From positions 1 to 49,022 of the forward strand of contig JAQXFO010000026.1 of the NCBI GenBank assembly GCA_029005135.1: a stretch of DNA of 49,022 nt, given 5' to 3'. The DNA is from Lachnospiraceae bacterium. GTDB lineage: Bacteria > Bacillota > Clostridia > Lachnospirales > Lachnospiraceae. Numbering within the stretch: position 1 is the first letter of the stretch; every line of letters begins with the position of its first letter. The notes beneath the pieces were generated by a model. It saw only the letters and a program-made list of their open reading frames with translations, did not search any database and was not told the DNA's origin. This document shows, one piece after another, positions 1 to 49,022 of the stretch. A program made the position numbers and the translations under genes.

Positions 1-1064
1 TTGTCGTTCGGATTCAGGCTGTAAATGATGGTCTTCGGCAGTTCATCCGTGATATTGAGGCCGTTCAGGAAATCGGCCATTTCGGAGGACGGCGCGTAGT
101 TGTTGATGCAGTCATAACCGGTATCCGGGCCCATTTCCTTATAGCGCAGCGTATTGTTGTCGCGCTTGCAGCCGTAGTGGAGCTGCATGACCCAGCCGAG
201 CTTGTGATATTCCTTACCGACAAAGGTCATGAAGGCGGTCTTGAAGATCAGTTCTTCTTCCTTTGTCACCGCTTCGCCGGCCATGCGTCTGGCGAAGATC
301 TTCTCAACGGCAGCCTCGGAGGCCGGTCTGTACATCACGAATTCCAACGCGTGGTCGGAAGCACGGCAGCCATAGCTTCTGAAGAATTCCATGCGGTTTT
401 TCAGGGCTTCCTTCAAATCCGCAAAGGTGCTGATCGTGATGCCGCTGGCCTCTGACAGTGCCGCCAGATAGTCTAAATATTCCGGTTTTTCGATGTTCAT
501 AGCCTTATCCGGTCTCCAGGCCGGCAGCACCTGAACGTCAAAGCTGTCATCCTCGGCGATCATTTTATGCCATTCCAGGGAATCGACCGGATCATCGGTG
601 GTGCAGATCAGTGTCACACCGGATTTTTTGATGATATTGCGGACGGACATATCGTCCTCCTGCAGTCTGGCATTGCACAGGTTCCAGACTTCTTCGGCGG
701 TATCACCATTCAGGACACCCTTGTAGCCGAAATAGCGCTGAAGCTCCAGATGGCTCCAGTGATACAGCGGATTGCCGATGGCCTTTTCAAGAGTTTCGGC
801 CCATTTCTGAAACTTTTCACGGTCAGAAGCGCCGCCGGTGATGAAATATTCATCGACGCCGTTGGAACGCATCTGGCGCCACTTGTAATGGTCTCCGCCG
901 AGCCATACCTGTGTGATATTCTCAAATTTGCGGTCTTCGGCGATCTCCTTCGGGTTGATATGGCAGTGATAGTCGAGGATCGGTGTTTCTTCGGCATATT
1001 TGTGAAACAGCAGCTGAGCCGTTTCACTTTTCAGCAGGAAATTCTCGTCCATAAAGGCTTTCAT
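1..1064 (-). CDS. uxaC: Glucuronate (hexuronate) isomerase, 3' end outside window
   Basis: Amidohydrolase-fold isomerase that converts D-glucuronate to D-fructuronate and D-galacturonate to D-tagaturonate in the cytoplasm, the first step of hexuronate breakdown. The N-terminal part reads typically for UxaC, with the metal-binding HxH in DYHCHI (H33, H35) and the WLGGDHYKWR segment. About 354 residues are present; the family is about 465 long, so the C-terminus lies left of base 1. The ATG at 1064 is preceded by a GGAGGAG ribosome site. It starts 17 nt after the stop of the LacI-type regulator and is almost certainly cotranscribed with it. The altronate-branch genes uxaA and uxaB lie just across the divergent promoter region. 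Confidence 0.96.
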   Translation of the reverse strand, partial: MKAFMDENFLLKSETAQLLFHKYAEETPILDYHCHINPKEIAEDRKFENITQVWLGGDHYKWRQMRSNGVDEYFITGGASDREKFQKWAETLEKAIGNPLYHWSHLELQRYFGYKGVLNGDTAEEVWNLCNARLQEDDMSVRNIIKKSGVTLICTTDDPVDSLEWHKMIAEDDSFDVQVLPAWRPDKAMNIEKPEYLDYLAALSEASGITISTFADLKEALKNRMEFFRSYGCRASDHALEFVMYRPASEAAVEKIFARRMAGEAVTKEEELIFKTAFMTFVGKEYHKLGWVMQLHYGCKRDNNTLRYKEMGPDTGYDCINNYAPSSEMADFLNGLNITDELPKTIIYSLNPND

Positions 1065-1081
1065 GTTACATTCTCCTCCGA

Positions 1082-2083
1082 TCAAAAATCTGTTGTCTCT
1101 CTCTTTATCAATTCACCGGGAATGCATATCTTCTTCGGCGGCGTCTGACCGTCCAGTGCCTTAAGAAGGGCATTGACGGCCTCAGTGGTCGTAACACTGA
1201 CCTTGCTGTCGATCGATGTGATCTCCGGGTTGGTACAAACGGAAAGTATGGTGTTGTCGTAGCCGATGATACTCAGATCTTCCGGCACGGACAGGCCCTT
1301 ATCCCTGGCAAATTTCAGCGCCATAGCCGCGTAGCGGTCGTGAGTGGCTACAATGGCATCGAAGCGGAGACCGGCATCATAGAGCAGGCTCAGCTTCTCC
1401 TTCGCCTTGTCGATGTCGCGGTCCATCAGAATAATATGGTCTTCATTGACTTCCAGTCCGTGCTTGGCAAAAGCGGCGCGGTAGCCGCTCATTTTCTGAC
1501 GGGCACTGTAGGACAGAGAGCGATGGAGGAAAAGGATCTTTTCCCGGCCGCTGTCCAGCAGCTGTCCGGTGGCATCGTAGACCGCCTGGAAGTCATCACA
1601 GTAGGCGCAGTAAATGTTGTTGCCGTCCATGTAGCCGTTGACGATGGCGATCGGGATCGTTTCACTGGCCTCATAGAGATACTGACGGTCTTTTTCGTTA
1701 GGCTCGATATACATGGATCCGATCATGATCAGACCGTCGATGCGCTTGGACATCAGAAGCTCCAGCGCCTTCTTCTTGCCGCTGTAGTCGTAGCCGCTGC
1801 AATTCAGAATGGCGTCGTAGCCGCTCTTCTTCAGTGTCTCTTCGGCATAATAGATACCGTTGGCCAGGAAGTTGTCGGACGCGTCGGCCACCATGATACC
1901 GATGGTTTTCATCGAATCGAGGCCAAGCCCCCGGGCGAAGACATTGGGGGTGTAATTCACCTCATCCATGACAGCCAGGACCTTTTCCTTGGTCTTCTGG
2001 CTGACCTTTTCGCTCCCGTTCAGGACTCGCGAAACCGTGGCGATCGAGACCCCGGCCAGCTTCGAAATATCGTAAATATTCAT
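1082..2083 (-). CDS. LacI-family regulator of the hexuronate genes (ExuR-like)
   Basis: Cytoplasmic repressor with an N-terminal LacI helix-turn-helix (residues 1-50, MNIYDISKLAGVS...TVSRVLNG) and a periplasmic-binding-protein-like effector domain (about 60-333). The reading frame stays open up to 2236, but that part is upstream of or inside a good promoter (-35 at 2173-2178, -10 at 2151-2156), so I reject the long form. The ATG at 2083 has AAGGGA 13 nt upstream and starts at the usual LacI position. ExuR of Bacillus, which controls the uxa genes, belongs to the same family; the effector here is inferred to be a hexuronate or an intermediate. Two similar operator-like sequences flank it, suggesting autoregulation and control of uxaA. 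Confidence 0.93.
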   Translation of the reverse strand: MNIYDISKLAGVSIATVSRVLNGSEKVSQKTKEKVLAVMDEVNYTPNVFARGLGLDSMKTIGIMVADASDNFLANGIYYAEETLKKSGYDAILNCSGYDYSGKKKALELLMSKRIDGLIMIGSMYIEPNEKDRQYLYEASETIPIAIVNGYMDGNNIYCAYCDDFQAVYDATGQLLDSGREKILFLHRSLSYSARQKMSGYRAAFAKHGLEVNEDHIILMDRDIDKAKEKLSLLYDAGLRFDAIVATHDRYAAMALKFARDKGLSVPEDLSIIGYDNTILSVCTNPEITSIDSKVSVTTTEAVNALLKALDGQTPPKKICIPGELIKRETTDF

Positions 2084-2130
2084 AGGCATTTCCCTTGTAA
2101 GAGTGTGGACGGCTCCATGACGCAGGTCAT

Positions 2131-2144
2131 TGTAAGCACTTCCA
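2131..2144. promoter_or_regulatory. Second LacI-type operator-like site near the regulator's start point
   Basis: TGTAAGCACTTCCA matches the better site at 2253-2266 in 11 of 14 positions, including the whole TGTAAGC half. It lies 6 nt downstream of the regulator's -10 box, over the expected transcription start, which would suit autorepression. Binding is inferred. Confidence 0.4.
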
Positions 2145-2150
2145 TTTTCA

Positions 2151-2178
2151 ATTATAACAGGCTGTATTTTACCGTCAA
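2151..2178 (-). promoter_or_regulatory. Promoter of the lacI-type regulator and uxaC
   Basis: Read on the minus strand: -35 TTGACG (2178-2173), 16-nt spacer, -10 TATAAT (2156-2151). The transcript would begin near 2144 and reach the ATG at 2083 after a leader of about 60 nt. This excludes the longer open frame as the true start. Confidence 0.7.
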
Positions 2179-2220
2179 TATGATTATATGAAATTTTTTT
2201 CACCATTATTTCTTTTCCTA

Positions 2221-2249
2221 TTGACTTAAGAAGCAAAAGAGACTACTTT
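2221..2249 (+). promoter_or_regulatory. Promoter of the uxaA-uxaB-kdgA operon
   Basis: -35 TTGACT (2221-2226), 17-nt spacer, weaker -10 TACTTT (2244-2249). The operator at 2252-2266 covers the predicted start point, the classical arrangement for LacI-family repression. Confidence 0.6.
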
Positions 2250-2251
2250 AA

Positions 2252-2266
2252 ATGTAAGCGTTTACA
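2252..2266. promoter_or_regulatory. LacI-family operator or cre-type site
   Basis: ATGTAAGCGTTTACA is a near-palindrome with the central CG typical of LacI/GalR operators. It also fits the catabolite-response consensus WTGNAANCGNWNNCW, so it could bind the adjacent regulator, CcpA, or both. It begins 3 nt after the uxaA -10 box. A related site lies at 2131-2144 in front of the regulator gene. Confidence 0.7.
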
Positions 2267-2361
2267 ATGTTGCGGCAGGACTCTGTCCGGCGGCGGAAAT
2301 CCTTCCCCCTCCGGCGATATGCCGACGCAGACAAGGCTTTTGCTGATGAAAGGAAATGACC

Positions 2362-3843
2362 ATGGCGAATTATATCAGGATCCATCCCGATGACACGGTC
2401 GCGGTAGCTCTGACACCCCTTTCGGGAGGCCAGACCGTCACGATCGGCGATCTTTCTCTGACACTTCTTGAGGATATTCCGCAGGGCCATAAGTTCGCGC
2501 TGCGCGCTATGCCCGAGGGAGCCCCCGTTATCAAGTACGGCTCCGCCATCGGCTATGCCAAAGCCGATATCCCGGCCGGCGGCTGGGTTCATGTCCATAA
2601 TATCCGGACGGGGCTGGGCGAACTGCTTTCCTATGAATATCATCCGGTGCCCTGCGCTGTCACGCCGACCGAACCGCGCACCTTCAACGGATTCCGCCGC
2701 CGTGACGGCCGTGCCGGTGTCCGCAATGAAATCTGGATCATCCCGACCGTCGGCTGCGTCAATGACGTGGTAAAAACCATTGCCGCCCGGGCCCAGTCTC
2801 TGAAGAAGGGCAGCATCGACGCTGTCGTCTCCTTCTCCCACCCCTACGGCTGCTCCCAGATGGGCGATGATCAGGAGAACACCCGTCAGATCCTCGCCAA
2901 TCTGATCCGTCATCCGAATGCCGGCGGTGTTCTGGTGGTGGGCCTCGGCTGTGAAAACAGCAACATCGAGGTTCTGAAGCCGTATCTGGGTGATTTTGAT
3001 GAAAAGCGCATCCGCTTCCTGGTGGCACAGGAGTCCGAAGATGAGGTGGCCGACGCCCTGAAGATCCTTGAGGAACTGACAGATTACGTCTCGACCTTCA
3101 CCCGCGAGCCGATCGACTGCAGCGAGCTGGTCATCGGCATGAAATGCGGCGGCTCCGACGGTCTGTCCGGCATCACCGCCAACCCGACTGTCGGCGTTTT
3201 CTCCGATATGCTGGCCTCAAAAGGCGGCACCACGATCCTGACCGAGGTACCGGAAATGTTCGGCGCCGAAACACTGCTGATGAACCGGTGCGAAACCCGC
3301 GCGCTTTTCGACCAGACCGTGGCCCTGATCAACGATTTCAAGAATTATTTCAAGAGCCACAACCAGATCATTTACGACAACCCGTCGCCGGGCAACAAGA
3401 ACGGCGGCATTTCCACACTGGAAGACAAGTCCATGGGCTGCACACAGAAGTCCGGCAGTTCGCCTGTCAAGGGTGTCCTGGCCTACGGCGAAACGGTGAA
3501 AAACAAGGGGCTTAACCTGCTGAGCGCTCCGGGCAATGACCTCGTCGCCTCGACGGCTCTGGCCGCCGCCGGCGCCCAGATTGTCCTCTTCACCACCGGC
3601 CGCGGCACGCCTTTTGCCTCCCCGGTGCCGACAGTCAAGGTCGCCACGAATACGGCGCTCTATAACCGCAAGAAAAACTGGATCGACTTCAACTGCGGTG
3701 TTCTGGTGGAAGGCACCGACATGGAAACGCTGAGCCGCGATTTCTTCGACTATGTCATCGAGGTCGCCTCAGGCCGTCAGACAAAATCCGAAGAAGCCGG
3801 TTTCCACGATCTGGCCATTTTCAAACAGGGTGTGACGTTGTAA
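2362..3843 (+). CDS. uxaA: Altronate dehydratase
   Basis: Dehydrates D-altronate to 2-keto-3-deoxygluconate in the galacturonate branch. The N-terminal SAF domain (about 1-100) is followed by the large altronate/galactarate dehydratase domain, with family stretches VGLGCENSN, KCGGSDGLSGITANP and DNPSPGNKNGG. The 493-residue length is normal. The start at 2362 (MANYIRIHPDD) is chosen because AAAGGA sits 7 nt upstream; the ATG at 2356 is too close to that site. It is first in an operon with uxaB and a KDPG aldolase gene, behind an operator-like promoter region. Confidence 0.96.
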   Translation: MANYIRIHPDDTVAVALTPLSGGQTVTIGDLSLTLLEDIPQGHKFALRAMPEGAPVIKYGSAIGYAKADIPAGGWVHVHNIRTGLGELLSYEYHPVPCAVTPTEPRTFNGFRRRDGRAGVRNEIWIIPTVGCVNDVVKTIAARAQSLKKGSIDAVVSFSHPYGCSQMGDDQENTRQILANLIRHPNAGGVLVVGLGCENSNIEVLKPYLGDFDEKRIRFLVAQESEDEVADALKILEELTDYVSTFTREPIDCSELVIGMKCGGSDGLSGITANPTVGVFSDMLASKGGTTILTEVPEMFGAETLLMNRCETRALFDQTVALINDFKNYFKSHNQIIYDNPSPGNKNGGISTLEDKSMGCTQKSGSSPVKGVLAYGETVKNKGLNLLSAPGNDLVASTALAAAGAQIVLFTTGRGTPFASPVPTVKVATNTALYNRKKNWIDFNCGVLVEGTDMETLSRDFFDYVIEVASGRQTKSEEAGFHDLAIFKQGVTL

Positions 3844-3928
3844 CGGCAGCGACTCCCCGGCATAACAGGTTTTCCCAAGTCCCAACACGGTGCATCACCG
3901 ATTCATTTTCGAAAGAGAGGGTTTCAAG

Positions 3929-5419
3929 ATGAAACAGTTATGTTACAAGACACTGGAAGAGATGAACTATGACGGTTTTCTTCTGAAAGACGCGCCGGAA
4001 CGCGTGCTGCAGTTCGGCGAAGGCAATTTCCTGCGTGCTTTCGTGGATTGTTTTATCGATATGATGAACGAAAAGGCCGGCTTCAACGCCAAGGTCGTTC
4101 TCTGCCAGCCGATCGCCCCGGGTCTGGCCGATATGATCAATGAGCAGGAAGGTCTCTATACCCTGTTCCTTCGCGGCTTCCAGGACGGTCAGAAGGTCAA
4201 TAAAAAGCGCGTGATCTCCGCTGTGAGCCGCTGCCTGAATCCTTACAAAGATTATGATGAGGTTCTGGCCTGCGCCAAGAATCCGGACCTGCGCTTCATC
4301 GCCTGCAACACCACCGAAGCCGGTATCGTCTACGATCCGTCCTGTCAGTTCGGTGATGTTCCCGCCGCCTCCTATCCGGGCAAGCTGACCCAGTTCATGT
4401 ATGAGCGGTTCAAGGCCTTCGGCACCGAAAAAGGCAAGGGCTTTGTCATCCTTTCCTGCGAGCTGATCGACAACAACGGCAAAGAACTGGAGCGCTGTGT
4501 TCTGGAATATGCCCGCCAGTGGGCGCTGGGTGATGCTTTCATCAACTGGATTAAAGAAGAAAACATCTTCTGCTCCACGCTGGTCGACCGCATCGTCACC
4601 GGTTACCCCCGCGCCGAGGCCGAGGCCATCTGCGAAGAGCTGGGCTACAAGGACAACCTGCTGGATACCGGTGAAATCTTCGGCTTCTGGGTCATCGAAG
4701 GTCCGGAAAGTCTGAAGGCCGAGCTGCCTTTTGACAAGGCCGGTCTGCCGGTTCTTATCACCGACAACCACAAACCCTACAAGCAGAGAAAAGTCCGCAT
4801 CCTGAACGGTGCCCACACCTCCTTCATCATGGGGGCCTATCTGGCCGGCCAGGACATCGTCCGCAACTGTATGGAAGATGATGTCATCCAGCCCTTCATG
4901 AACAAGACTATCTACGACGAGATCAACCCGACCCTGACACTGACGAAGGAAGAACTGGAAGAGTTCGCCTTCTCGGTAACGGAACGTTTCAAGAATCCGT
5001 TCATCGATCACCAGCTGCTCTCCATCGCTCTGAATTCCACCTCCAAGTGGAAAGCCCGCGTGATGCCTTCCCTGAAGGCCTATGTCGAAAAGACCGGCAC
5101 ACTGCCGAAATGCATCACCGCTTCCTTTGCCTTTTATGCTGCTTTCTACCACGCCGGCAAGACCATGGAAGACGGTGCCCTGATCGGCAGGCGGGGCGAG
5201 GATACCTACGCCATCAAGGACGATGCCGCTGTCCTCGACTTCTTCCTGGCTCACAAGGATGATGACGCCGCGGCGCTGGCCAAAGCCGTCGCCTCCAACA
5301 CGGCCTTCTGGGGCGAAGATCTGACACAGATCCCGGGCTTCGAAAGCGCGGTGGCCGGCTATCTGAAGGACATTGAGACAAAGGGTGCCTATGCCGTCAT
5401 GAAAGAATGCCTGGCATAA
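3929..5419 (+). CDS. uxaB: Tagaturonate reductase (altronate oxidoreductase)
   Basis: NADH-dependent member of the mannitol dehydrogenase superfamily that reduces D-tagaturonate to D-altronate, the substrate of the upstream dehydratase. The N-terminal nucleotide-binding part begins VLQFGEGNFLRAF; the C-terminal helical domain contains the family signature KVRILNGAHTSF. The 496-residue length is typical. The start at 3929 follows GAGAGG by 8 nt; the in-frame ATG at 3890 has no ribosome site. The gap to uxaA is 85 nt with no clear terminator, so I read it as cotranscribed. A fructuronate reductase role is less likely beside uxaA. Confidence 0.94.
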   Translation: MKQLCYKTLEEMNYDGFLLKDAPERVLQFGEGNFLRAFVDCFIDMMNEKAGFNAKVVLCQPIAPGLADMINEQEGLYTLFLRGFQDGQKVNKKRVISAVSRCLNPYKDYDEVLACAKNPDLRFIACNTTEAGIVYDPSCQFGDVPAASYPGKLTQFMYERFKAFGTEKGKGFVILSCELIDNNGKELERCVLEYARQWALGDAFINWIKEENIFCSTLVDRIVTGYPRAEAEAICEELGYKDNLLDTGEIFGFWVIEGPESLKAELPFDKAGLPVLITDNHKPYKQRKVRILNGAHTSFIMGAYLAGQDIVRNCMEDDVIQPFMNKTIYDEINPTLTLTKEELEEFAFSVTERFKNPFIDHQLLSIALNSTSKWKARVMPSLKAYVEKTGTLPKCITASFAFYAAFYHAGKTMEDGALIGRRGEDTYAIKDDAAVLDFFLAHKDDDAAALAKAVASNTAFWGEDLTQIPGFESAVAGYLKDIETKGAYAVMKECLA

Positions 5420-5519
5420 AAACCGTCAAATCCACGATGGACAGGCCGGCAGCGCCCGCTGTAAAATAAAAGCCTGCCCGCAGAAACCATTTTCAAGCAT
5501 GAATAAAGGAGAATACAAC

Positions 5520-6167
5520 ATGGAAAACATGGATAAGATCATGGAACAGATCCACAGCTACGGCATTGTCCCGGTCGTCGTTCTCAACGATGCCAAGGAC
5601 GCCGTTCCGCTGGCCAAAGCCCTCTGCGAAGGCGGCCTGCCCTGCGCCGAAGTGACCTTCCGTACCGATGCTGCCGAGGAATCCATCCGGCAGATGACAG
5701 CGGCTTATCCGGATATGTTCGTCGGTGCCGGCACCGTCCTGACCATTGAGCAGGTCGACCGCGCCGTGGCCGCCGGCGCCAAGTTTATCGTCGCCCCGGG
5801 CTTCGATCCGGAGATCGTCGATTACTGCCTTGAGAAAGACATCCCGGTCTTCCCGGGCACCATCACCCCGTCCGAGGTAGCTCAGGCTGTCAAACGCGGT
5901 CTGAAGGTCCTGAAATTCTTCCCGGCCGAACAGTTCGGCGGTATCGCCACCATTAAGGCCCTCTGCGCGCCTTACACCACCGTCAAGTTCATGCCGACAG
6001 GCGGCATCAACGCCAAAAACATCACCTCTTACCTGGAAAGTGACAAGATCCTGGCCTGCGGCGGCAGCTGGATGGTCAAGGGCGATCTGGTCAAGGCCGG
6101 TGAGTTCGACAAGATCACCGAGCTGGTCAAGGAAGCCGTCGCCGTCGTCAAGTCCGTCCGCGGCTGA
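5520..6167 (+). CDS. kdgA: 2-keto-3-deoxy-6-phosphogluconate aldolase
   Basis: Class I aldolase that splits KDPG into pyruvate and glyceraldehyde 3-phosphate, ending the hexuronate route. Recognisable stretches are EVTFRT with the catalytic Glu, GAGTVLT, the Schiff-base Lys in KFFPAE, and KFMPTGGIN at the phosphate site. At 215 residues it has the usual length. The ATG at 5520 follows AAAGGAG at good spacing, better than the ATG at 5499 that precedes that site. It is last in the uxaA-uxaB-kdgA operon and is followed by a strong terminator. The kinase that makes KDPG from KDG is not in the window. Confidence 0.94.
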   Translation: MENMDKIMEQIHSYGIVPVVVLNDAKDAVPLAKALCEGGLPCAEVTFRTDAAEESIRQMTAAYPDMFVGAGTVLTIEQVDRAVAAGAKFIVAPGFDPEIVDYCLEKDIPVFPGTITPSEVAQAVKRGLKVLKFFPAEQFGGIATIKALCAPYTTVKFMPTGGINAKNITSYLESDKILACGGSWMVKGDLVKAGEFDKITELVKEAVAVVKSVRG

Positions 6168-6202
6168 TGAAAACGGCTGAGGCCGGCATCTGACAGCAAT
6201 AA

Positions 6203-6247
6203 AAAAAGACAGTGTCGAAGGCAAAAGGCTTTTGACACTGTCTTTTT
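6203..6247 (+). terminator. Strong hairpin terminator after the aldolase gene
   Basis: Perfect 14-bp inverted repeat (6203-6216 with 6234-6247) with an A-run on the left arm and a T-run on the right. It can serve both the uxa operon and the leftward gene pair ending at 6288. Confidence 0.88.
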
Positions 6248-6287
6248 GCTGTCTGCCGCGGGATTTTGCTTTCCCGGCAGCCGTCTT

Positions 6288-7082
6288 TCAGCAGCGGATC
6301 GATCCCGGAACATCGCCCGGGCGGCCGGCGGAACGGAGTCGGCGAATCAGCGCCGCCACGGCTGTATTCATAAGAACGACCACTGCCAGCAAAAGGAGAA
6401 AGAAGACAACCAGATAGCCCGGGTTGCCCAGCAAGGCCTCCGCCAGGGCCAGCGGATTGCCCGGTTCCGATCCGTTTAGGAACATAAAGTTCGTCCCGAA
6501 GACCTTGTTGAAAAGGAAGACCCCGGCCACCACCACGGCATCCACCGGCAGCGTCCGGACAAAGGCCTTCAGATCCGGCTCAAAGCCGTCATAGATCAGC
6601 ATCAGCGGATACAGCATCAGAAGGATGTGGACCGTGAAGCTGTGGAGATGCATAAAAGCCGTCACCGGCAGTTCTGTCCAGGTCGGAAACAGCAGGGCGC
6701 ACAGGGCGCCGGGCAGCGACAGGGTATAGAGCAGCTCCCGGATACGTCGGTTGGGCCGGATGACATCCGCGGCGATGAGGAAAATATTGATGCTGCAAAG
6801 GTGGAGCGGCAGATAATCCAGCCGGAAATGCCCCCACGCCCCGGTTACGATATATTTTCCCAGCTCATCCAGCACCGTCAGAACGGCAACGATCACCATG
6901 GCTTGCCGTCTCCTGGCGGCATCCCATTTTCGAAAAGCCAATCCCATAAGGACAAAGATCAGAACCGCGGCGGCCAGCCAGAGAAGATGACAGGCCCCGA
7001 AGCGGGGAAAACCGCGGCCTGGTTCTATACTGTAAGTCGTCTCGCCAAAATAGGGCATTATCCTCTCGATGGCGTCTTTCAC
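6288..7082 (-). CDS. YwaF/TIGR02206-family integral membrane protein
   Basis: 264-residue multi-pass membrane protein of unknown function. About six to seven hydrophobic segments are visible, with the family-typical stretches HLCSINIF and FGTNFMFL. It has no signal peptide and ends in a basic cytoplasmic tail. Its ATG overlaps the stop of the upstream acetyltransferase by 4 nt, so the two are translationally coupled. A transport or membrane-modifying role would be a guess. Confidence 0.82.
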   Translation of the reverse strand: MKDAIERIMPYFGETTYSIEPGRGFPRFGACHLLWLAAAVLIFVLMGLAFRKWDAARRRQAMVIVAVLTVLDELGKYIVTGAWGHFRLDYLPLHLCSINIFLIAADVIRPNRRIRELLYTLSLPGALCALLFPTWTELPVTAFMHLHSFTVHILLMLYPLMLIYDGFEPDLKAFVRTLPVDAVVVAGVFLFNKVFGTNFMFLNGSEPGNPLALAEALLGNPGYLVVFFLLLLAVVVLMNTAVAALIRRLRSAGRPGDVPGSIRC

Positions 7083-7585
7083 AGTGTTCTCTCCATCTCG
7101 TGCCAGGCTTCGCCGCCCCAGCTCGAGGCCGACATGCCCAGATCACAGAATCCCATATGTTCATACATCGGCACCTTCTGATCGAGGCAGGTGAGGACCA
7201 GCTTGCTGCCGCCGCGCGCCTTCTCGGCTGCCGCGTAGGCTTCCATCAGTGCCCGGGCCAGCCCCTGCCCGCGGTAAGCCGGCAGAACCGCCAGTCCCAG
7301 AAGGAACACCCGGCTGCCCTTCGGATCATGAAGGGAGGCATCCAGGAAAAAATCATCGCGGAATACGGCTTCATCCGTTCCCAGCCCGTTGAGAATACCG
7401 GCCATGGTTCCTGTCTTACGATCGATCGCCACCAGGAAAAAGTCCGGCGCCGCCTCGGCGCGTGCTTTCATTTTGTCCGGCTTGCAGGCTTCATGCGGCG
7501 GGAAACAGGCAGCCTCCACACCGGCGGCTGTCTGCCACTCGGCAGCCGGATCAATCGGACGAATCTCAAATCTGTCTGTCAACAT
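7079..7585 (-). CDS. GNAT-family N-acetyltransferase
   Basis: 168-residue single-domain acetyltransferase. The acetyl-CoA loop is RGQGLA after strand FLLGLAVLPAY, and the C-terminal part KVPMYEHMGFCDLG is typical of GNAT enzymes. The FPPHEAC-like start resembles the arylalkylamine/polyamine acetyltransferase subgroup, but the substrate cannot be told. The start at 7585 has AAAGGAGG upstream. It has its own promoter (7624-7652) and is coupled to the membrane protein downstream. Confidence 0.88.
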   Translation of the reverse strand: MLTDRFEIRPIDPAAEWQTAAGVEAACFPPHEACKPDKMKARAEAAPDFFLVAIDRKTGTMAGILNGLGTDEAVFRDDFFLDASLHDPKGSRVFLLGLAVLPAYRGQGLARALMEAYAAAEKARGGSKLVLTCLDQKVPMYEHMGFCDLGMSASSWGGEAWHEMERTL

Positions 7586-7606
7586 GACACAAACCTCCTT
7601 TTTCTG

Positions 7607-7621
7607 AAGACATACTGTCTT
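7607..7621. promoter_or_regulatory. Inverted repeat between promoter and ribosome site of the GNAT gene
   Basis: AAGACATACTGTCTT consists of two 6-nt arms (AAGACA and TGTCTT) around 3 nt. It starts 3 nt from the -10 box of the leftward promoter, a normal repressor position. No candidate regulator is adjacent. Confidence 0.4.
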
Positions 7622-7623
7622 TG

Positions 7624-7652
7624 ATTGAATACCAAAAGAGCCATTCTGTCAA
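7624..7652 (-). promoter_or_regulatory. Promoter of the GNAT and membrane-protein pair
   Basis: Minus strand: -35 TTGACA (7652-7647), 17-nt spacer, -10 TTCAAT (7629-7624). Confidence 0.68.
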
Positions 7653-7696
7653 CCATCCGTTTCCGAACCGGCGGTCCCGCGTCTGCCGCAGGATAT

Positions 7697-7725
7697 TTGA
7701 CAGAGGCCGCCGCGCTCACTACAAT
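7697..7725 (+). promoter_or_regulatory. Promoter of the aminopeptidase and nfo pair
   Basis: -35 TTGACA (7697-7702), 17-nt spacer, -10 TACAAT (7720-7725). It lies inside the open frame that precedes the aminopeptidase, which supports the later start at 7775. Confidence 0.75.
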
Positions 7726-7774
7726 ACAAAGTAACGCCGGCGACGCTGCCGGCCGCGAAAAGGAGTTGATATTT

Positions 7775-9202
7775 ATGGAAAATAAAAACAGCTGGAACCT
7801 GATGAAATCAAAGGAAATCGATGCCGCCTTCGCTTTTGCCGAGGATTATAAGGATTTCCTCAGCAAGGCCAAAACCGAGCGCGAATGCGTCGATTATGTC
7901 GTCAATCTGATTGAAAAGGAAGGCTTTCGCGAGCTCAGCACCGCGATCGCGGAGGGCACGCCGCTGAAGGCCGGCGATAAGGTCTACGCCGTCCAGATGA
8001 ATAAGGCGGTCGTCATGTTCACCATCGGCCGTCAGAAACTGAGTGAGGGTCTCAATATCCTGGGGGCCCACATCGATTCCCCGCGTCTTGACGTCAAGCA
8101 GAACCCTCTCTATGAAGACGGCGGCTTTGCTTATCTGGACACCCATTACTACGGCGGTGTCAAAAAATATCAGTGGGTCACCATGCCCCTGGCTATTCAC
8201 GGCGTCGTCGTGAAAAAGGACGGCACCACCATCGAACTGAATATCGGCGAAGATCCCGATGATCCGGTCTTCTTCGTTTCCGACCTGCTGATCCACCTGG
8301 CTCAGGAGCAGATGGAAAAGAAAGCGGCCAACGTCATCGAAGGCGAGGCTCTGGATATCATCATCGGCAGCAAGCCGCTGACTCTGAAAAAGAAGGATAA
8401 GGATAAAGAGAAGAATAAAGAGGAAGACGGCGCTGCCAGAGAAGCCGTCAAGGCCGGCGTCCTTGCGATCCTGAAGGAGACCTACGGCTTTGAGGAGGAG
8501 GATTTCCTCTCCGCCGAGCTGGAGATCGTCCCGGCCGGACCGGCCCGGGATGCCGGCTTTGACCGCAGCATGATCCTGGGCTACGGCCATGACGACCGTG
8601 TCTGCGCCTATCCGTCCCTGCGTGCCATGCTGAACGTCCGGGAACCGGAGCGCACCGCCTGCTGTATTCTGGTCGATAAGGAAGAGATCGGCTCTGTCGG
8701 CGCCACCGGCATGCGTTCGCATTTCTTTGACAATGCCCTGGCGGAGGTCATGGCCCTCACCGGCGAAGACAGCGCCCGCCTGGTTCGCCGTGCCCTGACG
8801 AACTCCTTCATGCTGTCCTCCGACGTCAGCTCGGCCTATGACCCGACCTACGCGGCCAGCTTCGACAAGAAAAATGTCGCCGTGCTGGGCGGCGGCATGG
8901 TGTTCAACAAGTTCACCGGTTCCCGCGGCAAATCCGGCTCCAACGACGCCAATGCCGAATATCTGGCTGCTCTGCGCCGTGTCCTCGATGACAACAAGGT
9001 CAACTTCCAGACAGCCGAACTCGGCCGCGTCGATCTGGGCGGCGGCGGTACTATCGCTTATATTCTGGCCCTGTACGGCATGAATGTCATCGACAGCGGC
9101 ATCGCCGTTCTCAATATGCACGCGCCCTGGGAAGCCATCAGCAAAGCCGACCTTTACGAAACCCTGCGCGGCTACGAAGCCTTCCTCAAGGACATGGCCT
9201 GA
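7775..9202 (+). CDS. M18-family metalloaminopeptidase
   Basis: Cytoplasmic zinc aminopeptidase of the aspartyl aminopeptidase type that removes N-terminal residues from peptides. Metal and catalytic motifs are visible: GAHIDSPRLDV (H99), GHDDRV (D273/D274), DKEEIGSVGATGMRS (E303/E304), and a C-terminal NMHAPWE histidine. The 475-residue length is normal. Residues about 205-218 form a very Lys/Asp/Glu-rich insert. The start at 7775 has AAGGAG and lies after a consensus promoter at 7697-7725, so the 50 extra upstream codons are rejected. Its stop overlaps the next start (TGATG), coupling it to endonuclease IV. Confidence 0.93.
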   Translation: MENKNSWNLMKSKEIDAAFAFAEDYKDFLSKAKTERECVDYVVNLIEKEGFRELSTAIAEGTPLKAGDKVYAVQMNKAVVMFTIGRQKLSEGLNILGAHIDSPRLDVKQNPLYEDGGFAYLDTHYYGGVKKYQWVTMPLAIHGVVVKKDGTTIELNIGEDPDDPVFFVSDLLIHLAQEQMEKKAANVIEGEALDIIIGSKPLTLKKKDKDKEKNKEEDGAAREAVKAGVLAILKETYGFEEEDFLSAELEIVPAGPARDAGFDRSMILGYGHDDRVCAYPSLRAMLNVREPERTACCILVDKEEIGSVGATGMRSHFFDNALAEVMALTGEDSARLVRRALTNSFMLSSDVSSAYDPTYAASFDKKNVAVLGGGMVFNKFTGSRGKSGSNDANAEYLAALRRVLDDNKVNFQTAELGRVDLGGGGTIAYILALYGMNVIDSGIAVLNMHAPWEAISKADLYETLRGYEAFLKDMA

Positions 9203-10035
9203 TGGTCTGGCTCGGCAGTCATCTCTCCTTTTCCGGCGGTTATGAAAGCATGGGGCAGACCGCCCTTCGGATGGGAGAAGACACCTTCGCTTTCTTCACG
9301 CGCAACCCCCGGGGCGGCAAGGCCAAGGCTCCCGACGGCGAAGACGCCGCGGCACTGGAAACCCTGATGGCGGAGGCGCATTTCGGCCCCCTCGTGGCCC
9401 ACGCCCCCTATACCATGAATCTCTGCTCGGACAAGCCCTCCGTCAGGACCTTTGCCGAGGATATGATGGCCGATGATCTCAGACGTATGGCCATGCTGCC
9501 GGGGCATTTTTATAATTTCCATCCCGGCTCCCATGTGGGCCAGGGCCTCGAAAACGGCATCACCATGATCACCGAAGCCCTGAACCGTGTCATTTCCCCC
9601 ACGATGACCACCACGGTTCTTCTCGAAACGATGGCCGGCAAGGGCAGTGAGGTCGGAGGCTCCTTCGAGGAGCTCCGCGAGATCCTCGACCGCCTCGATC
9701 ACCCGGAAAAAGTCGGTATCTGCTTTGACACCTGTCATGTCTGGGACGGCGGCTATGATATTGTCGGCGATCCGGACGGTGTTCTGACAGCCTTTGACGC
9801 CATCATCGGCCTCGATAAGCTGAAGGCCGTGCATTTCAATGACAGCAAGAATCCCTGCGGCTCCCGTAAGGACCGCCATGAAAAGCTGGGGCAGGGCTGT
9901 ATCGGCGAAGAAGCCTTGAAGCGCCTGCTGCGCCACCCGGCCCTGGACGGCCGGCCCTTCATCCTGGAGACGCCGAACGATGAGGCCGGCTACTGCGAGG
10001 AGATCGCGGTGATGCGGCAGTGGCTGGCGGAATGA
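9202..10035 (+). CDS. nfo: Endonuclease IV, AP-site repair
   Basis: Zinc-dependent apurinic/apyrimidinic endonuclease of the TIM-barrel Nfo family, active in base excision repair. Metal-ligand segments are present in order: GSHLSF, HAPYTMN, NFHPGSHVG, LLETMAGKG, FDTCHVWDGGYD, HFNDSK with DRHEKLGQG, and FILETPN. At 277 residues it matches the family. It begins within the aminopeptidase stop (TGATG) and so probably depends on translation of that gene. A hairpin terminator follows. Confidence 0.96.
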   Translation: MVWLGSHLSFSGGYESMGQTALRMGEDTFAFFTRNPRGGKAKAPDGEDAAALETLMAEAHFGPLVAHAPYTMNLCSDKPSVRTFAEDMMADDLRRMAMLPGHFYNFHPGSHVGQGLENGITMITEALNRVISPTMTTTVLLETMAGKGSEVGGSFEELREILDRLDHPEKVGICFDTCHVWDGGYDIVGDPDGVLTAFDAIIGLDKLKAVHFNDSKNPCGSRKDRHEKLGQGCIGEEALKRLLRHPALDGRPFILETPNDEAGYCEEIAVMRQWLAE

Positions 10036-10056
10036 GCGGTTTATTATTCCACTGAA

Positions 10057-10096
10057 AACAAGGCCTTCCCTATGATCGCATGGGGAAGGCCTTGTT
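10057..10096. terminator. Shared terminator between nfo and the serpin gene
   Basis: Perfect 14-bp inverted repeat (10057-10070 with 10083-10096) between convergent genes. The T-tracts are short, so termination may be moderate. Confidence 0.72.
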
Positions 10097-10113
10097 CATG
10101 ACTGTCACGTTTA

Positions 10114-11562
10114 TCATGCGTCGATGTTTCTCACGACGCCGGCGAAGAGGACTGACCCGTCAAGGCCCGTGACCACAAAGAGGAACGGCCGATCCAACAC
10201 AAGATCGATCACCTCATCCGGCTCCGCGGCCCCTTCTGCCAGAGCCAGTTCGGTGTAGGCGGCCCCCGTCACGCCGTACTCATCGATCTCGATCATGGCG
10301 GCATGCTCGGCCTTGCTCAGATAGAGATTCTCCCGGTCCGCTGTCAGCGGTGTGAAATCGGACAGAGACGGATCCAGCGCATCCGTGACGCCGAGGGCCC
10401 GGACCGCTTCCAGAAGATCCGTTTTGCCGGAAACCTTAAACTTCGGCACCGTCAGATTGACTTCGGGAAATGACCATCGGCTGTCCGCACTGTCATACCG
10501 AAGGGCGCTCATGACGGCGGGGTCTGAGACGAGCTCATTCACATCGACACCTTCGTTCGGCAGGAAAAAATGCATGGCGCCGCTGTCACTGAGCCCCAGG
10601 CTCGTCGACAGGAATTTATCGGAGCGATAGACACTCATCATATCCGTTTTATGCATCATGGCTGCCGTGGTATCGCCGGCTGTCCCGTGGAAGACCTCCT
10701 GAGTCGTGTTTTCCTCCCGAAAATCCTCCCTCCACATGGCTTTGTAATAGATCGTGGACAGGATCTCCAGAACCGTATCGGGATCCAGTGCCATCGTTTT
10801 CGTATAATCACTCAGAAGCCCGCCGGTGTTGTCATCGGTCCATTTCCGCAGGGCCTCATTCATAGCCTCCGATCCCGGTGTCCCGCTGAAGGCTGAGGCA
10901 TAATAGTGATCGGCGAGATTTTTCAGTGTGTCTTCATGATAGGTCACATCGCTGCTGAGCCAGACGGAATTGGCCAGCAGGCTTTTCAGAACCGGGGTGT
11001 CCGCATAGTTGCTCTCCCAGAGGGCGGTCACCTGAGAGCGGAGTGTCCCGATATCGTCCGCGCCGAGCATAGCGAGGACCTGCTGACGCGTACGGCCGCC
11101 GGAGACCTCCGCCAGCATGGCAAAGGCGATGTAGGTATTCAGCGGCGAGCACACGGTGTTCTCCCGATCGGAGACCAGAAGCTGCGCCATCAAAGACAGG
11201 TTGTACGCCGTCATACCGGACTGAAGGCCTTCTGTCCCGGAGGCCTGATCATGATAGGCCTGCCACCATTGCCAGTGCTCATCACTTTCCATAAAGGCCT
11301 GAGCACTCAGCGTCTGAGCCACCGGTTCCGGGTAAGCCGCCCTGACGGTCGTGATGCCGGACATCGTTTTCACCGATGAGCCGGCTGCCTTTTGCCGCAT
11401 GGTCATGACGCCCCCTATCGTTCCAATGATGAGAGCCGCACAGGCGGCGACAGCCGCTGCGGCAGCCCATAAGGGTCTACGGCGTTTTCTGAAAAGACGT
11501 GCCTTATTGACACTGCCGGGATCAATATCTTCTATCGCTTCAAACAGCTCTTCCTTTCTCAT
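10114..11562 (-). CDS. Membrane-anchored serpin paired with an ECF sigma factor
   Basis: 482-residue protein. Residues 1-30 are a charged cytoplasmic stretch (EELFEAIEDID, RKRRRP), 31-54 a transmembrane helix, and about 115-482 a serpin domain outside the membrane. Serpin signs are NTVCSPLNTYIAFAML near 135 and the C-terminal signature LVLDRPFLFVV, which fits the PROSITE serpin pattern. The reactive loop (about 428-457) has hinge EYGVTGAAYT: mostly small residues, but Val at P14 and Tyr at P9, so inhibitory action is plausible, not certain. The loop is about four residues longer than in alpha-1-antitrypsin, so P1 cannot be fixed. The ATG overlaps the sigma factor stop, the place where an anti-sigma factor is usual. 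Confidence 0.9.
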   Translation of the reverse strand: MRKEELFEAIEDIDPGSVNKARLFRKRRRPLWAAAAAVAACAALIIGTIGGVMTMRQKAAGSSVKTMSGITTVRAAYPEPVAQTLSAQAFMESDEHWQWWQAYHDQASGTEGLQSGMTAYNLSLMAQLLVSDRENTVCSPLNTYIAFAMLAEVSGGRTRQQVLAMLGADDIGTLRSQVTALWESNYADTPVLKSLLANSVWLSSDVTYHEDTLKNLADHYYASAFSGTPGSEAMNEALRKWTDDNTGGLLSDYTKTMALDPDTVLEILSTIYYKAMWREDFREENTTQEVFHGTAGDTTAAMMHKTDMMSVYRSDKFLSTSLGLSDSGAMHFFLPNEGVDVNELVSDPAVMSALRYDSADSRWSFPEVNLTVPKFKVSGKTDLLEAVRALGVTDALDPSLSDFTPLTADRENLYLSKAEHAAMIEIDEYGVTGAAYTELALAEGAAEPDEVIDLVLDRPFLFVVTGLDGSVLFAGVVRNIDA

Positions 11563-12119
11563 ATATCAAACCCCCTTTCGATAAGATCGTCTTTCAGACG
11601 GTGCCGAAGGCGGCTGAGTATGACCGACACCTGATTCACGCTCATATTCATGCGCCCGGCGATCTGACTGATACTGTCTGCATACCAGTAACGCCGTATA
11701 AACAGGTACCGCCGGTCTTCGGGAAGGCGGAAAAGAAAACGGTTGATCTCCTCGATCAGGGCCTTTGCCTCCCATTGCCGTTCGGTATCGTCCGCCCCGG
11801 ACACACATTCCGCCAGCTCATCCAGCACGGCATCGAGCTGATGCCCTCCCCGTTTTTCCCGGTGGAGTTTTTTGTATCGGTCAAAGGAAAGATGTCTTGT
11901 GATTTTTCCGAGAAATGCGGCCAGAAGAGAGGGTCTGTGGGGCGGCATCGCGTTCCAGGCCCGCAGCCAGGTATCGTTGACACACTCTTCGGCATCCAGC
12001 CGATCGGACAGAATATTGCGGGCGATCGCCAGGCAATACGCGCCGTATTTCTGTGACGATGCCGTTATGGCTGCCTCATTTCTATCCCAATATAACTGAA
12101 CAATCCTGTCATCATCCAT
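11559..12119 (-). CDS. ECF-type RNA polymerase sigma factor
   Basis: 186-residue sigma-70-family factor. Region 2 is visible around SDRLDAEECVNDTWLRAWNAMPP and region 4 around LPEDRRYLFIRRYWYADSISQIAGRMNMSVNQVSVILSR; no region 1 or 3 is present. The start has GGAGG upstream. It is cotranscribed with, and overlaps by 4 nt, a membrane-anchored serpin whose short cytoplasmic N-terminus could bind and hold the sigma factor; this is inference. A possible autoregulated promoter lies at 12141-12172. Confidence 0.93.
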   Translation of the reverse strand: MDDDRIVQLYWDRNEAAITASSQKYGAYCLAIARNILSDRLDAEECVNDTWLRAWNAMPPHRPSLLAAFLGKITRHLSFDRYKKLHREKRGGHQLDAVLDELAECVSGADDTERQWEAKALIEEINRFLFRLPEDRRYLFIRRYWYADSISQIAGRMNMSVNQVSVILSRLRHRLKDDLIERGFDI

Positions 12120-12140
12120 GGGAAATGCCTCCTTTCACCC

Positions 12141-12172
12141 CTATACACGCCGTTGAGGTGAAAATCTTACAG
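12141..12172 (-). promoter_or_regulatory. Candidate ECF-type promoter of the sigma-serpin pair
   Basis: Minus strand: TGTAAG (-35 like, 12172-12167), about 16 nt, then CGTGTATAG (-10 like, near 12149-12141). It lacks good housekeeping boxes. A CGT-containing -10 and an AA-containing -35 are common for ECF factors, which often control themselves. The call rests on pattern only. Confidence 0.38.
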
Positions 12173-12181
12173 AGACAGCGG

Positions 12182-12210
12182 AAAAAAGGGCCGTCTTCTG
12201 CCAGAGGCCC
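12182..12210 (-). terminator. Terminator after sfsA
   Basis: Minus strand: GGGCC stem, 13-nt loop, GGCCC, then six T. It ends the lipoprotein-kinase-sfsA transcript before the sigma factor gene. Confidence 0.7.
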
Positions 12211-12232
12211 GAAAATATCTGCGCTCTTCTGT

Positions 12233-12898
12233 TTACAGGAAAACGGGCGGCGTGGTGATCTCAAGGCTGTCCTCCGCCGGCCGTGTCGTCAGGTGAAGAA
12301 CGCGGAGGCCTTTTGCCTCAGCCTCCTCACAGGCATCGGCAAAGGCCGGATGTCTCTCCCGGTACGGCTCCACGCGGTCTACACCTGCCATCTGGATCAC
12401 AAAAGCCAGGCAGGCTTCATACCCCTCGTCCAGCGCCGCCGTCAGCTCCCGCAGGTGCCGGACACCCCGCTCCGTCGGCGCATCGGGAAAATACCCCACC
12501 CCACCGATATCCAGGGTACAGCCCTTGACCTCCATCAGATACCGGCGGCCGCCCTTTTCCATATAAAAATCGACGCGGGACTGACCATAGGTGTATTCCG
12601 GTCTGATGACATCAAACCCCTGACCGACGAGCCACTCGCCGACGACCTTGTTGGGGGCCTGGCTGTCGATATTAAACAGCCGGCCGCCGCGATAGACGCC
12701 TATGAGATCATAGGCAGTCTTCCGGCCGGGCGCAGCGGCTTCGGCCAGAACGACCGCGGCCTCCGGTACCAGAAGTTCACCAAGACGGCCCGTATTCTTC
12801 ACATGGACCGTCTCCTCACCGCCCTCCAGGCGGACGATCGCCGTAAAACGATTCAGGCGGCGCACAAAACGAGCCCGCCTCACCGCATCGTATCTCAC
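12233..12898 (-). CDS. sfsA: SfsA-family protein, probable nuclease
   Basis: 221-residue protein of the SfsA family (sugar fermentation stimulation A). Characteristic stretches are the N-terminal FVRRLNRFTA, HVKNTGRLGELL, the YGQSRVDFYM segment and the VEVKG-like LMEVKGCTLD, which carries the PD-(D/E)xK-type active site. An early role in sugar gene regulation was proposed in E. coli and later work points to a nucleic-acid nuclease. It lies 33 nt downstream of a sugar kinase gene and is likely in the same transcript; a terminator follows. Confidence 0.93.
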   Translation of the reverse strand: MRYDAVRRARFVRRLNRFTAIVRLEGGEETVHVKNTGRLGELLVPEAAVVLAEAAAPGRKTAYDLIGVYRGGRLFNIDSQAPNKVVGEWLVGQGFDVIRPEYTYGQSRVDFYMEKGGRRYLMEVKGCTLDIGGVGYFPDAPTERGVRHLRELTAALDEGYEACLAFVIQMAGVDRVEPYRERHPAFADACEEAEAKGLRVLHLTTRPAEDSLEITTPPVFL

Positions 12899-12931
12899 CG
12901 TTTGATCTCCTTCGCGTCAGCACGGTTCTCT

Positions 12932-13864
12932 TCAAAAACCGGCCCCGCTTTCTTCCGTTACCGTGCAGGCGGCGAGCAGCTGATATATCTTATCCCCGTC
13001 CGCCAGATCCTCCGAGAAGGCACTGGCCGTGCCGGCTGCCGCGGCCAGGCGGAACGCCTCCGCCTGCGAAAGGCCTTTTTCAAGACCGGCCAGAAAACCG
13101 GCCACCATCGCATCACCGGCCCCGACGGCATTGACGACCTTGCCCTGCGGTACCGATGCGCTGAAAACGCGGCCCTCTTCCGTCACCATAACAGCACCGT
13201 CGCCGCCCAGGGAAACGATCACGACGCGGGCGCCCATCGCCTGCAGGCGGCGGGCACCGACGGCCGCCGACGCCCGATCGGGCACAGGCATACCGAGAAG
13301 ACCGCTCAGTTCATCCCGGTTCGGCTTGATGAGAAAGGGGTGCAGCGGCAGCACCGCCGTCAGAAGATCCCCGGAGGCATCCACTGCCGTGCGGATGTCC
13401 CGGTCCGAAAGCCGCTCAAGGATCCGTCTGTAGATATCCGACGGCAGAGACGTGGGCACACTTCCCGCCAGCACCAGGCCGTCTCCGGCCTTCAGCGTCT
13501 CCAGAGAAGCCATAAGCGCCTCCGCCGCAGGCGGATCAACCGCCGGACCGCTGCCGTTGATCTCGGTGCTTTCGTAGTTTTTCAATTTCACATTGATGCG
13601 GGAGCAGCCATTTTCAAGGAAAATAAAATCCGTGCGGATGTCACAGGCCTCCAGATGGCGGCGGATCTCCTCGCCCACAAAACCTGCCAGAAAGCCCAGA
13701 GACGTCGAAGGACAGCCCAGGCTGCCCAGGACCCGCGACACATTGATGCCTTTACCGCCGGGCAGGAGCCGTTCCTCCCGGGTGCGATTCGTCCGCCCCA
13801 GGGTAAAATTCTCGACCGTCACATAATAATCCAGCGACGGATTCAAGGTCACCGTATAGATCAT
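12932..13864 (-). CDS. PfkB-family sugar-phosphate kinase, 1-phosphofructokinase type
   Basis: 310-residue PfkB kinase. Substrate and nucleotide motifs are PGGKGINVSRVL near residue 35, KPNRDEL in the middle, and GAGDAMVAGFLAG with the catalytic Asp near 250. The start MIYTVTLNPSLDYYV is the hallmark of the FruK/LacC branch, so the substrate is fructose 1-phosphate or tagatose 6-phosphate. No fructose PTS gene is nearby, so I give no symbol. Its ATG overlaps the stop of the upstream lipoprotein gene by 4 nt, an odd partnership for a glycolytic kinase. Confidence 0.88.
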   Translation of the reverse strand: MIYTVTLNPSLDYYVTVENFTLGRTNRTREERLLPGGKGINVSRVLGSLGCPSTSLGFLAGFVGEEIRRHLEACDIRTDFIFLENGCSRINVKLKNYESTEINGSGPAVDPPAAEALMASLETLKAGDGLVLAGSVPTSLPSDIYRRILERLSDRDIRTAVDASGDLLTAVLPLHPFLIKPNRDELSGLLGMPVPDRASAAVGARRLQAMGARVVIVSLGGDGAVMVTEEGRVFSASVPQGKVVNAVGAGDAMVAGFLAGLEKGLSQAEAFRLAAAAGTASAFSEDLADGDKIYQLLAACTVTEESGAGF

Positions 13865-14853
13865 GATGCCATGGCCTCAAGGACAACGGCGGCCGAATCC
13901 GTGATCTCGCAGTGACCGCTGAGGTCCTGATAGATCCTCACCAGAGCCAGGTGCGTGTAAGGCTCCGCCGTCAGGGTCGTCACGCGGCACAGCAGACTGT
14001 AATTGAGGCCGCTGACCACCTGCGTGGCCAGACAGGCCACCGGTTCATACTCGACACGGGACACACCGGCAGAAGCGGCACTGAGAACGCGACGGTAATC
14101 AAGACCGGTGTAGACGGTCCCGCCGATATAGGCGGCATTGCCGCTGGCGTCACCCGCATAGGCCGCATTGCCGCTGGCGTCGCCCGCATAGGCCGCGTTG
14201 CCGCTGGCGTCACCCGCATAGGCCGCGTTGCCGCTGGCGTCGCCCGCATAGGCCGCGTTGCCGCTGGCGTCACCCGCATAGGCCGCATTGCCGCTGGCGT
14301 CACCCGCATAGGCCGCGTTGCCGCTGGCATCGCCGCCGGTACCGACCGAAAGATCCGTATCCAGCTGCCAGCTGCCTGCTGCGGCGCCGGTATCGATACC
14401 GTAGGTGCCCTCTTCCGCCGCCGGATCCAGATACACGAGGCTGTCCAGCGTCACGGAACCGCCGTCATTCTGGGTCAGGAACATCACGCCGTAGCGGGAC
14501 TCCGTCTCGATGCTGTCAGGCGTGACCTTGACAAGAACGGCATTTTTCTCACCGGCATTGCCGCTAAAGCCCAGATGAGCCATCGGCGTCACACTCTCCG
14601 GCATACCGGAAGCGGCCTCAACGGTCATCTCGATGATCCCGTCCGACATGGTCCGGGGCTCCGTATCGTAGAAGGTCCAGCCGCCGGAAAGGCTTTCGAA
14701 TCCGCTGCTCTCCTCCGACTCCTGCACGCTTTCCTCCGCGGAAGAGACCGGGTTTTCCGCAGCGCTGCTGCCGGTACCGGCGCCGCAGCCGCTTATCATA
14801 AGACTGACAGCCGTCATCACGGCCGCTGCCATGGTTGTTCTTTTTTTCATCAT
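13861..14853 (-). CDS. Lipoprotein with decapeptide repeats and a cystatin-like motif
   Basis: 330-residue secreted lipoprotein. The signal peptide ends in lipobox ISGC (Cys23) and is followed by a Ser/Glu-rich linker. Residues about 55-165 begin GGWTFYD and form one domain. Residues about 173-241 are seven tandem copies of GDASGNAAYA. The C-terminal part (about 245-330) contains QVVSG (278-282) followed by LNYSLLCRV and later IYQDLSG, the layout of the cystatin QxVxG inhibitory loop and its next strand. Similar cystatin-like hypothetical proteins occur in gut Clostridia, to my memory. It overlaps the sugar kinase start by 4 nt. Protease inhibition is inferred. Confidence 0.75.
   Translation of the reverse strand: MMKKRTTMAAAVMTAVSLMISGCGAGTGSSAAENPVSSAEESVQESEESSGFESLSGGWTFYDTEPRTMSDGIIEMTVEAASGMPESVTPMAHLGFSGNAGEKNAVLVKVTPDSIETESRYGVMFLTQNDGGSVTLDSLVYLDPAAEEGTYGIDTGAAAGSWQLDTDLSVGTGGDASGNAAYAGDASGNAAYAGDASGNAAYAGDASGNAAYAGDASGNAAYAGDASGNAAYAGDASGNAAYIGGTVYTGLDYRRVLSAASAGVSRVEYEPVACLATQVVSGLNYSLLCRVTTLTAEPYTHLALVRIYQDLSGHCEITDSAAVVLEAMAS
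14131..14337. repeat. Tandem 30-bp repeat array, seven copies, in the lipoprotein gene
   Basis: Six complete 30-bp units (14131-14310) and a seventh that diverges after about 27 nt encode GDASGNAAYA on the minus strand. The six units differ by A/G exchanges at two main positions, AAC/AAT and GGT/GGC codons, all silent. The array is in frame, so copy-number change would keep the gene open. Confidence 0.97.
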
Positions 14854-15043
14854 AATTCTCCTTTGCCTTTTGACAGTCCGGTGCGTGGACAGCTGCCCCG
14901 CGCCGTCGTATCATAGTGTTGATCCCCTGCATTATCTCTTATACTACCGTTTTTTCCCGTCTACCGCAATTTGGCAGACCGGCGTTATTATGAAATTATT
15001 GTGAAGAACGGTGCCGCCGCGAAAAATGAAAGAAGGACCTGCT

Positions 15044-15589
15044 ATGTACGAATACGAAATCAAGCTTCCCATCACCGCACCGGAAGACCTGGCCGCCCGT
15101 CTCGCCGCCCTCGGCTTCGAAAAAACCGGCACGATCCGCGAAGAGGACAGCTACTATAATCATCCGGAACGGGATCTGAAGCAGGCGGGCCTGGCTCTCC
15201 GCCTTCGCAAAAGCACCGATCTTGCCGACAGCCGCCTGACGGCGACACTCAATTTCAAGGGACAGCGCATGGACTCGCGCACCATGTCCCGGCCGGAGTA
15301 TGAGACCGTTGTCGCCGATCCCGCCGCGGCGGCCGGCATCCTCACGGGTCTCGGTTATGTCCTCGCCGCCCCCGTCATCAAGGAGCGGCAGTATTTCCGA
15401 AAGGCCGCTGTCACTGCCTGCATCGATACCGTCGAGGGGCTGGGCACCTATCTGGAGCTTGAAATCCTCTCGGAAACGGCGCAGGCACACGACGCCTGCC
15501 TGGCCAGGCTGGATGACCTCCTCAGGGAACTCCGTCTCTCACCGGAGGACACCGTCACCCTATCCTACCTCGATCTTCTCGGATACTGA
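15044..15589 (+). CDS. CYTH-domain protein
   Basis: 181-residue protein of the CYTH superfamily (class IV adenylate cyclase / thiamine triphosphatase fold), which binds triphosphates with divalent metal in a beta-tunnel. The diagnostic ExExK motif is E3, E5, K7 in MYEYEIK. Further tunnel residues are visible in RLRKS, TLNFKG, KERQYF and YLELEI. The start at 15044 follows AGAAGGA; the upstream in-frame ATG at 15011 has no ribosome site. The substrate is unknown; inorganic triphosphate hydrolysis is common in bacterial members. A terminator follows. Confidence 0.87.
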   Translation: MYEYEIKLPITAPEDLAARLAALGFEKTGTIREEDSYYNHPERDLKQAGLALRLRKSTDLADSRLTATLNFKGQRMDSRTMSRPEYETVVADPAAAAGILTGLGYVLAAPVIKERQYFRKAAVTACIDTVEGLGTYLELEILSETAQAHDACLARLDDLLRELRLSPEDTVTLSYLDLLGY

Positions 15590-15610
15590 TTTTCCCGGAT
15601 AGCGACGTCA

Positions 15611-15646
15611 AAAAGGGAAGCTCCGCCTGAACGGAACTCCCCTTTT
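15611..15646 (+). terminator. Terminator after the CYTH gene
   Basis: A 15-nt stem (15611-15625 with 15632-15646) with two G-U-type pairs and a short T-run. The remaining 210 bases up to hisB are AT-richer and show no gene or clear motif. Confidence 0.75.
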
Positions 15647-15856
15647 ATGAGGATATTGTTATGAATAGCGTTTTTCGACTGAAAAATGGAAAGCTCAGGT
15701 GTCAGATAATAACCAGATGAATATCGGGGCTGATTCTTGTCATAAGGGCTGCCTCGCTTTCGCTGTACGAATGGGTTTTCCTTGTTTCTGATGAAATCAT
15801 ACCGCCGCCGCTGATCTATGTGAAATACCTATTATATTTCCATTATCATATTTTAT

Positions 15857-16450
15857 TTATATCATTCCCTTGGTGGACCAGACCTCACCGTTCAGGCGCG
15901 GTTCATACCCCGACGCCTGATCCAGCGCCTTGGCAAAGGCCTTAAAGCAGGCCTCAGCCACATGATGGTCGTTGATCCCGTCCAGCTCCTTCAGATGCAG
16001 GTTCATCATCGCGCCGTAGGATACGGCATAGAAGAATTCCCGTACCATTTCCGTCGCCATATCGCCCATGGCCGGTGTCCGGAAGCTGACGTCAAAATTC
16101 AGATAGGGACGTCCCGACAGATCCACCGCGCAGAGCACCAGCGCCTCATCCATCGGCAGCAGGAAAGAACCGTAACGGCGGATCGCTTTTTTATCGCCGA
16201 GGGCCTGCCGGATGGCTTCCCCCAGCACGATACCGCAGTCCTCAATCGTGTGGTGAGAATCCACCTCCACATCGCCGCGGCAGACCAGTTCCAGATCGAA
16301 CATGCCGTGACGGGCAAAGCCGTGGAGCATGTGATCAAAAAACGGGATCCCCGTATCCAGATCGGCCTTGCCGGTACCGTCCAGATTCAATTTCAAAGTG
16401 ATGTCGGTCTCACTGGTCCGACGGCGGATCTCAGCTGTTCTCTCTTCCAT
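15857..16450 (-). CDS. hisB: Imidazoleglycerol-phosphate dehydratase
   Basis: Sixth-step enzyme of histidine biosynthesis, converting imidazole-glycerol phosphate to imidazole-acetol phosphate with Mn2+. Signature stretches are GIPFFDHMLHGFARHG, DSHHTIEDCGIVLG, LNFDVSF, and the C-terminal GINDHHVAEACFKAFAKAL. At 197 residues it is the monofunctional form. The ATG follows GGAGGGG. It stands apart from other his genes, last in a run behind butyrate kinase with a 76-nt gap, so it may be transcribed from there or separately. Confidence 0.97.
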   Translation of the reverse strand: MEERTAEIRRRTSETDITLKLNLDGTGKADLDTGIPFFDHMLHGFARHGMFDLELVCRGDVEVDSHHTIEDCGIVLGEAIRQALGDKKAIRRYGSFLLPMDEALVLCAVDLSGRPYLNFDVSFRTPAMGDMATEMVREFFYAVSYGAMMNLHLKELDGINDHHVAEACFKAFAKALDQASGYEPRLNGEVWSTKGMI

Positions 16451-16526
16451 AGGGTATCCCCTCCTTAATCGTTGTTTTAACAGTGTTATCCTGGCAGCCC
16501 TGACGGGCTCGCCTTTTCCTCATCTC

Positions 16527-17624
16527 TCAATCCCGGAAGCCCTGCCATACCGGCCTTCCCGTGTAAGTGCGGGCCCTGATCTCGCCGCGCAGCACCGCCA
16601 GGGCTCCGCCGGCCATCGCCTCAAATTCCAGTTCATTCGGATAGACGCAGATCGGCGCAATCCAGCCGCAATAACGGCGAAGGTCCTCCTCCACGTCCGC
16701 AAAACGCATCAGGCCGCCGGTCAGGATGATCGCATCCACCCGGCCCTCCAGCACACAGCTCATGGCACCGATCTCCTTGCCGACGCGGTAAATCATCGCT
16801 TTCCACACCCGGGTGGCTTCCGGGTCGCCCTTATCCACCATAGCATGGATTGTATCCGCATTGGAGGTGCCGAAATGGCTGCTCAGGCCGCCGTCCTCGG
16901 TGCACATCATCACCAGTTCTTCGGGTGTCTTGTCCGGAAAATGCTCCGCCACATCCGTCACGGCCATGCCCCCGATACGGGTGGGCGTAAAGGGGCCTTC
17001 GCCCCCGGCAGCGTTGTTGCCGTCGATCATGCGGCCCAGACAATGGGCATCCACCGAGATGCCGCCGTCGATATGGGCCACGATATAGCGGCTCTCCTCG
17101 TAGACCTGACCGTGAGTCATGGCGTGATAGCGCGCCGTCGCCTTCTGATTGAGAGCATGGGAAATGGCCCTTCTGTAGACACCCTTGCAGCCGGTGATCC
17201 TGGCCAGATCCTGATATTCGTCCACCACGGTCGGATCCACCATGAACAGGCGGCCTCCATAAATCGCCTGCATCTTCTTCGCCAGCTGAACCCCCAGGTT
17301 GGAGACGTGGTTAAGACCGCCCTTGGAGGCTCGGGTATCCGCCACCAGCAGATCGTTCACCTCGTAGACACCGGAAGCCACGCTGAAAGAGCTTCCTCCG
17401 CGGCCGACGATGGCATCGATGCCGGTCAGGTCCAGGTGATTGTCACGGATAAAATCCAGGATCACATCCATACGGTAATCCAGTTGATCGTTGATGTGCG
17501 GAAACGTCTTCAGGATCGAGGAATCATGGAACACATTCTCCGAGACCAGGCAGGTCTCATCTTCGAAAAGAGCCAGCTTCGTTGACGTCGATCCCGGATT
17601 GATCACAAATATTTTAAACGACAT
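16527..17624 (-). CDS. buk: Butyrate kinase
   Basis: ASKHA-fold kinase that interconverts butyryl phosphate plus ADP with butyrate plus ATP, the last step of the phosphotransbutyrylase route. N-terminal phosphate motif NPGSTSTK (9-16), HIDGGISV, and the Gly-rich DAIILTGGLM are visible; 365 residues is the usual length. The ribosome site is AGGAG in front of the ATG at 17624. Its usual partner ptb is absent; the upstream gene is a HAD phosphatase 49 nt away. A branched-chain or general carboxylate kinase is an alternative. Confidence 0.92.
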   Translation of the reverse strand: MSFKIFVINPGSTSTKLALFEDETCLVSENVFHDSSILKTFPHINDQLDYRMDVILDFIRDNHLDLTGIDAIVGRGGSSFSVASGVYEVNDLLVADTRASKGGLNHVSNLGVQLAKKMQAIYGGRLFMVDPTVVDEYQDLARITGCKGVYRRAISHALNQKATARYHAMTHGQVYEESRYIVAHIDGGISVDAHCLGRMIDGNNAAGGEGPFTPTRIGGMAVTDVAEHFPDKTPEELVMMCTEDGGLSSHFGTSNADTIHAMVDKGDPEATRVWKAMIYRVGKEIGAMSCVLEGRVDAIILTGGLMRFADVEEDLRRYCGWIAPICVYPNELEFEAMAGGALAVLRGEIRARTYTGRPVWQGFRD

Positions 17625-17673
17625 AATTATCTCCTGTTAATGCCGCTGCGGCGAAATCATCCGGATGCTTTCG

Positions 17674-18486
17674 TCACAGCACGTAATTGTCAAGCACCTC
17701 CGCCACGGCGCTGTTATTGTTGTCCGACGCCGTGATGACATCCGCCTCCGCCTTCACATCCGCCAGACCGTTGGCCACGCAGACGCCCAGGCCGGCGGCC
17801 CGCAGCATCGGCAGATCGTTGTAATTATCGCCGATCGCCAGGGTCTCCTCCATGGGAATACCCAGATGGGAGGCCAGAAAACGCAGCCCGCTGCCCTTAT
17901 CAACGCCGCGGGGATTGAACTCCAGATACCGGCCGGAGGAATACGTCACCGTGAGATCCTCCGTCAGGTCGGCCACCGCGTCCCTCACCTTGAAGAGATA
18001 CGCATAATCCGACCGGTCATAGAGACATTTGATAACCTCCCTGCCCTTAAGAAACGCTCCGGTGGTATCCGTCACCGTGATGTTGTTCTGATTGCCCAGG
18101 AGAGTATCCTTTTCCACATGATACCGCGTGTAGTGCAGAAAACAGGCCTCCGTCGTATAGACTCGAAGCCCCACATCATAAGCCAGCCCCCTCTCATAGA
18201 GAGCCCTGGCCTTCTCATAGGTCAGACCGTTCCGGTAAAGCGGCCGGTTTCCTTTATTCTCGCAGATCATACCGCCGTTGTAGGCAATCATGTATTCGCC
18301 GCTTTGATTCCGTATGCCGAGGTCATCCTGCAGATAGCTGACGGACTGCGGCCCGCGGCCCGAGGCCAGAACAAAATGAACACCGGCACGGCGGGCCTTC
18401 TCGATGGCCAGCCGGTTTCTCTCCGTCAGCTGATGGCGGTCATCCATCAGCGTCTCATCAATGTCACAGACTATAAGCCGATACAA
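17674..18486 (-). CDS. Cof-type HAD-IIB phosphatase
   Basis: 270-residue haloacid-dehalogenase hydrolase with a C2B cap. Motif I is DIDET (D8, D10), motif II is LASGR, Lys in the ..DKGSGL region is motif III and GDNYNDLPML is motif IV. Members dephosphorylate sugar phosphates, pyridoxal phosphate or flavin precursors; the substrate is not predictable. It sits between a Nif11-like small gene (11 nt upstream) and butyrate kinase, probably in one transcript. Confidence 0.9.
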   Translation of the reverse strand: MYRLIVCDIDETLMDDRHQLTERNRLAIEKARRAGVHFVLASGRGPQSVSYLQDDLGIRNQSGEYMIAYNGGMICENKGNRPLYRNGLTYEKARALYERGLAYDVGLRVYTTEACFLHYTRYHVEKDTLLGNQNNITVTDTTGAFLKGREVIKCLYDRSDYAYLFKVRDAVADLTEDLTVTYSSGRYLEFNPRGVDKGSGLRFLASHLGIPMEETLAIGDNYNDLPMLRAAGLGVCVANGLADVKAEADVITASDNNNSAVAEVLDNYVL

Positions 18487-18497
18487 GTGACACCGCC

Positions 18498-18785
18498 TTA
18501 TTCCGCGGCCAGTTCGGCGATGAAGAGTTCGTAATAATCATCTTCATAGCTCAGGGCCGGCGAATTCTCGCCTCCGCCATTGGTGCTTCGGCGCATAGCG
18601 GCGTAGTTATCCTCTCCCCAGGCAATGATATCCATCTCGTAAAGAGGATAGCCCATATCCCGGACAAGACGGCAGAAGGCCTCGATCGGATGAGCGGCCT
18701 CCCTGGTCGCCAGAACAGCCCGGCGGATCGCGGGATCACGGCCGCAGACCGCCTTAACAGCTTCAAGAATATCGTAAATTTCCAT
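18498..18785 (-). CDS. Nif11-like small protein with an NGGGENSP segment
   Basis: 95-residue cytoplasmic protein. Residues 1-60 look like the helical Nif11-type leader fold (ILEAVKAVCGRDPAIRRAVLATRE...FCRLVRDMGYPLYEMDI). A Gly-rich stretch NGGGENSP (69-76) and an acidic-aromatic tail EDDYYELFIAEL follow. Nif11-type leaders of peptide natural products end in a GG-type cleavage site, but the tail here has no Cys, Ser/Thr is sparse, and no modification or export gene is adjacent. AAGAGG lies 9 nt before the ATG. I recall similar conserved proteins in Clostridia; their function is unknown to me. Confidence 0.72.
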   Translation of the reverse strand: MEIYDILEAVKAVCGRDPAIRRAVLATREAAHPIEAFCRLVRDMGYPLYEMDIIAWGEDNYAAMRRSTNGGGENSPALSYEDDYYELFIAELAAE

Positions 18786-18821
18786 AGATAGCGCCTCTTG
18801 CGGTTCCCGGGAACCGCTGCT

Positions 18822-19295
18822 TCAGAAAAGCCTTTTCCCGTCAAGCACCGCCTCAATCAGACGATCGTCCGCATCATAGACCAGTTTCAGCAGGAAAAAG
18901 TCCTCGCGTTTAAGAAGAAGATCGAGAAAGATCCGATCACCCTCCCAGAGATTCAGTGACGGCACCTCCGCCTTCGGCACCCAGGCCAGCTCACCCTCGT
19001 CACACTCGCTCAGTGTCCCTTCGAAGGCCTCGGCCGTAAAGAGATGCATATACTCAAACTCTCCCCGGCCCGAGACAAAAGTCACGATACCGCGGCAGCG
19101 CCAGGACGTCAGCGTCAGGCCCGTCTCCTCCTTCACCTCCCGGAGAAGGCATTCATCGGGGCTTTCCCGTGATTCAAAATGTCCGCCGACGCCAATCCAT
19201 TTTCCCTTGTTGATGTCCCGGTCTTTAGCGATGCGATGCAGCATCAGGTAGCTGTCATCTTTTTCAATATAACACAGAGTCGTTAATTCCGTCAT
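18822..19295 (-). CDS. Nudix hydrolase, MutT-like
   Basis: 157-residue Nudix protein. The box GX5EX7REVXEEXG is complete at about residues 38-60 (GGHFES...LLREVKEETGL). The N-terminus LTTLCYIEKDDSYLMLHR resembles the 8-oxo-dGTP diphosphatase subgroup, so nucleotide-pool cleaning is the best guess. GGGAG lies at good spacing before the ATG. It is first in the run Nudix, Nif11-like, HAD, buk. Confidence 0.9.
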   Translation of the reverse strand: MTELTTLCYIEKDDSYLMLHRIAKDRDINKGKWIGVGGHFESRESPDECLLREVKEETGLTLTSWRCRGIVTFVSGRGEFEYMHLFTAEAFEGTLSECDEGELAWVPKAEVPSLNLWEGDRIFLDLLLKREDFFLLKLVYDADDRLIEAVLDGKRLF

Positions 19296-19419
19296 ATCAT
19301 CTTCTCCCTGAAAAGCGGCTCTCAGCCCGCTGACGCTATTGTAACATATCCAAACAGCCTCGGCAGAGTCTGATACGTATCTTTCGGTCTTAAGAAGCGT
19401 GACCCGTCAGAAATCCGAT

Positions 19420-19450
19420 AAAAAAAGCGGCGCCCCACGGGCAGCCGCCG
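19420..19450 (-). terminator. Terminator after the FeoB-associated gene
   Basis: Minus strand: a GC-rich nested stem (GCGGC with GCCGC, inner GCCC with GGGC) followed by seven T. It separates this gene from the Nudix run. Confidence 0.8.
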
Positions 19451-19472
19451 ATTTTTCTCATAATTTCGATTG

Positions 19473-19655
19473 TCAGGAAGTTTTCTTATCGCTGTGGCAG
19501 ACCGAACTCATCGCACAGCTGCTGCAGCCGCAGCCGCAGGAGGATCCGCCCGTCTTCCGGCGGCGGATCAGGGATCTGAGCACCAGCCCAACGACGACCA
19601 GGAGCACCAGCACAACCAAAATCGTACCGCTGTTTTCCATCAGCCAACTCAACAT
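19473..19655 (-). CDS. FeoB-associated Cys-rich membrane protein
   Basis: 60-residue protein with one transmembrane helix (about 10-30), a basic patch RRRK and a Cys-rich tail with cysteines at 40, 42, 44, 47 and 53 (SCGCGCSSC). This is the small FeoB-associated family that usually follows feoA/feoB and is thought to bind iron at the ferrous transporter. No feo gene is present here, so it is an orphan copy. It has its own consensus promoter with an overlapping palindromic operator-like site, plus its own terminator, so it is a separately regulated single-gene unit. Confidence 0.85.
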   Translation of the reverse strand: MLSWLMENSGTILVVLVLLVVVGLVLRSLIRRRKTGGSSCGCGCSSCAMSSVCHSDKKTS

Positions 19656-19727
19656 GGTGATATCTCCTTTCGTAATCGCACCGGTTCAAAACACCGGCAC
19701 GAGGAACCGACATACTGTTTCTTCTTG

Positions 19728-19745
19728 GGTTAGTTAACACTAACC
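19728..19745. promoter_or_regulatory. Palindromic operator-like site at the FeoB-associated gene
   Basis: GGTTAGTTAACACTAACC: perfect 7-nt arms (GGTTAGT and ACTAACC) around TAAC. It begins 6 nt beyond the -10 box, over the likely transcription start. The GGTTAG/CTAACC arms recall DtxR/IdeR iron boxes, though the spacing is wider. A DtxR-family gene lies at 27431-27844. Regulator identity is inferred. Confidence 0.6.
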
Positions 19746-19751
19746 ATCATC

Positions 19752-19780
19752 ATAATAAAACACACCCCGGCGTCTGTCAA
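19752..19780 (-). promoter_or_regulatory. Consensus promoter of the FeoB-associated gene
   Basis: Minus strand: -35 TTGACA (19780-19775), exact 17-nt spacer, -10 TATTAT (19757-19752). A strong promoter with an operator directly downstream suggests tight repression. Confidence 0.78.
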
Positions 19781-19791
19781 GCCGTCTTTCT

Positions 19792-21171
19792 TTATCGCGT
19801 AAGCTTTTTTATCCAGCTGCCGTAATTGGCCATAATAAAAACGGGAACGCATTTGAAGATCTGATCCGAATTCAGGCAGAACACAACTATCTCCGGGCTG
19901 GCTTTGAAAACGAAGGCCGCCAGCAGAGACAGCGGCATCACGATAAGCCAGATACTGACCAGGTCCACAATGACACCGAAGCGAACCGTGCCGCCGCCGC
20001 GGATAATGCCGTTATTTGTCGGCAGCATATAGGCCATAAAGACATTCAGCACACACAGAATGAGGATAAAATGATCTGCCAGCACCAGCGTCTCAGGCTC
20101 AAGGTCATAGAGACTCAGCACCGGCCGGCGCAGGAAGAAGAGGACCACACTCATCACCAGCCCGGTCAGCACAAACAGCCGCTGCATTTCCCGGGACTGA
20201 CGGCGAACGCGGGCGACATCCCCTTCACCGACAGCCTGCCCCGTCATGACCGACGCCGCCGACATGGAACCGACCGCCGTGGATTTGACCAGAAGATACA
20301 GGTTGGAGGCCGCACTGTTGGCAGCGATCGCCGCCGAACTCATATGGCCCAGGATCGCCGTCTGGAAGGCCGTATTCAGGCCCCAGAGGCCCTGTACCAC
20401 CAGCATCGGCCTGACAACGCGCAGATAGTCACCGAGCAGCGCCCGATCGAAGGTGAGAAAATCGCGGGCACGGATCTGAAGTTCCTCCCGGCGGGCATAG
20501 ATATAGCCGAAAAGGGTCAGCACCTCCAGAACGCGGGAGATCAGCGTCGCAACGGCTGCCCCGCGGCTGCCCAATTCCGGCACGCCGCCGCGGCCGAAAA
20601 TCAGAAAATAATTGAGTACGACATTGATCCCCAGTGTCTGCAGCGACAGAATGAAGGCGATCCGCACATGGCCGACACAGCGCAGTCGGGAAAGCAGCAC
20701 CTGCGTCACCGCAAAGAAAGGATAGGACCAGCGTATAATAGCCAGATACGCCGTCCCCTCCCGAGCGATCGCGCCGTCGTCGGTGAAAAAACGCAGCACT
20801 CCCGCCGGAAATAACGATACCGCGAAAAAAAACAGAAACGACAGAAGAAGGGCCGCACGCATCGCATGCGCCGTGATGGCGGCCATCGGTTCCCGGCGCT
20901 TTTCGCCCCAGTACTGCGTCAGAAAGAGAACCATCGCCTCCGTAAAGGCCACGATCAGCATCTGAAACAGGTACTGGAGCTGATTGACCGCAGCAACCCC
21001 CGCCAGCGCGCTCTCACGATAGGCGCCCAGCATGATATTATCCGCCAGGTTAACACTGATCGTGATCACATTCTGACACACCAAAGGAATGGCCAGCACC
21101 GCAAAGGTCCTGTAAAAGACTTTTCTTTCAAAAGTTTTTTCTGTCATGGCGCTGTCTTTCTTAATCTTCAT
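19792..21171 (-). CDS. MATE-family multidrug or metabolite exporter
   Basis: 459-residue, 12-helix inner-membrane exporter of the MATE superfamily, driven by Na+ or H+. The family pattern is visible in both halves: LAIPLVCQNVITISVNLADNIMLG at the start, and the central GLNTAFQTAILGHMSSAAIAANS with MTGQAVGEGD. The substrate is unknown. It is divergent from a LysR-type regulator 70 nt away, which probably controls it. The start is uncertain between 21171 and the ATG at 21147. Confidence 0.93.
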   Translation of the reverse strand: MKIKKDSAMTEKTFERKVFYRTFAVLAIPLVCQNVITISVNLADNIMLGAYRESALAGVAAVNQLQYLFQMLIVAFTEAMVLFLTQYWGEKRREPMAAITAHAMRAALLLSFLFFFAVSLFPAGVLRFFTDDGAIAREGTAYLAIIRWSYPFFAVTQVLLSRLRCVGHVRIAFILSLQTLGINVVLNYFLIFGRGGVPELGSRGAAVATLISRVLEVLTLFGYIYARREELQIRARDFLTFDRALLGDYLRVVRPMLVVQGLWGLNTAFQTAILGHMSSAAIAANSAASNLYLLVKSTAVGSMSAASVMTGQAVGEGDVARVRRQSREMQRLFVLTGLVMSVVLFFLRRPVLSLYDLEPETLVLADHFILILCVLNVFMAYMLPTNNGIIRGGGTVRFGVIVDLVSIWLIVMPLSLLAAFVFKASPEIVVFCLNSDQIFKCVPVFIMANYGSWIKKLTR

Positions 21172-21195
21172 CTTTAATTCATGATATTTATTTCA

Positions 21196-21201
21196 TATAA
21201 T
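21196..21201 (+). promoter_or_regulatory. -10 box of the LysR-type regulator
   Basis: TATAAT in the 70-nt MATE/LysR divergent gap. No good -35 is visible at 17 nt. The regulator's own binding site is probably within this gap. Confidence 0.45.
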
Positions 21202-21241
21202 AAAGGCGTCATATTAAGTTTTTCATGCCGGGGAGGGCACT

Positions 21242-22207
21242 ATGGATTTCCGTTCTCTGACCTATTTCGTCACCGTGGCGCGCGAGCTGAATTTCACCCG
21301 CGCTTCCGAAAAGCTCAACATGAGTCAGCCTCCGCTCAGCAATCAGATCCGTCTCCTGGAGGAGGAACTCGGCGTCCGCCTGTTTATCCGCGGCAAACGC
21401 CATCTGACGCTGACCGAAGAAGGCAAGCTCTTCTTCCATCGCGCCGTCCAGATCCTGGAAATGGCCGATAAAACAAAACGCGACATTGCCTATATGAAGG
21501 AAGGCCTGTCCGGCAAGCTGACCCTGGGCCTGGTCGAAGGCCGTCCGCCCTTTATGATTGCCCGTTGGATCGCCGGATTTCATGAGGAATTCCCGCTTGT
21601 CCGTTTCGAAATGTGGAACGGTTCCACCGATGATGTTCTCGACCGTCTGAATCGGGGTCTGGTAGATCTGGCCCTTATCGCCACACCTTATGACGAAGAG
21701 CATCTGGAAGGCATCATGATCGAAAAATCCCCCTGGGTCGCCATCATGTCCCGGGAGCATCCTCTCGCGCAAACCCCCGGCAACACCCTGTCGCTGTCAG
21801 AGCTCGGTGATGTTCCTCTGATCATTCCCCGCCGCGATTCCCGCATCATCGAGATGCGCCAGTGGTTCCGCGAAGCCGGCATTGAGCCCCATATTCTCTG
21901 CGAACTGTCAAGCTATGTCGATGCCGTTGCCCTGGCCGAGCAGAATGCCGGCGTGGCTATCTTCGCCCAAGGCACTTACACACCGAACAACCTTATCGAG
22001 ATCCGCATGCTGACCGATCCGGTCCGTATCGTTGAAAATGTCCTCGTCTGGCCCAAGGATCGCCCCTTGAATTCCCTGTCCCGGGAATTCCTGAATTACG
22101 TCAATGACTTCCTGGAAGAAGACCAGATGCACTCCGAGCGCTTCCAGGTCAGGGAAGATGTCTTCGAGCTGCCGCCGGATCAGGAGGACGGCAGCGAAGA
22201 GAGCTGA
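21242..22207 (+). CDS. LysR-family transcriptional regulator
   Basis: 321-residue regulator. The winged helix-turn-helix is at residues 1-60 (FTRASEKLNMSQPPLSNQIRLLEEELGVRLF), with the co-inducer domain from about 90 (KLTLGLVEG). A short acidic tail follows. The ATG follows GGGGAGG. The divergent MATE exporter is the obvious target. Its last 28 nt overlap the 3' end of the oppositely oriented maf gene. Confidence 0.94.
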   Translation: MDFRSLTYFVTVARELNFTRASEKLNMSQPPLSNQIRLLEEELGVRLFIRGKRHLTLTEEGKLFFHRAVQILEMADKTKRDIAYMKEGLSGKLTLGLVEGRPPFMIARWIAGFHEEFPLVRFEMWNGSTDDVLDRLNRGLVDLALIATPYDEEHLEGIMIEKSPWVAIMSREHPLAQTPGNTLSLSELGDVPLIIPRRDSRIIEMRQWFREAGIEPHILCELSSYVDAVALAEQNAGVAIFAQGTYTPNNLIEIRMLTDPVRIVENVLVWPKDRPLNSLSREFLNYVNDFLEEDQMHSERFQVREDVFELPPDQEDGSEES

Positions 22208-22824
22208 TCTCTCAGACATTCCCGGTAAAGCCGGCCGACGGGCAGACCGACCACGTTGTTGTAATCCCCGCGGATACCTGCCACATAGCGGGCAAACCAG
22301 CCCTGTATTCCATAGGCGCCAGCCTTGTCATAGGGCTCGCCGGTTTCCAGATAGGCCGCGATATCCTCTTCCGTCAGAGGTACCACGGTCACATCCGTAG
22401 ACTCGGCAAAGGACGTCCGCGTCCCTTCCGGAAGACGAATCACACAGACACCCGTGCTGACCTGATGGGTCCGGCCGGATAAAAGACGCAGCATCGCCGC
22501 TGCGTCTTCTTTATGGCGGGGCTTGCCGAGAAGGCGGCCCTCACAGGCCACCACCGTATCAGCACCGATAATCAGACAAGGTGCCGATGTGTCCCGCCCC
22601 GACGCCTCCTTCTCAACCGCCTCTCTTGTCAGAGCTGCGGCGACAGCTTCGGCCTTCTGTTCTGCCAGCGACCGGCAGGCCTCCTCCGGCACTGTCGTGG
22701 TCAGCACCTCTTCGCAATCCGATACCAGGATATCAAATGACAGACCGATCTGCTTCAGCAGATCCCGCCGCCGCGGCGAAGCCGAAGCCAGAATGATCCG
22801 GCAAGACTGATGATTCTTATCCAT
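22180..22824 (-). CDS. maf: Maf-family nucleoside triphosphate pyrophosphatase
   Basis: 214-residue house-cleaning pyrophosphatase that hydrolyses non-canonical or modified dNTP/NTPs such as m5UTP, pseudo-UTP or dTTP. Motifs: ILASASPRRRDLL at the N-terminus, GADTVVACEGRLLGKPRHKEDA in the middle, and GAYGIQG with YNNVVGLP near the end. It is last in the leftward Tad-like cluster, 40 nt after the TadC-like gene, and its 3' end overlaps the lysR gene by 28 nt. Confidence 0.95.
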   Translation of the reverse strand: MDKNHQSCRIILASASPRRRDLLKQIGLSFDILVSDCEEVLTTTVPEEACRSLAEQKAEAVAAALTREAVEKEASGRDTSAPCLIIGADTVVACEGRLLGKPRHKEDAAAMLRLLSGRTHQVSTGVCVIRLPEGTRTSFAESTDVTVVPLTEEDIAAYLETGEPYDKAGAYGIQGWFARYVAGIRGDYNNVVGLPVGRLYRECLRDQLSSLPSS

Positions 22825-22863
22825 AACAAACCTCCGTGCAAGGTAAGTCTATCACGGGACTCC

Positions 22864-24135
22864 CTAAAACGCCAGCCAGGCCGGGATCATCACGATCGCA
22901 AAGATGATCATCAGCATCAGCATCATCGGAAGCAGAAGCCGGGACGAGGCCTTTTCCCCCTTCAGTCTGGCAGCTTTCTTCCTCTCTTCGAAAGCCGTTT
23001 CGGCTTCCCGCCGGAATACCGCCAGCATCTCGGTGCTGCCGCGGCGCAGGTTCTGGACCAGCAGAACCGAAAAAGTCCGGTACAGACCCAGACCGCTGCT
23101 CTCACCGAGCCGCCGGTAGGCTTCTGCCTCGGACAGCCCCTTATCCATATCGTCACAGGCCTGCACCACCAGTTCGAATCCTGGTCTGACGCGGCCGGAC
23201 CGCTGCCTTTCCTCCTGATAATCCGTCGCCATGCGCCGGCAGGTCATGCTCAGGGACAGCCCGGCTCCCAAAAGCAGGACCAGCTTACTGATAAGGGGCG
23301 GATAATCCTTCAGAAGAGCTTCTCGATACGCCTCTTCCGCCTGCCGTTCCTTTTCCCGCAGGGCATACCGCACCAGAATCCCGACCAGAACTCCCAGGAA
23401 AAGAGCTCCCAGGTACTTCCCGGCACGCGGCGTATGCCAGGCCACCGCCCGGCCGTCGATCTCCGCCGGCAGAAGAACCCGATCCTCTGTTGTCCCGCTG
23501 CGTATTGCCGCGTCGAGAGCCTCCCGGAAAGCCTCCTCCTCCGTCTTGCGGCCGGGATAGACGCGAAAGGTCAGCGTCACCTGCCGGACTGCCTCCTGAC
23601 AGGTGATCACCGCCGCCATAACCGCCTCGGCACCCTCTTCCGGTATCGCACTGCCCAGTCTTCCGTCATCCCCCACCAGTTCCGGCGTATAAGAATACCA
23701 GGTGATCGCCACCGGCAGATCTCCCGCCGCCGCAGCCAGATCGAGATCGCGGTCCGCATGCGACGGACTCATCCCGTCAAAGACAGCTTCGCCAAGACGA
23801 GCCTCCGCCTTATCAAGAAAAGCCTCTTCCTCCGCAGGGGTGTAGGTTTTCGCCGGCACGGTCACCGTCACCTGCCGGCTGATACCGTCTCCCGTCACCC
23901 GGAGTTCCGTCTCAAGATCAGCCGTCCCATAGTCGCCCCGCATCAGATAACCGTCGCCGACGGTATCGGGCAGGCCGCTCCCTGCCCCCGTCAGAACCGC
24001 TGCCGTTATCAGCACAGCCGCTGCCGCAGGCAGCAGCTTTTTCCGGCCTGGAAAGGGCCGGCACGGTTTGTTGTCCTGTCGCCGGGCTTTTTCATCCCTT
24101 CGGCATGTTGTTTTGTCCTGCAGCCCCTTCTTCAC
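22864..24135 (-). CDS. TadC-like type II secretion F protein with a large outer domain
   Basis: About 423 residues from the GTG start at 24135, which has GGGAGG 5 nt upstream and avoids overlap with the upstream gene; the frame is open to 24228. Order: basic N-terminus, TM helix (about 33-52), a 175-residue outer domain with TVTVPAKTYTPAEEEAFLDKA, LPVAITWYSYTPELV and VTLTFRVYPGRKTEEE, a second TM (LGALFLGVLVGILVRYAL), a cytoplasmic T2SSF region (KLVLLLGAGLSLSMTCRRMA, NLRRGSTEMLAVFRREAE), and a C-terminal TM. This outer domain is a clostridial variation I recognise; ordinary TadC lacks it. It is the inner-membrane platform for a Tad-like pilus or secretion system. Confidence 0.8.
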   Translation of the reverse strand: MKKGLQDKTTCRRDEKARRQDNKPCRPFPGRKKLLPAAAAVLITAAVLTGAGSGLPDTVGDGYLMRGDYGTADLETELRVTGDGISRQVTVTVPAKTYTPAEEEAFLDKAEARLGEAVFDGMSPSHADRDLDLAAAAGDLPVAITWYSYTPELVGDDGRLGSAIPEEGAEAVMAAVITCQEAVRQVTLTFRVYPGRKTEEEAFREALDAAIRSGTTEDRVLLPAEIDGRAVAWHTPRAGKYLGALFLGVLVGILVRYALREKERQAEEAYREALLKDYPPLISKLVLLLGAGLSLSMTCRRMATDYQEERQRSGRVRPGFELVVQACDDMDKGLSEAEAYRRLGESSGLGLYRTFSVLLVQNLRRGSTEMLAVFRREAETAFEERKKAARLKGEKASSRLLLPMMLMLMIIFAIVMIPAWLAF

Positions 24136-24197
24136 CTGGTCCTCCCAACCTCTCGGACATCTGTCATCCGTTGTTTGCTGTTCAGTCCGTTCCTGAT

Positions 24198-25004
24198 CTA
24201 AATCGCGATGGCCATGATCCGGCGGCACCAGAACACCGCGGCGGCATACAGCAGAAGGCAGACCGTCATCACCGCCATACCGAAAGCCGATCCGTAAAGC
24301 ACATCGAGAAACCCCGGTGACGACAGCTTCAGATAAGCGATAAAGGCCAGCGGCATGACGGTCACGAGCTGCCGTTCATAATCCTTCTCCGCCACCGCCA
24401 GCGCGATCTCCCGCTCCGTCTCGATCCTGGCCGTGATCATGGACGCCGTCTCGGCCATGATCGCCGACAGCGGGCCCCCGGAACGGCGTACCGCCCCGAA
24501 GACATCCGCAAAATTCAGCATAGCCTCGGAGCCGGCTGTCAGCGCCGCTTCCCGGAACAGCACCTCGACCGGACGATTGAGCCTGAGTCCCTCCGTCACG
24601 GCCTCGGCCGCCCGGGTCATCAGACAGTCACCGCGGCTCTCCCTGAGGGCATTTCCGGCCTCCGCAAAAGCCCGCTCGGCTGACAGCCCTGCCCGGACAG
24701 CACTGCTCATCGTATCCAGCATAAGACGAAAATCGGCATCGATCTGCCGCCGGCAGGCCTCCCTTCTTGCGTTAAGGCGCGCGGCCGCCAGGCACAGCCC
24801 CAGCGGCAGTGTTGCCAGCATCCCTGCCGGCCTGTCGTAAAAAAGCCAGGCCGTGACCGCCGCAGCCGCCACTCCCTCCGCCGCCGACAACAGGATGTCT
24901 CTGCGCCGCAGTCCCGAAAATATCGGTTTCTGATCTCCCGCGGTTCCTGCCATCATCGACACGTCTTTCTTCATCACCGCTTTCTTCATCACCGCTTTTT
25001 TCAT
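24198..25004 (-). CDS. tadB: TadB-like inner-membrane platform protein
   Basis: T2SSF-family protein of about 268 residues from the ATG at 25004. Two TM segments lie near the N-terminus (LLSAAEGVAAAAVTAWLF, TLPLGLCLAAARL), a helical cytoplasmic T2SSF domain follows (LDTMSSAVRAGLSAERAFAEA...VFGAVRRSGGPLSAI), and two C-terminal TM helices close it. The frame is open to 25091, but that would overlap tadA by 35 nt with no ribosome site. At 25004 AGGAGGAG lies about 12 nt upstream. The chosen start opens a triple repeat MKKAV, MKKAV, MKKDV, each an alternative ATG. Confidence 0.8.
   Translation of the reverse strand: MKKAVMKKAVMKKDVSMMAGTAGDQKPIFSGLRRRDILLSAAEGVAAAAVTAWLFYDRPAGMLATLPLGLCLAAARLNARREACRRQIDADFRLMLDTMSSAVRAGLSAERAFAEAGNALRESRGDCLMTRAAEAVTEGLRLNRPVEVLFREAALTAGSEAMLNFADVFGAVRRSGGPLSAIMAETASMITARIETEREIALAVAEKDYERQLVTVMPLAFIAYLKLSSPGFLDVLYGSAFGMAVMTVCLLLYAAAVFWCRRIMAIAI
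24960..25004. repeat. Triple 15-bp repeat at the tadB start
   Basis: Three adjacent 15-bp units on the minus strand encode MKKAV, MKKAV and MKKDV. Each supplies an in-frame ATG, so unit gain or loss would not disturb the frame. Confidence 0.85.
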
Positions 25005-25056
25005 CGCCTCTGCTGTCTCCTCCTCTGTTTTCAGCGCCGCTGTCTTCGTCTCTGAG

Positions 25057-26208
25057 TCACAGACACCGGATAAGCCTGTCTTCGTCATCAAGACGATAAA
25101 GCGGCCTCAGAGCAATCTCATCCCCGTCCATACCGTCGATCTCCGCGATCGCAGAGACAAGGCGGCGGCCCGACGGACGCCGCGTCAGATGAACGATCAG
25201 TTCGATACCGGAGGCAATCTGCCGGCGAATAGCCGGCAGAGGAATGGCCATGCCCGTCATCACCAGCGTCTCCAGGCGGATCAGCGTATCCCCGGCTGAG
25301 TTGGCGTGGATCGTCGACATGGATCCGCGATGCCCGGTATTGACCGCCTGCAGAAGATCACAGACCTCCTCGCCGCGGACCTCTCCGACGATGATACGGT
25401 CCGGACGCATGCGCAGGGCTGTCCGTATCAGATCCCGCAGGGTCACGGACCGGCCGCCTTCGATGGCGGCATCTCTGGCCTCCAGGCGAACCAGATTCGC
25501 GGAGGCCAGACAGAGCTCCGCGTTGTCTTCGATGCTGACCACCCGTTCATTCGGCGGTATGGCGGCCGACATAGCATTGAGGAAGGTGGTCTTGCCGGCG
25601 CCGGTTCCCCCACTGACAAGAATGGAACGGCCGCGCCGGACACTGTCTTCAAGGCAGGCGGCCGCCTCCGCCGTCAGGCTTCCGGCCCCGATCAGAGCAG
25701 CCATCGTCATCGGCGTATCCGGAAAGCGCCGTATCGTCAGAACGGGGCCGTCCGGGGCAGCCGGACTGATAACGGCGTTGACACGGCTCCCGTCGGGCAG
25801 CCGGGCATCGGCGATGGGCTGGCGCTCGTTCACCACCCGATTGCAGGCGCCGACGATGCGCCGCACCACATCCTCCAGCTTTTCCCGGGAGGCAAACGTC
25901 TTCGGCCAGCGCTCAAGGCAGCCGTTTTTCTCTATAAAGACCGCATCGGGCCCGTTGACCATGATCTCGGTGACCGCCGCATCCTCCAGAAGTTCCTGCA
26001 GGATATCCAGCCCCCGTACGCTGTCAAAAAGCTCCCGGGCCGTCTCCCGGCGTTCGCTGAGTGAAAAATAAGACGTTTCCCTCTCCCGCTCGATGATCAC
26101 CCCGATCATCCGGCGGATATCCTCATCCGTCGGACTGACACACCGGCGCAGATCCTCTGTCAGCTGCCGCTTCATCGCCGCGATCCGTGTCCGCGTTACG
26201 CCGGACAC
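25057..26208 (-). CDS. tadA: TadA/CpaF-type secretion ATPase
   Basis: 383-residue hexameric ATPase that powers Tad/Flp pilus assembly. Visible: N1D-like start, ITEIMVNGPDAVFIE at about 79-93, Walker A GGTGAGKT (200-207), Asp box SIEDNAEL, Walker B RPDRIIVGEVRG, and His box TGHRGSMSTIHAN. The GTG start at 26208 has GGAGG 7 nt upstream and overlaps the end of the TadZ-like gene by 13 nt, so translation is coupled. The order TadZ, TadA, TadB, TadC matches Tad loci. Confidence 0.93.
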   Translation of the reverse strand: MSGVTRTRIAAMKRQLTEDLRRCVSPTDEDIRRMIGVIIERERETSYFSLSERRETARELFDSVRGLDILQELLEDAAVTEIMVNGPDAVFIEKNGCLERWPKTFASREKLEDVVRRIVGACNRVVNERQPIADARLPDGSRVNAVISPAAPDGPVLTIRRFPDTPMTMAALIGAGSLTAEAAACLEDSVRRGRSILVSGGTGAGKTTFLNAMSAAIPPNERVVSIEDNAELCLASANLVRLEARDAAIEGGRSVTLRDLIRTALRMRPDRIIVGEVRGEEVCDLLQAVNTGHRGSMSTIHANSAGDTLIRLETLVMTGMAIPLPAIRRQIASGIELIVHLTRRPSGRRLVSAIAEIDGMDGDEIALRPLYRLDDEDRLIRCL

Positions 26209-27242
26209 GGGCGTTCCTCCTTCCCGGACAGAGACAGCTGCTGTCTGACCAGCTGCCCCAGAGGATCGGTATCCATCAGAGCCGGAGGTGTCTTATCAAG
26301 GCCGCAGGGCGGCAGGGCGGCGATCGGCAGACGGAGACACCTCTCCGCCAGTTCCCGGCTCCAGAGCCGAACCGTCCTCAGGAATTCCTCCGTCTTGGCC
26401 TGAGCTGTCCGCCCGCTGCCCACGGGCATCCAGATATGATCGCACAACATCAGAAGCGGCATGAGCCCCGGTACGCCGTGGCCGAAATCGATCACCAGCG
26501 CCTCCCAGGCCGTCTGCTCTCCGATCAGCGTCACCACGGACTCCAGAAGAGACGGCGGCGCCTCCAGAATATCCTGAACCGCCGATGCGGGCGGCAGATA
26601 ATCAAGTCCTGCCTCCTCCGGTCCCAGATGGCGAATCAGCAGCTGCAGCTTCTCAGCCTGGTGTCCCGCCCCGTCAGCGATCTCTCCCATCAGATCCGTC
26701 ACATCCTTCTGACCGCGGCAGTCAAAGAGGCTGCTAAAACCGGAGGTTCCTTCCAAATTAAGAAGAAGGGTGCGGCAGCGCTCCCCCAGCACAAGACCGA
26801 GAGTCACCGCCAGCGAGGTCTGCAGACAGCCTCCGGCCGGTGCATAGACGCCGTAGACCGTCATCGCCGCCCGGGAGGCCGCAGGGATGTCCGGTGCCCC
26901 GGAGGCGGCGTATTTCTTCATGACACGCCTCAGAAGATCCGGCAGGCTCTGATAGCGGCTCACGGAGAACCAGCCCTCCCGAAAACCGCGGCGGCTCCCC
27001 TCCGTCAGAACGATCCGGCAGTCAGCTCGTGCCTCAACGGTTTCCAGCGGTACCGGCAGCAGTGTCTCAGCCACGATGAGCACCGCAGCCCGGTGGGTCT
27101 CAAGAAAACGGACCAGCTCCGCCCATTCCGTAAAGACCCGGACAGCAAAGCCCCAGTTCCCGGCCGTTTCACAGGCCTCCGTCAGAAAAGCGCCGGCATA
27201 ATCTCTGTCGCCGTCCGCCAGGATGATCTCTCTACGTGTCAC
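26196..27242 (-). CDS. TadZ/CpaE-like protein with a degenerate P-loop
   Basis: About 348 residues from GTG 27242, which has AGGAGG 5 nt upstream; an in-frame TTG at 27266 lacks such a site. An N-terminal atypical receiver-like region (about 1-110, EIILADGDRDYAGAF, LIVAETLL) precedes a MinD/ParA-like domain (about 130-345). The Walker A position reads GVYAPAGGCLQTSLA (137-143 core), with no Lys and no GKT, so ATP hydrolysis is doubtful. In Tad systems TadZ/CpaE places the assembly machine at the pole. A pseudo-ATPase would still fit scaffolding. Upstream of it 150 nt hold no further Tad gene. Confidence 0.78.
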   Translation of the reverse strand: MTRREIILADGDRDYAGAFLTEACETAGNWGFAVRVFTEWAELVRFLETHRAAVLIVAETLLPVPLETVEARADCRIVLTEGSRRGFREGWFSVSRYQSLPDLLRRVMKKYAASGAPDIPAASRAAMTVYGVYAPAGGCLQTSLAVTLGLVLGERCRTLLLNLEGTSGFSSLFDCRGQKDVTDLMGEIADGAGHQAEKLQLLIRHLGPEEAGLDYLPPASAVQDILEAPPSLLESVVTLIGEQTAWEALVIDFGHGVPGLMPLLMLCDHIWMPVGSGRTAQAKTEEFLRTVRLWSRELAERCLRLPIAALPPCGLDKTPPALMDTDPLGQLVRQQLSLSGKEERPCPA

Positions 27243-27374
27243 GGGCACCTCCTGCTGAATCGTCAAAGGGGTTTCTCAAGGTGCCCTTCAGTATACTCAC
27301 TAATCCACAGCCCCGCAACGAAGCAACCTGACCGAAGTCATCACCGGATTTTTCTGGCATACTGCCGAAAAGGA

Positions 27375-27409
27375 CAAAAAAAAGAACGATACCGTTAACA
27401 GTACCGTTC
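27375..27409 (-). terminator. Terminator after the DtxR-family gene
   Basis: Minus strand: a 9-nt stem (GAACGGTAC with GTATCGTTC, one mismatch) followed by eight T. It separates the metalloregulator from the Tad-like cluster. Confidence 0.8.
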
Positions 27410-27430
27410 CTGTTTACCCTTATGTCTCAT

Positions 27431-27844
27431 TTATGCGGTCTGATTGGACTGGCTGTCGGAATACCCGCCTTCTGCCGCCATCACTTTTTCGAGATAATCC
27501 CGCAGCTTCTCGAAGCTTTCGTCGCTCATATCATGTTCCATCTTGCAGGCATCTCTGTCGGCAATATGTTCGCTGACGCCGAGCATCACCAGAAAATCAC
27601 GGAGCGTACGATGACGGAAGTAGATTCTCTCGGCAATCCGGCTCCCCTTGTCCGTCAGACTGATCAGGTTGTCCTTATCCATGACGATATAGCCGTCTTC
27701 TCTGAGATGCTTCATGGCAATACTGATGCTGGGCTTGGAATAGCCCATCAGCGTAGCGATATCAATGGATCGCACAGTGCCGTTTTGCTGCTTCAGCATC
27801 AGAATTTTTTCAAGGTAGTCTTCAGCAGACTCATGAATTTCCAT
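27431..27844 (-). CDS. DtxR/MntR-family metal-dependent regulator
   Basis: 137-residue regulator. The winged helix-turn-helix (about 8-70: SAEDYLEKILMLKQQNGTVRSIDIATLMGYSKPSISIAMKHL) is followed by the metal-binding dimerisation domain (KGSRIAERIYFRHRTLRDFLVMLGV, DACKMEHDMSDESFEKL). It lacks the C-terminal SH3-like domain, like MntR. The Cys and His in CKMEHDMS and the earlier residues are typical ligands; whether iron or manganese cannot be told. It is monocistronic, with its own promoter (27899-27927) and terminator. It is a candidate for the operator at 19728-19745. Confidence 0.91.
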   Translation of the reverse strand: MEIHESAEDYLEKILMLKQQNGTVRSIDIATLMGYSKPSISIAMKHLREDGYIVMDKDNLISLTDKGSRIAERIYFRHRTLRDFLVMLGVSEHIADRDACKMEHDMSDESFEKLRDYLEKVMAAEGGYSDSQSNQTA

Positions 27845-27898
27845 TGAAGAGCCTCCTCCTTTTGTGATGACAGCAAAATTATTTTGAATTGCACAAAT

Positions 27899-27927
27899 AC
27901 TATATCATTTTTGAGTGTCATCGACAA
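27899..27927 (-). promoter_or_regulatory. Promoter of the DtxR-family gene
   Basis: Minus strand: -35 TTGTCG (27927-27922), 17-nt spacer, -10 TATAGT (27904-27899). A near-palindrome CAAAATTATTTTG lies just downstream at about 27873-27885 and could be an autoregulatory site. Confidence 0.65.
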
Positions 27928-27950
27928 TGCTGCAAAGCCATGACGTTTAG

Positions 27951-28796
27951 TCATTTTTCATGACTCATTCTCAGCTGATACACATCTTCCCGACGGGCCG
28001 AAAGAAGAGGCAGCTCACCGCGGATCCTGTCGGTCTCCGACAGATCGATATCGATAACGGCGGCAGCTTCGGACGCATCCATTTCACTGAGAATCGTTCC
28101 CCAGGGCGACACCGTCAGAGAGTGGCCCCAGGCGTGATAGGACGCTGTCTCGTCACGGGCCACCGACGTGCCCACCATAAAACACTGATTGTCAACGGCC
28201 CGGGAGCGGAACATAACCTCCCAGTGAGCCGGCCCCGTCGTCGTATTGAAGGCCGCCGGCACCAGTATCAGGCGGGCGCCCTCCAGGACCATCAGGCGTA
28301 TCAGTTCCGGAAAACGGCAGTCGAAGCAGATACAGAGTCCCACCCTGCCGAAATCCGTGTCAAAGACCGTCACCTCCCGGCCGGCGGTGAGGGTATCCGA
28401 TTCACGAAAATGCTGCCCGCCCTTCACATCGATGTCAAAAAGATGCATTTTTCGGTGACGGGCGAGCTGCCGGCCGTCCCTGTCAAAGACATAGGCCGTG
28501 TTGTAAATATGCCCCTCGGCGATCTCAGGCACGCTGCCGGCCGACAGGCAGACCTCGCACTCCGCCGCCAGTTCGCTGAGGAAGCGCCAGGCAGGTCCTC
28601 CTTCCTCTTCCGCGTACGCCGGGAAACAGGCGGTCTCATAGGGGCAGGCGAACATCTCGCCGACCGTGATGAGATCCGGTCTTATGCCGTCGGAAGAGAC
28701 GGCCTTTGTTATTGCCGCCTTCATCTGAGTCCTCAGAGAATACAGATTTTCCCATTTATCCCGGCTGACCTTTGTCTGCAGCTGAATGATGCGCAT
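27951..28796 (-). CDS. Carbon-nitrogen hydrolase (nitrilase superfamily, omega-amidase-like)
   Basis: 281-residue cytoplasmic amidase. The Glu-Lys-Cys triad is visible: E47 in TVGEMF, K116 in HRKMHLFDID, and C157 in CFDCRFPEL. KMHLFDID with GGQHFRES and NTTTGPAHWEVMFRSRAVDNQ resembles the omega-amidase/Nit2 branch, which hydrolyses alpha-ketoglutaramate or deaminated glutathione. The exact substrate remains open. It is separated from the upstream purine permease by a strong terminator. Confidence 0.9.
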   Translation of the reverse strand: MRIIQLQTKVSRDKWENLYSLRTQMKAAITKAVSSDGIRPDLITVGEMFACPYETACFPAYAEEEGGPAWRFLSELAAECEVCLSAGSVPEIAEGHIYNTAYVFDRDGRQLARHRKMHLFDIDVKGGQHFRESDTLTAGREVTVFDTDFGRVGLCICFDCRFPELIRLMVLEGARLILVPAAFNTTTGPAHWEVMFRSRAVDNQCFMVGTSVARDETASYHAWGHSLTVSPWGTILSEMDASEAAAVIDIDLSETDRIRGELPLLSARREDVYQLRMSHEK

Positions 28797-28839
28797 AGAT
28801 TCCCTCCGCTTTCGCCTGGTCTTTTTTGCATCATAACAG

Positions 28840-28882
28840 AAAAAGCCGCCGGAAAACAGTCCGCAGACCGTTTTCCGACGGC
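28840..28882 (-). terminator. Strong terminator after the purine permease
   Basis: Minus strand: a 17-nt stem with two mismatched or wobble positions (28866-28882 with 28845-28861), CGCA-type loop, then five T. Confidence 0.87.
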
Positions 28883-28940
28883 AGGATCGTTGTGATTCGC
28901 TCAGCCGGCTTTAAGAAGCCGACCGTCATCTCAGCCTGTA

Positions 28941-30368
28941 TCAGCCGACAATCAGGAAGAACTTGACCAGGAAGATGAGAGAGACCAGATAGGTCAGCCA
29001 GTGAACTTCCTTAGCCTTGCCCGAGAAGACCTTGATGACCGTGAAGGAGATCATGGCGATACCGATGGCATTGCCGATGGAGCTGGAGATCGGGATCGTG
29101 ATCAGCATCAGGGCTGCCGGGACGAGCTGTGTCATATCTGTCAGGTCAAGGTTGCGCAGAGCACTGACCATGAGGATACCGACATAGACTAGGGCCGCGG
29201 AGGTAACCGCCGCCGGGATCAGAGCCGCTACCGGAGCGATGAACATGCAGGCCAGGAACAGGATGCCGCAGACAAGGGCTGTCAGACCTGTACGGCCGCC
29301 GGCCTGAACACCGGCAGAGGATTCGACGAACGTGGTGATCGTGCAGTTGCCTGTCAGGGCGCCGGCGATCGTGGCAATAGCGTCGGAGGTCAGCGTTTCT
29401 TTCATGCCCGGCATATTGCCGTCTTTGTCAAGCATGCCGCCCAGAGAGGCTGCGCCGATGACGGTGCCGATGGTATCGAACATGTCGATGATACCGAAGG
29501 ACAGAATCAGCGTCAGGGCCGTGATGATGCCCATGTCAAGGAAGTTGGCGAAGTTCAGTTTGAACAGCGTTGTGGATGCCCAGTCACCGAAGGCCGGTAC
29601 CCAGGAAACACCGTTCAGAACCGCGAACGGGTTCTGGCCGAGGATCGCGAAATCGCAGATCCAGTACAGGATGCAGCCGGCCAGCATGCCCAGAAGCATA
29701 GCGCCCTTGATGCCCTTGATCGACAGAACGACGATGATGAAGAGGCAGATGAAGGCGATGCTGACATTGAGGACCATGTTCGGATAAGCGCTTCCCATGC
29801 TGTCTCTGGCAAAATTCGGTGTCAGAGAACCAAAGAAGTCTCTCATCATGTAGAACGGGCCGCCGTTTTCGGAATACAGACCGGCGTTGGAGCCGAAGCC
29901 GATATTCATAAGCAGAAGGCCGACACCCGGAGAGATACCGAGACGGATGCCCAGCGGGATCGCATCGATGATCTTGTCACGGATATTGAAGATGGACAGG
30001 ATCAGGAAGACAACACCTTCGATGAAGATGATGCAGAGGCAGGCCTGATAGGACTCCAGATAGGTAAGTCCCGTGATGGCCATAACAGACGTTGCCACAG
30101 AAGCAAAGAAAGCATTCAGACCCATGCCGGGGCCAAGGGCAAACGGCTTGTTGGCATAGAAAGCCATGAACAGCATACCGATTGCCGGTGCGATACATGT
30201 TGACAGGAAAATACCGTTCCACAGCGGTGAGCCGGTATCAAAGCCGGTCAGCATGTTCGGGTTCAGAGCGATGATGTAAGCCATCGTCATGAAGGTAGTA
30301 AGGCCCGCGACGATCTCGGTCCTTACGGTGGAGCCTTTTTCTTTAATCTTGAATACGCGTTCTAACAT
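28941..30368 (-). CDS. NCS2-family purine permease (AzgA/PbuG-like)
   Basis: 475-residue, roughly 12-14-helix proton symporter for adenine, guanine or hypoxanthine. The N-terminus RTEIVAGLTTFMTMAYIIALNPNML and the substrate stretches FFASVATSVMAITGL, FDTIGTVIGAA and TFVESSAGVQAGGRTGLTA are typical of the AzgA branch. GGGAGGGG lies before the ATG. No purine riboswitch fold is visible in the 75-nt gap upstream. DeoD at 33643 would use the same purines. Confidence 0.93.
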   Translation of the reverse strand: MLERVFKIKEKGSTVRTEIVAGLTTFMTMAYIIALNPNMLTGFDTGSPLWNGIFLSTCIAPAIGMLFMAFYANKPFALGPGMGLNAFFASVATSVMAITGLTYLESYQACLCIIFIEGVVFLILSIFNIRDKIIDAIPLGIRLGISPGVGLLLMNIGFGSNAGLYSENGGPFYMMRDFFGSLTPNFARDSMGSAYPNMVLNVSIAFICLFIIVVLSIKGIKGAMLLGMLAGCILYWICDFAILGQNPFAVLNGVSWVPAFGDWASTTLFKLNFANFLDMGIITALTLILSFGIIDMFDTIGTVIGAASLGGMLDKDGNMPGMKETLTSDAIATIAGALTGNCTITTFVESSAGVQAGGRTGLTALVCGILFLACMFIAPVAALIPAAVTSAALVYVGILMVSALRNLDLTDMTQLVPAALMLITIPISSSIGNAIGIAMISFTVIKVFSGKAKEVHWLTYLVSLIFLVKFFLIVG

Positions 30369-30443
30369 AAACCCCTCCCATAAAATTAGAGAACTGCTGT
30401 ATCTCTATGCATCGCTGTCGCGCCGGCGATGTCATATTCAAAA

Positions 30444-31217
30444 TTATATATAGCAATAAAGCTTATAGACCAGCACACCGAGGAAAATACCCAGCACCGT
30501 GCCGACACCGCCGTTGTTCAGGACAAACAGGCCGAAGAAAAAGCCGATGAAGGCACAGACCAGCAGAATAAGAAGAAACGCTTGGCTGCTGTAGGCCGTC
30601 CTGCGCGGACCCGTCATCCAGTCCCTCAGGGCCCGGAGCTCGTCATCGCTCTTCAGGCCGTGGCCGGCATCGATCCGCGTCACGTGGCTGGTGCTGTTTT
30701 TCTCAAAATGGCGTATTGCCCCGGCACTCACCACATCATCCTGTCTGCCGTAGAGGATCTCCGTCTGAACCTTCCAGGTTTTGCGCTTTTTCTTTCCCGG
30801 CACATCGAAAACCGGCGACACCAGATAGGCCCGTGTCAGAGGCTGTCCCTCCAGCGCCTCCAGGCTGAGCTCCGCGGCGGCATCATAAGCCAGCAGATAA
30901 ATATTGGCAATGCCGTCGGCTCTGACCTTGTCATAGACGGCGCGGATCAGCGCCCGGTCAGACTCGGCCGTCTCTGCCGTCATGGCCTCCGCCGGCGTCA
31001 GGTCAATCTCCATGACCCGGTAGCCGTAAGGCACGGCACAGTAGGCCGCCATTTCAAAAATTCTTGTATGTTCGTAGCTTTTTCCCGGAAATACCGCCAG
31101 CATCACGCGGCTGCCCGCTTCACCGAGACAGCGGATCTCCGCCCCGGCGATCACTTCACCGTGCGTATCCTGTGCCGGCGCTTCCTCTGCCGGTTTGACT
31201 GCCTTTTCATCGCCCAT
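30444..31217 (-). CDS. Alpha/beta-hydrolase-like protein with C-terminal membrane helices
   Basis: 257 residues from ATG 31217. The frame is open to 31319, but a promoter at 31298-31326 lies within that part, and GGAG precedes 31217. About 30 charged residues are followed by a region resembling an alpha/beta hydrolase (VMLAVFPGKSYEHTRIFEMA, IYLLAYDAAAELSLEAL, ILYGRQDDVVS, RIDAGHG), then two TM helices near the C-terminus. The nucleophile elbow reads AYDAA instead of GxSxG, so Asp replaces Ser; the late GRQDD and GHG could still give an acid and a His. Function is unknown. Catalytic activity is uncertain. Confidence 0.68.
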   Translation of the reverse strand: MGDEKAVKPAEEAPAQDTHGEVIAGAEIRCLGEAGSRVMLAVFPGKSYEHTRIFEMAAYCAVPYGYRVMEIDLTPAEAMTAETAESDRALIRAVYDKVRADGIANIYLLAYDAAAELSLEALEGQPLTRAYLVSPVFDVPGKKKRKTWKVQTEILYGRQDDVVSAGAIRHFEKNSTSHVTRIDAGHGLKSDDELRALRDWMTGPRRTAYSSQAFLLILLVCAFIGFFFGLFVLNNGGVGTVLGIFLGVLVYKLYCYI

Positions 31218-31297
31218 GGCTGTTTCTCCGTCCAAAAACCCCCTCTTTATCAGGCGCTTATTGGAATATCTTACAAAAAATCGTACTCTGTTATTAC

Positions 31298-31326
31298 AAG
31301 ATATAGTAAATACGAACATAAGTCAA
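31298..31326 (-). promoter_or_regulatory. Promoter of the hydrolase-like membrane protein
   Basis: Minus strand: -35 TTGACT (31326-31321), 17-nt spacer, -10 TATCTT (31303-31298). It supports the start at 31217, with a leader of about 73 nt. Confidence 0.68.
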
Positions 31327-31426
31327 GGAAATCCACCATCTTTCATTCTCAAATTTTAAGAGAGGCGTCACTTGTTATGCTTCTGTCAGTTTTTTTCCTG
31401 ATTTTTGAAATTAATTCAAATAAGGC

Positions 31427-31475
31427 GCAAAAAGAGGCGGTGCATTCGGAAGTTTTCCCAAATGCACCGCCTCTT
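31427..31475 (-). terminator. Strong terminator after the J-domain gene
   Basis: Minus strand: a perfect 15-bp stem (31475-31461 with 31446-31432) followed by a five-T run. Confidence 0.9.
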
Positions 31476-31504
31476 GAAGGCAAAAAAATTTTTTTGGTCG
31501 GCGT

Positions 31505-32260
31505 CTACAGACAGCAGAACATCGGATAGCCGCAGCCGCCGAAACACGCATTGATAAGACACAGCGACAGGCAGAAGGTGCTCCCCGGAGCGCCGCCGCT
31601 GTAGGCCGCTCCCCGCTGCTGATAGGCCTGACGGCCGTTCTGCAGCTGAGCCAGCAGCTGCCGGTATTCCTGAGAATTCGGCTCCATGTCGACAGCCCGC
31701 TTGGCCGCCTCCAGCGCCGCTACATTGTTGCCCTGGCAGGAATTGGCGATGGCAAAATAATAATACCAGCGGGCATTGCGTGACGCTTCCGTCACGCCGC
31801 CAAGGGCTGTCAGCGCCTCCTGATAATGTCCGGCCTGAATATAATTTCTGGCAGCCTGAAGCACCGTGGACGACTCCTCCGGCCGGGAGGTGCGCTGCTG
31901 TTCCGAATAGCGCTGCCATTGATTGAAGAAATCATAGAAGCCGTCCTGACCGCCCGCTTCCCGGTAATCATAATAGGAACCGCCGCGGCTGTCCCCGCTG
32001 CGGCCATAGGCGCTCTGACCGTAAGAACTCTGACCGTAGGGGCTGCCGTTATTGCCGTAGGCAGATGTCCCGCGGGCCCTGGCATCCACGATCTGGCGGT
32101 AGGCCTCCTGAACTTCCTTGAATTTTTCTTCAGCTGCCTGCGGGTTATCGGGATTGGCATCCGGGTGATACTTCTTGCTCAGATCCCGGTAAGCCTTTCT
32201 CAGATCCGCGTCCGCAACATTTTCCGAGACTCCCAGAACCCGATAAGGATCTGCAATCAT
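31505..32260 (-). CDS. J-domain protein with TPR-like region and Cys-rich tail
   Basis: 251 residues. The J domain is at 1-70 with HPD at 32-34 (KKYHPDANPDNP), so it should stimulate a DnaK-type ATPase. A Gly/Ser/Tyr-rich linker (about 65-110, repeats of YGQS), a TPR-like helical region (about 130-205) and a hydrophobic C-terminal tail with six cysteines (CLSLC...CFGGCG...CC) follow. There is no DnaJ zinc-finger or substrate domain, so it is not DnaJ itself. The ATG overlaps the DUF5685 stop by 4 nt. The tail may bind metal or a membrane. Confidence 0.87.
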   Translation of the reverse strand: MIADPYRVLGVSENVADADLRKAYRDLSKKYHPDANPDNPQAAEEKFKEVQEAYRQIVDARARGTSAYGNNGSPYGQSSYGQSAYGRSGDSRGGSYYDYREAGGQDGFYDFFNQWQRYSEQQRTSRPEESSTVLQAARNYIQAGHYQEALTALGGVTEASRNARWYYYFAIANSCQGNNVAALEAAKRAVDMEPNSQEYRQLLAQLQNGRQAYQQRGAAYSGGAPGSTFCLSLCLINACFGGCGYPMFCCL

Positions 32261-33102
32261 GCCTTTTTCTCTCCTTTATCCTTCTCCTTTGCCCGCATAG
32301 CGTTGTACGACATCCAGACACCGGAATAGAGTATGTTCCGCAGGATATCAATATCCTGCACGATCGGCAGAACCTCAAAGGACTGCGCGCAGTCGCCCAT
32401 CATCAGGCTCAGTGTATTTTCCACCAGGGCATCAAAATCCCGGCGGGTCCGCCGGCTCTCCCAGATATTGAAGCGCCGGCGCTTTCTGTCTTTTTCCAGA
32501 TCCTCATAGGCGTCCATCAGGTAGATGAATTTCCCCAGATAAAAGCCCATGTGTCTCAGCTCGTCCGCCCACACATCATCCTCCCGCAGGACGAAGATCT
32601 CTCCCAGAAGACGCCCGAAGCAGCCCGCGACCGTATCCAGATCCTGCTCTCCGGCCTTTTCCAGTGCCGTCAGTATCTCAAGATTATCCCGTACGGCACA
32701 ACTCTGGCGCGGCCAGCGTTTTTCGATGGCCTTCACATCCCGGAGGAGGGTCAGGCTGAAGGCACGGCTCTTGACATCCTTATCATCATGCCAGTTGTCC
32801 AGGGCCTTGTAATACGCCGTCAGCACCTCCATATCGGCGGCATAAGCCGTGATGTCGTTGAACAGCATGTCCCGGCTCTGCATGCCGTGCACGAGGCAGC
32901 GATGCTTTTCGTGCTTCAGCGGCTCCTCATAGAGTGCCGTCAGAAGCACCGCCAGAAAGGTCATCTCATAGGATAAGGTGATCTGACCCTTGGGGCCGTG
33001 CTTTTTGCTGAGCATATGGCAAAGACCGCAGTAATAACTGCGGTACTTTTTATAATCCTTGATCTTCAGTTCATCCTGATTAGCGATAATATAACCGTAC
33101 AT
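32257..33102 (-). CDS. DUF5685-family protein
   Basis: 281 residues from ATG 33102 (MYGYIIANQDELKIKDYKKY), with GGAG upstream; an in-frame TTG at 33120 is less likely. An early YYCGLCH motif (C25, C28) and a later HRC suggest a metal site. The rest is helical with many charged residues, similar in feel to phytoene-synthase-like or DUF5685 proteins. Function is unknown. It lies between a zinc-ribbon membrane protein (23 nt upstream) and the J-domain gene (4-nt overlap), an arrangement I recall as recurring in Clostridia. Confidence 0.84.
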   Translation of the reverse strand: MYGYIIANQDELKIKDYKKYRSYYCGLCHMLSKKHGPKGQITLSYEMTFLAVLLTALYEEPLKHEKHRCLVHGMQSRDMLFNDITAYAADMEVLTAYYKALDNWHDDKDVKSRAFSLTLLRDVKAIEKRWPRQSCAVRDNLEILTALEKAGEQDLDTVAGCFGRLLGEIFVLREDDVWADELRHMGFYLGKFIYLMDAYEDLEKDRKRRRFNIWESRRTRRDFDALVENTLSLMMGDCAQSFEVLPIVQDIDILRNILYSGVWMSYNAMRAKEKDKGEKKA

Positions 33103-33125
33103 AATCTGTGATGACTCCAAGGGAT

Positions 33126-33521
33126 CTATGTTGTTTTTTCAAAAGAAACGCGGCATTTCGGACAGGTGATCATGATGCGGCCCCGTCCCTTCGGCACGCG
33201 TACCTGCTGGCCGCAGCCGGGGCATTTGAAAAAGCGATAGGTATTTCTCTGCTGAAATCTGAGCTTATTGACACGGAGAAGACGCCGGATGCGCTCCGTC
33301 ACATGGAGATAACGGTCGTTTTCAGCGGCTCTGGCTGCCACATTGCGCGACAGGGCCCGGTAATACGTGTAAAACAATAAGAACAGCGTCAGAAAGGAGA
33401 AAACGCCTCTGACAACAAACCATGACAGGATCAGGCAGACAAAAGCGGCTCCCAGAAGAAAGCGGTTCAGACTGTCATTACCATAGCGCCCGGCCATAAA
33501 CCGATTCAATTTATCACGCAT
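33126..33521 (-). CDS. Small membrane protein with C-terminal zinc ribbon
   Basis: 131 residues: a basic N-terminus, two closely spaced TM helices (about 21-55), a basic helical linker, and a C-terminal CPGC...CPKC zinc ribbon (about 100-126). The ribbon would lie in the cytoplasm if both ends are inside. GGAGG precedes the ATG. It is first in the three-gene unit with DUF5685 and the J-domain protein, behind the promoter at 33561-33589. No enzymatic motif is visible. Confidence 0.82.
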   Translation of the reverse strand: MRDKLNRFMAGRYGNDSLNRFLLGAAFVCLILSWFVVRGVFSFLTLFLLFYTYYRALSRNVAARAAENDRYLHVTERIRRLLRVNKLRFQQRNTYRFFKCPGCGQQVRVPKGRGRIMITCPKCRVSFEKTT

Positions 33522-33560
33522 AGCTTAACCTCCGCGTCCCGAAAAAAGTATCTACCGGTT

Positions 33561-33589
33561 ATGATACTATTCCGTTTTTTGTTCGGCAA
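33561..33589 (-). promoter_or_regulatory. Promoter of the zinc-ribbon/DUF5685/J-domain operon
   Basis: Minus strand: -35 TTGCCG (33589-33584), 17-nt spacer, -10 TATCAT (33566-33561). An inverted repeat AGTATC...GATACT overlaps the -10 box. Confidence 0.6.
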
Positions 33590-33642
33590 GACGGGACGCC
33601 GGGGGTTAATGAAAGTTTAAGAAAAGTGCCGAAAGGCCGCTG

Positions 33643-34380
33643 TCAGAACGTTCTCACAGCCGTCTTCAGGGCGATGACCATCATGTCATTGAAGCCCTCG
33701 CGGATCTCTTCCGGCGTCAGCATCTCGCCGGTAAAGATATGATCGGAGATCGACAGCACGGACAGGGCTCGTTTGCCGCAGTTCATGGCCTCCAGATACA
33801 GACCGGCTGTCTCCATCTCCACGCAGAGATGGCCCGTGGCTTTGATCTTCGGATTGATATTGCCCGACGGATGATAGAAGAAATCCGAGGTATAGACATT
33901 GCCGGTACGCGTCCGGATACCCAGCTCTTCGGCCGCTGCCTCCGCCGTCTTCAGCATCGCATAATCGGCATGCGGCGTCAGATTGCCGGGCAGGTCATAG
34001 GCTGACGGTGCGGCGGAATTGGTCGAAGCCGACATGGCAAGGACCACATCCCGAACACGGACATCATCCGCCACCGCTCCGGCCGAGCCGACGCGGATGA
34101 TGGCATCGACGCCGAAGAAGCTGAAAAGCTCGTGGGCATAAAGGCACATGGACGGGACACCCATTCCGGAGCCCATGACCGAGACCTCGCGGCCTTCATA
34201 GAGGCCGGTGTAGCCGAACATGCTGCGGACATCGTTAAACAGAACGGGTTTTTCCAGATACGTCTCGGCAATATACTTTGCCCGGAGCGGGTCACCCGGC
34301 ATCAGAACAACTCTGGCGGCATGGGTGCCTTCTTTTAATTTGATGCAGGCTGACGGGGATGTTCTCATCGGTTCCGACAT
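33643..34380 (-). CDS. deoD: Purine-nucleoside phosphorylase, DeoD type
   Basis: 245-residue hexameric-type phosphorylase that splits purine (deoxy)nucleosides into base and (deoxy)ribose 1-phosphate. Family stretches: VVLMPGDPLRAKYIAETYLE, GMGVPSMCLYAHELF, IRVGSAGA, VEMETAGLY, and the catalytic Asp in SISDHIFTGE. AAGGAGGT precedes the ATG at good spacing. It follows mtnA by 11 nt in the same transcript. Confidence 0.95.
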   Translation of the reverse strand: MSEPMRTSPSACIKLKEGTHAARVVLMPGDPLRAKYIAETYLEKPVLFNDVRSMFGYTGLYEGREVSVMGSGMGVPSMCLYAHELFSFFGVDAIIRVGSAGAVADDVRVRDVVLAMSASTNSAAPSAYDLPGNLTPHADYAMLKTAEAAAEELGIRTRTGNVYTSDFFYHPSGNINPKIKATGHLCVEMETAGLYLEAMNCGKRALSVLSISDHIFTGEMLTPEEIREGFNDMMVIALKTAVRTF

Positions 34381-34391
34381 AGTTAACCTCC

Positions 34392-35468
34392 TTAGGCAAA
34401 CAACTTCTTCAGATTCACATCAAAAGGCGGATACACGATGCCGCGGTCCGTCACAATCGCTGTGACCAGCTCGTGGTCCGTCACATCAAAGGCCGGGTTG
34501 TAGCATTTTGTCTCCGGCAGTGCCATCGCCTCCCGGTACCACAGGGAGCGGATCTCCTCCGGATCGCGCAGCTCGATGCGGATATCGTCACCGGTCGCGC
34601 AGGACATATCAATGGTCGACGTCGGGCCAAGCGTATAGAACGGGATCCCGTAATAGCGGGCCAGGACCGCGACCCCGGAGGTGCCGATCTTGTTGGCAAA
34701 ATCCCCGTTGGCCGCCACACGGTCACAGCCCACAAAGCAGGCCTGAACCCAGCCGTTTTTCATCACCAGACTGGCCATATTGTCGCAGATCAGCGTCACA
34801 TCGACGCCGGCCTTCGTCAGCTCATAGGCCGTCAGGCGGGCCCCCTGCAGAAGCGGGCGGGTCTCATCCGCAAAAACATGGAAGCTCATCCCCTGCTCGC
34901 TCCCCAGAAGGATCGGTCCCAGAGCGGTGCCGTACTCCGAGGTGGCCAGCGGGCCGGCATTGCAGTGCGTCAGAATGCCGTCGCCGTCGTTGATAAGACT
35001 CAGACCGTATTCGGCGATCCGACGGCACATGGCCCTGTCCTCCTCATGGATCGCCAGGCTTTCCCGGGCCATGCAGTCAAGAATCGTCGGGACACCGTCA
35101 TTAAAATGATCAGCGATCACGGCCTCCATGCGCCCGAGAGCCCAGCTCAGATTGACGGCTGTAGGGCGCGAGCTGTTGAGGTAAGCGGCGATCTCACGCA
35201 TTTTTACACGAAAATCAACCGCGTTCATATCAATATAGGGCTGTGCCAGGACCACCATGGCGTAACCGGCAAAAATGCCGATGCAGGGCGCCCCCCGGAC
35301 CTCCAGCTTCCGGATGGCGTCAAAGCACGCTTCCGGTGTGCTGACATCCTTATATACCTCCCGGCCCGGCAGCTGCGTCTGGTCGAGAATACGAACCGAC
35401 CGGCGATCCTCCGCCAGCGTCACGTGCTCGATTCCCCGCACATAGGGATTTTCTGAAATATCCGACAT
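34392..35468 (-). CDS. mtnA: MtnA-type aldose-1-phosphate isomerase
   Basis: 358-residue member of the MtnA/eIF2B-alpha family that isomerises 5-methylthioribose 1-phosphate to the ribulose form. Active-site parts: [26 protein letters not shown] with the catalytic Cys, and [17 protein letters not shown] with the catalytic Asp. No other methionine-salvage gene is near; the downstream partner is deoD, whose product is ribose 1-phosphate. MtnA homologs also act on 5-deoxyribose or ribose 1-phosphate, so a nucleoside or 5'-deoxynucleoside salvage role is possible. Confidence 0.92.
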
Positions 35469-35521
35469 ACGGCACGGCCTCCTTCCCGCACAGAGATACT
35501 TTTATAATACCCGTTTCGGCA

Positions 35522-35549
35522 AAAAAAATAAAGGGCGCCCCTTTTTCGG
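35522..35549. other. Compact hairpin with A/T run between mtnA and the chromate transporter
   Basis: AAAGGGCGCCCCTTT can form a tight stem; on the minus strand it is followed by A and eight T, like a terminator in the mtnA leader. Three copies of TTCGGCA lie around it (from about 35514, 35545 and 35554). Function unknown; attenuation of mtnA-deoD is conceivable. Confidence 0.35.
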
Positions 35550-35658
35550 CAATTTCGGCATAATCACAGGTTATAATCGTGATATAATCAAATGTCTGCA
35601 GGGCAATGACACACCGCTGCCTTATTCCCTGCCGATACTATTTTTCAGGAGTCACTCT

Positions 35659-36243
35659 ATGAATTCAGAAACCCAAAAGAAGGTGTCTCTCCTGACGCTG
35701 TTCCTGACCTTTGCCAAAGTAGGCGTCATGACCTTCGGCGGCGGCTATGCCATGCTGCCGATCCTTCAGAGAGAGATCGTCGAAAACCATCACTGGGCCA
35801 GCGACGAAGACCTGGCCAACTATTTTGCCATCGGGCAGTGTACCCCCGGCGTCATCGCCGTCAACACCGCCACCTTTATCGGACACAAGACCCGCGGCAT
35901 CGCCGGCGGCATCGTCGCCACCCTGGGCGTCGTCTTCCCGTCCCTGGTCATCATCAGCTGTCTGGCCGGAATCATCGCCCGCTTCTCGGACAACCTGTAC
36001 GTGCAGAAGGCCTTCACCGGCATCCGCATCTGCGTCTGCGCGCTGATCCTCAAAGCCATCCTCAAGCTGCTCAAAAGTGCCGTCAAGGATAAGCTGACGC
36101 TGGCCGTCTTCCTCATCGCGGCGGCCCTGGCCATCCTTCTGGATCTGTCGCCGGTGATCCTTATCGTGACAACCATCGTCTTTGCCGCTGCGCTGGAGTT
36201 TTCAGCCTCCCGCCGCAGCCGCGGAAAGGAGGGGCGTGCATGA
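35659..36243 (+). CDS. Chromate transporter family, first half-size subunit
   Basis: 194-residue CHR-domain membrane protein with about five to six TM helices. The N-terminal motif FAKVGVMTFGGGYAMLP and the GQCTPGVIAVNTATFIG loop are diagnostic. Such short-chain CHR proteins occur as pairs of opposite topology that together equal one long ChrA. The second half follows with an ATGA overlap. They may carry chromate, sulfate or another oxyanion; true chromate export is not proven in anaerobes. Two TATAAT boxes at 35572 and 35583 could serve the start. Confidence 0.92.
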   Translation: MNSETQKKVSLLTLFLTFAKVGVMTFGGGYAMLPILQREIVENHHWASDEDLANYFAIGQCTPGVIAVNTATFIGHKTRGIAGGIVATLGVVFPSLVIISCLAGIIARFSDNLYVQKAFTGIRICVCALILKAILKLLKSAVKDKLTLAVFLIAAALAILLDLSPVILIVTTIVFAAALEFSASRRSRGKEGRA

Positions 36244-36803
36244 TCACCCTCCTTCGTCTGTTCTGGGAATTCTTCAAGACCGGTCTCTTTGCCGTCGGCG
36301 GGGGACTGGCCACCCTGCCCTTCCTGTCGGATATCGCCGACAAGACAGGCTGGTTCACCCACGCCCAGCTGGCCGATATGGTAGCCGTCGCGGAATCGAC
36401 CCCCGGCCCCATCGGCGTCAACACCGCCACCTACGTTGGCTTTACGACAGCCGGGTGCCCCGGAGCCCTGATCGCTACCCTCGGCCTGGTGACGCCGTCG
36501 ATCATTATCATCCTGATCATCGCCTCGCTGCTGAAGGCCTTCAGCGACAACCGCTATGTCCAGACGATCTTCCGCCTGCTCCGGCCGGTCTCCGTCGGCC
36601 TGATCACTGCCGCCGGCCTCTCCGTTGCCCGGACTTCCCTCGTCAACGCCGGCCACACCGGCCTGATCGATTTCCTCGATGTCAAAGCCGTGCTTCTCTT
36701 CGTGCTCCTCTGGATCTTTATGCAGTATGTTCCGAAGACAAAAGCCTGGCATCCGATCATTTTCATCGGCATCTCCGCCGTCCTCGGCATTATGTTCTTC
36801 TGA
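36240..36803 (+). CDS. Chromate transporter family, second half-size subunit
   Basis: 187-residue CHR-domain partner of the preceding gene, overlapping it by 4 nt. It repeats the motif pattern: FFKTGLFAVGGGLATLPFL and AESTPGPIGVNTATYVGF. GGAGG lies just before the ATG within the upstream coding end. The pair is likely a heterodimer. A secreted lectin-like gene follows directly. Confidence 0.92.
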   Translation: MITLLRLFWEFFKTGLFAVGGGLATLPFLSDIADKTGWFTHAQLADMVAVAESTPGPIGVNTATYVGFTTAGCPGALIATLGLVTPSIIIILIIASLLKAFSDNRYVQTIFRLLRPVSVGLITAAGLSVARTSLVNAGHTGLIDFLDVKAVLLFVLLWIFMQYVPKTKAWHPIIFIGISAVLGIMFF

Positions 36804-36835
36804 TAATGTCTTCGCCCGATCGTGAGGTAACGCCC

Positions 36836-37900
36836 TTGTCCGTCAAAACCCGTCTGTGCGTCCTTGCCGCTGCCATAACAGCCGCTGCCGCCATCCTGTT
36901 CCCGATATCCGTCCTGACCGCCCTTCCCGTGGAGGGAGCCTCCCTGCCCCGGGCCTACTCTGTCAGCCAGACCTGCCTGGGCGAAGCCGAAAACCCGGCC
37001 CTGGATCCGGGGTCGGCCTATGTGCTCTACAGCGCTCATGCTTTCACCGGCGATGACGGCCAGCCCCAATACCGGGTCCTCGATGTCACCGGCGGCAGCC
37101 TGGCCATCCGGACCTACATTCAGCTCCACAAGGCCAACGGCACCGCCGCCCAGGTCTGGTACTTTTATGACGATCAATCCGGCAGCATGAGCATCCGCAG
37201 CTATAAGAGCGGCGCCGTTCTTGATGCTCAAAACGGCGGAACGGAGCCCGGCACCCGCATCTGGCAGTACCGCTATAACAACACACCGGCCCAGCAGTGG
37301 ACTTGTGAAGCCGATGAGAGCGGACTCATCCGCCTTCGCCACAGCGGCTCCGGCCTGTATCTGACTGCTGATGAGGCGGATGCGATATGTCTCGGGGAAA
37401 GGAATCCTGACGATGACCGCCAGCTGTTCCGCGCCGTGAAGGTCACGATCCCGCCCATCATCGAAGGCGTCTACACCATTTCAAGCGCCGCCGACACATC
37501 CCTTGTCTTTGATATCGCCGGCGCCTCCACGGTAAACCGTGCCAATCTCAGGCTCTGGCGCGGCAACGGCACCGCCGCCCAGCTCTTCCGTCTGGAATAC
37601 ACCGGCTTTGACTGCTACCGCATCGTCAACGTCTGTTCCGGCAAGGTCCTCGACTGCGCCGGAGGTGCCAAAACGGCCGGTACCAACGTTCAGCAGTACA
37701 AAAACAACGACACCGCCGCCCAGCGCTGGATGCCCGTAGCCAACAAGGACGGCACCTATACCCTTTACAGCGCCGGTGCTAATATCGTTCTGGAAAATGC
37801 CGGCGCCGAGGCAGAAAAAGGCACCAATCTTCAGCTCGGCCGTTTCAAAGACTTTGAGACCCAGAAATACATCCTGACGCTGAAGGCCGTCACAGAATAA
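36836..37900 (+). CDS. Secreted protein with two ricin-type beta-trefoil domains
   Basis: About 354 residues. I choose the TTG at 36836: GAGG lies 8-9 nt upstream and it gives a canonical signal peptide (KTR, then a hydrophobic core ending near VEGAS). An ATG at 36806 gives ten more residues but has no ribosome site. Two ricin B-type lectin domains (about 60-205 and 210-350) show QxW-like repeats: AAQVWYF, PAQQWTC, AAQLFRL, AAQRWMP. No catalytic domain is attached. It probably binds glycans outside the cell. It follows the chromate-transporter pair by 32 nt and may share its transcript. Confidence 0.83.
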   Translation: MSVKTRLCVLAAAITAAAAILFPISVLTALPVEGASLPRAYSVSQTCLGEAENPALDPGSAYVLYSAHAFTGDDGQPQYRVLDVTGGSLAIRTYIQLHKANGTAAQVWYFYDDQSGSMSIRSYKSGAVLDAQNGGTEPGTRIWQYRYNNTPAQQWTCEADESGLIRLRHSGSGLYLTADEADAICLGERNPDDDRQLFRAVKVTIPPIIEGVYTISSAADTSLVFDIAGASTVNRANLRLWRGNGTAAQLFRLEYTGFDCYRIVNVCSGKVLDCAGGAKTAGTNVQQYKNNDTAAQRWMPVANKDGTYTLYSAGANIVLENAGAEAEKGTNLQLGRFKDFETQKYILTLKAVTE

Positions 37901-37964
37901 GCCTATCCGGCATTTTGACGAATCCCCCGCGAATAAATTGTTTCAAATTGTTGTCTCTTCCTAA

Positions 37965-37985
37965 ATGACCAAAAATTTTTGTCAT
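37965..37985. promoter_or_regulatory. AT-rich near-palindrome upstream of carAB
   Basis: A 21-nt element with arms ATGAC and GTCAT around an A5T5 core and one extra C. It lies about 135 nt before carA and could be an operator or part of the promoter. No regulator is identified. Confidence 0.35.
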
Positions 37986-38022
37986 ATTAGTTAGACTTTA
38001 AGTCCCAATATCCTTGCATTTT

Positions 38023-38075
38023 GCTGCATTTGTCTTTATATTTCTATGAAGAATAGCCAAATGCAGCTTTTTCTT
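38023..38075 (+). terminator. Hairpin with T-run in the carAB leader, possible attenuator
   Basis: Perfect 10-bp arms GCTGCATTTG (38023-38032) and CAAATGCAGC (38058-38067) with a 25-nt loop, followed directly by TTTTTCTTT. It ends about 43 nt before the carA ATG. It may be the terminator of the ricin-lectin transcript or a conditional terminator of carAB. I see no clear PyrR-binding loop. Confidence 0.5.
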
Positions 38076-38118
38076 TGGCCATAATTGTCTGACTATTTCA
38101 AAAGGAGAGACAGCTTCC

Positions 38119-39213
38119 ATGTCACACTTTACGCGAAAGCTCATCCTTGAGGACGGCAGCGTATACCCCGGCTTCGCCTTCGGCAGTCCGGCCGACCGGG
38201 TCTGTGAGGTCGTCTTCAACACTTCCATGACGGGTTACCAGGAGATCATCTCCGACCCCTCCTATACCGATCAGATGATCGTCATGACCTATCCGATGAT
38301 CGGCAATTACGGCATTACCGATGAGGATTTCGAGAGCGGCGCCATTCACGCCGGCGGTCTCATCGTCCGCGACTACAACAACTCCCCGTCGAATTTCCGT
38401 TATACACAGACGCTGTCGGAGCTTCTGACAGAACATGACGTTCCCGGCATCTGCGGGATCGACACCCGGGCCCTTACCCGCCGCATCCGCGACAAGGGCG
38501 CCTGCCGGGCTCTTCTGACTTCCTATGATACCTCCGTCGAAGACGGCCTCGCCGCCATCGCCGCCGCCCCCATTCCCCGCGACGCGGTCTCCCGCGTGAC
38601 CTCCCGCAAGATTCGCTATTCCCGTACCGCCAACCCCCGCTTTAATGTCGTCGCCGTCGACTGCGGCATCAAGACCAATATCATCCGCTGCCTCAATGCC
38701 GTCGGCTGCAACGTGACCGTGGTGCCCTATGACATCACCGCCGAACAGGTACTGGCTTTGAATCCCGATGGCGTCTTCCTGTCCAACGGACCGGGGAATC
38801 CGGAGGATGCCGGGCCTGTCATCGAGCTGGTTCGCCGCATTCGCGGCCGCCTGCCCCTCTTCGGCATCTGCCTCGGACATCAGATCATCGCCCTGGCACT
38901 GGGCGGCCGGACCTACAAGCTCAAATTCGGCCATCACGGCGGCAATCATCCCGTCAAAAACCGGCTGACAGGCCGTATCGAGATGACCTCCCAGAACCAT
39001 AACTACGCCGTCGACGAAGCCAGCCTGGCGCAGACACCGCTCAAAGTGACACATCTCAATCTCCTTGACAATACCGTGGAGGGTGCCGCCTGCCCGGAGG
39101 AACACATTTTCAGCGTGCAGTACCATCCCGAAAGTGCACCGGGTCCTCAGGACAGCCGTTATCTCTTCGATCAGTTCACCGCCATGATGCAGGAGGTTAA
39201 AGATCATGCCTAA
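38119..39213 (+). CDS. carA: Carbamoyl-phosphate synthase small subunit
   Basis: Glutaminase subunit that delivers ammonia to CarB for arginine and pyrimidine synthesis. The N-terminal domain (1-150, EDGSVYPGFAFG, VVFNTSMTGYQE) is followed by the class I amidotransferase domain with Cys251 in FGICLGHQ and the His/Glu of VQYHPES near the C-terminus. 364 residues is typical. AAAGGAGAG precedes the ATG. It overlaps carB by 8 nt. Confidence 0.97.
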   Translation: MSHFTRKLILEDGSVYPGFAFGSPADRVCEVVFNTSMTGYQEIISDPSYTDQMIVMTYPMIGNYGITDEDFESGAIHAGGLIVRDYNNSPSNFRYTQTLSELLTEHDVPGICGIDTRALTRRIRDKGACRALLTSYDTSVEDGLAAIAAAPIPRDAVSRVTSRKIRYSRTANPRFNVVAVDCGIKTNIIRCLNAVGCNVTVVPYDITAEQVLALNPDGVFLSNGPGNPEDAGPVIELVRRIRGRLPLFGICLGHQIIALALGGRTYKLKFGHHGGNHPVKNRLTGRIEMTSQNHNYAVDEASLAQTPLKVTHLNLLDNTVEGAACPEEHIFSVQYHPESAPGPQDSRYLFDQFTAMMQEVKDHA

Positions 39214-42200
39214 ACGCACCGACATCAAAAAAGTCATGGTCATCGGCTCCGGCCCCATCGTCATCGGACAGGCCGCCGAGTTCGACTATGCCGGCACCCA
39301 GGCCTGTCTGGCCCTGCGGGAAGAGGGCTACGAGGTCATCCTGGCCAATTCCAACCCGGCGACCATCATGACCGACGCCACCGTCGCCGACAAGGTTTAC
39401 ATGGAACCGCTGACGCTGGAATATGTGGCCCGTATCTGCCGCCATGAGCGCCCCGACGCCATCGTCCCCGGCATCGGCGGCCAGACCGGTCTCAATCTGG
39501 CTATGAAGCTGGCCAGAAAGGGCGTCCTCGACGAATGCGGCATCGAACTTCTGGGCACGAATGCCGACAGCATCGAACGCGCTGAGGACCGGGAGCTTTT
39601 CAAGGAACTCTGCCTTCAGATCGGTGAACCCGTCGTGCCCTCGCAGATCACTTATTCTGTCGAAGAAGCCCTGGCGGCGGCCGACAGCATCGGGTATCCG
39701 GTCATCGCCCGCCCCGCCTTCACCCTCGGCGGCACCGGCGGCGGCTTTGCCGACAACGCCGACGAGCTGACGGCACTGATGAAAAATGCCCTCGTGCTCT
39801 CCCCGGTCCATCAGGTTCTTATCGAGAAGAGCATCAAGGGCTTCAAAGAAATCGAATACGAAGTTATCCGGGACGCCAACGATACCGCCATCACCGTCTG
39901 CAACATGGAAAATCTCGACCCCGTCGGCATTCATACCGGAGACTCCATCGTCGTGGCCCCGAGCCAGACGCTGACCAACCGCGAATACCATATGCTCCGG
40001 GACAGCGCGCTGAAGATCATCCGCGCCCTGGATATCCGCGGCGGCTGCAATGTTCAGTTTGCCCTGGATCCCCTGTCCTTCCGCTATTATGTCATCGAAG
40101 TGAACCCGCGGGTCTCCCGCTCCTCGGCGCTGGCCTCCAAAGCCAGCGGCTACCCCATCGCCCGCGTATCCGCCAAGATCGCCGTCGGCCTCAACCTCGA
40201 CGAGATCATGCTGGCCAACACCCCGGCCTGCTTCGAACCGTCGCTGGATTACGTCGTCACGAAAATGCCGCGTTTCCCCTTCGATAAGTTCACCCAGGCC
40301 TCCAACACCCTGTCGACCCAGATGAAGGCCACCGGGGAAGTCATGAGCGTCGGCAGAACCTTTGAGGAGAGTCTCCTCAAGGCCATCCGTTCTCTGGAAG
40401 ACGGCAAAAATCATATCCACCTGGAAAAATTTGACTCCGTCAATATGACAGCCGAAGAGCTTCTGGCCTACATCGCCGAAGGAACCGATGACCGCATCTA
40501 CGCCATCGCCCAGCTGATCTGGCTCGGCATCCCGCCGCTCAAGATCCACCGCATCACCGGCATCGATATGTTTTTCCTTGACGCCATCGCCCACATCGTC
40601 AGCCTGGAAAAAGCACTTCAGGACGCTCCGGGCAATATCGATCTGATGGCCGACGCCAAAAAGGCCGGCTTCTCCGACGTGTATCTGGCCGAGCTGTGGC
40701 ATACCACCGAGGACGCGATCTACCATCGCCGCCTGGAGAGCGGCCTGCTGCCGGTCTACAAGATGATCGACACCTGCGCCAGCGAATTTGACAGCTATGT
40801 GCCGTATTTCTACTCGACCTATGAGGACGAGAACGAATCCCTCGTATCCGGCAGGCCGAAGATCATCGTCCTCGGCTCCGGCCCGATCCGCATCGGCCAG
40901 GGCGTCGAATTCGACTACTCCACCGTCCATGCCATCCACGCCATCCGCGAAGCCGGCTATGAGGCCATCGTCATCAACAACAACCCGGAGACCGTCTCCA
41001 CCGACTATACAACCGCCGATAAGCTGTATTTTGAGCCGCTGACCGTCGAAGACGTGATGAATATCATCCTTCTGGAAAAGCCCGTCGGCGTCATTGCCAC
41101 CCTGGGCGGCCAGACGGCTGTCAACCTGGCCGAGCCGCTGACCAAACGCGGCGTGACCATCATCGGTACCGACAGCGCTGCCATCGAAAAGGCCGAAAAC
41201 CGTGATGCGTTTGACGAAGTCATCAAATCCCTCGGCAGTCCCAACCCCACCGGCCGGGCCGTCACCGACATCGAGAGCGGTGTCGAAGCCGCTGCCGACA
41301 TCGGCTATCCGGTGCTGGTGCGTCCCAGCTTCGTCCTGGGCGGCCGCGCCATGGAGATCGTCGCCAACGAAAACATGCTCCGCCATTATCTGAAAAACGC
41401 CGTCGACGTCGATATCGACAAGCCTGTCCTCGTCGATAAATATCTGGTGGGCAAGGAGGTGGAAATCGACGCTGTCTGCGACGGCACGGAGGTCTTCATC
41501 CCCGGCATCATGGAGCTTGTCGAAAGAACCGGTGTCCATTCCGGTGACAGCATCAGTGTCTATCCGCCCTTCACCCTGTCGGAAAAGGTGCGCCGGATCA
41601 TCATCGATTACACCACCCGCCTCGGTCTGGGCATCGGCATCCGCGGACTTTTCAACATCCAGTTCATTGTTGACAGCCACGATGATGTCTACGTGATTGA
41701 AGTCAATCCGCGGGCTTCCCGAAGCGTCCCCTTCCTGTCGAAATCCACCGGTTTCCCGCTGGTGGCCATCGCCACCCGTGTCATGCTGGGGCAGACTCTG
41801 AGGGCCCAGGGCATCACCGCCATGGTACCGGCCGACAAGCCGCGCTGGTACGTCAAGGCGCCGGCCTTCTCCTTCAGCAAACTGGACGGCATGGATTCCT
41901 ATCTCTCGCCGGAGATGAAATCCACCGGCGAAGCCATCGGCTATGACAAAAACCTCAACAGAGCCCTCTACAAGGCCCTGCAGGCTGCCGGCATCCGCAT
42001 GAAGCAGTACGGCACCGTCATTGTCACACTGGCCGACGAAGACAAGGAAGAGGCCCTTCCGCTGGTGCGCCGCTTCTATCAGCTGGGATTCAATATCGAA
42101 GCCACGATCGGCACCGCCGAATTCCTCAAAACCCACGGTATCCGCACCCGGGTCCGCGGCAAGCTGAGCGAAGGCAGCCATGAGATCCTCGACGCCATCC

Positions 42201-42391
42201 GCGCCGGCTATGTCAGCTACATCATCAACACCCGGGCGGTCCTCTCCGGCGTCCACTACGAAGACGGCGTCGCCATCCGCCAGTGCGCCGTCCGGAACGG
42301 CATCACCATGTTCACCTCGCTGGACACCGTCCGCATCGTCCTCAACGTTCTGGAAGACATCGTACCCGAGATCTCAACGATCGACGCCTGA
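39206..42391 (+). CDS. carB: Carbamoyl-phosphate synthase large subunit
   Basis: 1061-residue synthetase with two homologous halves. The first (about 1-400) has [23 protein letters not shown], the second (about 550-930) has [24 protein letters not shown]; each contains an ATP-grasp domain for bicarbonate or carbamate phosphorylation. The middle is the oligomerisation region and the last 130 residues the MGS-like regulatory domain. Length and motifs are complete. It starts inside the end of carA and is coupled to it. No other arg or pyr genes are adjacent, so pathway preference cannot be told. Confidence 0.97.
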   Translation: [1061 protein letters not shown]

Positions 42392-42506
42392 GCCCCTATC
42401 TGTGGTATGATAACGGCAGCCGCCGTTGTCCGCCGGAGCCATACTGCCCGGCGGCAGCGACCGCTGCCGCTTTTTGCCTTTCCGAAAGACCACAGGAGAT
42501 CCTCCC

Positions 42507-44108
42507 ATGACAACGATTCTGTTAACGGCGCTCAACGCCAAATACATCCATACCAATCCGGCCGTCCACGCCCTGGCCCGCTGTGCCGGGGGCGACGCTG
42601 CCGGTGTCCGCGTCCTCGAGATGACCATCAACAATCGCTACGAAGACATTATTGCCGCCATTTACCGCGAAAATGCCGCCATGATCGGCTTCTCCGTCTA
42701 TATCTGGAATGCCGCTCTCATGCAGGACGTCATCCGGGATATCCGGTGCCTGAAACCTGACGCCGTTCTTTTTGCCGGCGGTCCCGAGGCCGCCAATGAC
42801 CCGGAAACCTATCTGACATGGTGCGATTTTGTCATGCTCGGCGAAGGCGAGACCAACTTCCGCCGCCTGGCCGGGGACTTTATCGCCGGAAGACCTCTCC
42901 CGCTTGAAACGCTCTCCGGCATTGCGCTTCCCGGCAGGCTGATGCCCCCGGATGCCCGCTCCGCCGCCGACATGGATACCCTGCCCTTCCTCTATGAAGA
43001 CCCGGCGCTCTTCGGCAGCCGGATCCTCTATTACGAATCCAGCCGCGGCTGCCCCTTCCGCTGCAGCTACTGCCTGTCCTCGCTGGACAAGACCATGCGT
43101 TATAAAGCTTTGCCGTCAGTCCTCCGGGAGCTGGACATTTTCCTTGAAAAAAAGGTCCCCCAGGTCAAATTCGTCGACCGTACCTTCAACGCCGATCCCC
43201 GCCGCAGCCTGGCTATCTGGCAGTATCTGGCCGAACACGACAACGGCGTCACGAATTTTCATTTCGAGATCGGCGCCGACCGGCTTACCGAGGCGGAGCT
43301 CAGTCTTCTGACCCGCTGCCGGCCGGGACTTATCCAGCTCGAAATCGGCATCCAGAGCACGCATCCGCAAACCCTTGAAGCTATCCGCAGAGCCTGCGAC
43401 AATAACCGCCTCTTTACCAATGTCGCCAGGCTGCGAAAGGCCGGCAACATCAACCTGCACACCGACCTGATCGCCGGCCTCCCCTATGAGGACGCCGCCG
43501 CTTTCCGAAAATCCTTCAACGAGGTATATCCCCTGAAGGCCCACCAGCTTCAGCTGGGCTTTCTCAAGGTACTCAAAGGTACGGAAATGCACAAAAAGGC
43601 CGCCGAGTACGGTCTTGTGTACTCAAAGCGGCCTCCCTATGAGGTCTACTCGACGGCCTGGCTGTCCTATGACGAGATGATCCGCCTGCATCACATCAGC
43701 GATGCCGTGGAGGTCTTCGGCAATACACAGCTGTACCGTCACACCCTCGACTATCTCGAGGAGTTCTTCGTAAGCCCCTATGATCTTTTTGATACGCTGG
43801 CCTGCCTGCTTGAGGAGGCCGGGCTGATCGGCGCCGGCGTCTCGCCCCGCCGCAGCGCCGCCCTTCTTGCCTCCCTTGCGGAGTTCACCGGCACAAAAGG
43901 CATGACGGCGCGGCCGGATCCGCATTATCTTCAGGAATATATCCGCCTCGATCTGCGTCTCCATACACACCAGAGCCGGAAAATGTCCGCCGTCGACAGC
44001 TTCGATCTGCCTCAGGGACAGCTCAGGCTGACCTTTGACTACCATCGGATCGATCCCGTCACCGGCGAAGCTGCCGTCCACAATGACAGCAAAAAGCAAG
44101 GCTCATAA
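42507..44108 (+). CDS. B12-binding radical SAM protein (DUF4080 type)
   Basis: 533 residues from ATG 42507 with AGGAG upstream. The N-terminal Rossmann-like B12-binding domain (1-130, ILLTALNAKYIHTNPAV, GGPEA, GEGE) is followed by a radical SAM domain with CxxxCxxC at C182, C186, C189 (SRGCPFRCSYCLS) and a C-terminal DUF4080-like part (about 380-520). The substrate is unknown; relatives are widespread in anaerobic Firmicutes and often called Mg-protoporphyrin cyclase-like without proof. The classical DxHxxG cobalamin motif is not evident. Its last codons form the left arm of the terminator. Confidence 0.9.
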   Translation: MTTILLTALNAKYIHTNPAVHALARCAGGDAAGVRVLEMTINNRYEDIIAAIYRENAAMIGFSVYIWNAALMQDVIRDIRCLKPDAVLFAGGPEAANDPETYLTWCDFVMLGEGETNFRRLAGDFIAGRPLPLETLSGIALPGRLMPPDARSAADMDTLPFLYEDPALFGSRILYYESSRGCPFRCSYCLSSLDKTMRYKALPSVLRELDIFLEKKVPQVKFVDRTFNADPRRSLAIWQYLAEHDNGVTNFHFEIGADRLTEAELSLLTRCRPGLIQLEIGIQSTHPQTLEAIRRACDNNRLFTNVARLRKAGNINLHTDLIAGLPYEDAAAFRKSFNEVYPLKAHQLQLGFLKVLKGTEMHKKAAEYGLVYSKRPPYEVYSTAWLSYDEMIRLHHISDAVEVFGNTQLYRHTLDYLEEFFVSPYDLFDTLACLLEEAGLIGAGVSPRRSAALLASLAEFTGTKGMTARPDPHYLQEYIRLDLRLHTHQSRKMSAVDSFDLPQGQLRLTFDYHRIDPVTGEAAVHNDSKKQGS

Positions 44109-44132
44109 CCTCACGGTTATGAGCCTTGCTTT
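44093..44132. terminator. Bidirectional terminator overlapping the radical SAM stop
   Basis: Perfect 18-bp inverted repeat (44093-44110 with 44115-44132) with a TCAC loop. Its left arm encodes the final codons and stop of the radical SAM gene. On the minus strand five T follow, so it also ends the tRNA-Ser transcript only 3 nt past the mature 3' end. Confidence 0.92.
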
Positions 44133-44135
44133 CTA

Positions 44136-44223
44136 CGCAGAAGGAGGGATTTGAACCCTCGCGCCGGTTTCCCGACCTACACCCTTAGCAGGGGCGCCTC
44201 TTCGGCCTCTTGAGTACTTCTGC
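44136..44223 (-). tRNA. tRNA-Ser, anticodon GCU
   Basis: Reads on the minus strand with 7-bp acceptor GCAGAAG/CTTCTGC, anticodon loop CTGCTAA (anticodon GCU, codons AGC/AGU), the long variable arm of a class II tRNA, T-loop GGTTCAAATCC, and discriminator G. CCA is not encoded. A perfect consensus promoter lies upstream at 44280-44308. Confidence 0.96.
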
Positions 44224-44279
44224 AAGCCCGAATCCATATCGGTATGAAATTCGCGTTCGGAATTCATGAACGCTTAAAC

Positions 44280-44308
44280 ATTATACTAAACCCCCTGATA
44301 AATGTCAA
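44280..44308 (-). promoter_or_regulatory. Consensus promoter of tRNA-Ser
   Basis: Minus strand: -35 TTGACA (44308-44303), exact 17-nt spacer, -10 TATAAT (44285-44280), identical to the sigma-70/sigma-A consensus. The 5' leader of about 50 nt contains GCGTTC...GAACGC. Confidence 0.88.
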
Positions 44309-44355
44309 TCTGAAGAATCGGGGAAAAATAGCTTTCTCTATGCCGGTATTCGTGT

Positions 44356-44361
44356 TATAAT
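44356..44361 (+). promoter_or_regulatory. -10 box of tRNA-Gly
   Basis: TATAAT 11 nt before the mature tRNA-Gly 5' end; the -35 region is weak. Confidence 0.6.
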
Positions 44362-44372
44362 AGCTGTGTTCC

Positions 44373-44443
44373 GCAGGATTAGTACATCGGTAATATGCGA
44401 CCTTCCCAAGGTTGAGAGGCGGGTTCGACTCCCGTATCCTGCT
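44373..44443 (+). tRNA. tRNA-Gly, anticodon CCC
   Basis: Acceptor GCAGGAT/ATCCTGC, D-loop GTACATCGGTAAT, anticodon stem CGACC/GGTTG with loop TTCCCAA (anticodon CCC, codon GGG), T-loop GGTTCGACTCC, discriminator T, no encoded CCA. It is 71 nt, short but complete. A terminator starts 2 nt downstream. Confidence 0.94.
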
Positions 44444-44445
44444 GA

Positions 44446-44480
44446 AGACCCCGAAAGTTCAGGCTTCCGGGGTCTTTTTT
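44446..44480 (+). terminator. Terminator after tRNA-Gly
   Basis: A 12-nt stem (44446-44457 with 44464-44475, one mismatch) and six T. It lies only 30 nt before the ABC exporter ATG. Confidence 0.87.
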
Positions 44481-44509
44481 CATCATCTGCTGCCATTCCG
44501 GAGACTGCC

Positions 44510-46357
44510 ATGCCGCCCATGATGTTCCGCAGCCGTCAGTTCCTGACGGAAGAAGAAAAGAAAAACGCTCCGAAAATATCCGCTGCCCTTCTTCGGCGCA
44601 TCGGCTCTTATCTCATACCCTACTGGCGCCAGTTTCTCCTGTGCCTCCTGACGGTAATTCTCTCGTCGGTTCTGGCCCTTCTGCCCTCGATCCTGACGGG
44701 CCGCATCATTGATGATGGCCTGATCGGCCGCAACCTGGGGAGCCTGATCACCCTGACACTCCTTTCCCTGGGCGTGATGCTGGCCGCCAACCTGATCGCC
44801 ATTCTGGAGGACTATCTCAACACCTGGATCGCGCAGCACATCACCTATGATATGCGCCGCACCATGTACGCCCATCTCCAGAAGATGCCCCACAGCTTTT
44901 TTACGACGCACAACCAGGGTGATATCATTTCCCGCATGACCGGCGACATCGACGGCGTGCAGGCCGTCTTCACCAACACTCTGGCCTCGATCCTCACCAA
45001 CATCATCACGCTGATCGCCGCCGTCGTCCTTATGCTGCGCCAGAGTGTACCGATGGCCCTCATCGGCATCCTGATCATCCCGCTCTTCATCCTGCCGACC
45101 CGCAGCGCCGGAAAAGCCCGGTGGACCCTCACCCGGCAGTCCCGGGAGCTCAGCGATGAGATGAACGGTATCCTGAATGAAACCATGTCCGTCAGCGGCC
45201 AGCTTCTGGTGAAACTCTTCGGCCGCGAGGCCTATGAATACGACCGCTTCGACGCCGTGAACCGCCGCATGATCCGCGTCAACCTCCGCGAGCGCCTGGC
45301 AGGCCGCTGGTTCCGTATGGCCCTCCACACCTTCTCCAATATCGGGCCGATGCTCATCTATCTGGCCGGCGGCATCCTTCTGATCCGGTATGACGCCTCC
45401 CTCACCGTCGGCGATATCACCGTTTTAGTGGCTCTTCTTTCAAAAATGTACACACCCGTCAATCAGCTCCTGAATATCCAGGTCGACGTTGTCCGGTCGA
45501 TGGCCCTCTTCACACGCCTTTTCAGCTATTTCGATATGATCCCCGCCATCGACGATCCGCCCTGCCCCGTCATTCCCGCCGAACCGGCCTCCGGGGCTGT
45601 CACCTTCGATCATGTGAGCTTCAGCTATAACGGTACCCAGCCGGTCCTTTCAGATATCTCCTTTTCACTGGAGCCCGGCCGCAGTGTGGCCGTCGTCGGC
45701 CCCTCCGGCGCCGGAAAAAGCACCCTGGTCAATCTGATTCCGCGGCTCTATGACGTAACCGAAGGCGCTGTCCTCTTCGACGGTCATGACGTCCGCTCAC
45801 TGAGCCTTGAGTACCTGCGGAGCCGGATCGGCATTGTCAGTCAGGATACCTACCTCTTCAACGGCACGATCCGGGACAATCTCCTCTACGCCCGCCCCGA
45901 CGCCTCGGAGGATGACCTCATCGAAGCCTGCCGCCGGGCCAATATCTATGATTTTATCCTTTCCCGGGAAGAGGGCTTTGACACCGTGGTAGGCAACCGG
46001 GGTCTCAAGCTTTCGGGAGGCGAGAAGCAGCGTCTCTCCATCGCCCGCGTCCTTTTGAAGGATCCGGCGCTGATGATCTTCGATGAAGCCACCTCCTCGC
46101 TGGATTCCATCTCAGAACAAAAGATCCAGGAGGCCATCGAACCTCTGATCGCATCGCGAAGTGCCATCCTGATCGCCCACCGTCTTTCAACGATTCTGGC
46201 CGCAGATGAGATTCTGGTAATCAGCGGCGGGCACATTGTCGAAAGGGGAACCCACGACAGCCTCGTCGGCGCCGGCGGTGTCTACACGACCCTCTATGAA
46301 ACCCAGTTCAAAAAGGCCATGGAAAAGGCCGCCGATTTGACAAAGCACACCGAATAA
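44510..46357 (+). CDS. ABC exporter, fused membrane and ATPase domains
   Basis: 615-residue half-transporter of the MsbA/LmrA-like type. Six TM helices lie in about 30-330 (first LIPYWRQFLLCLLTVILSSV), and the ATPase in about 370-600 with Walker A GPSGAGKST, signature LSGGEKQR, Walker B LMIFDEATSSLD and the H-loop AHRLS. It acts as a homodimer; the substrate (lipid, peptide or drug) is unknown. The ATG at 44510 has GGAG 6 nt upstream. The frame is open further back, but that part is the tRNA-Gly gene and its terminator. Confidence 0.93.
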   Translation: MPPMMFRSRQFLTEEEKKNAPKISAALLRRIGSYLIPYWRQFLLCLLTVILSSVLALLPSILTGRIIDDGLIGRNLGSLITLTLLSLGVMLAANLIAILEDYLNTWIAQHITYDMRRTMYAHLQKMPHSFFTTHNQGDIISRMTGDIDGVQAVFTNTLASILTNIITLIAAVVLMLRQSVPMALIGILIIPLFILPTRSAGKARWTLTRQSRELSDEMNGILNETMSVSGQLLVKLFGREAYEYDRFDAVNRRMIRVNLRERLAGRWFRMALHTFSNIGPMLIYLAGGILLIRYDASLTVGDITVLVALLSKMYTPVNQLLNIQVDVVRSMALFTRLFSYFDMIPAIDDPPCPVIPAEPASGAVTFDHVSFSYNGTQPVLSDISFSLEPGRSVAVVGPSGAGKSTLVNLIPRLYDVTEGAVLFDGHDVRSLSLEYLRSRIGIVSQDTYLFNGTIRDNLLYARPDASEDDLIEACRRANIYDFILSREEGFDTVVGNRGLKLSGGEKQRLSIARVLLKDPALMIFDEATSSLDSISEQKIQEAIEPLIASRSAILIAHRLSTILAADEILVISGGHIVERGTHDSLVGAGGVYTTLYETQFKKAMEKAADLTKHTE

Positions 46358-46367
46358 GCCGATAATA

Positions 46368-46392
46368 AAAGGGACCCCCGAAAGGTCCCTTT
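46368..46392 (+). terminator. Terminator after the ABC exporter
   Basis: AAAGGGACC, 7-nt loop, GGTCCCTTT, then further T residues. Confidence 0.9.
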
Positions 46393-46437
46393 TTTCATCA
46401 TTGTGTTTGATTCATCCTGTTTGAGGAGGAAACGGAT

Positions 46438-47124
46438 ATGAAGCTCATCATCGGCGCCCTGCTGCCCGCCATTATTCTGATGGGATACATTTACAAGAAG
46501 GATACCCTGGAAAAAGAATCTCCCGGCATCCTGCTGAAATGCCTTCTCGGCGGCTGTCTGGCTGCCCTGGCCGCCATCATCCTGGAAGCCATCCTGGAGG
46601 GCGTCTTCAGCCTGACTTTCAGCGGACTTCTCTACACGCTGGCCAGCAATTTTGTCGGTGTCGCCCTCGTGGAGGAAGCCGCCAAGCTGTTCTTCTGCTG
46701 GCTCTTTGTCTGGAAAAGCCGTGAATTTAACTACCGCTTCGACGGCGTTGTCTACATGGCCTTTACCTCCCTGGGCTTTGCGGCCTTTGAAAATGTCCTC
46801 TATGCCATCTCCTACGGCACCGGCGTCCTGTTCTCCCGGGCCATCTTCGCGATCCCGGCCCATCTGTCCTTCGCGATCTTCCTCGGCTCCTACTTCGGTA
46901 CCGCCAAAATGTACGCCGTCCGCGGTCACAAGGGAAAAGCGCAGAACCTTGTCATGTACGGCCTTCTCCAGTCCGTCCTGCTCCACGGCTTCTATGACTT
47001 CTGTCTCACCGTCGGCAGTCTCTGGCTGACACTGGCCTTCTATGTCTTTGTGATCCTGATGGATATTCTGACGATCCGCCGTATTCGCCGGGATTCCGAG
47101 GCAGATTCTCCCATCTACGGTTAA
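46438..47124 (+). CDS. PrsW-family intramembrane metalloprotease
   Basis: 228-residue, about seven-helix membrane protease. The family motifs are visible: EEAAK (E79, E80), FEN (117-119) and the IPAHL histidine (H142). In Bacillus PrsW makes the first cut in the anti-sigma factor RsiW. No anti-sigma gene is adjacent here; the only ECF sigma factor in the window is at 11559-12119, far away. GAGGAGG precedes the ATG. The adjacent genes are an ABC exporter upstream and a convergent membrane protein downstream. Confidence 0.9.
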   Translation: MKLIIGALLPAIILMGYIYKKDTLEKESPGILLKCLLGGCLAALAAIILEAILEGVFSLTFSGLLYTLASNFVGVALVEEAAKLFFCWLFVWKSREFNYRFDGVVYMAFTSLGFAAFENVLYAISYGTGVLFSRAIFAIPAHLSFAIFLGSYFGTAKMYAVRGHKGKAQNLVMYGLLQSVLLHGFYDFCLTVGSLWLTLAFYVFVILMDILTIRRIRRDSEADSPIYG

Positions 47125-47186
47125 CAGGCAGGCCATCCCGTCCGCATTCATGGACCGCATACCTGATTTCGCATCCCGCCCGACTG

Positions 47187-48005
47187 TCATGCCCCGACAC
47201 GGTACAGCATATAGGTCCTGCCCTCCGCCAGCGGCTGACAGCCGGCTTCGATCAGACTGTCCATGACAGGCCAGTCTTTTCTGGCTACTAAGTATTCGGC
47301 CTCCTTATCGGCGAGGGCCTCCCTGAGTGCTGACGGATCCTCAATCCGTCCGTACTCCGCGGCCTCTATCATCACGCGGACGGCCTCTTCGATCTCCCCG
47401 CCTCCGGTGACCTCCTCTTCCTCCGCCGTTTCCTGACTGCTGCTGAAATGCGTCAGATAAGCCGTCCGGGAAACCACCGTCACGGCATTGGCATCGTAAA
47501 GGCGGAACTGCACATCCAGATCGGAAGACAGGACGATCCTGTATTTGCCGGAAGCACCGTCGGCTCGGATGGCCTCCGTCAGAGCCAGCACATCGTCATC
47601 AAGCTGGTAGGCATTGTCCGGCAGAGCCGTCTTGCCGTCCGAGACATAGCCGCCTCCGGAAACAAGAAGACAGCCCGTCAGAATACCGAAAAAGAGTATC
47701 TTTTTCCACAGGGAAGCACCCTTCTTCATCAGATCAGCCCCGGCACAGGCGATGAGAGTTGCTGCCGGTACGATCCATAAAAAACGATAATAGACATTGT
47801 TGTTGATGAAAATACCGGTGATACGGTACATCAGATCATTAAAACCGAAGATCACATAAGCCGCCGCGGCCGCTATAAGGCAGGGGCGGTATTTTTTATC
47901 GGCCCGGAAAAAGAGGTACAGGCAGGAGACCAGTACCAGAACTGCCCACAGCGGATGGACAAAATAGCGGGCCGCTATCTGAAGACAACCGGAAAACTGA
48001 TGCAT
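47187..48005 (-). CDS. Membrane protein resembling the C-terminal half of a large membrane family
   Basis: 272 residues from ATG 48005, chosen because AAGGAG lies 8 nt upstream. Four TM helices (about 10-115, including PLWAVLVLVSCLYLF and RFLWIVPAATLIACAG) are followed by a soluble domain outside the membrane (about 125-272: YRIVLSSDLDVQFRLYDANAV..., EYLVARKDWPVMDSLIEAGCQPL). This layout matches the end of large glycosyltransferase-like membrane proteins (DUF6077-like, from memory). The gene upstream looks like the matching front half, in another frame 26 nt away. Confidence 0.68.
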   Translation of the reverse strand: MHQFSGCLQIAARYFVHPLWAVLVLVSCLYLFFRADKKYRPCLIAAAAAYVIFGFNDLMYRITGIFINNNVYYRFLWIVPAATLIACAGADLMKKGASLWKKILFFGILTGCLLVSGGGYVSDGKTALPDNAYQLDDDVLALTEAIRADGASGKYRIVLSSDLDVQFRLYDANAVTVVSRTAYLTHFSSSQETAEEEEVTGGGEIEEAVRVMIEAAEYGRIEDPSALREALADKEAEYLVARKDWPVMDSLIEAGCQPLAEGRTYMLYRVGA

Positions 48006-48031
48006 GAACACAACTCCTTAGGCAAAATACC

Positions 48032-49022
48032 TCAGCCGACAACCGGAATAATGAAGAGCCCCTTCACATACAGAAGGTAAAGCAGAGCATAGAGACCGTT
48101 GGGCACCATACAGACAATGCCCCGGACACAGGTTTTCAGCCGATGCTCCCGGCGCACCATCAGGGCAATCGTTCCCGTCAGAATCATAACAGGCAGTATC
48201 ACCAGCGAAGACATGGATACGGGCACCGCCGCCAGGCAGACAAGAAACAGCTGCCGCCAGAGGGCATTTTCCGCTGCTTCATGACCGGTTTGACGAAGCA
48301 TTGACGCAAAAAGATAAAACACAAAGGGCAGCAGCACATTGGCGCAATAGCCCTTGGCTTCATACAAACGATAGACAAAAAACTGCGAGGTCGTGTATTC
48401 AGACATCCAGAGAAGATTGACGGCGGCGGCAATCAGGACCGCCAGAAGAGCCGGCCTTCGCTGCGACAGAAGGCAGCGGGCGATCAGATAGACGATGCCA
48501 AGGCTCATCAGGATCCCCAGCGCCCGGATGCCGTAATCGGCCATGATGATCGCCGGTATGCCGAAGAGACGGCAGATGACGGCATAGGCCATATAAAAGG
48601 AGGACAGCGCATATCTCAGATTAATGCTCGAGACAGGATTGCCCGTATTGCCGTTGTAGAGATACATCGTATCCGTCGTCAGGGCCTCATTCATCGTACC
48701 GATATAATAAGCGCAGTCCCAGTAATGATAAGTACGGAACACGAGAGCCCCCACAAGAAGAACCACGGCGGCGATCACGGCAATCACCGCCGGTATGTCC
48801 TCGCGGCATGACCGAAACCACGGCTTTGTCATCCCCTTTGGCGACTTAAGAAGTATAAAAAGCGCTATAAGAGTCACCGAAGACACCGTCACCGCCCACA
48901 AGAGCACCAGATAGCGGAAGGGCTGCTTCAAAAGGATCAGCGGCAGGGCCTCCGCCTGAAACACTATCATATAGAGAAAAAAACCGCTGACCGCCGCTTC
49001 GACGGGCTGGCTCTGCCGGCCC
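48032..49022 (-). CDS. Multi-pass membrane protein, 5' end outside window
   Basis: At least 329 residues; the frame stays open to the window edge, so the start is to the right. About eight to nine TM helices are visible. A conserved-looking loop YHYWDCAYYIGTMNEAL, TMYLYNGNTGNPVSS lies after the second helix, as in GT-C-like or DUF6077-like proteins whose first outer loop carries acidic residues. It ends abruptly in a TM segment (GLFIIPVVG). The next gene starts 26 nt later and reads like the missing C-terminal part. No glycosyltransferase activity can be claimed. Confidence 0.7.
   Translation of the reverse strand, partial: GRQSQPVEAAVSGFFLYMIVFQAEALPLILLKQPFRYLVLLWAVTVSSVTLIALFILLKSPKGMTKPWFRSCREDIPAVIAVIAAVVLLVGALVFRTYHYWDCAYYIGTMNEALTTDTMYLYNGNTGNPVSSINLRYALSSFYMAYAVICRLFGIPAIIMADYGIRALGILMSLGIVYLIARCLLSQRRPALLAVLIAAAVNLLWMSEYTTSQFFVYRLYEAKGYCANVLLPFVFYLFASMLRQTGHEAAENALWRQLFLVCLAAVPVSMSSLVILPVMILTGTIALMVRREHRLKTCVRGIVCMVPNGLYALLYLLYVKGLFIIPVVG

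Follow-up and report, generated by a model that had tools for sequence, protein, structure and literature searches.

A membrane-anchored serpin proposed as the outer domain of an anti-sigma factor paired with an ECF sigma factor in Lachnospiraceae

The anti-sigma factor RsiV of Bacillus subtilis and Clostridioides difficile is described as binding lysozyme and being cut at two sites, which frees sigmaV (PMC6066255, PMC9044953). Among bacterial serpins, the siropins of gut bacteria are reported to act on human neutrophil proteases (PMC5127057), and serpin expression in Bifidobacterium breve is described as protease-inducible via a two-component system (PMC8012564). Here we analyze a sigma-serpin gene pair in a 49,022-nucleotide stretch of a Lachnospiraceae genome, hereafter termed the window. 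With moderate confidence, we propose that this serpin spans the membrane and acts as anti-sigma factor to the ECF sigma factor transcribed with it, and that trapping of a protease would trigger release of the sigma factor and transcription of its own operon.

Layout and recurrence of the sigma-serpin pair

The window encodes on its minus strand an ECF sigma factor of 186 aa (11559..12119; ORF list, Pfam, and AlphaFold2 model), followed by a single-pass membrane serpin of 482 aa, the proposed anti-sigma factor (10114..11562, minus strand; ORF, Pfam, and AlphaFold2). Both open reading frames are as claimed by an earlier sequence-only reading, including the ATGA overlap of the sigma stop and serpin start (11559..11562, minus strand), and Pfam agrees with both assignments. 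The sigma factor consists of sigma2 and sigma4 only, with Sigma70_r2 and Sigma70_r4_2 both over the Pfam cut-offs, and its fold matches in structural comparison are SigW, SigE, SigK, and CnrH. The pair looks like a closed two-gene unit, since an ECF-type promoter of the form TGTAAGA-N15-CGTGTATA, predicted by motif matching to be autoregulatory, lies just 5' (12142..12171, minus strand), and a strong terminator-like hairpin lies just 3' (10056..10097, minus strand; -30.3 kcal/mol, z -5.9, equalled by none of the shuffles); the hairpin was missed by a simple terminator scan and revealed by folding. Elsewhere in the window, a lipoprotein-like ORF without Pfam match (13861-14853, minus strand) carries GDASGNAAYA decapeptide repeats and contains a 30-bp tandem repeat of 6.7 copies (14128-14328).

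Serpins are present in 105 of 299 genomes of the host family, and the only one matched in the host genome is that of the operon. Among the 150 strongest family matches, which were those listed and include the window, a sigma gene immediately precedes the serpin gene in 23. The tail and membrane helix are present in 22 of them; the remaining one (locus L070) is a secreted-type serpin behind a sigma gene. Classification by simple pattern assigned 148 of the listed family serpins to 90 lipoproteins, 22 linked proteins, and 36 others. The nearest serpin loci in named genomes, taken as the best 80 of 520 relatives, comprise 60 sigma-linked, 18 unlinked, and two cut loci; many records of these genomes give rumen, cecum, or other gut samples as their origin, and strains with a linked pair include Pseudoflavonifractor phocaeensis An507, Flavonifractor sp. 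An112 and AGMB03687, and Cuneatibacter sp. NSJ-177. The two sets partly overlap and contain 79 linked serpins once repeats are removed. Sigma-serpin adjacency is thus conserved across genera, as the sequence-only reading had led one to expect. Counting against the anti-sigma reading are the 18 unlinked loci among the nearest 80, the majority of the 150 family serpins that likewise lack an adjacent sigma gene, and the failure to find a serpin in a second searched genome from the host's genus.

When 148 serpin domains were placed on a quick tree, sigma linkage required 19 changes of state, compared with a mean of 20.8 for shuffled labels (48 of 500 shuffles were as low). Well-supported branches alone demand at least nine of these changes, so that serpins must often have gained or lost the sigma link. 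A more distant sigma factor (E-value weaker than 1e-40) occurs in seven of 86 serpin-linked pairs. Five of these (L210, L212, L222, L238, and L256) share a tail of another type, resembling RYKKANEGIHAPEEL, and lie behind another kind of ECF sigma factor (28-33% over 58 aa), and the serpin on this kind of tail is, judging by sequence, a separate recruitment. A second serpin gene follows in six linked loci; 900 nt of downstream sequence were available for 58 of the 86 pairs. At one locus (L070 and L071) the sigma gene is followed by a secreted-type serpin and then by a tail-bearing one, which probably represents a single operon for two serpins, one anchored and one released.

The tail and its outer domains

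The serpin starts with a charged tail of about 30 residues and a single hydrophobic helix, in agreement with the sequence-only reading; hydropathy places the helix at residues 31-49 and AlphaFold2 at residues 32-55, and we annotate it as a transmembrane helix at residues 31-54 (11401..11472, minus strand). Basic residues ahead of the helix suggest that the N-terminus is cytosolic. The gene therefore has the layout of a membrane anti-sigma factor, being located directly behind the sigma gene and encoding an N-in tail and one membrane helix. The predicted sigma-binding tail proper spans residues 1-22 (11497..11562, minus strand), as indicated by conservation over 218 pairs and by coevolution.

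All collected loci together contain 255 distinct sigma ORFs, with a few near-repeats from overlapping loci remaining, of which 246 have a downstream ORF, three are cut, and five have none. An exact 4-nt overlap is shared by 189 of the 246 partners, so that the ATGA overlap in the window is not a chance feature, and 240 have a membrane helix within the first 140 residues. Serpin domains are found in 86 of the 246, a share inflated by the use of serpins as bait. The tail is kept across genera, and its commonest residues in 218 pairs are M-K-x-E-x-L-x-x-A-I-G-x-I-D-[DE]-x-x-I-x-E-A, then basic residues.

Similar tails bear a variety of other outer domains. Among 90 of the 132 complete non-serpin partners, Pfam matched DUF4179 (eight proteins), DUF3298 (two), Big_14 (two), and single cases of a beta-propeller, DUF4349, DUF5643, and YukC, and NCBIfam matched RsiV in two. 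One partner (L289) combines a tail of the serpin kind with an RsiV-like outer domain (E-value 3e-60, 203.9 bits, under the curated cut-off of 250); a search for RsiV-like tails and domains with short motifs had returned none, whereas the NCBIfam profiles did find RsiV. The host genome itself encodes a second sigma/tail pair with a 335-aa partner (L372), whose outer domain is matched by neither Pfam nor NCBIfam at E 0.001. An apparent natural sigma/anti-sigma fusion (L359) was rejected, because a frame slip in the sigma gene carries its reading frame on into the partner. In the window serpin, we found no match to the RsiV, DUF4179, DUF3298, or RsgI N-terminal domain profiles at E 0.1, and no Pfam match at all, including to class I anti-sigma domains, within residues 1-118; the NCBIfam CU044_5270 family (residues 3-66, E 0.0011, 18.9 bits) and "antisigma" model (residues 25-75, E 0.023, 14.7 bits) scored far under their 100-bit cut-offs. 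The sequence-only reading had placed a serpin coupled to the sigma factor in place of an anti-sigma factor. The link stands, but the wording does not: because like tails bear other outer domains, the serpin is, by sequence, better described as supplying an anti-sigma factor with its outer domain.

Coupling between tail and sigma factor was analyzed in 218 of the 246 pairs (sigma E-value below 1e-40, gene offset -25 to 60, membrane helix present, sigma length 165-235), and an interface is predicted by coevolution, in line with the earlier expectation. The top DCA pair, sigma I141 and tail I13, scores 3.01 (z 13.8), whereas the largest score in 20 shuffled pairings was 1.20. All top 12 pairs involve tail residues 1-22, which make up 22 of the 52 columns, and the top 40 are distributed among the tail (29), membrane helix (seven), and linker (four), the best membrane-helix pair scoring 0.94 (z 4.3). 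The top couplings connect tail residues 7-21 mainly with sigma4 helices. On the AlphaFold2 model, the top-12 sigma residues 121, 126, 130, 137, 138, 141, and 142 are located in the helices at sigma residues 112-131 and 134-144, the main predicted tail-binding face; residues 147 and 153 are at or in the next sigma4 helix, and A68 and F79 in a sigma2 helix. Class I anti-sigma domains and the first CnrY helix are described as likewise binding sigma4 (PMC7406223). By MI-APC, the top 20 pairs include 19 from the tail, one from the linker, and none from the membrane helix, and the observed value of 0.364 exceeds the largest value (0.239) in 30 rounds of a null in which tails were swapped between nearest sigma relatives.

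The couplings also transfer to held-out serpin pairs. When trained on 142 non-serpin pairs (six of them truncated) and asked to rank all serpin tails for a given sigma factor, they put the cognate tail at percentile 0.79, compared with at most 0.60 in 1000 permutations, whereas membrane-helix couplings in the same test give percentiles of 0.46 and 0.51. Less favorable are the percentile of 0.69 obtained against tails of sigma factors 50-90% identical (56 pairs), the 76 serpin pairs alone, a set too thin, whose top 20 comprise nine membrane-helix, eight tail, and three linker pairs, and the low confidence with which AlphaFold2 modelled the serpin tail. Coupling of the serpin to the sigma factor through a predicted sigma-binding tail is well supported at the sequence level. 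The occurrence of serpins of this clade as predicted lipoproteins without an adjacent sigma gene could suggest that the protein is an inhibitor anchored in the membrane and has nothing but the operon in common with the sigma factor. We consider this highly improbable, given the excess of tail-sigma coevolution over the swap null, its transfer to the held-out serpin pairs, and the repeated joining of serpins to sigma/tail units.

Promoter and predicted output

The promoter model was built from upstream DNA only. Of 211 upstream regions, 119 contain the motif at more than 11 bits, compared with a mean of 4 for mononucleotide shuffles over two rounds, an excess somewhat flattered by the fact that the model was fitted on the sequences it scores; among serpin-linked upstream regions, 50 of 78 exceed 9 bits. 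The second sigma gene of the host has a motif of 5.8 bits only. In the host genome, the sole match with zero or one mismatch is the operon's own, and there is one further match with two mismatches, the backward control also giving two. The two-mismatch match, which falls within the window (38401-38430), is likely due to chance, because the whole-genome control gives as many. Eight of 14 genomes have exactly one match with zero or one mismatch, each located 23-53 nt upstream of the sigma gene. A search for a wider regulon in the 14 genomes with up to two mismatches gave 41 matches vs 55 in the backward control, hence no excess beyond the operon promoter, although the strict motif misses some operon promoters (e.g., in G118) and absence is therefore weak evidence.

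The promoter motif is thus in place and kept in relatives, as expected for autoregulation. The finding of near-exact promoter matches only at the operon itself, together with the second serpin genes downstream, suggests that the main output of the sigma factor is more sigma factor and more serpin, and the single near-exact copy in the host genome suggests a self-contained loop that would replace spent inhibitor.

In another explanation, the tail is a true anti-sigma module but the serpin senses nothing: it is cargo, brought to the surface as a shield once the sigma factor responds to some other signal, for instance stress on the envelope or on secretion. The bearing of other outer domains by like tails, the self-promoter that makes the serpin an output, and the second serpin gene in some operons are all consistent with it. 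On the other hand, a protein serving purely as a shield would have no need to bind the sigma factor through its own tail, and the tail of the same kind in L289 bears a domain resembling the outer domain of RsiV, which is described as a receptor (PMC6066255). We regard the shield explanation as unlikely, though the most serious competitor of the receptor reading.

Serpin hinge, proposed circuit, and known systems

The outer part of the protein has the serpin fold, as claimed from the sequence. The Serpin profile (PF00079) matches with an E-value of 2e-58 (198.8 bits vs a cut-off of 27) over profile positions 5-369 of 370, corresponding to residues 119-479 (10126..11208, minus strand). The confident fold starts earlier, near residue 70: the AlphaFold2 model has block pLDDT values of 82-96 over residues 71-430, falling under 50 at loop residues 435-447, and native tengpin aligns with the window serpin from residue 66, ahead of the serpin body, which defines a segment before the Pfam domain (residues 66-117; 11212..11367, minus strand). 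The hinge and reactive centre loop were assigned by loop parsing to residues 430-456 (10195..10275, minus strand).

Inhibitory serpins have small residues at P12-P10 and a Thr/Ser-like residue at P14. Hinges were counted in 81 parsed loops out of 82 sigma-linked serpins. P12 is Ala or Gly and P10 is Ala, Ser, or Thr in all 81, P8 is Thr in 70, and the loop length is 26 in 54; P14 is Val in 52, Cys in 17, and Thr in four, and P9 is aromatic in 76. The hinge is thus largely permissive and mostly fits protease trapping. Counting against this are the Val or Cys in place of Thr/Ser at P14 in most loops, odd hinges in at least four sigma-linked members (L111, L122, L139, and L144) and a finer structural ranking in which the AlphaFold2 model is closest to loop-cleaved serpins. 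Hormone-binding serpins are non-inhibitory, ligand-binding conformational switches, and a similar role for the present serpin domain could be argued from the Val or Cys at P14 in 69 of 81 loops, the aromatic P9, the odd hinges, and the presence of corticosteroid-binding globulin among the top fold matches. We nevertheless consider such a switch improbable: the small residues at P12 and P10, the Thr at P8, and the common loop length speak for inhibition, and the 18 unlinked near relatives have the same hinge as the sigma-linked serpins, so that it did not arise with the sigma link.

Based on these observations, we propose the following mechanism. An amphipathic N-terminal helix of the serpin, at about residues 5-21, would grip the sigma factor, chiefly at helices one and two of sigma4, while the outer serpin part would act as the protease-trapping receptor. 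Protease attack on the reactive loop would consume the serpin, either by loop insertion or in a covalent complex, and the spent protein would be dismantled by regulated proteolysis; the host genome encodes one M50 (site-2 family) protease, as do all 14 control genomes. The freed sigma factor would then transcribe its own operon, yielding more sigma factor and more serpin. Because serpins are single-use, the sigma factor released by a spent serpin would order that serpin's replacement. The sensing step is plausible, and we infer, as the sequence-only reading did, that an encounter with a protease frees the sigma factor.

More tentatively, the pair may form a self-replenishing suicide-inhibitor circuit in which the serpin combines the roles of sensor and anti-sigma factor and is also the main product, every protease that it traps costing one anti-sigma molecule and ordering a replacement. 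Plug-in outer domains on such tails may then let gut Clostridia sense host enzymes such as lysozyme and proteases in a modular way, through binding or inhibition. If so, the self-replenishing promoter would control little else, and outer domains would have been plugged repeatedly onto a short sigma4-binding tail. The receptor reading, if true, would provide gut bacteria with a one-protein route from protease contact to gene expression; it offers a testable reason for the abundance of serpins among gut Clostridia. The short-tailed anti-sigma factors also seem to form a large family, for the most part without annotation, whose outer domains can be exchanged.

Among the open-licence papers listed, judged partly by title, none showed a serpin serving an anti-sigma factor in this way, and the main text of a serpin-superfamily phylogeny (PMC8233489) contains neither "sigma" nor "operon". 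The siropins, the Bifidobacterium serpin, and tengpin share the serpin fold, and native tengpin likewise aligns ahead of the serpin body; however, none of them is described, in the available portions of their sources, as tied to an anti-sigma tail. In the class II anti-sigma domain of CnrY (CnrY/CnrH), two helices wrap sigma4 and sigma2; our couplings fall mostly on sigma4, with A68 and F79 of sigma2 also in the top 12, and no second, sigma2-binding helix is evident in them. The RsgI/sigmaI systems of cellulolytic clostridia are described as using a common anti-sigma module on which the outer sensor domain can be exchanged (PMC3413522), as here; however, RsgI senses polysaccharide, whereas the window protein is a protease inhibitor without an RsgI match. 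In RsiV/sigmaV, the anti-sigma factor is described as crossing the membrane once and binding lysozyme, an enzyme of host defence, with its outer domain, which leads to regulated proteolysis and sigma release (PMC6066255, PMC9044953), and an RsiV-like outer domain occurs on a serpin-kind tail in L289. Unlike RsiV, the outer domain here is a serpin, its expected ligand a protease, and the inhibitor single-use, so that capture of a protease would take the place of lysozyme binding. We therefore place the sigma-serpin pair with receptor-type anti-sigma factors such as RsiV, the serpin outer domain being the new part.
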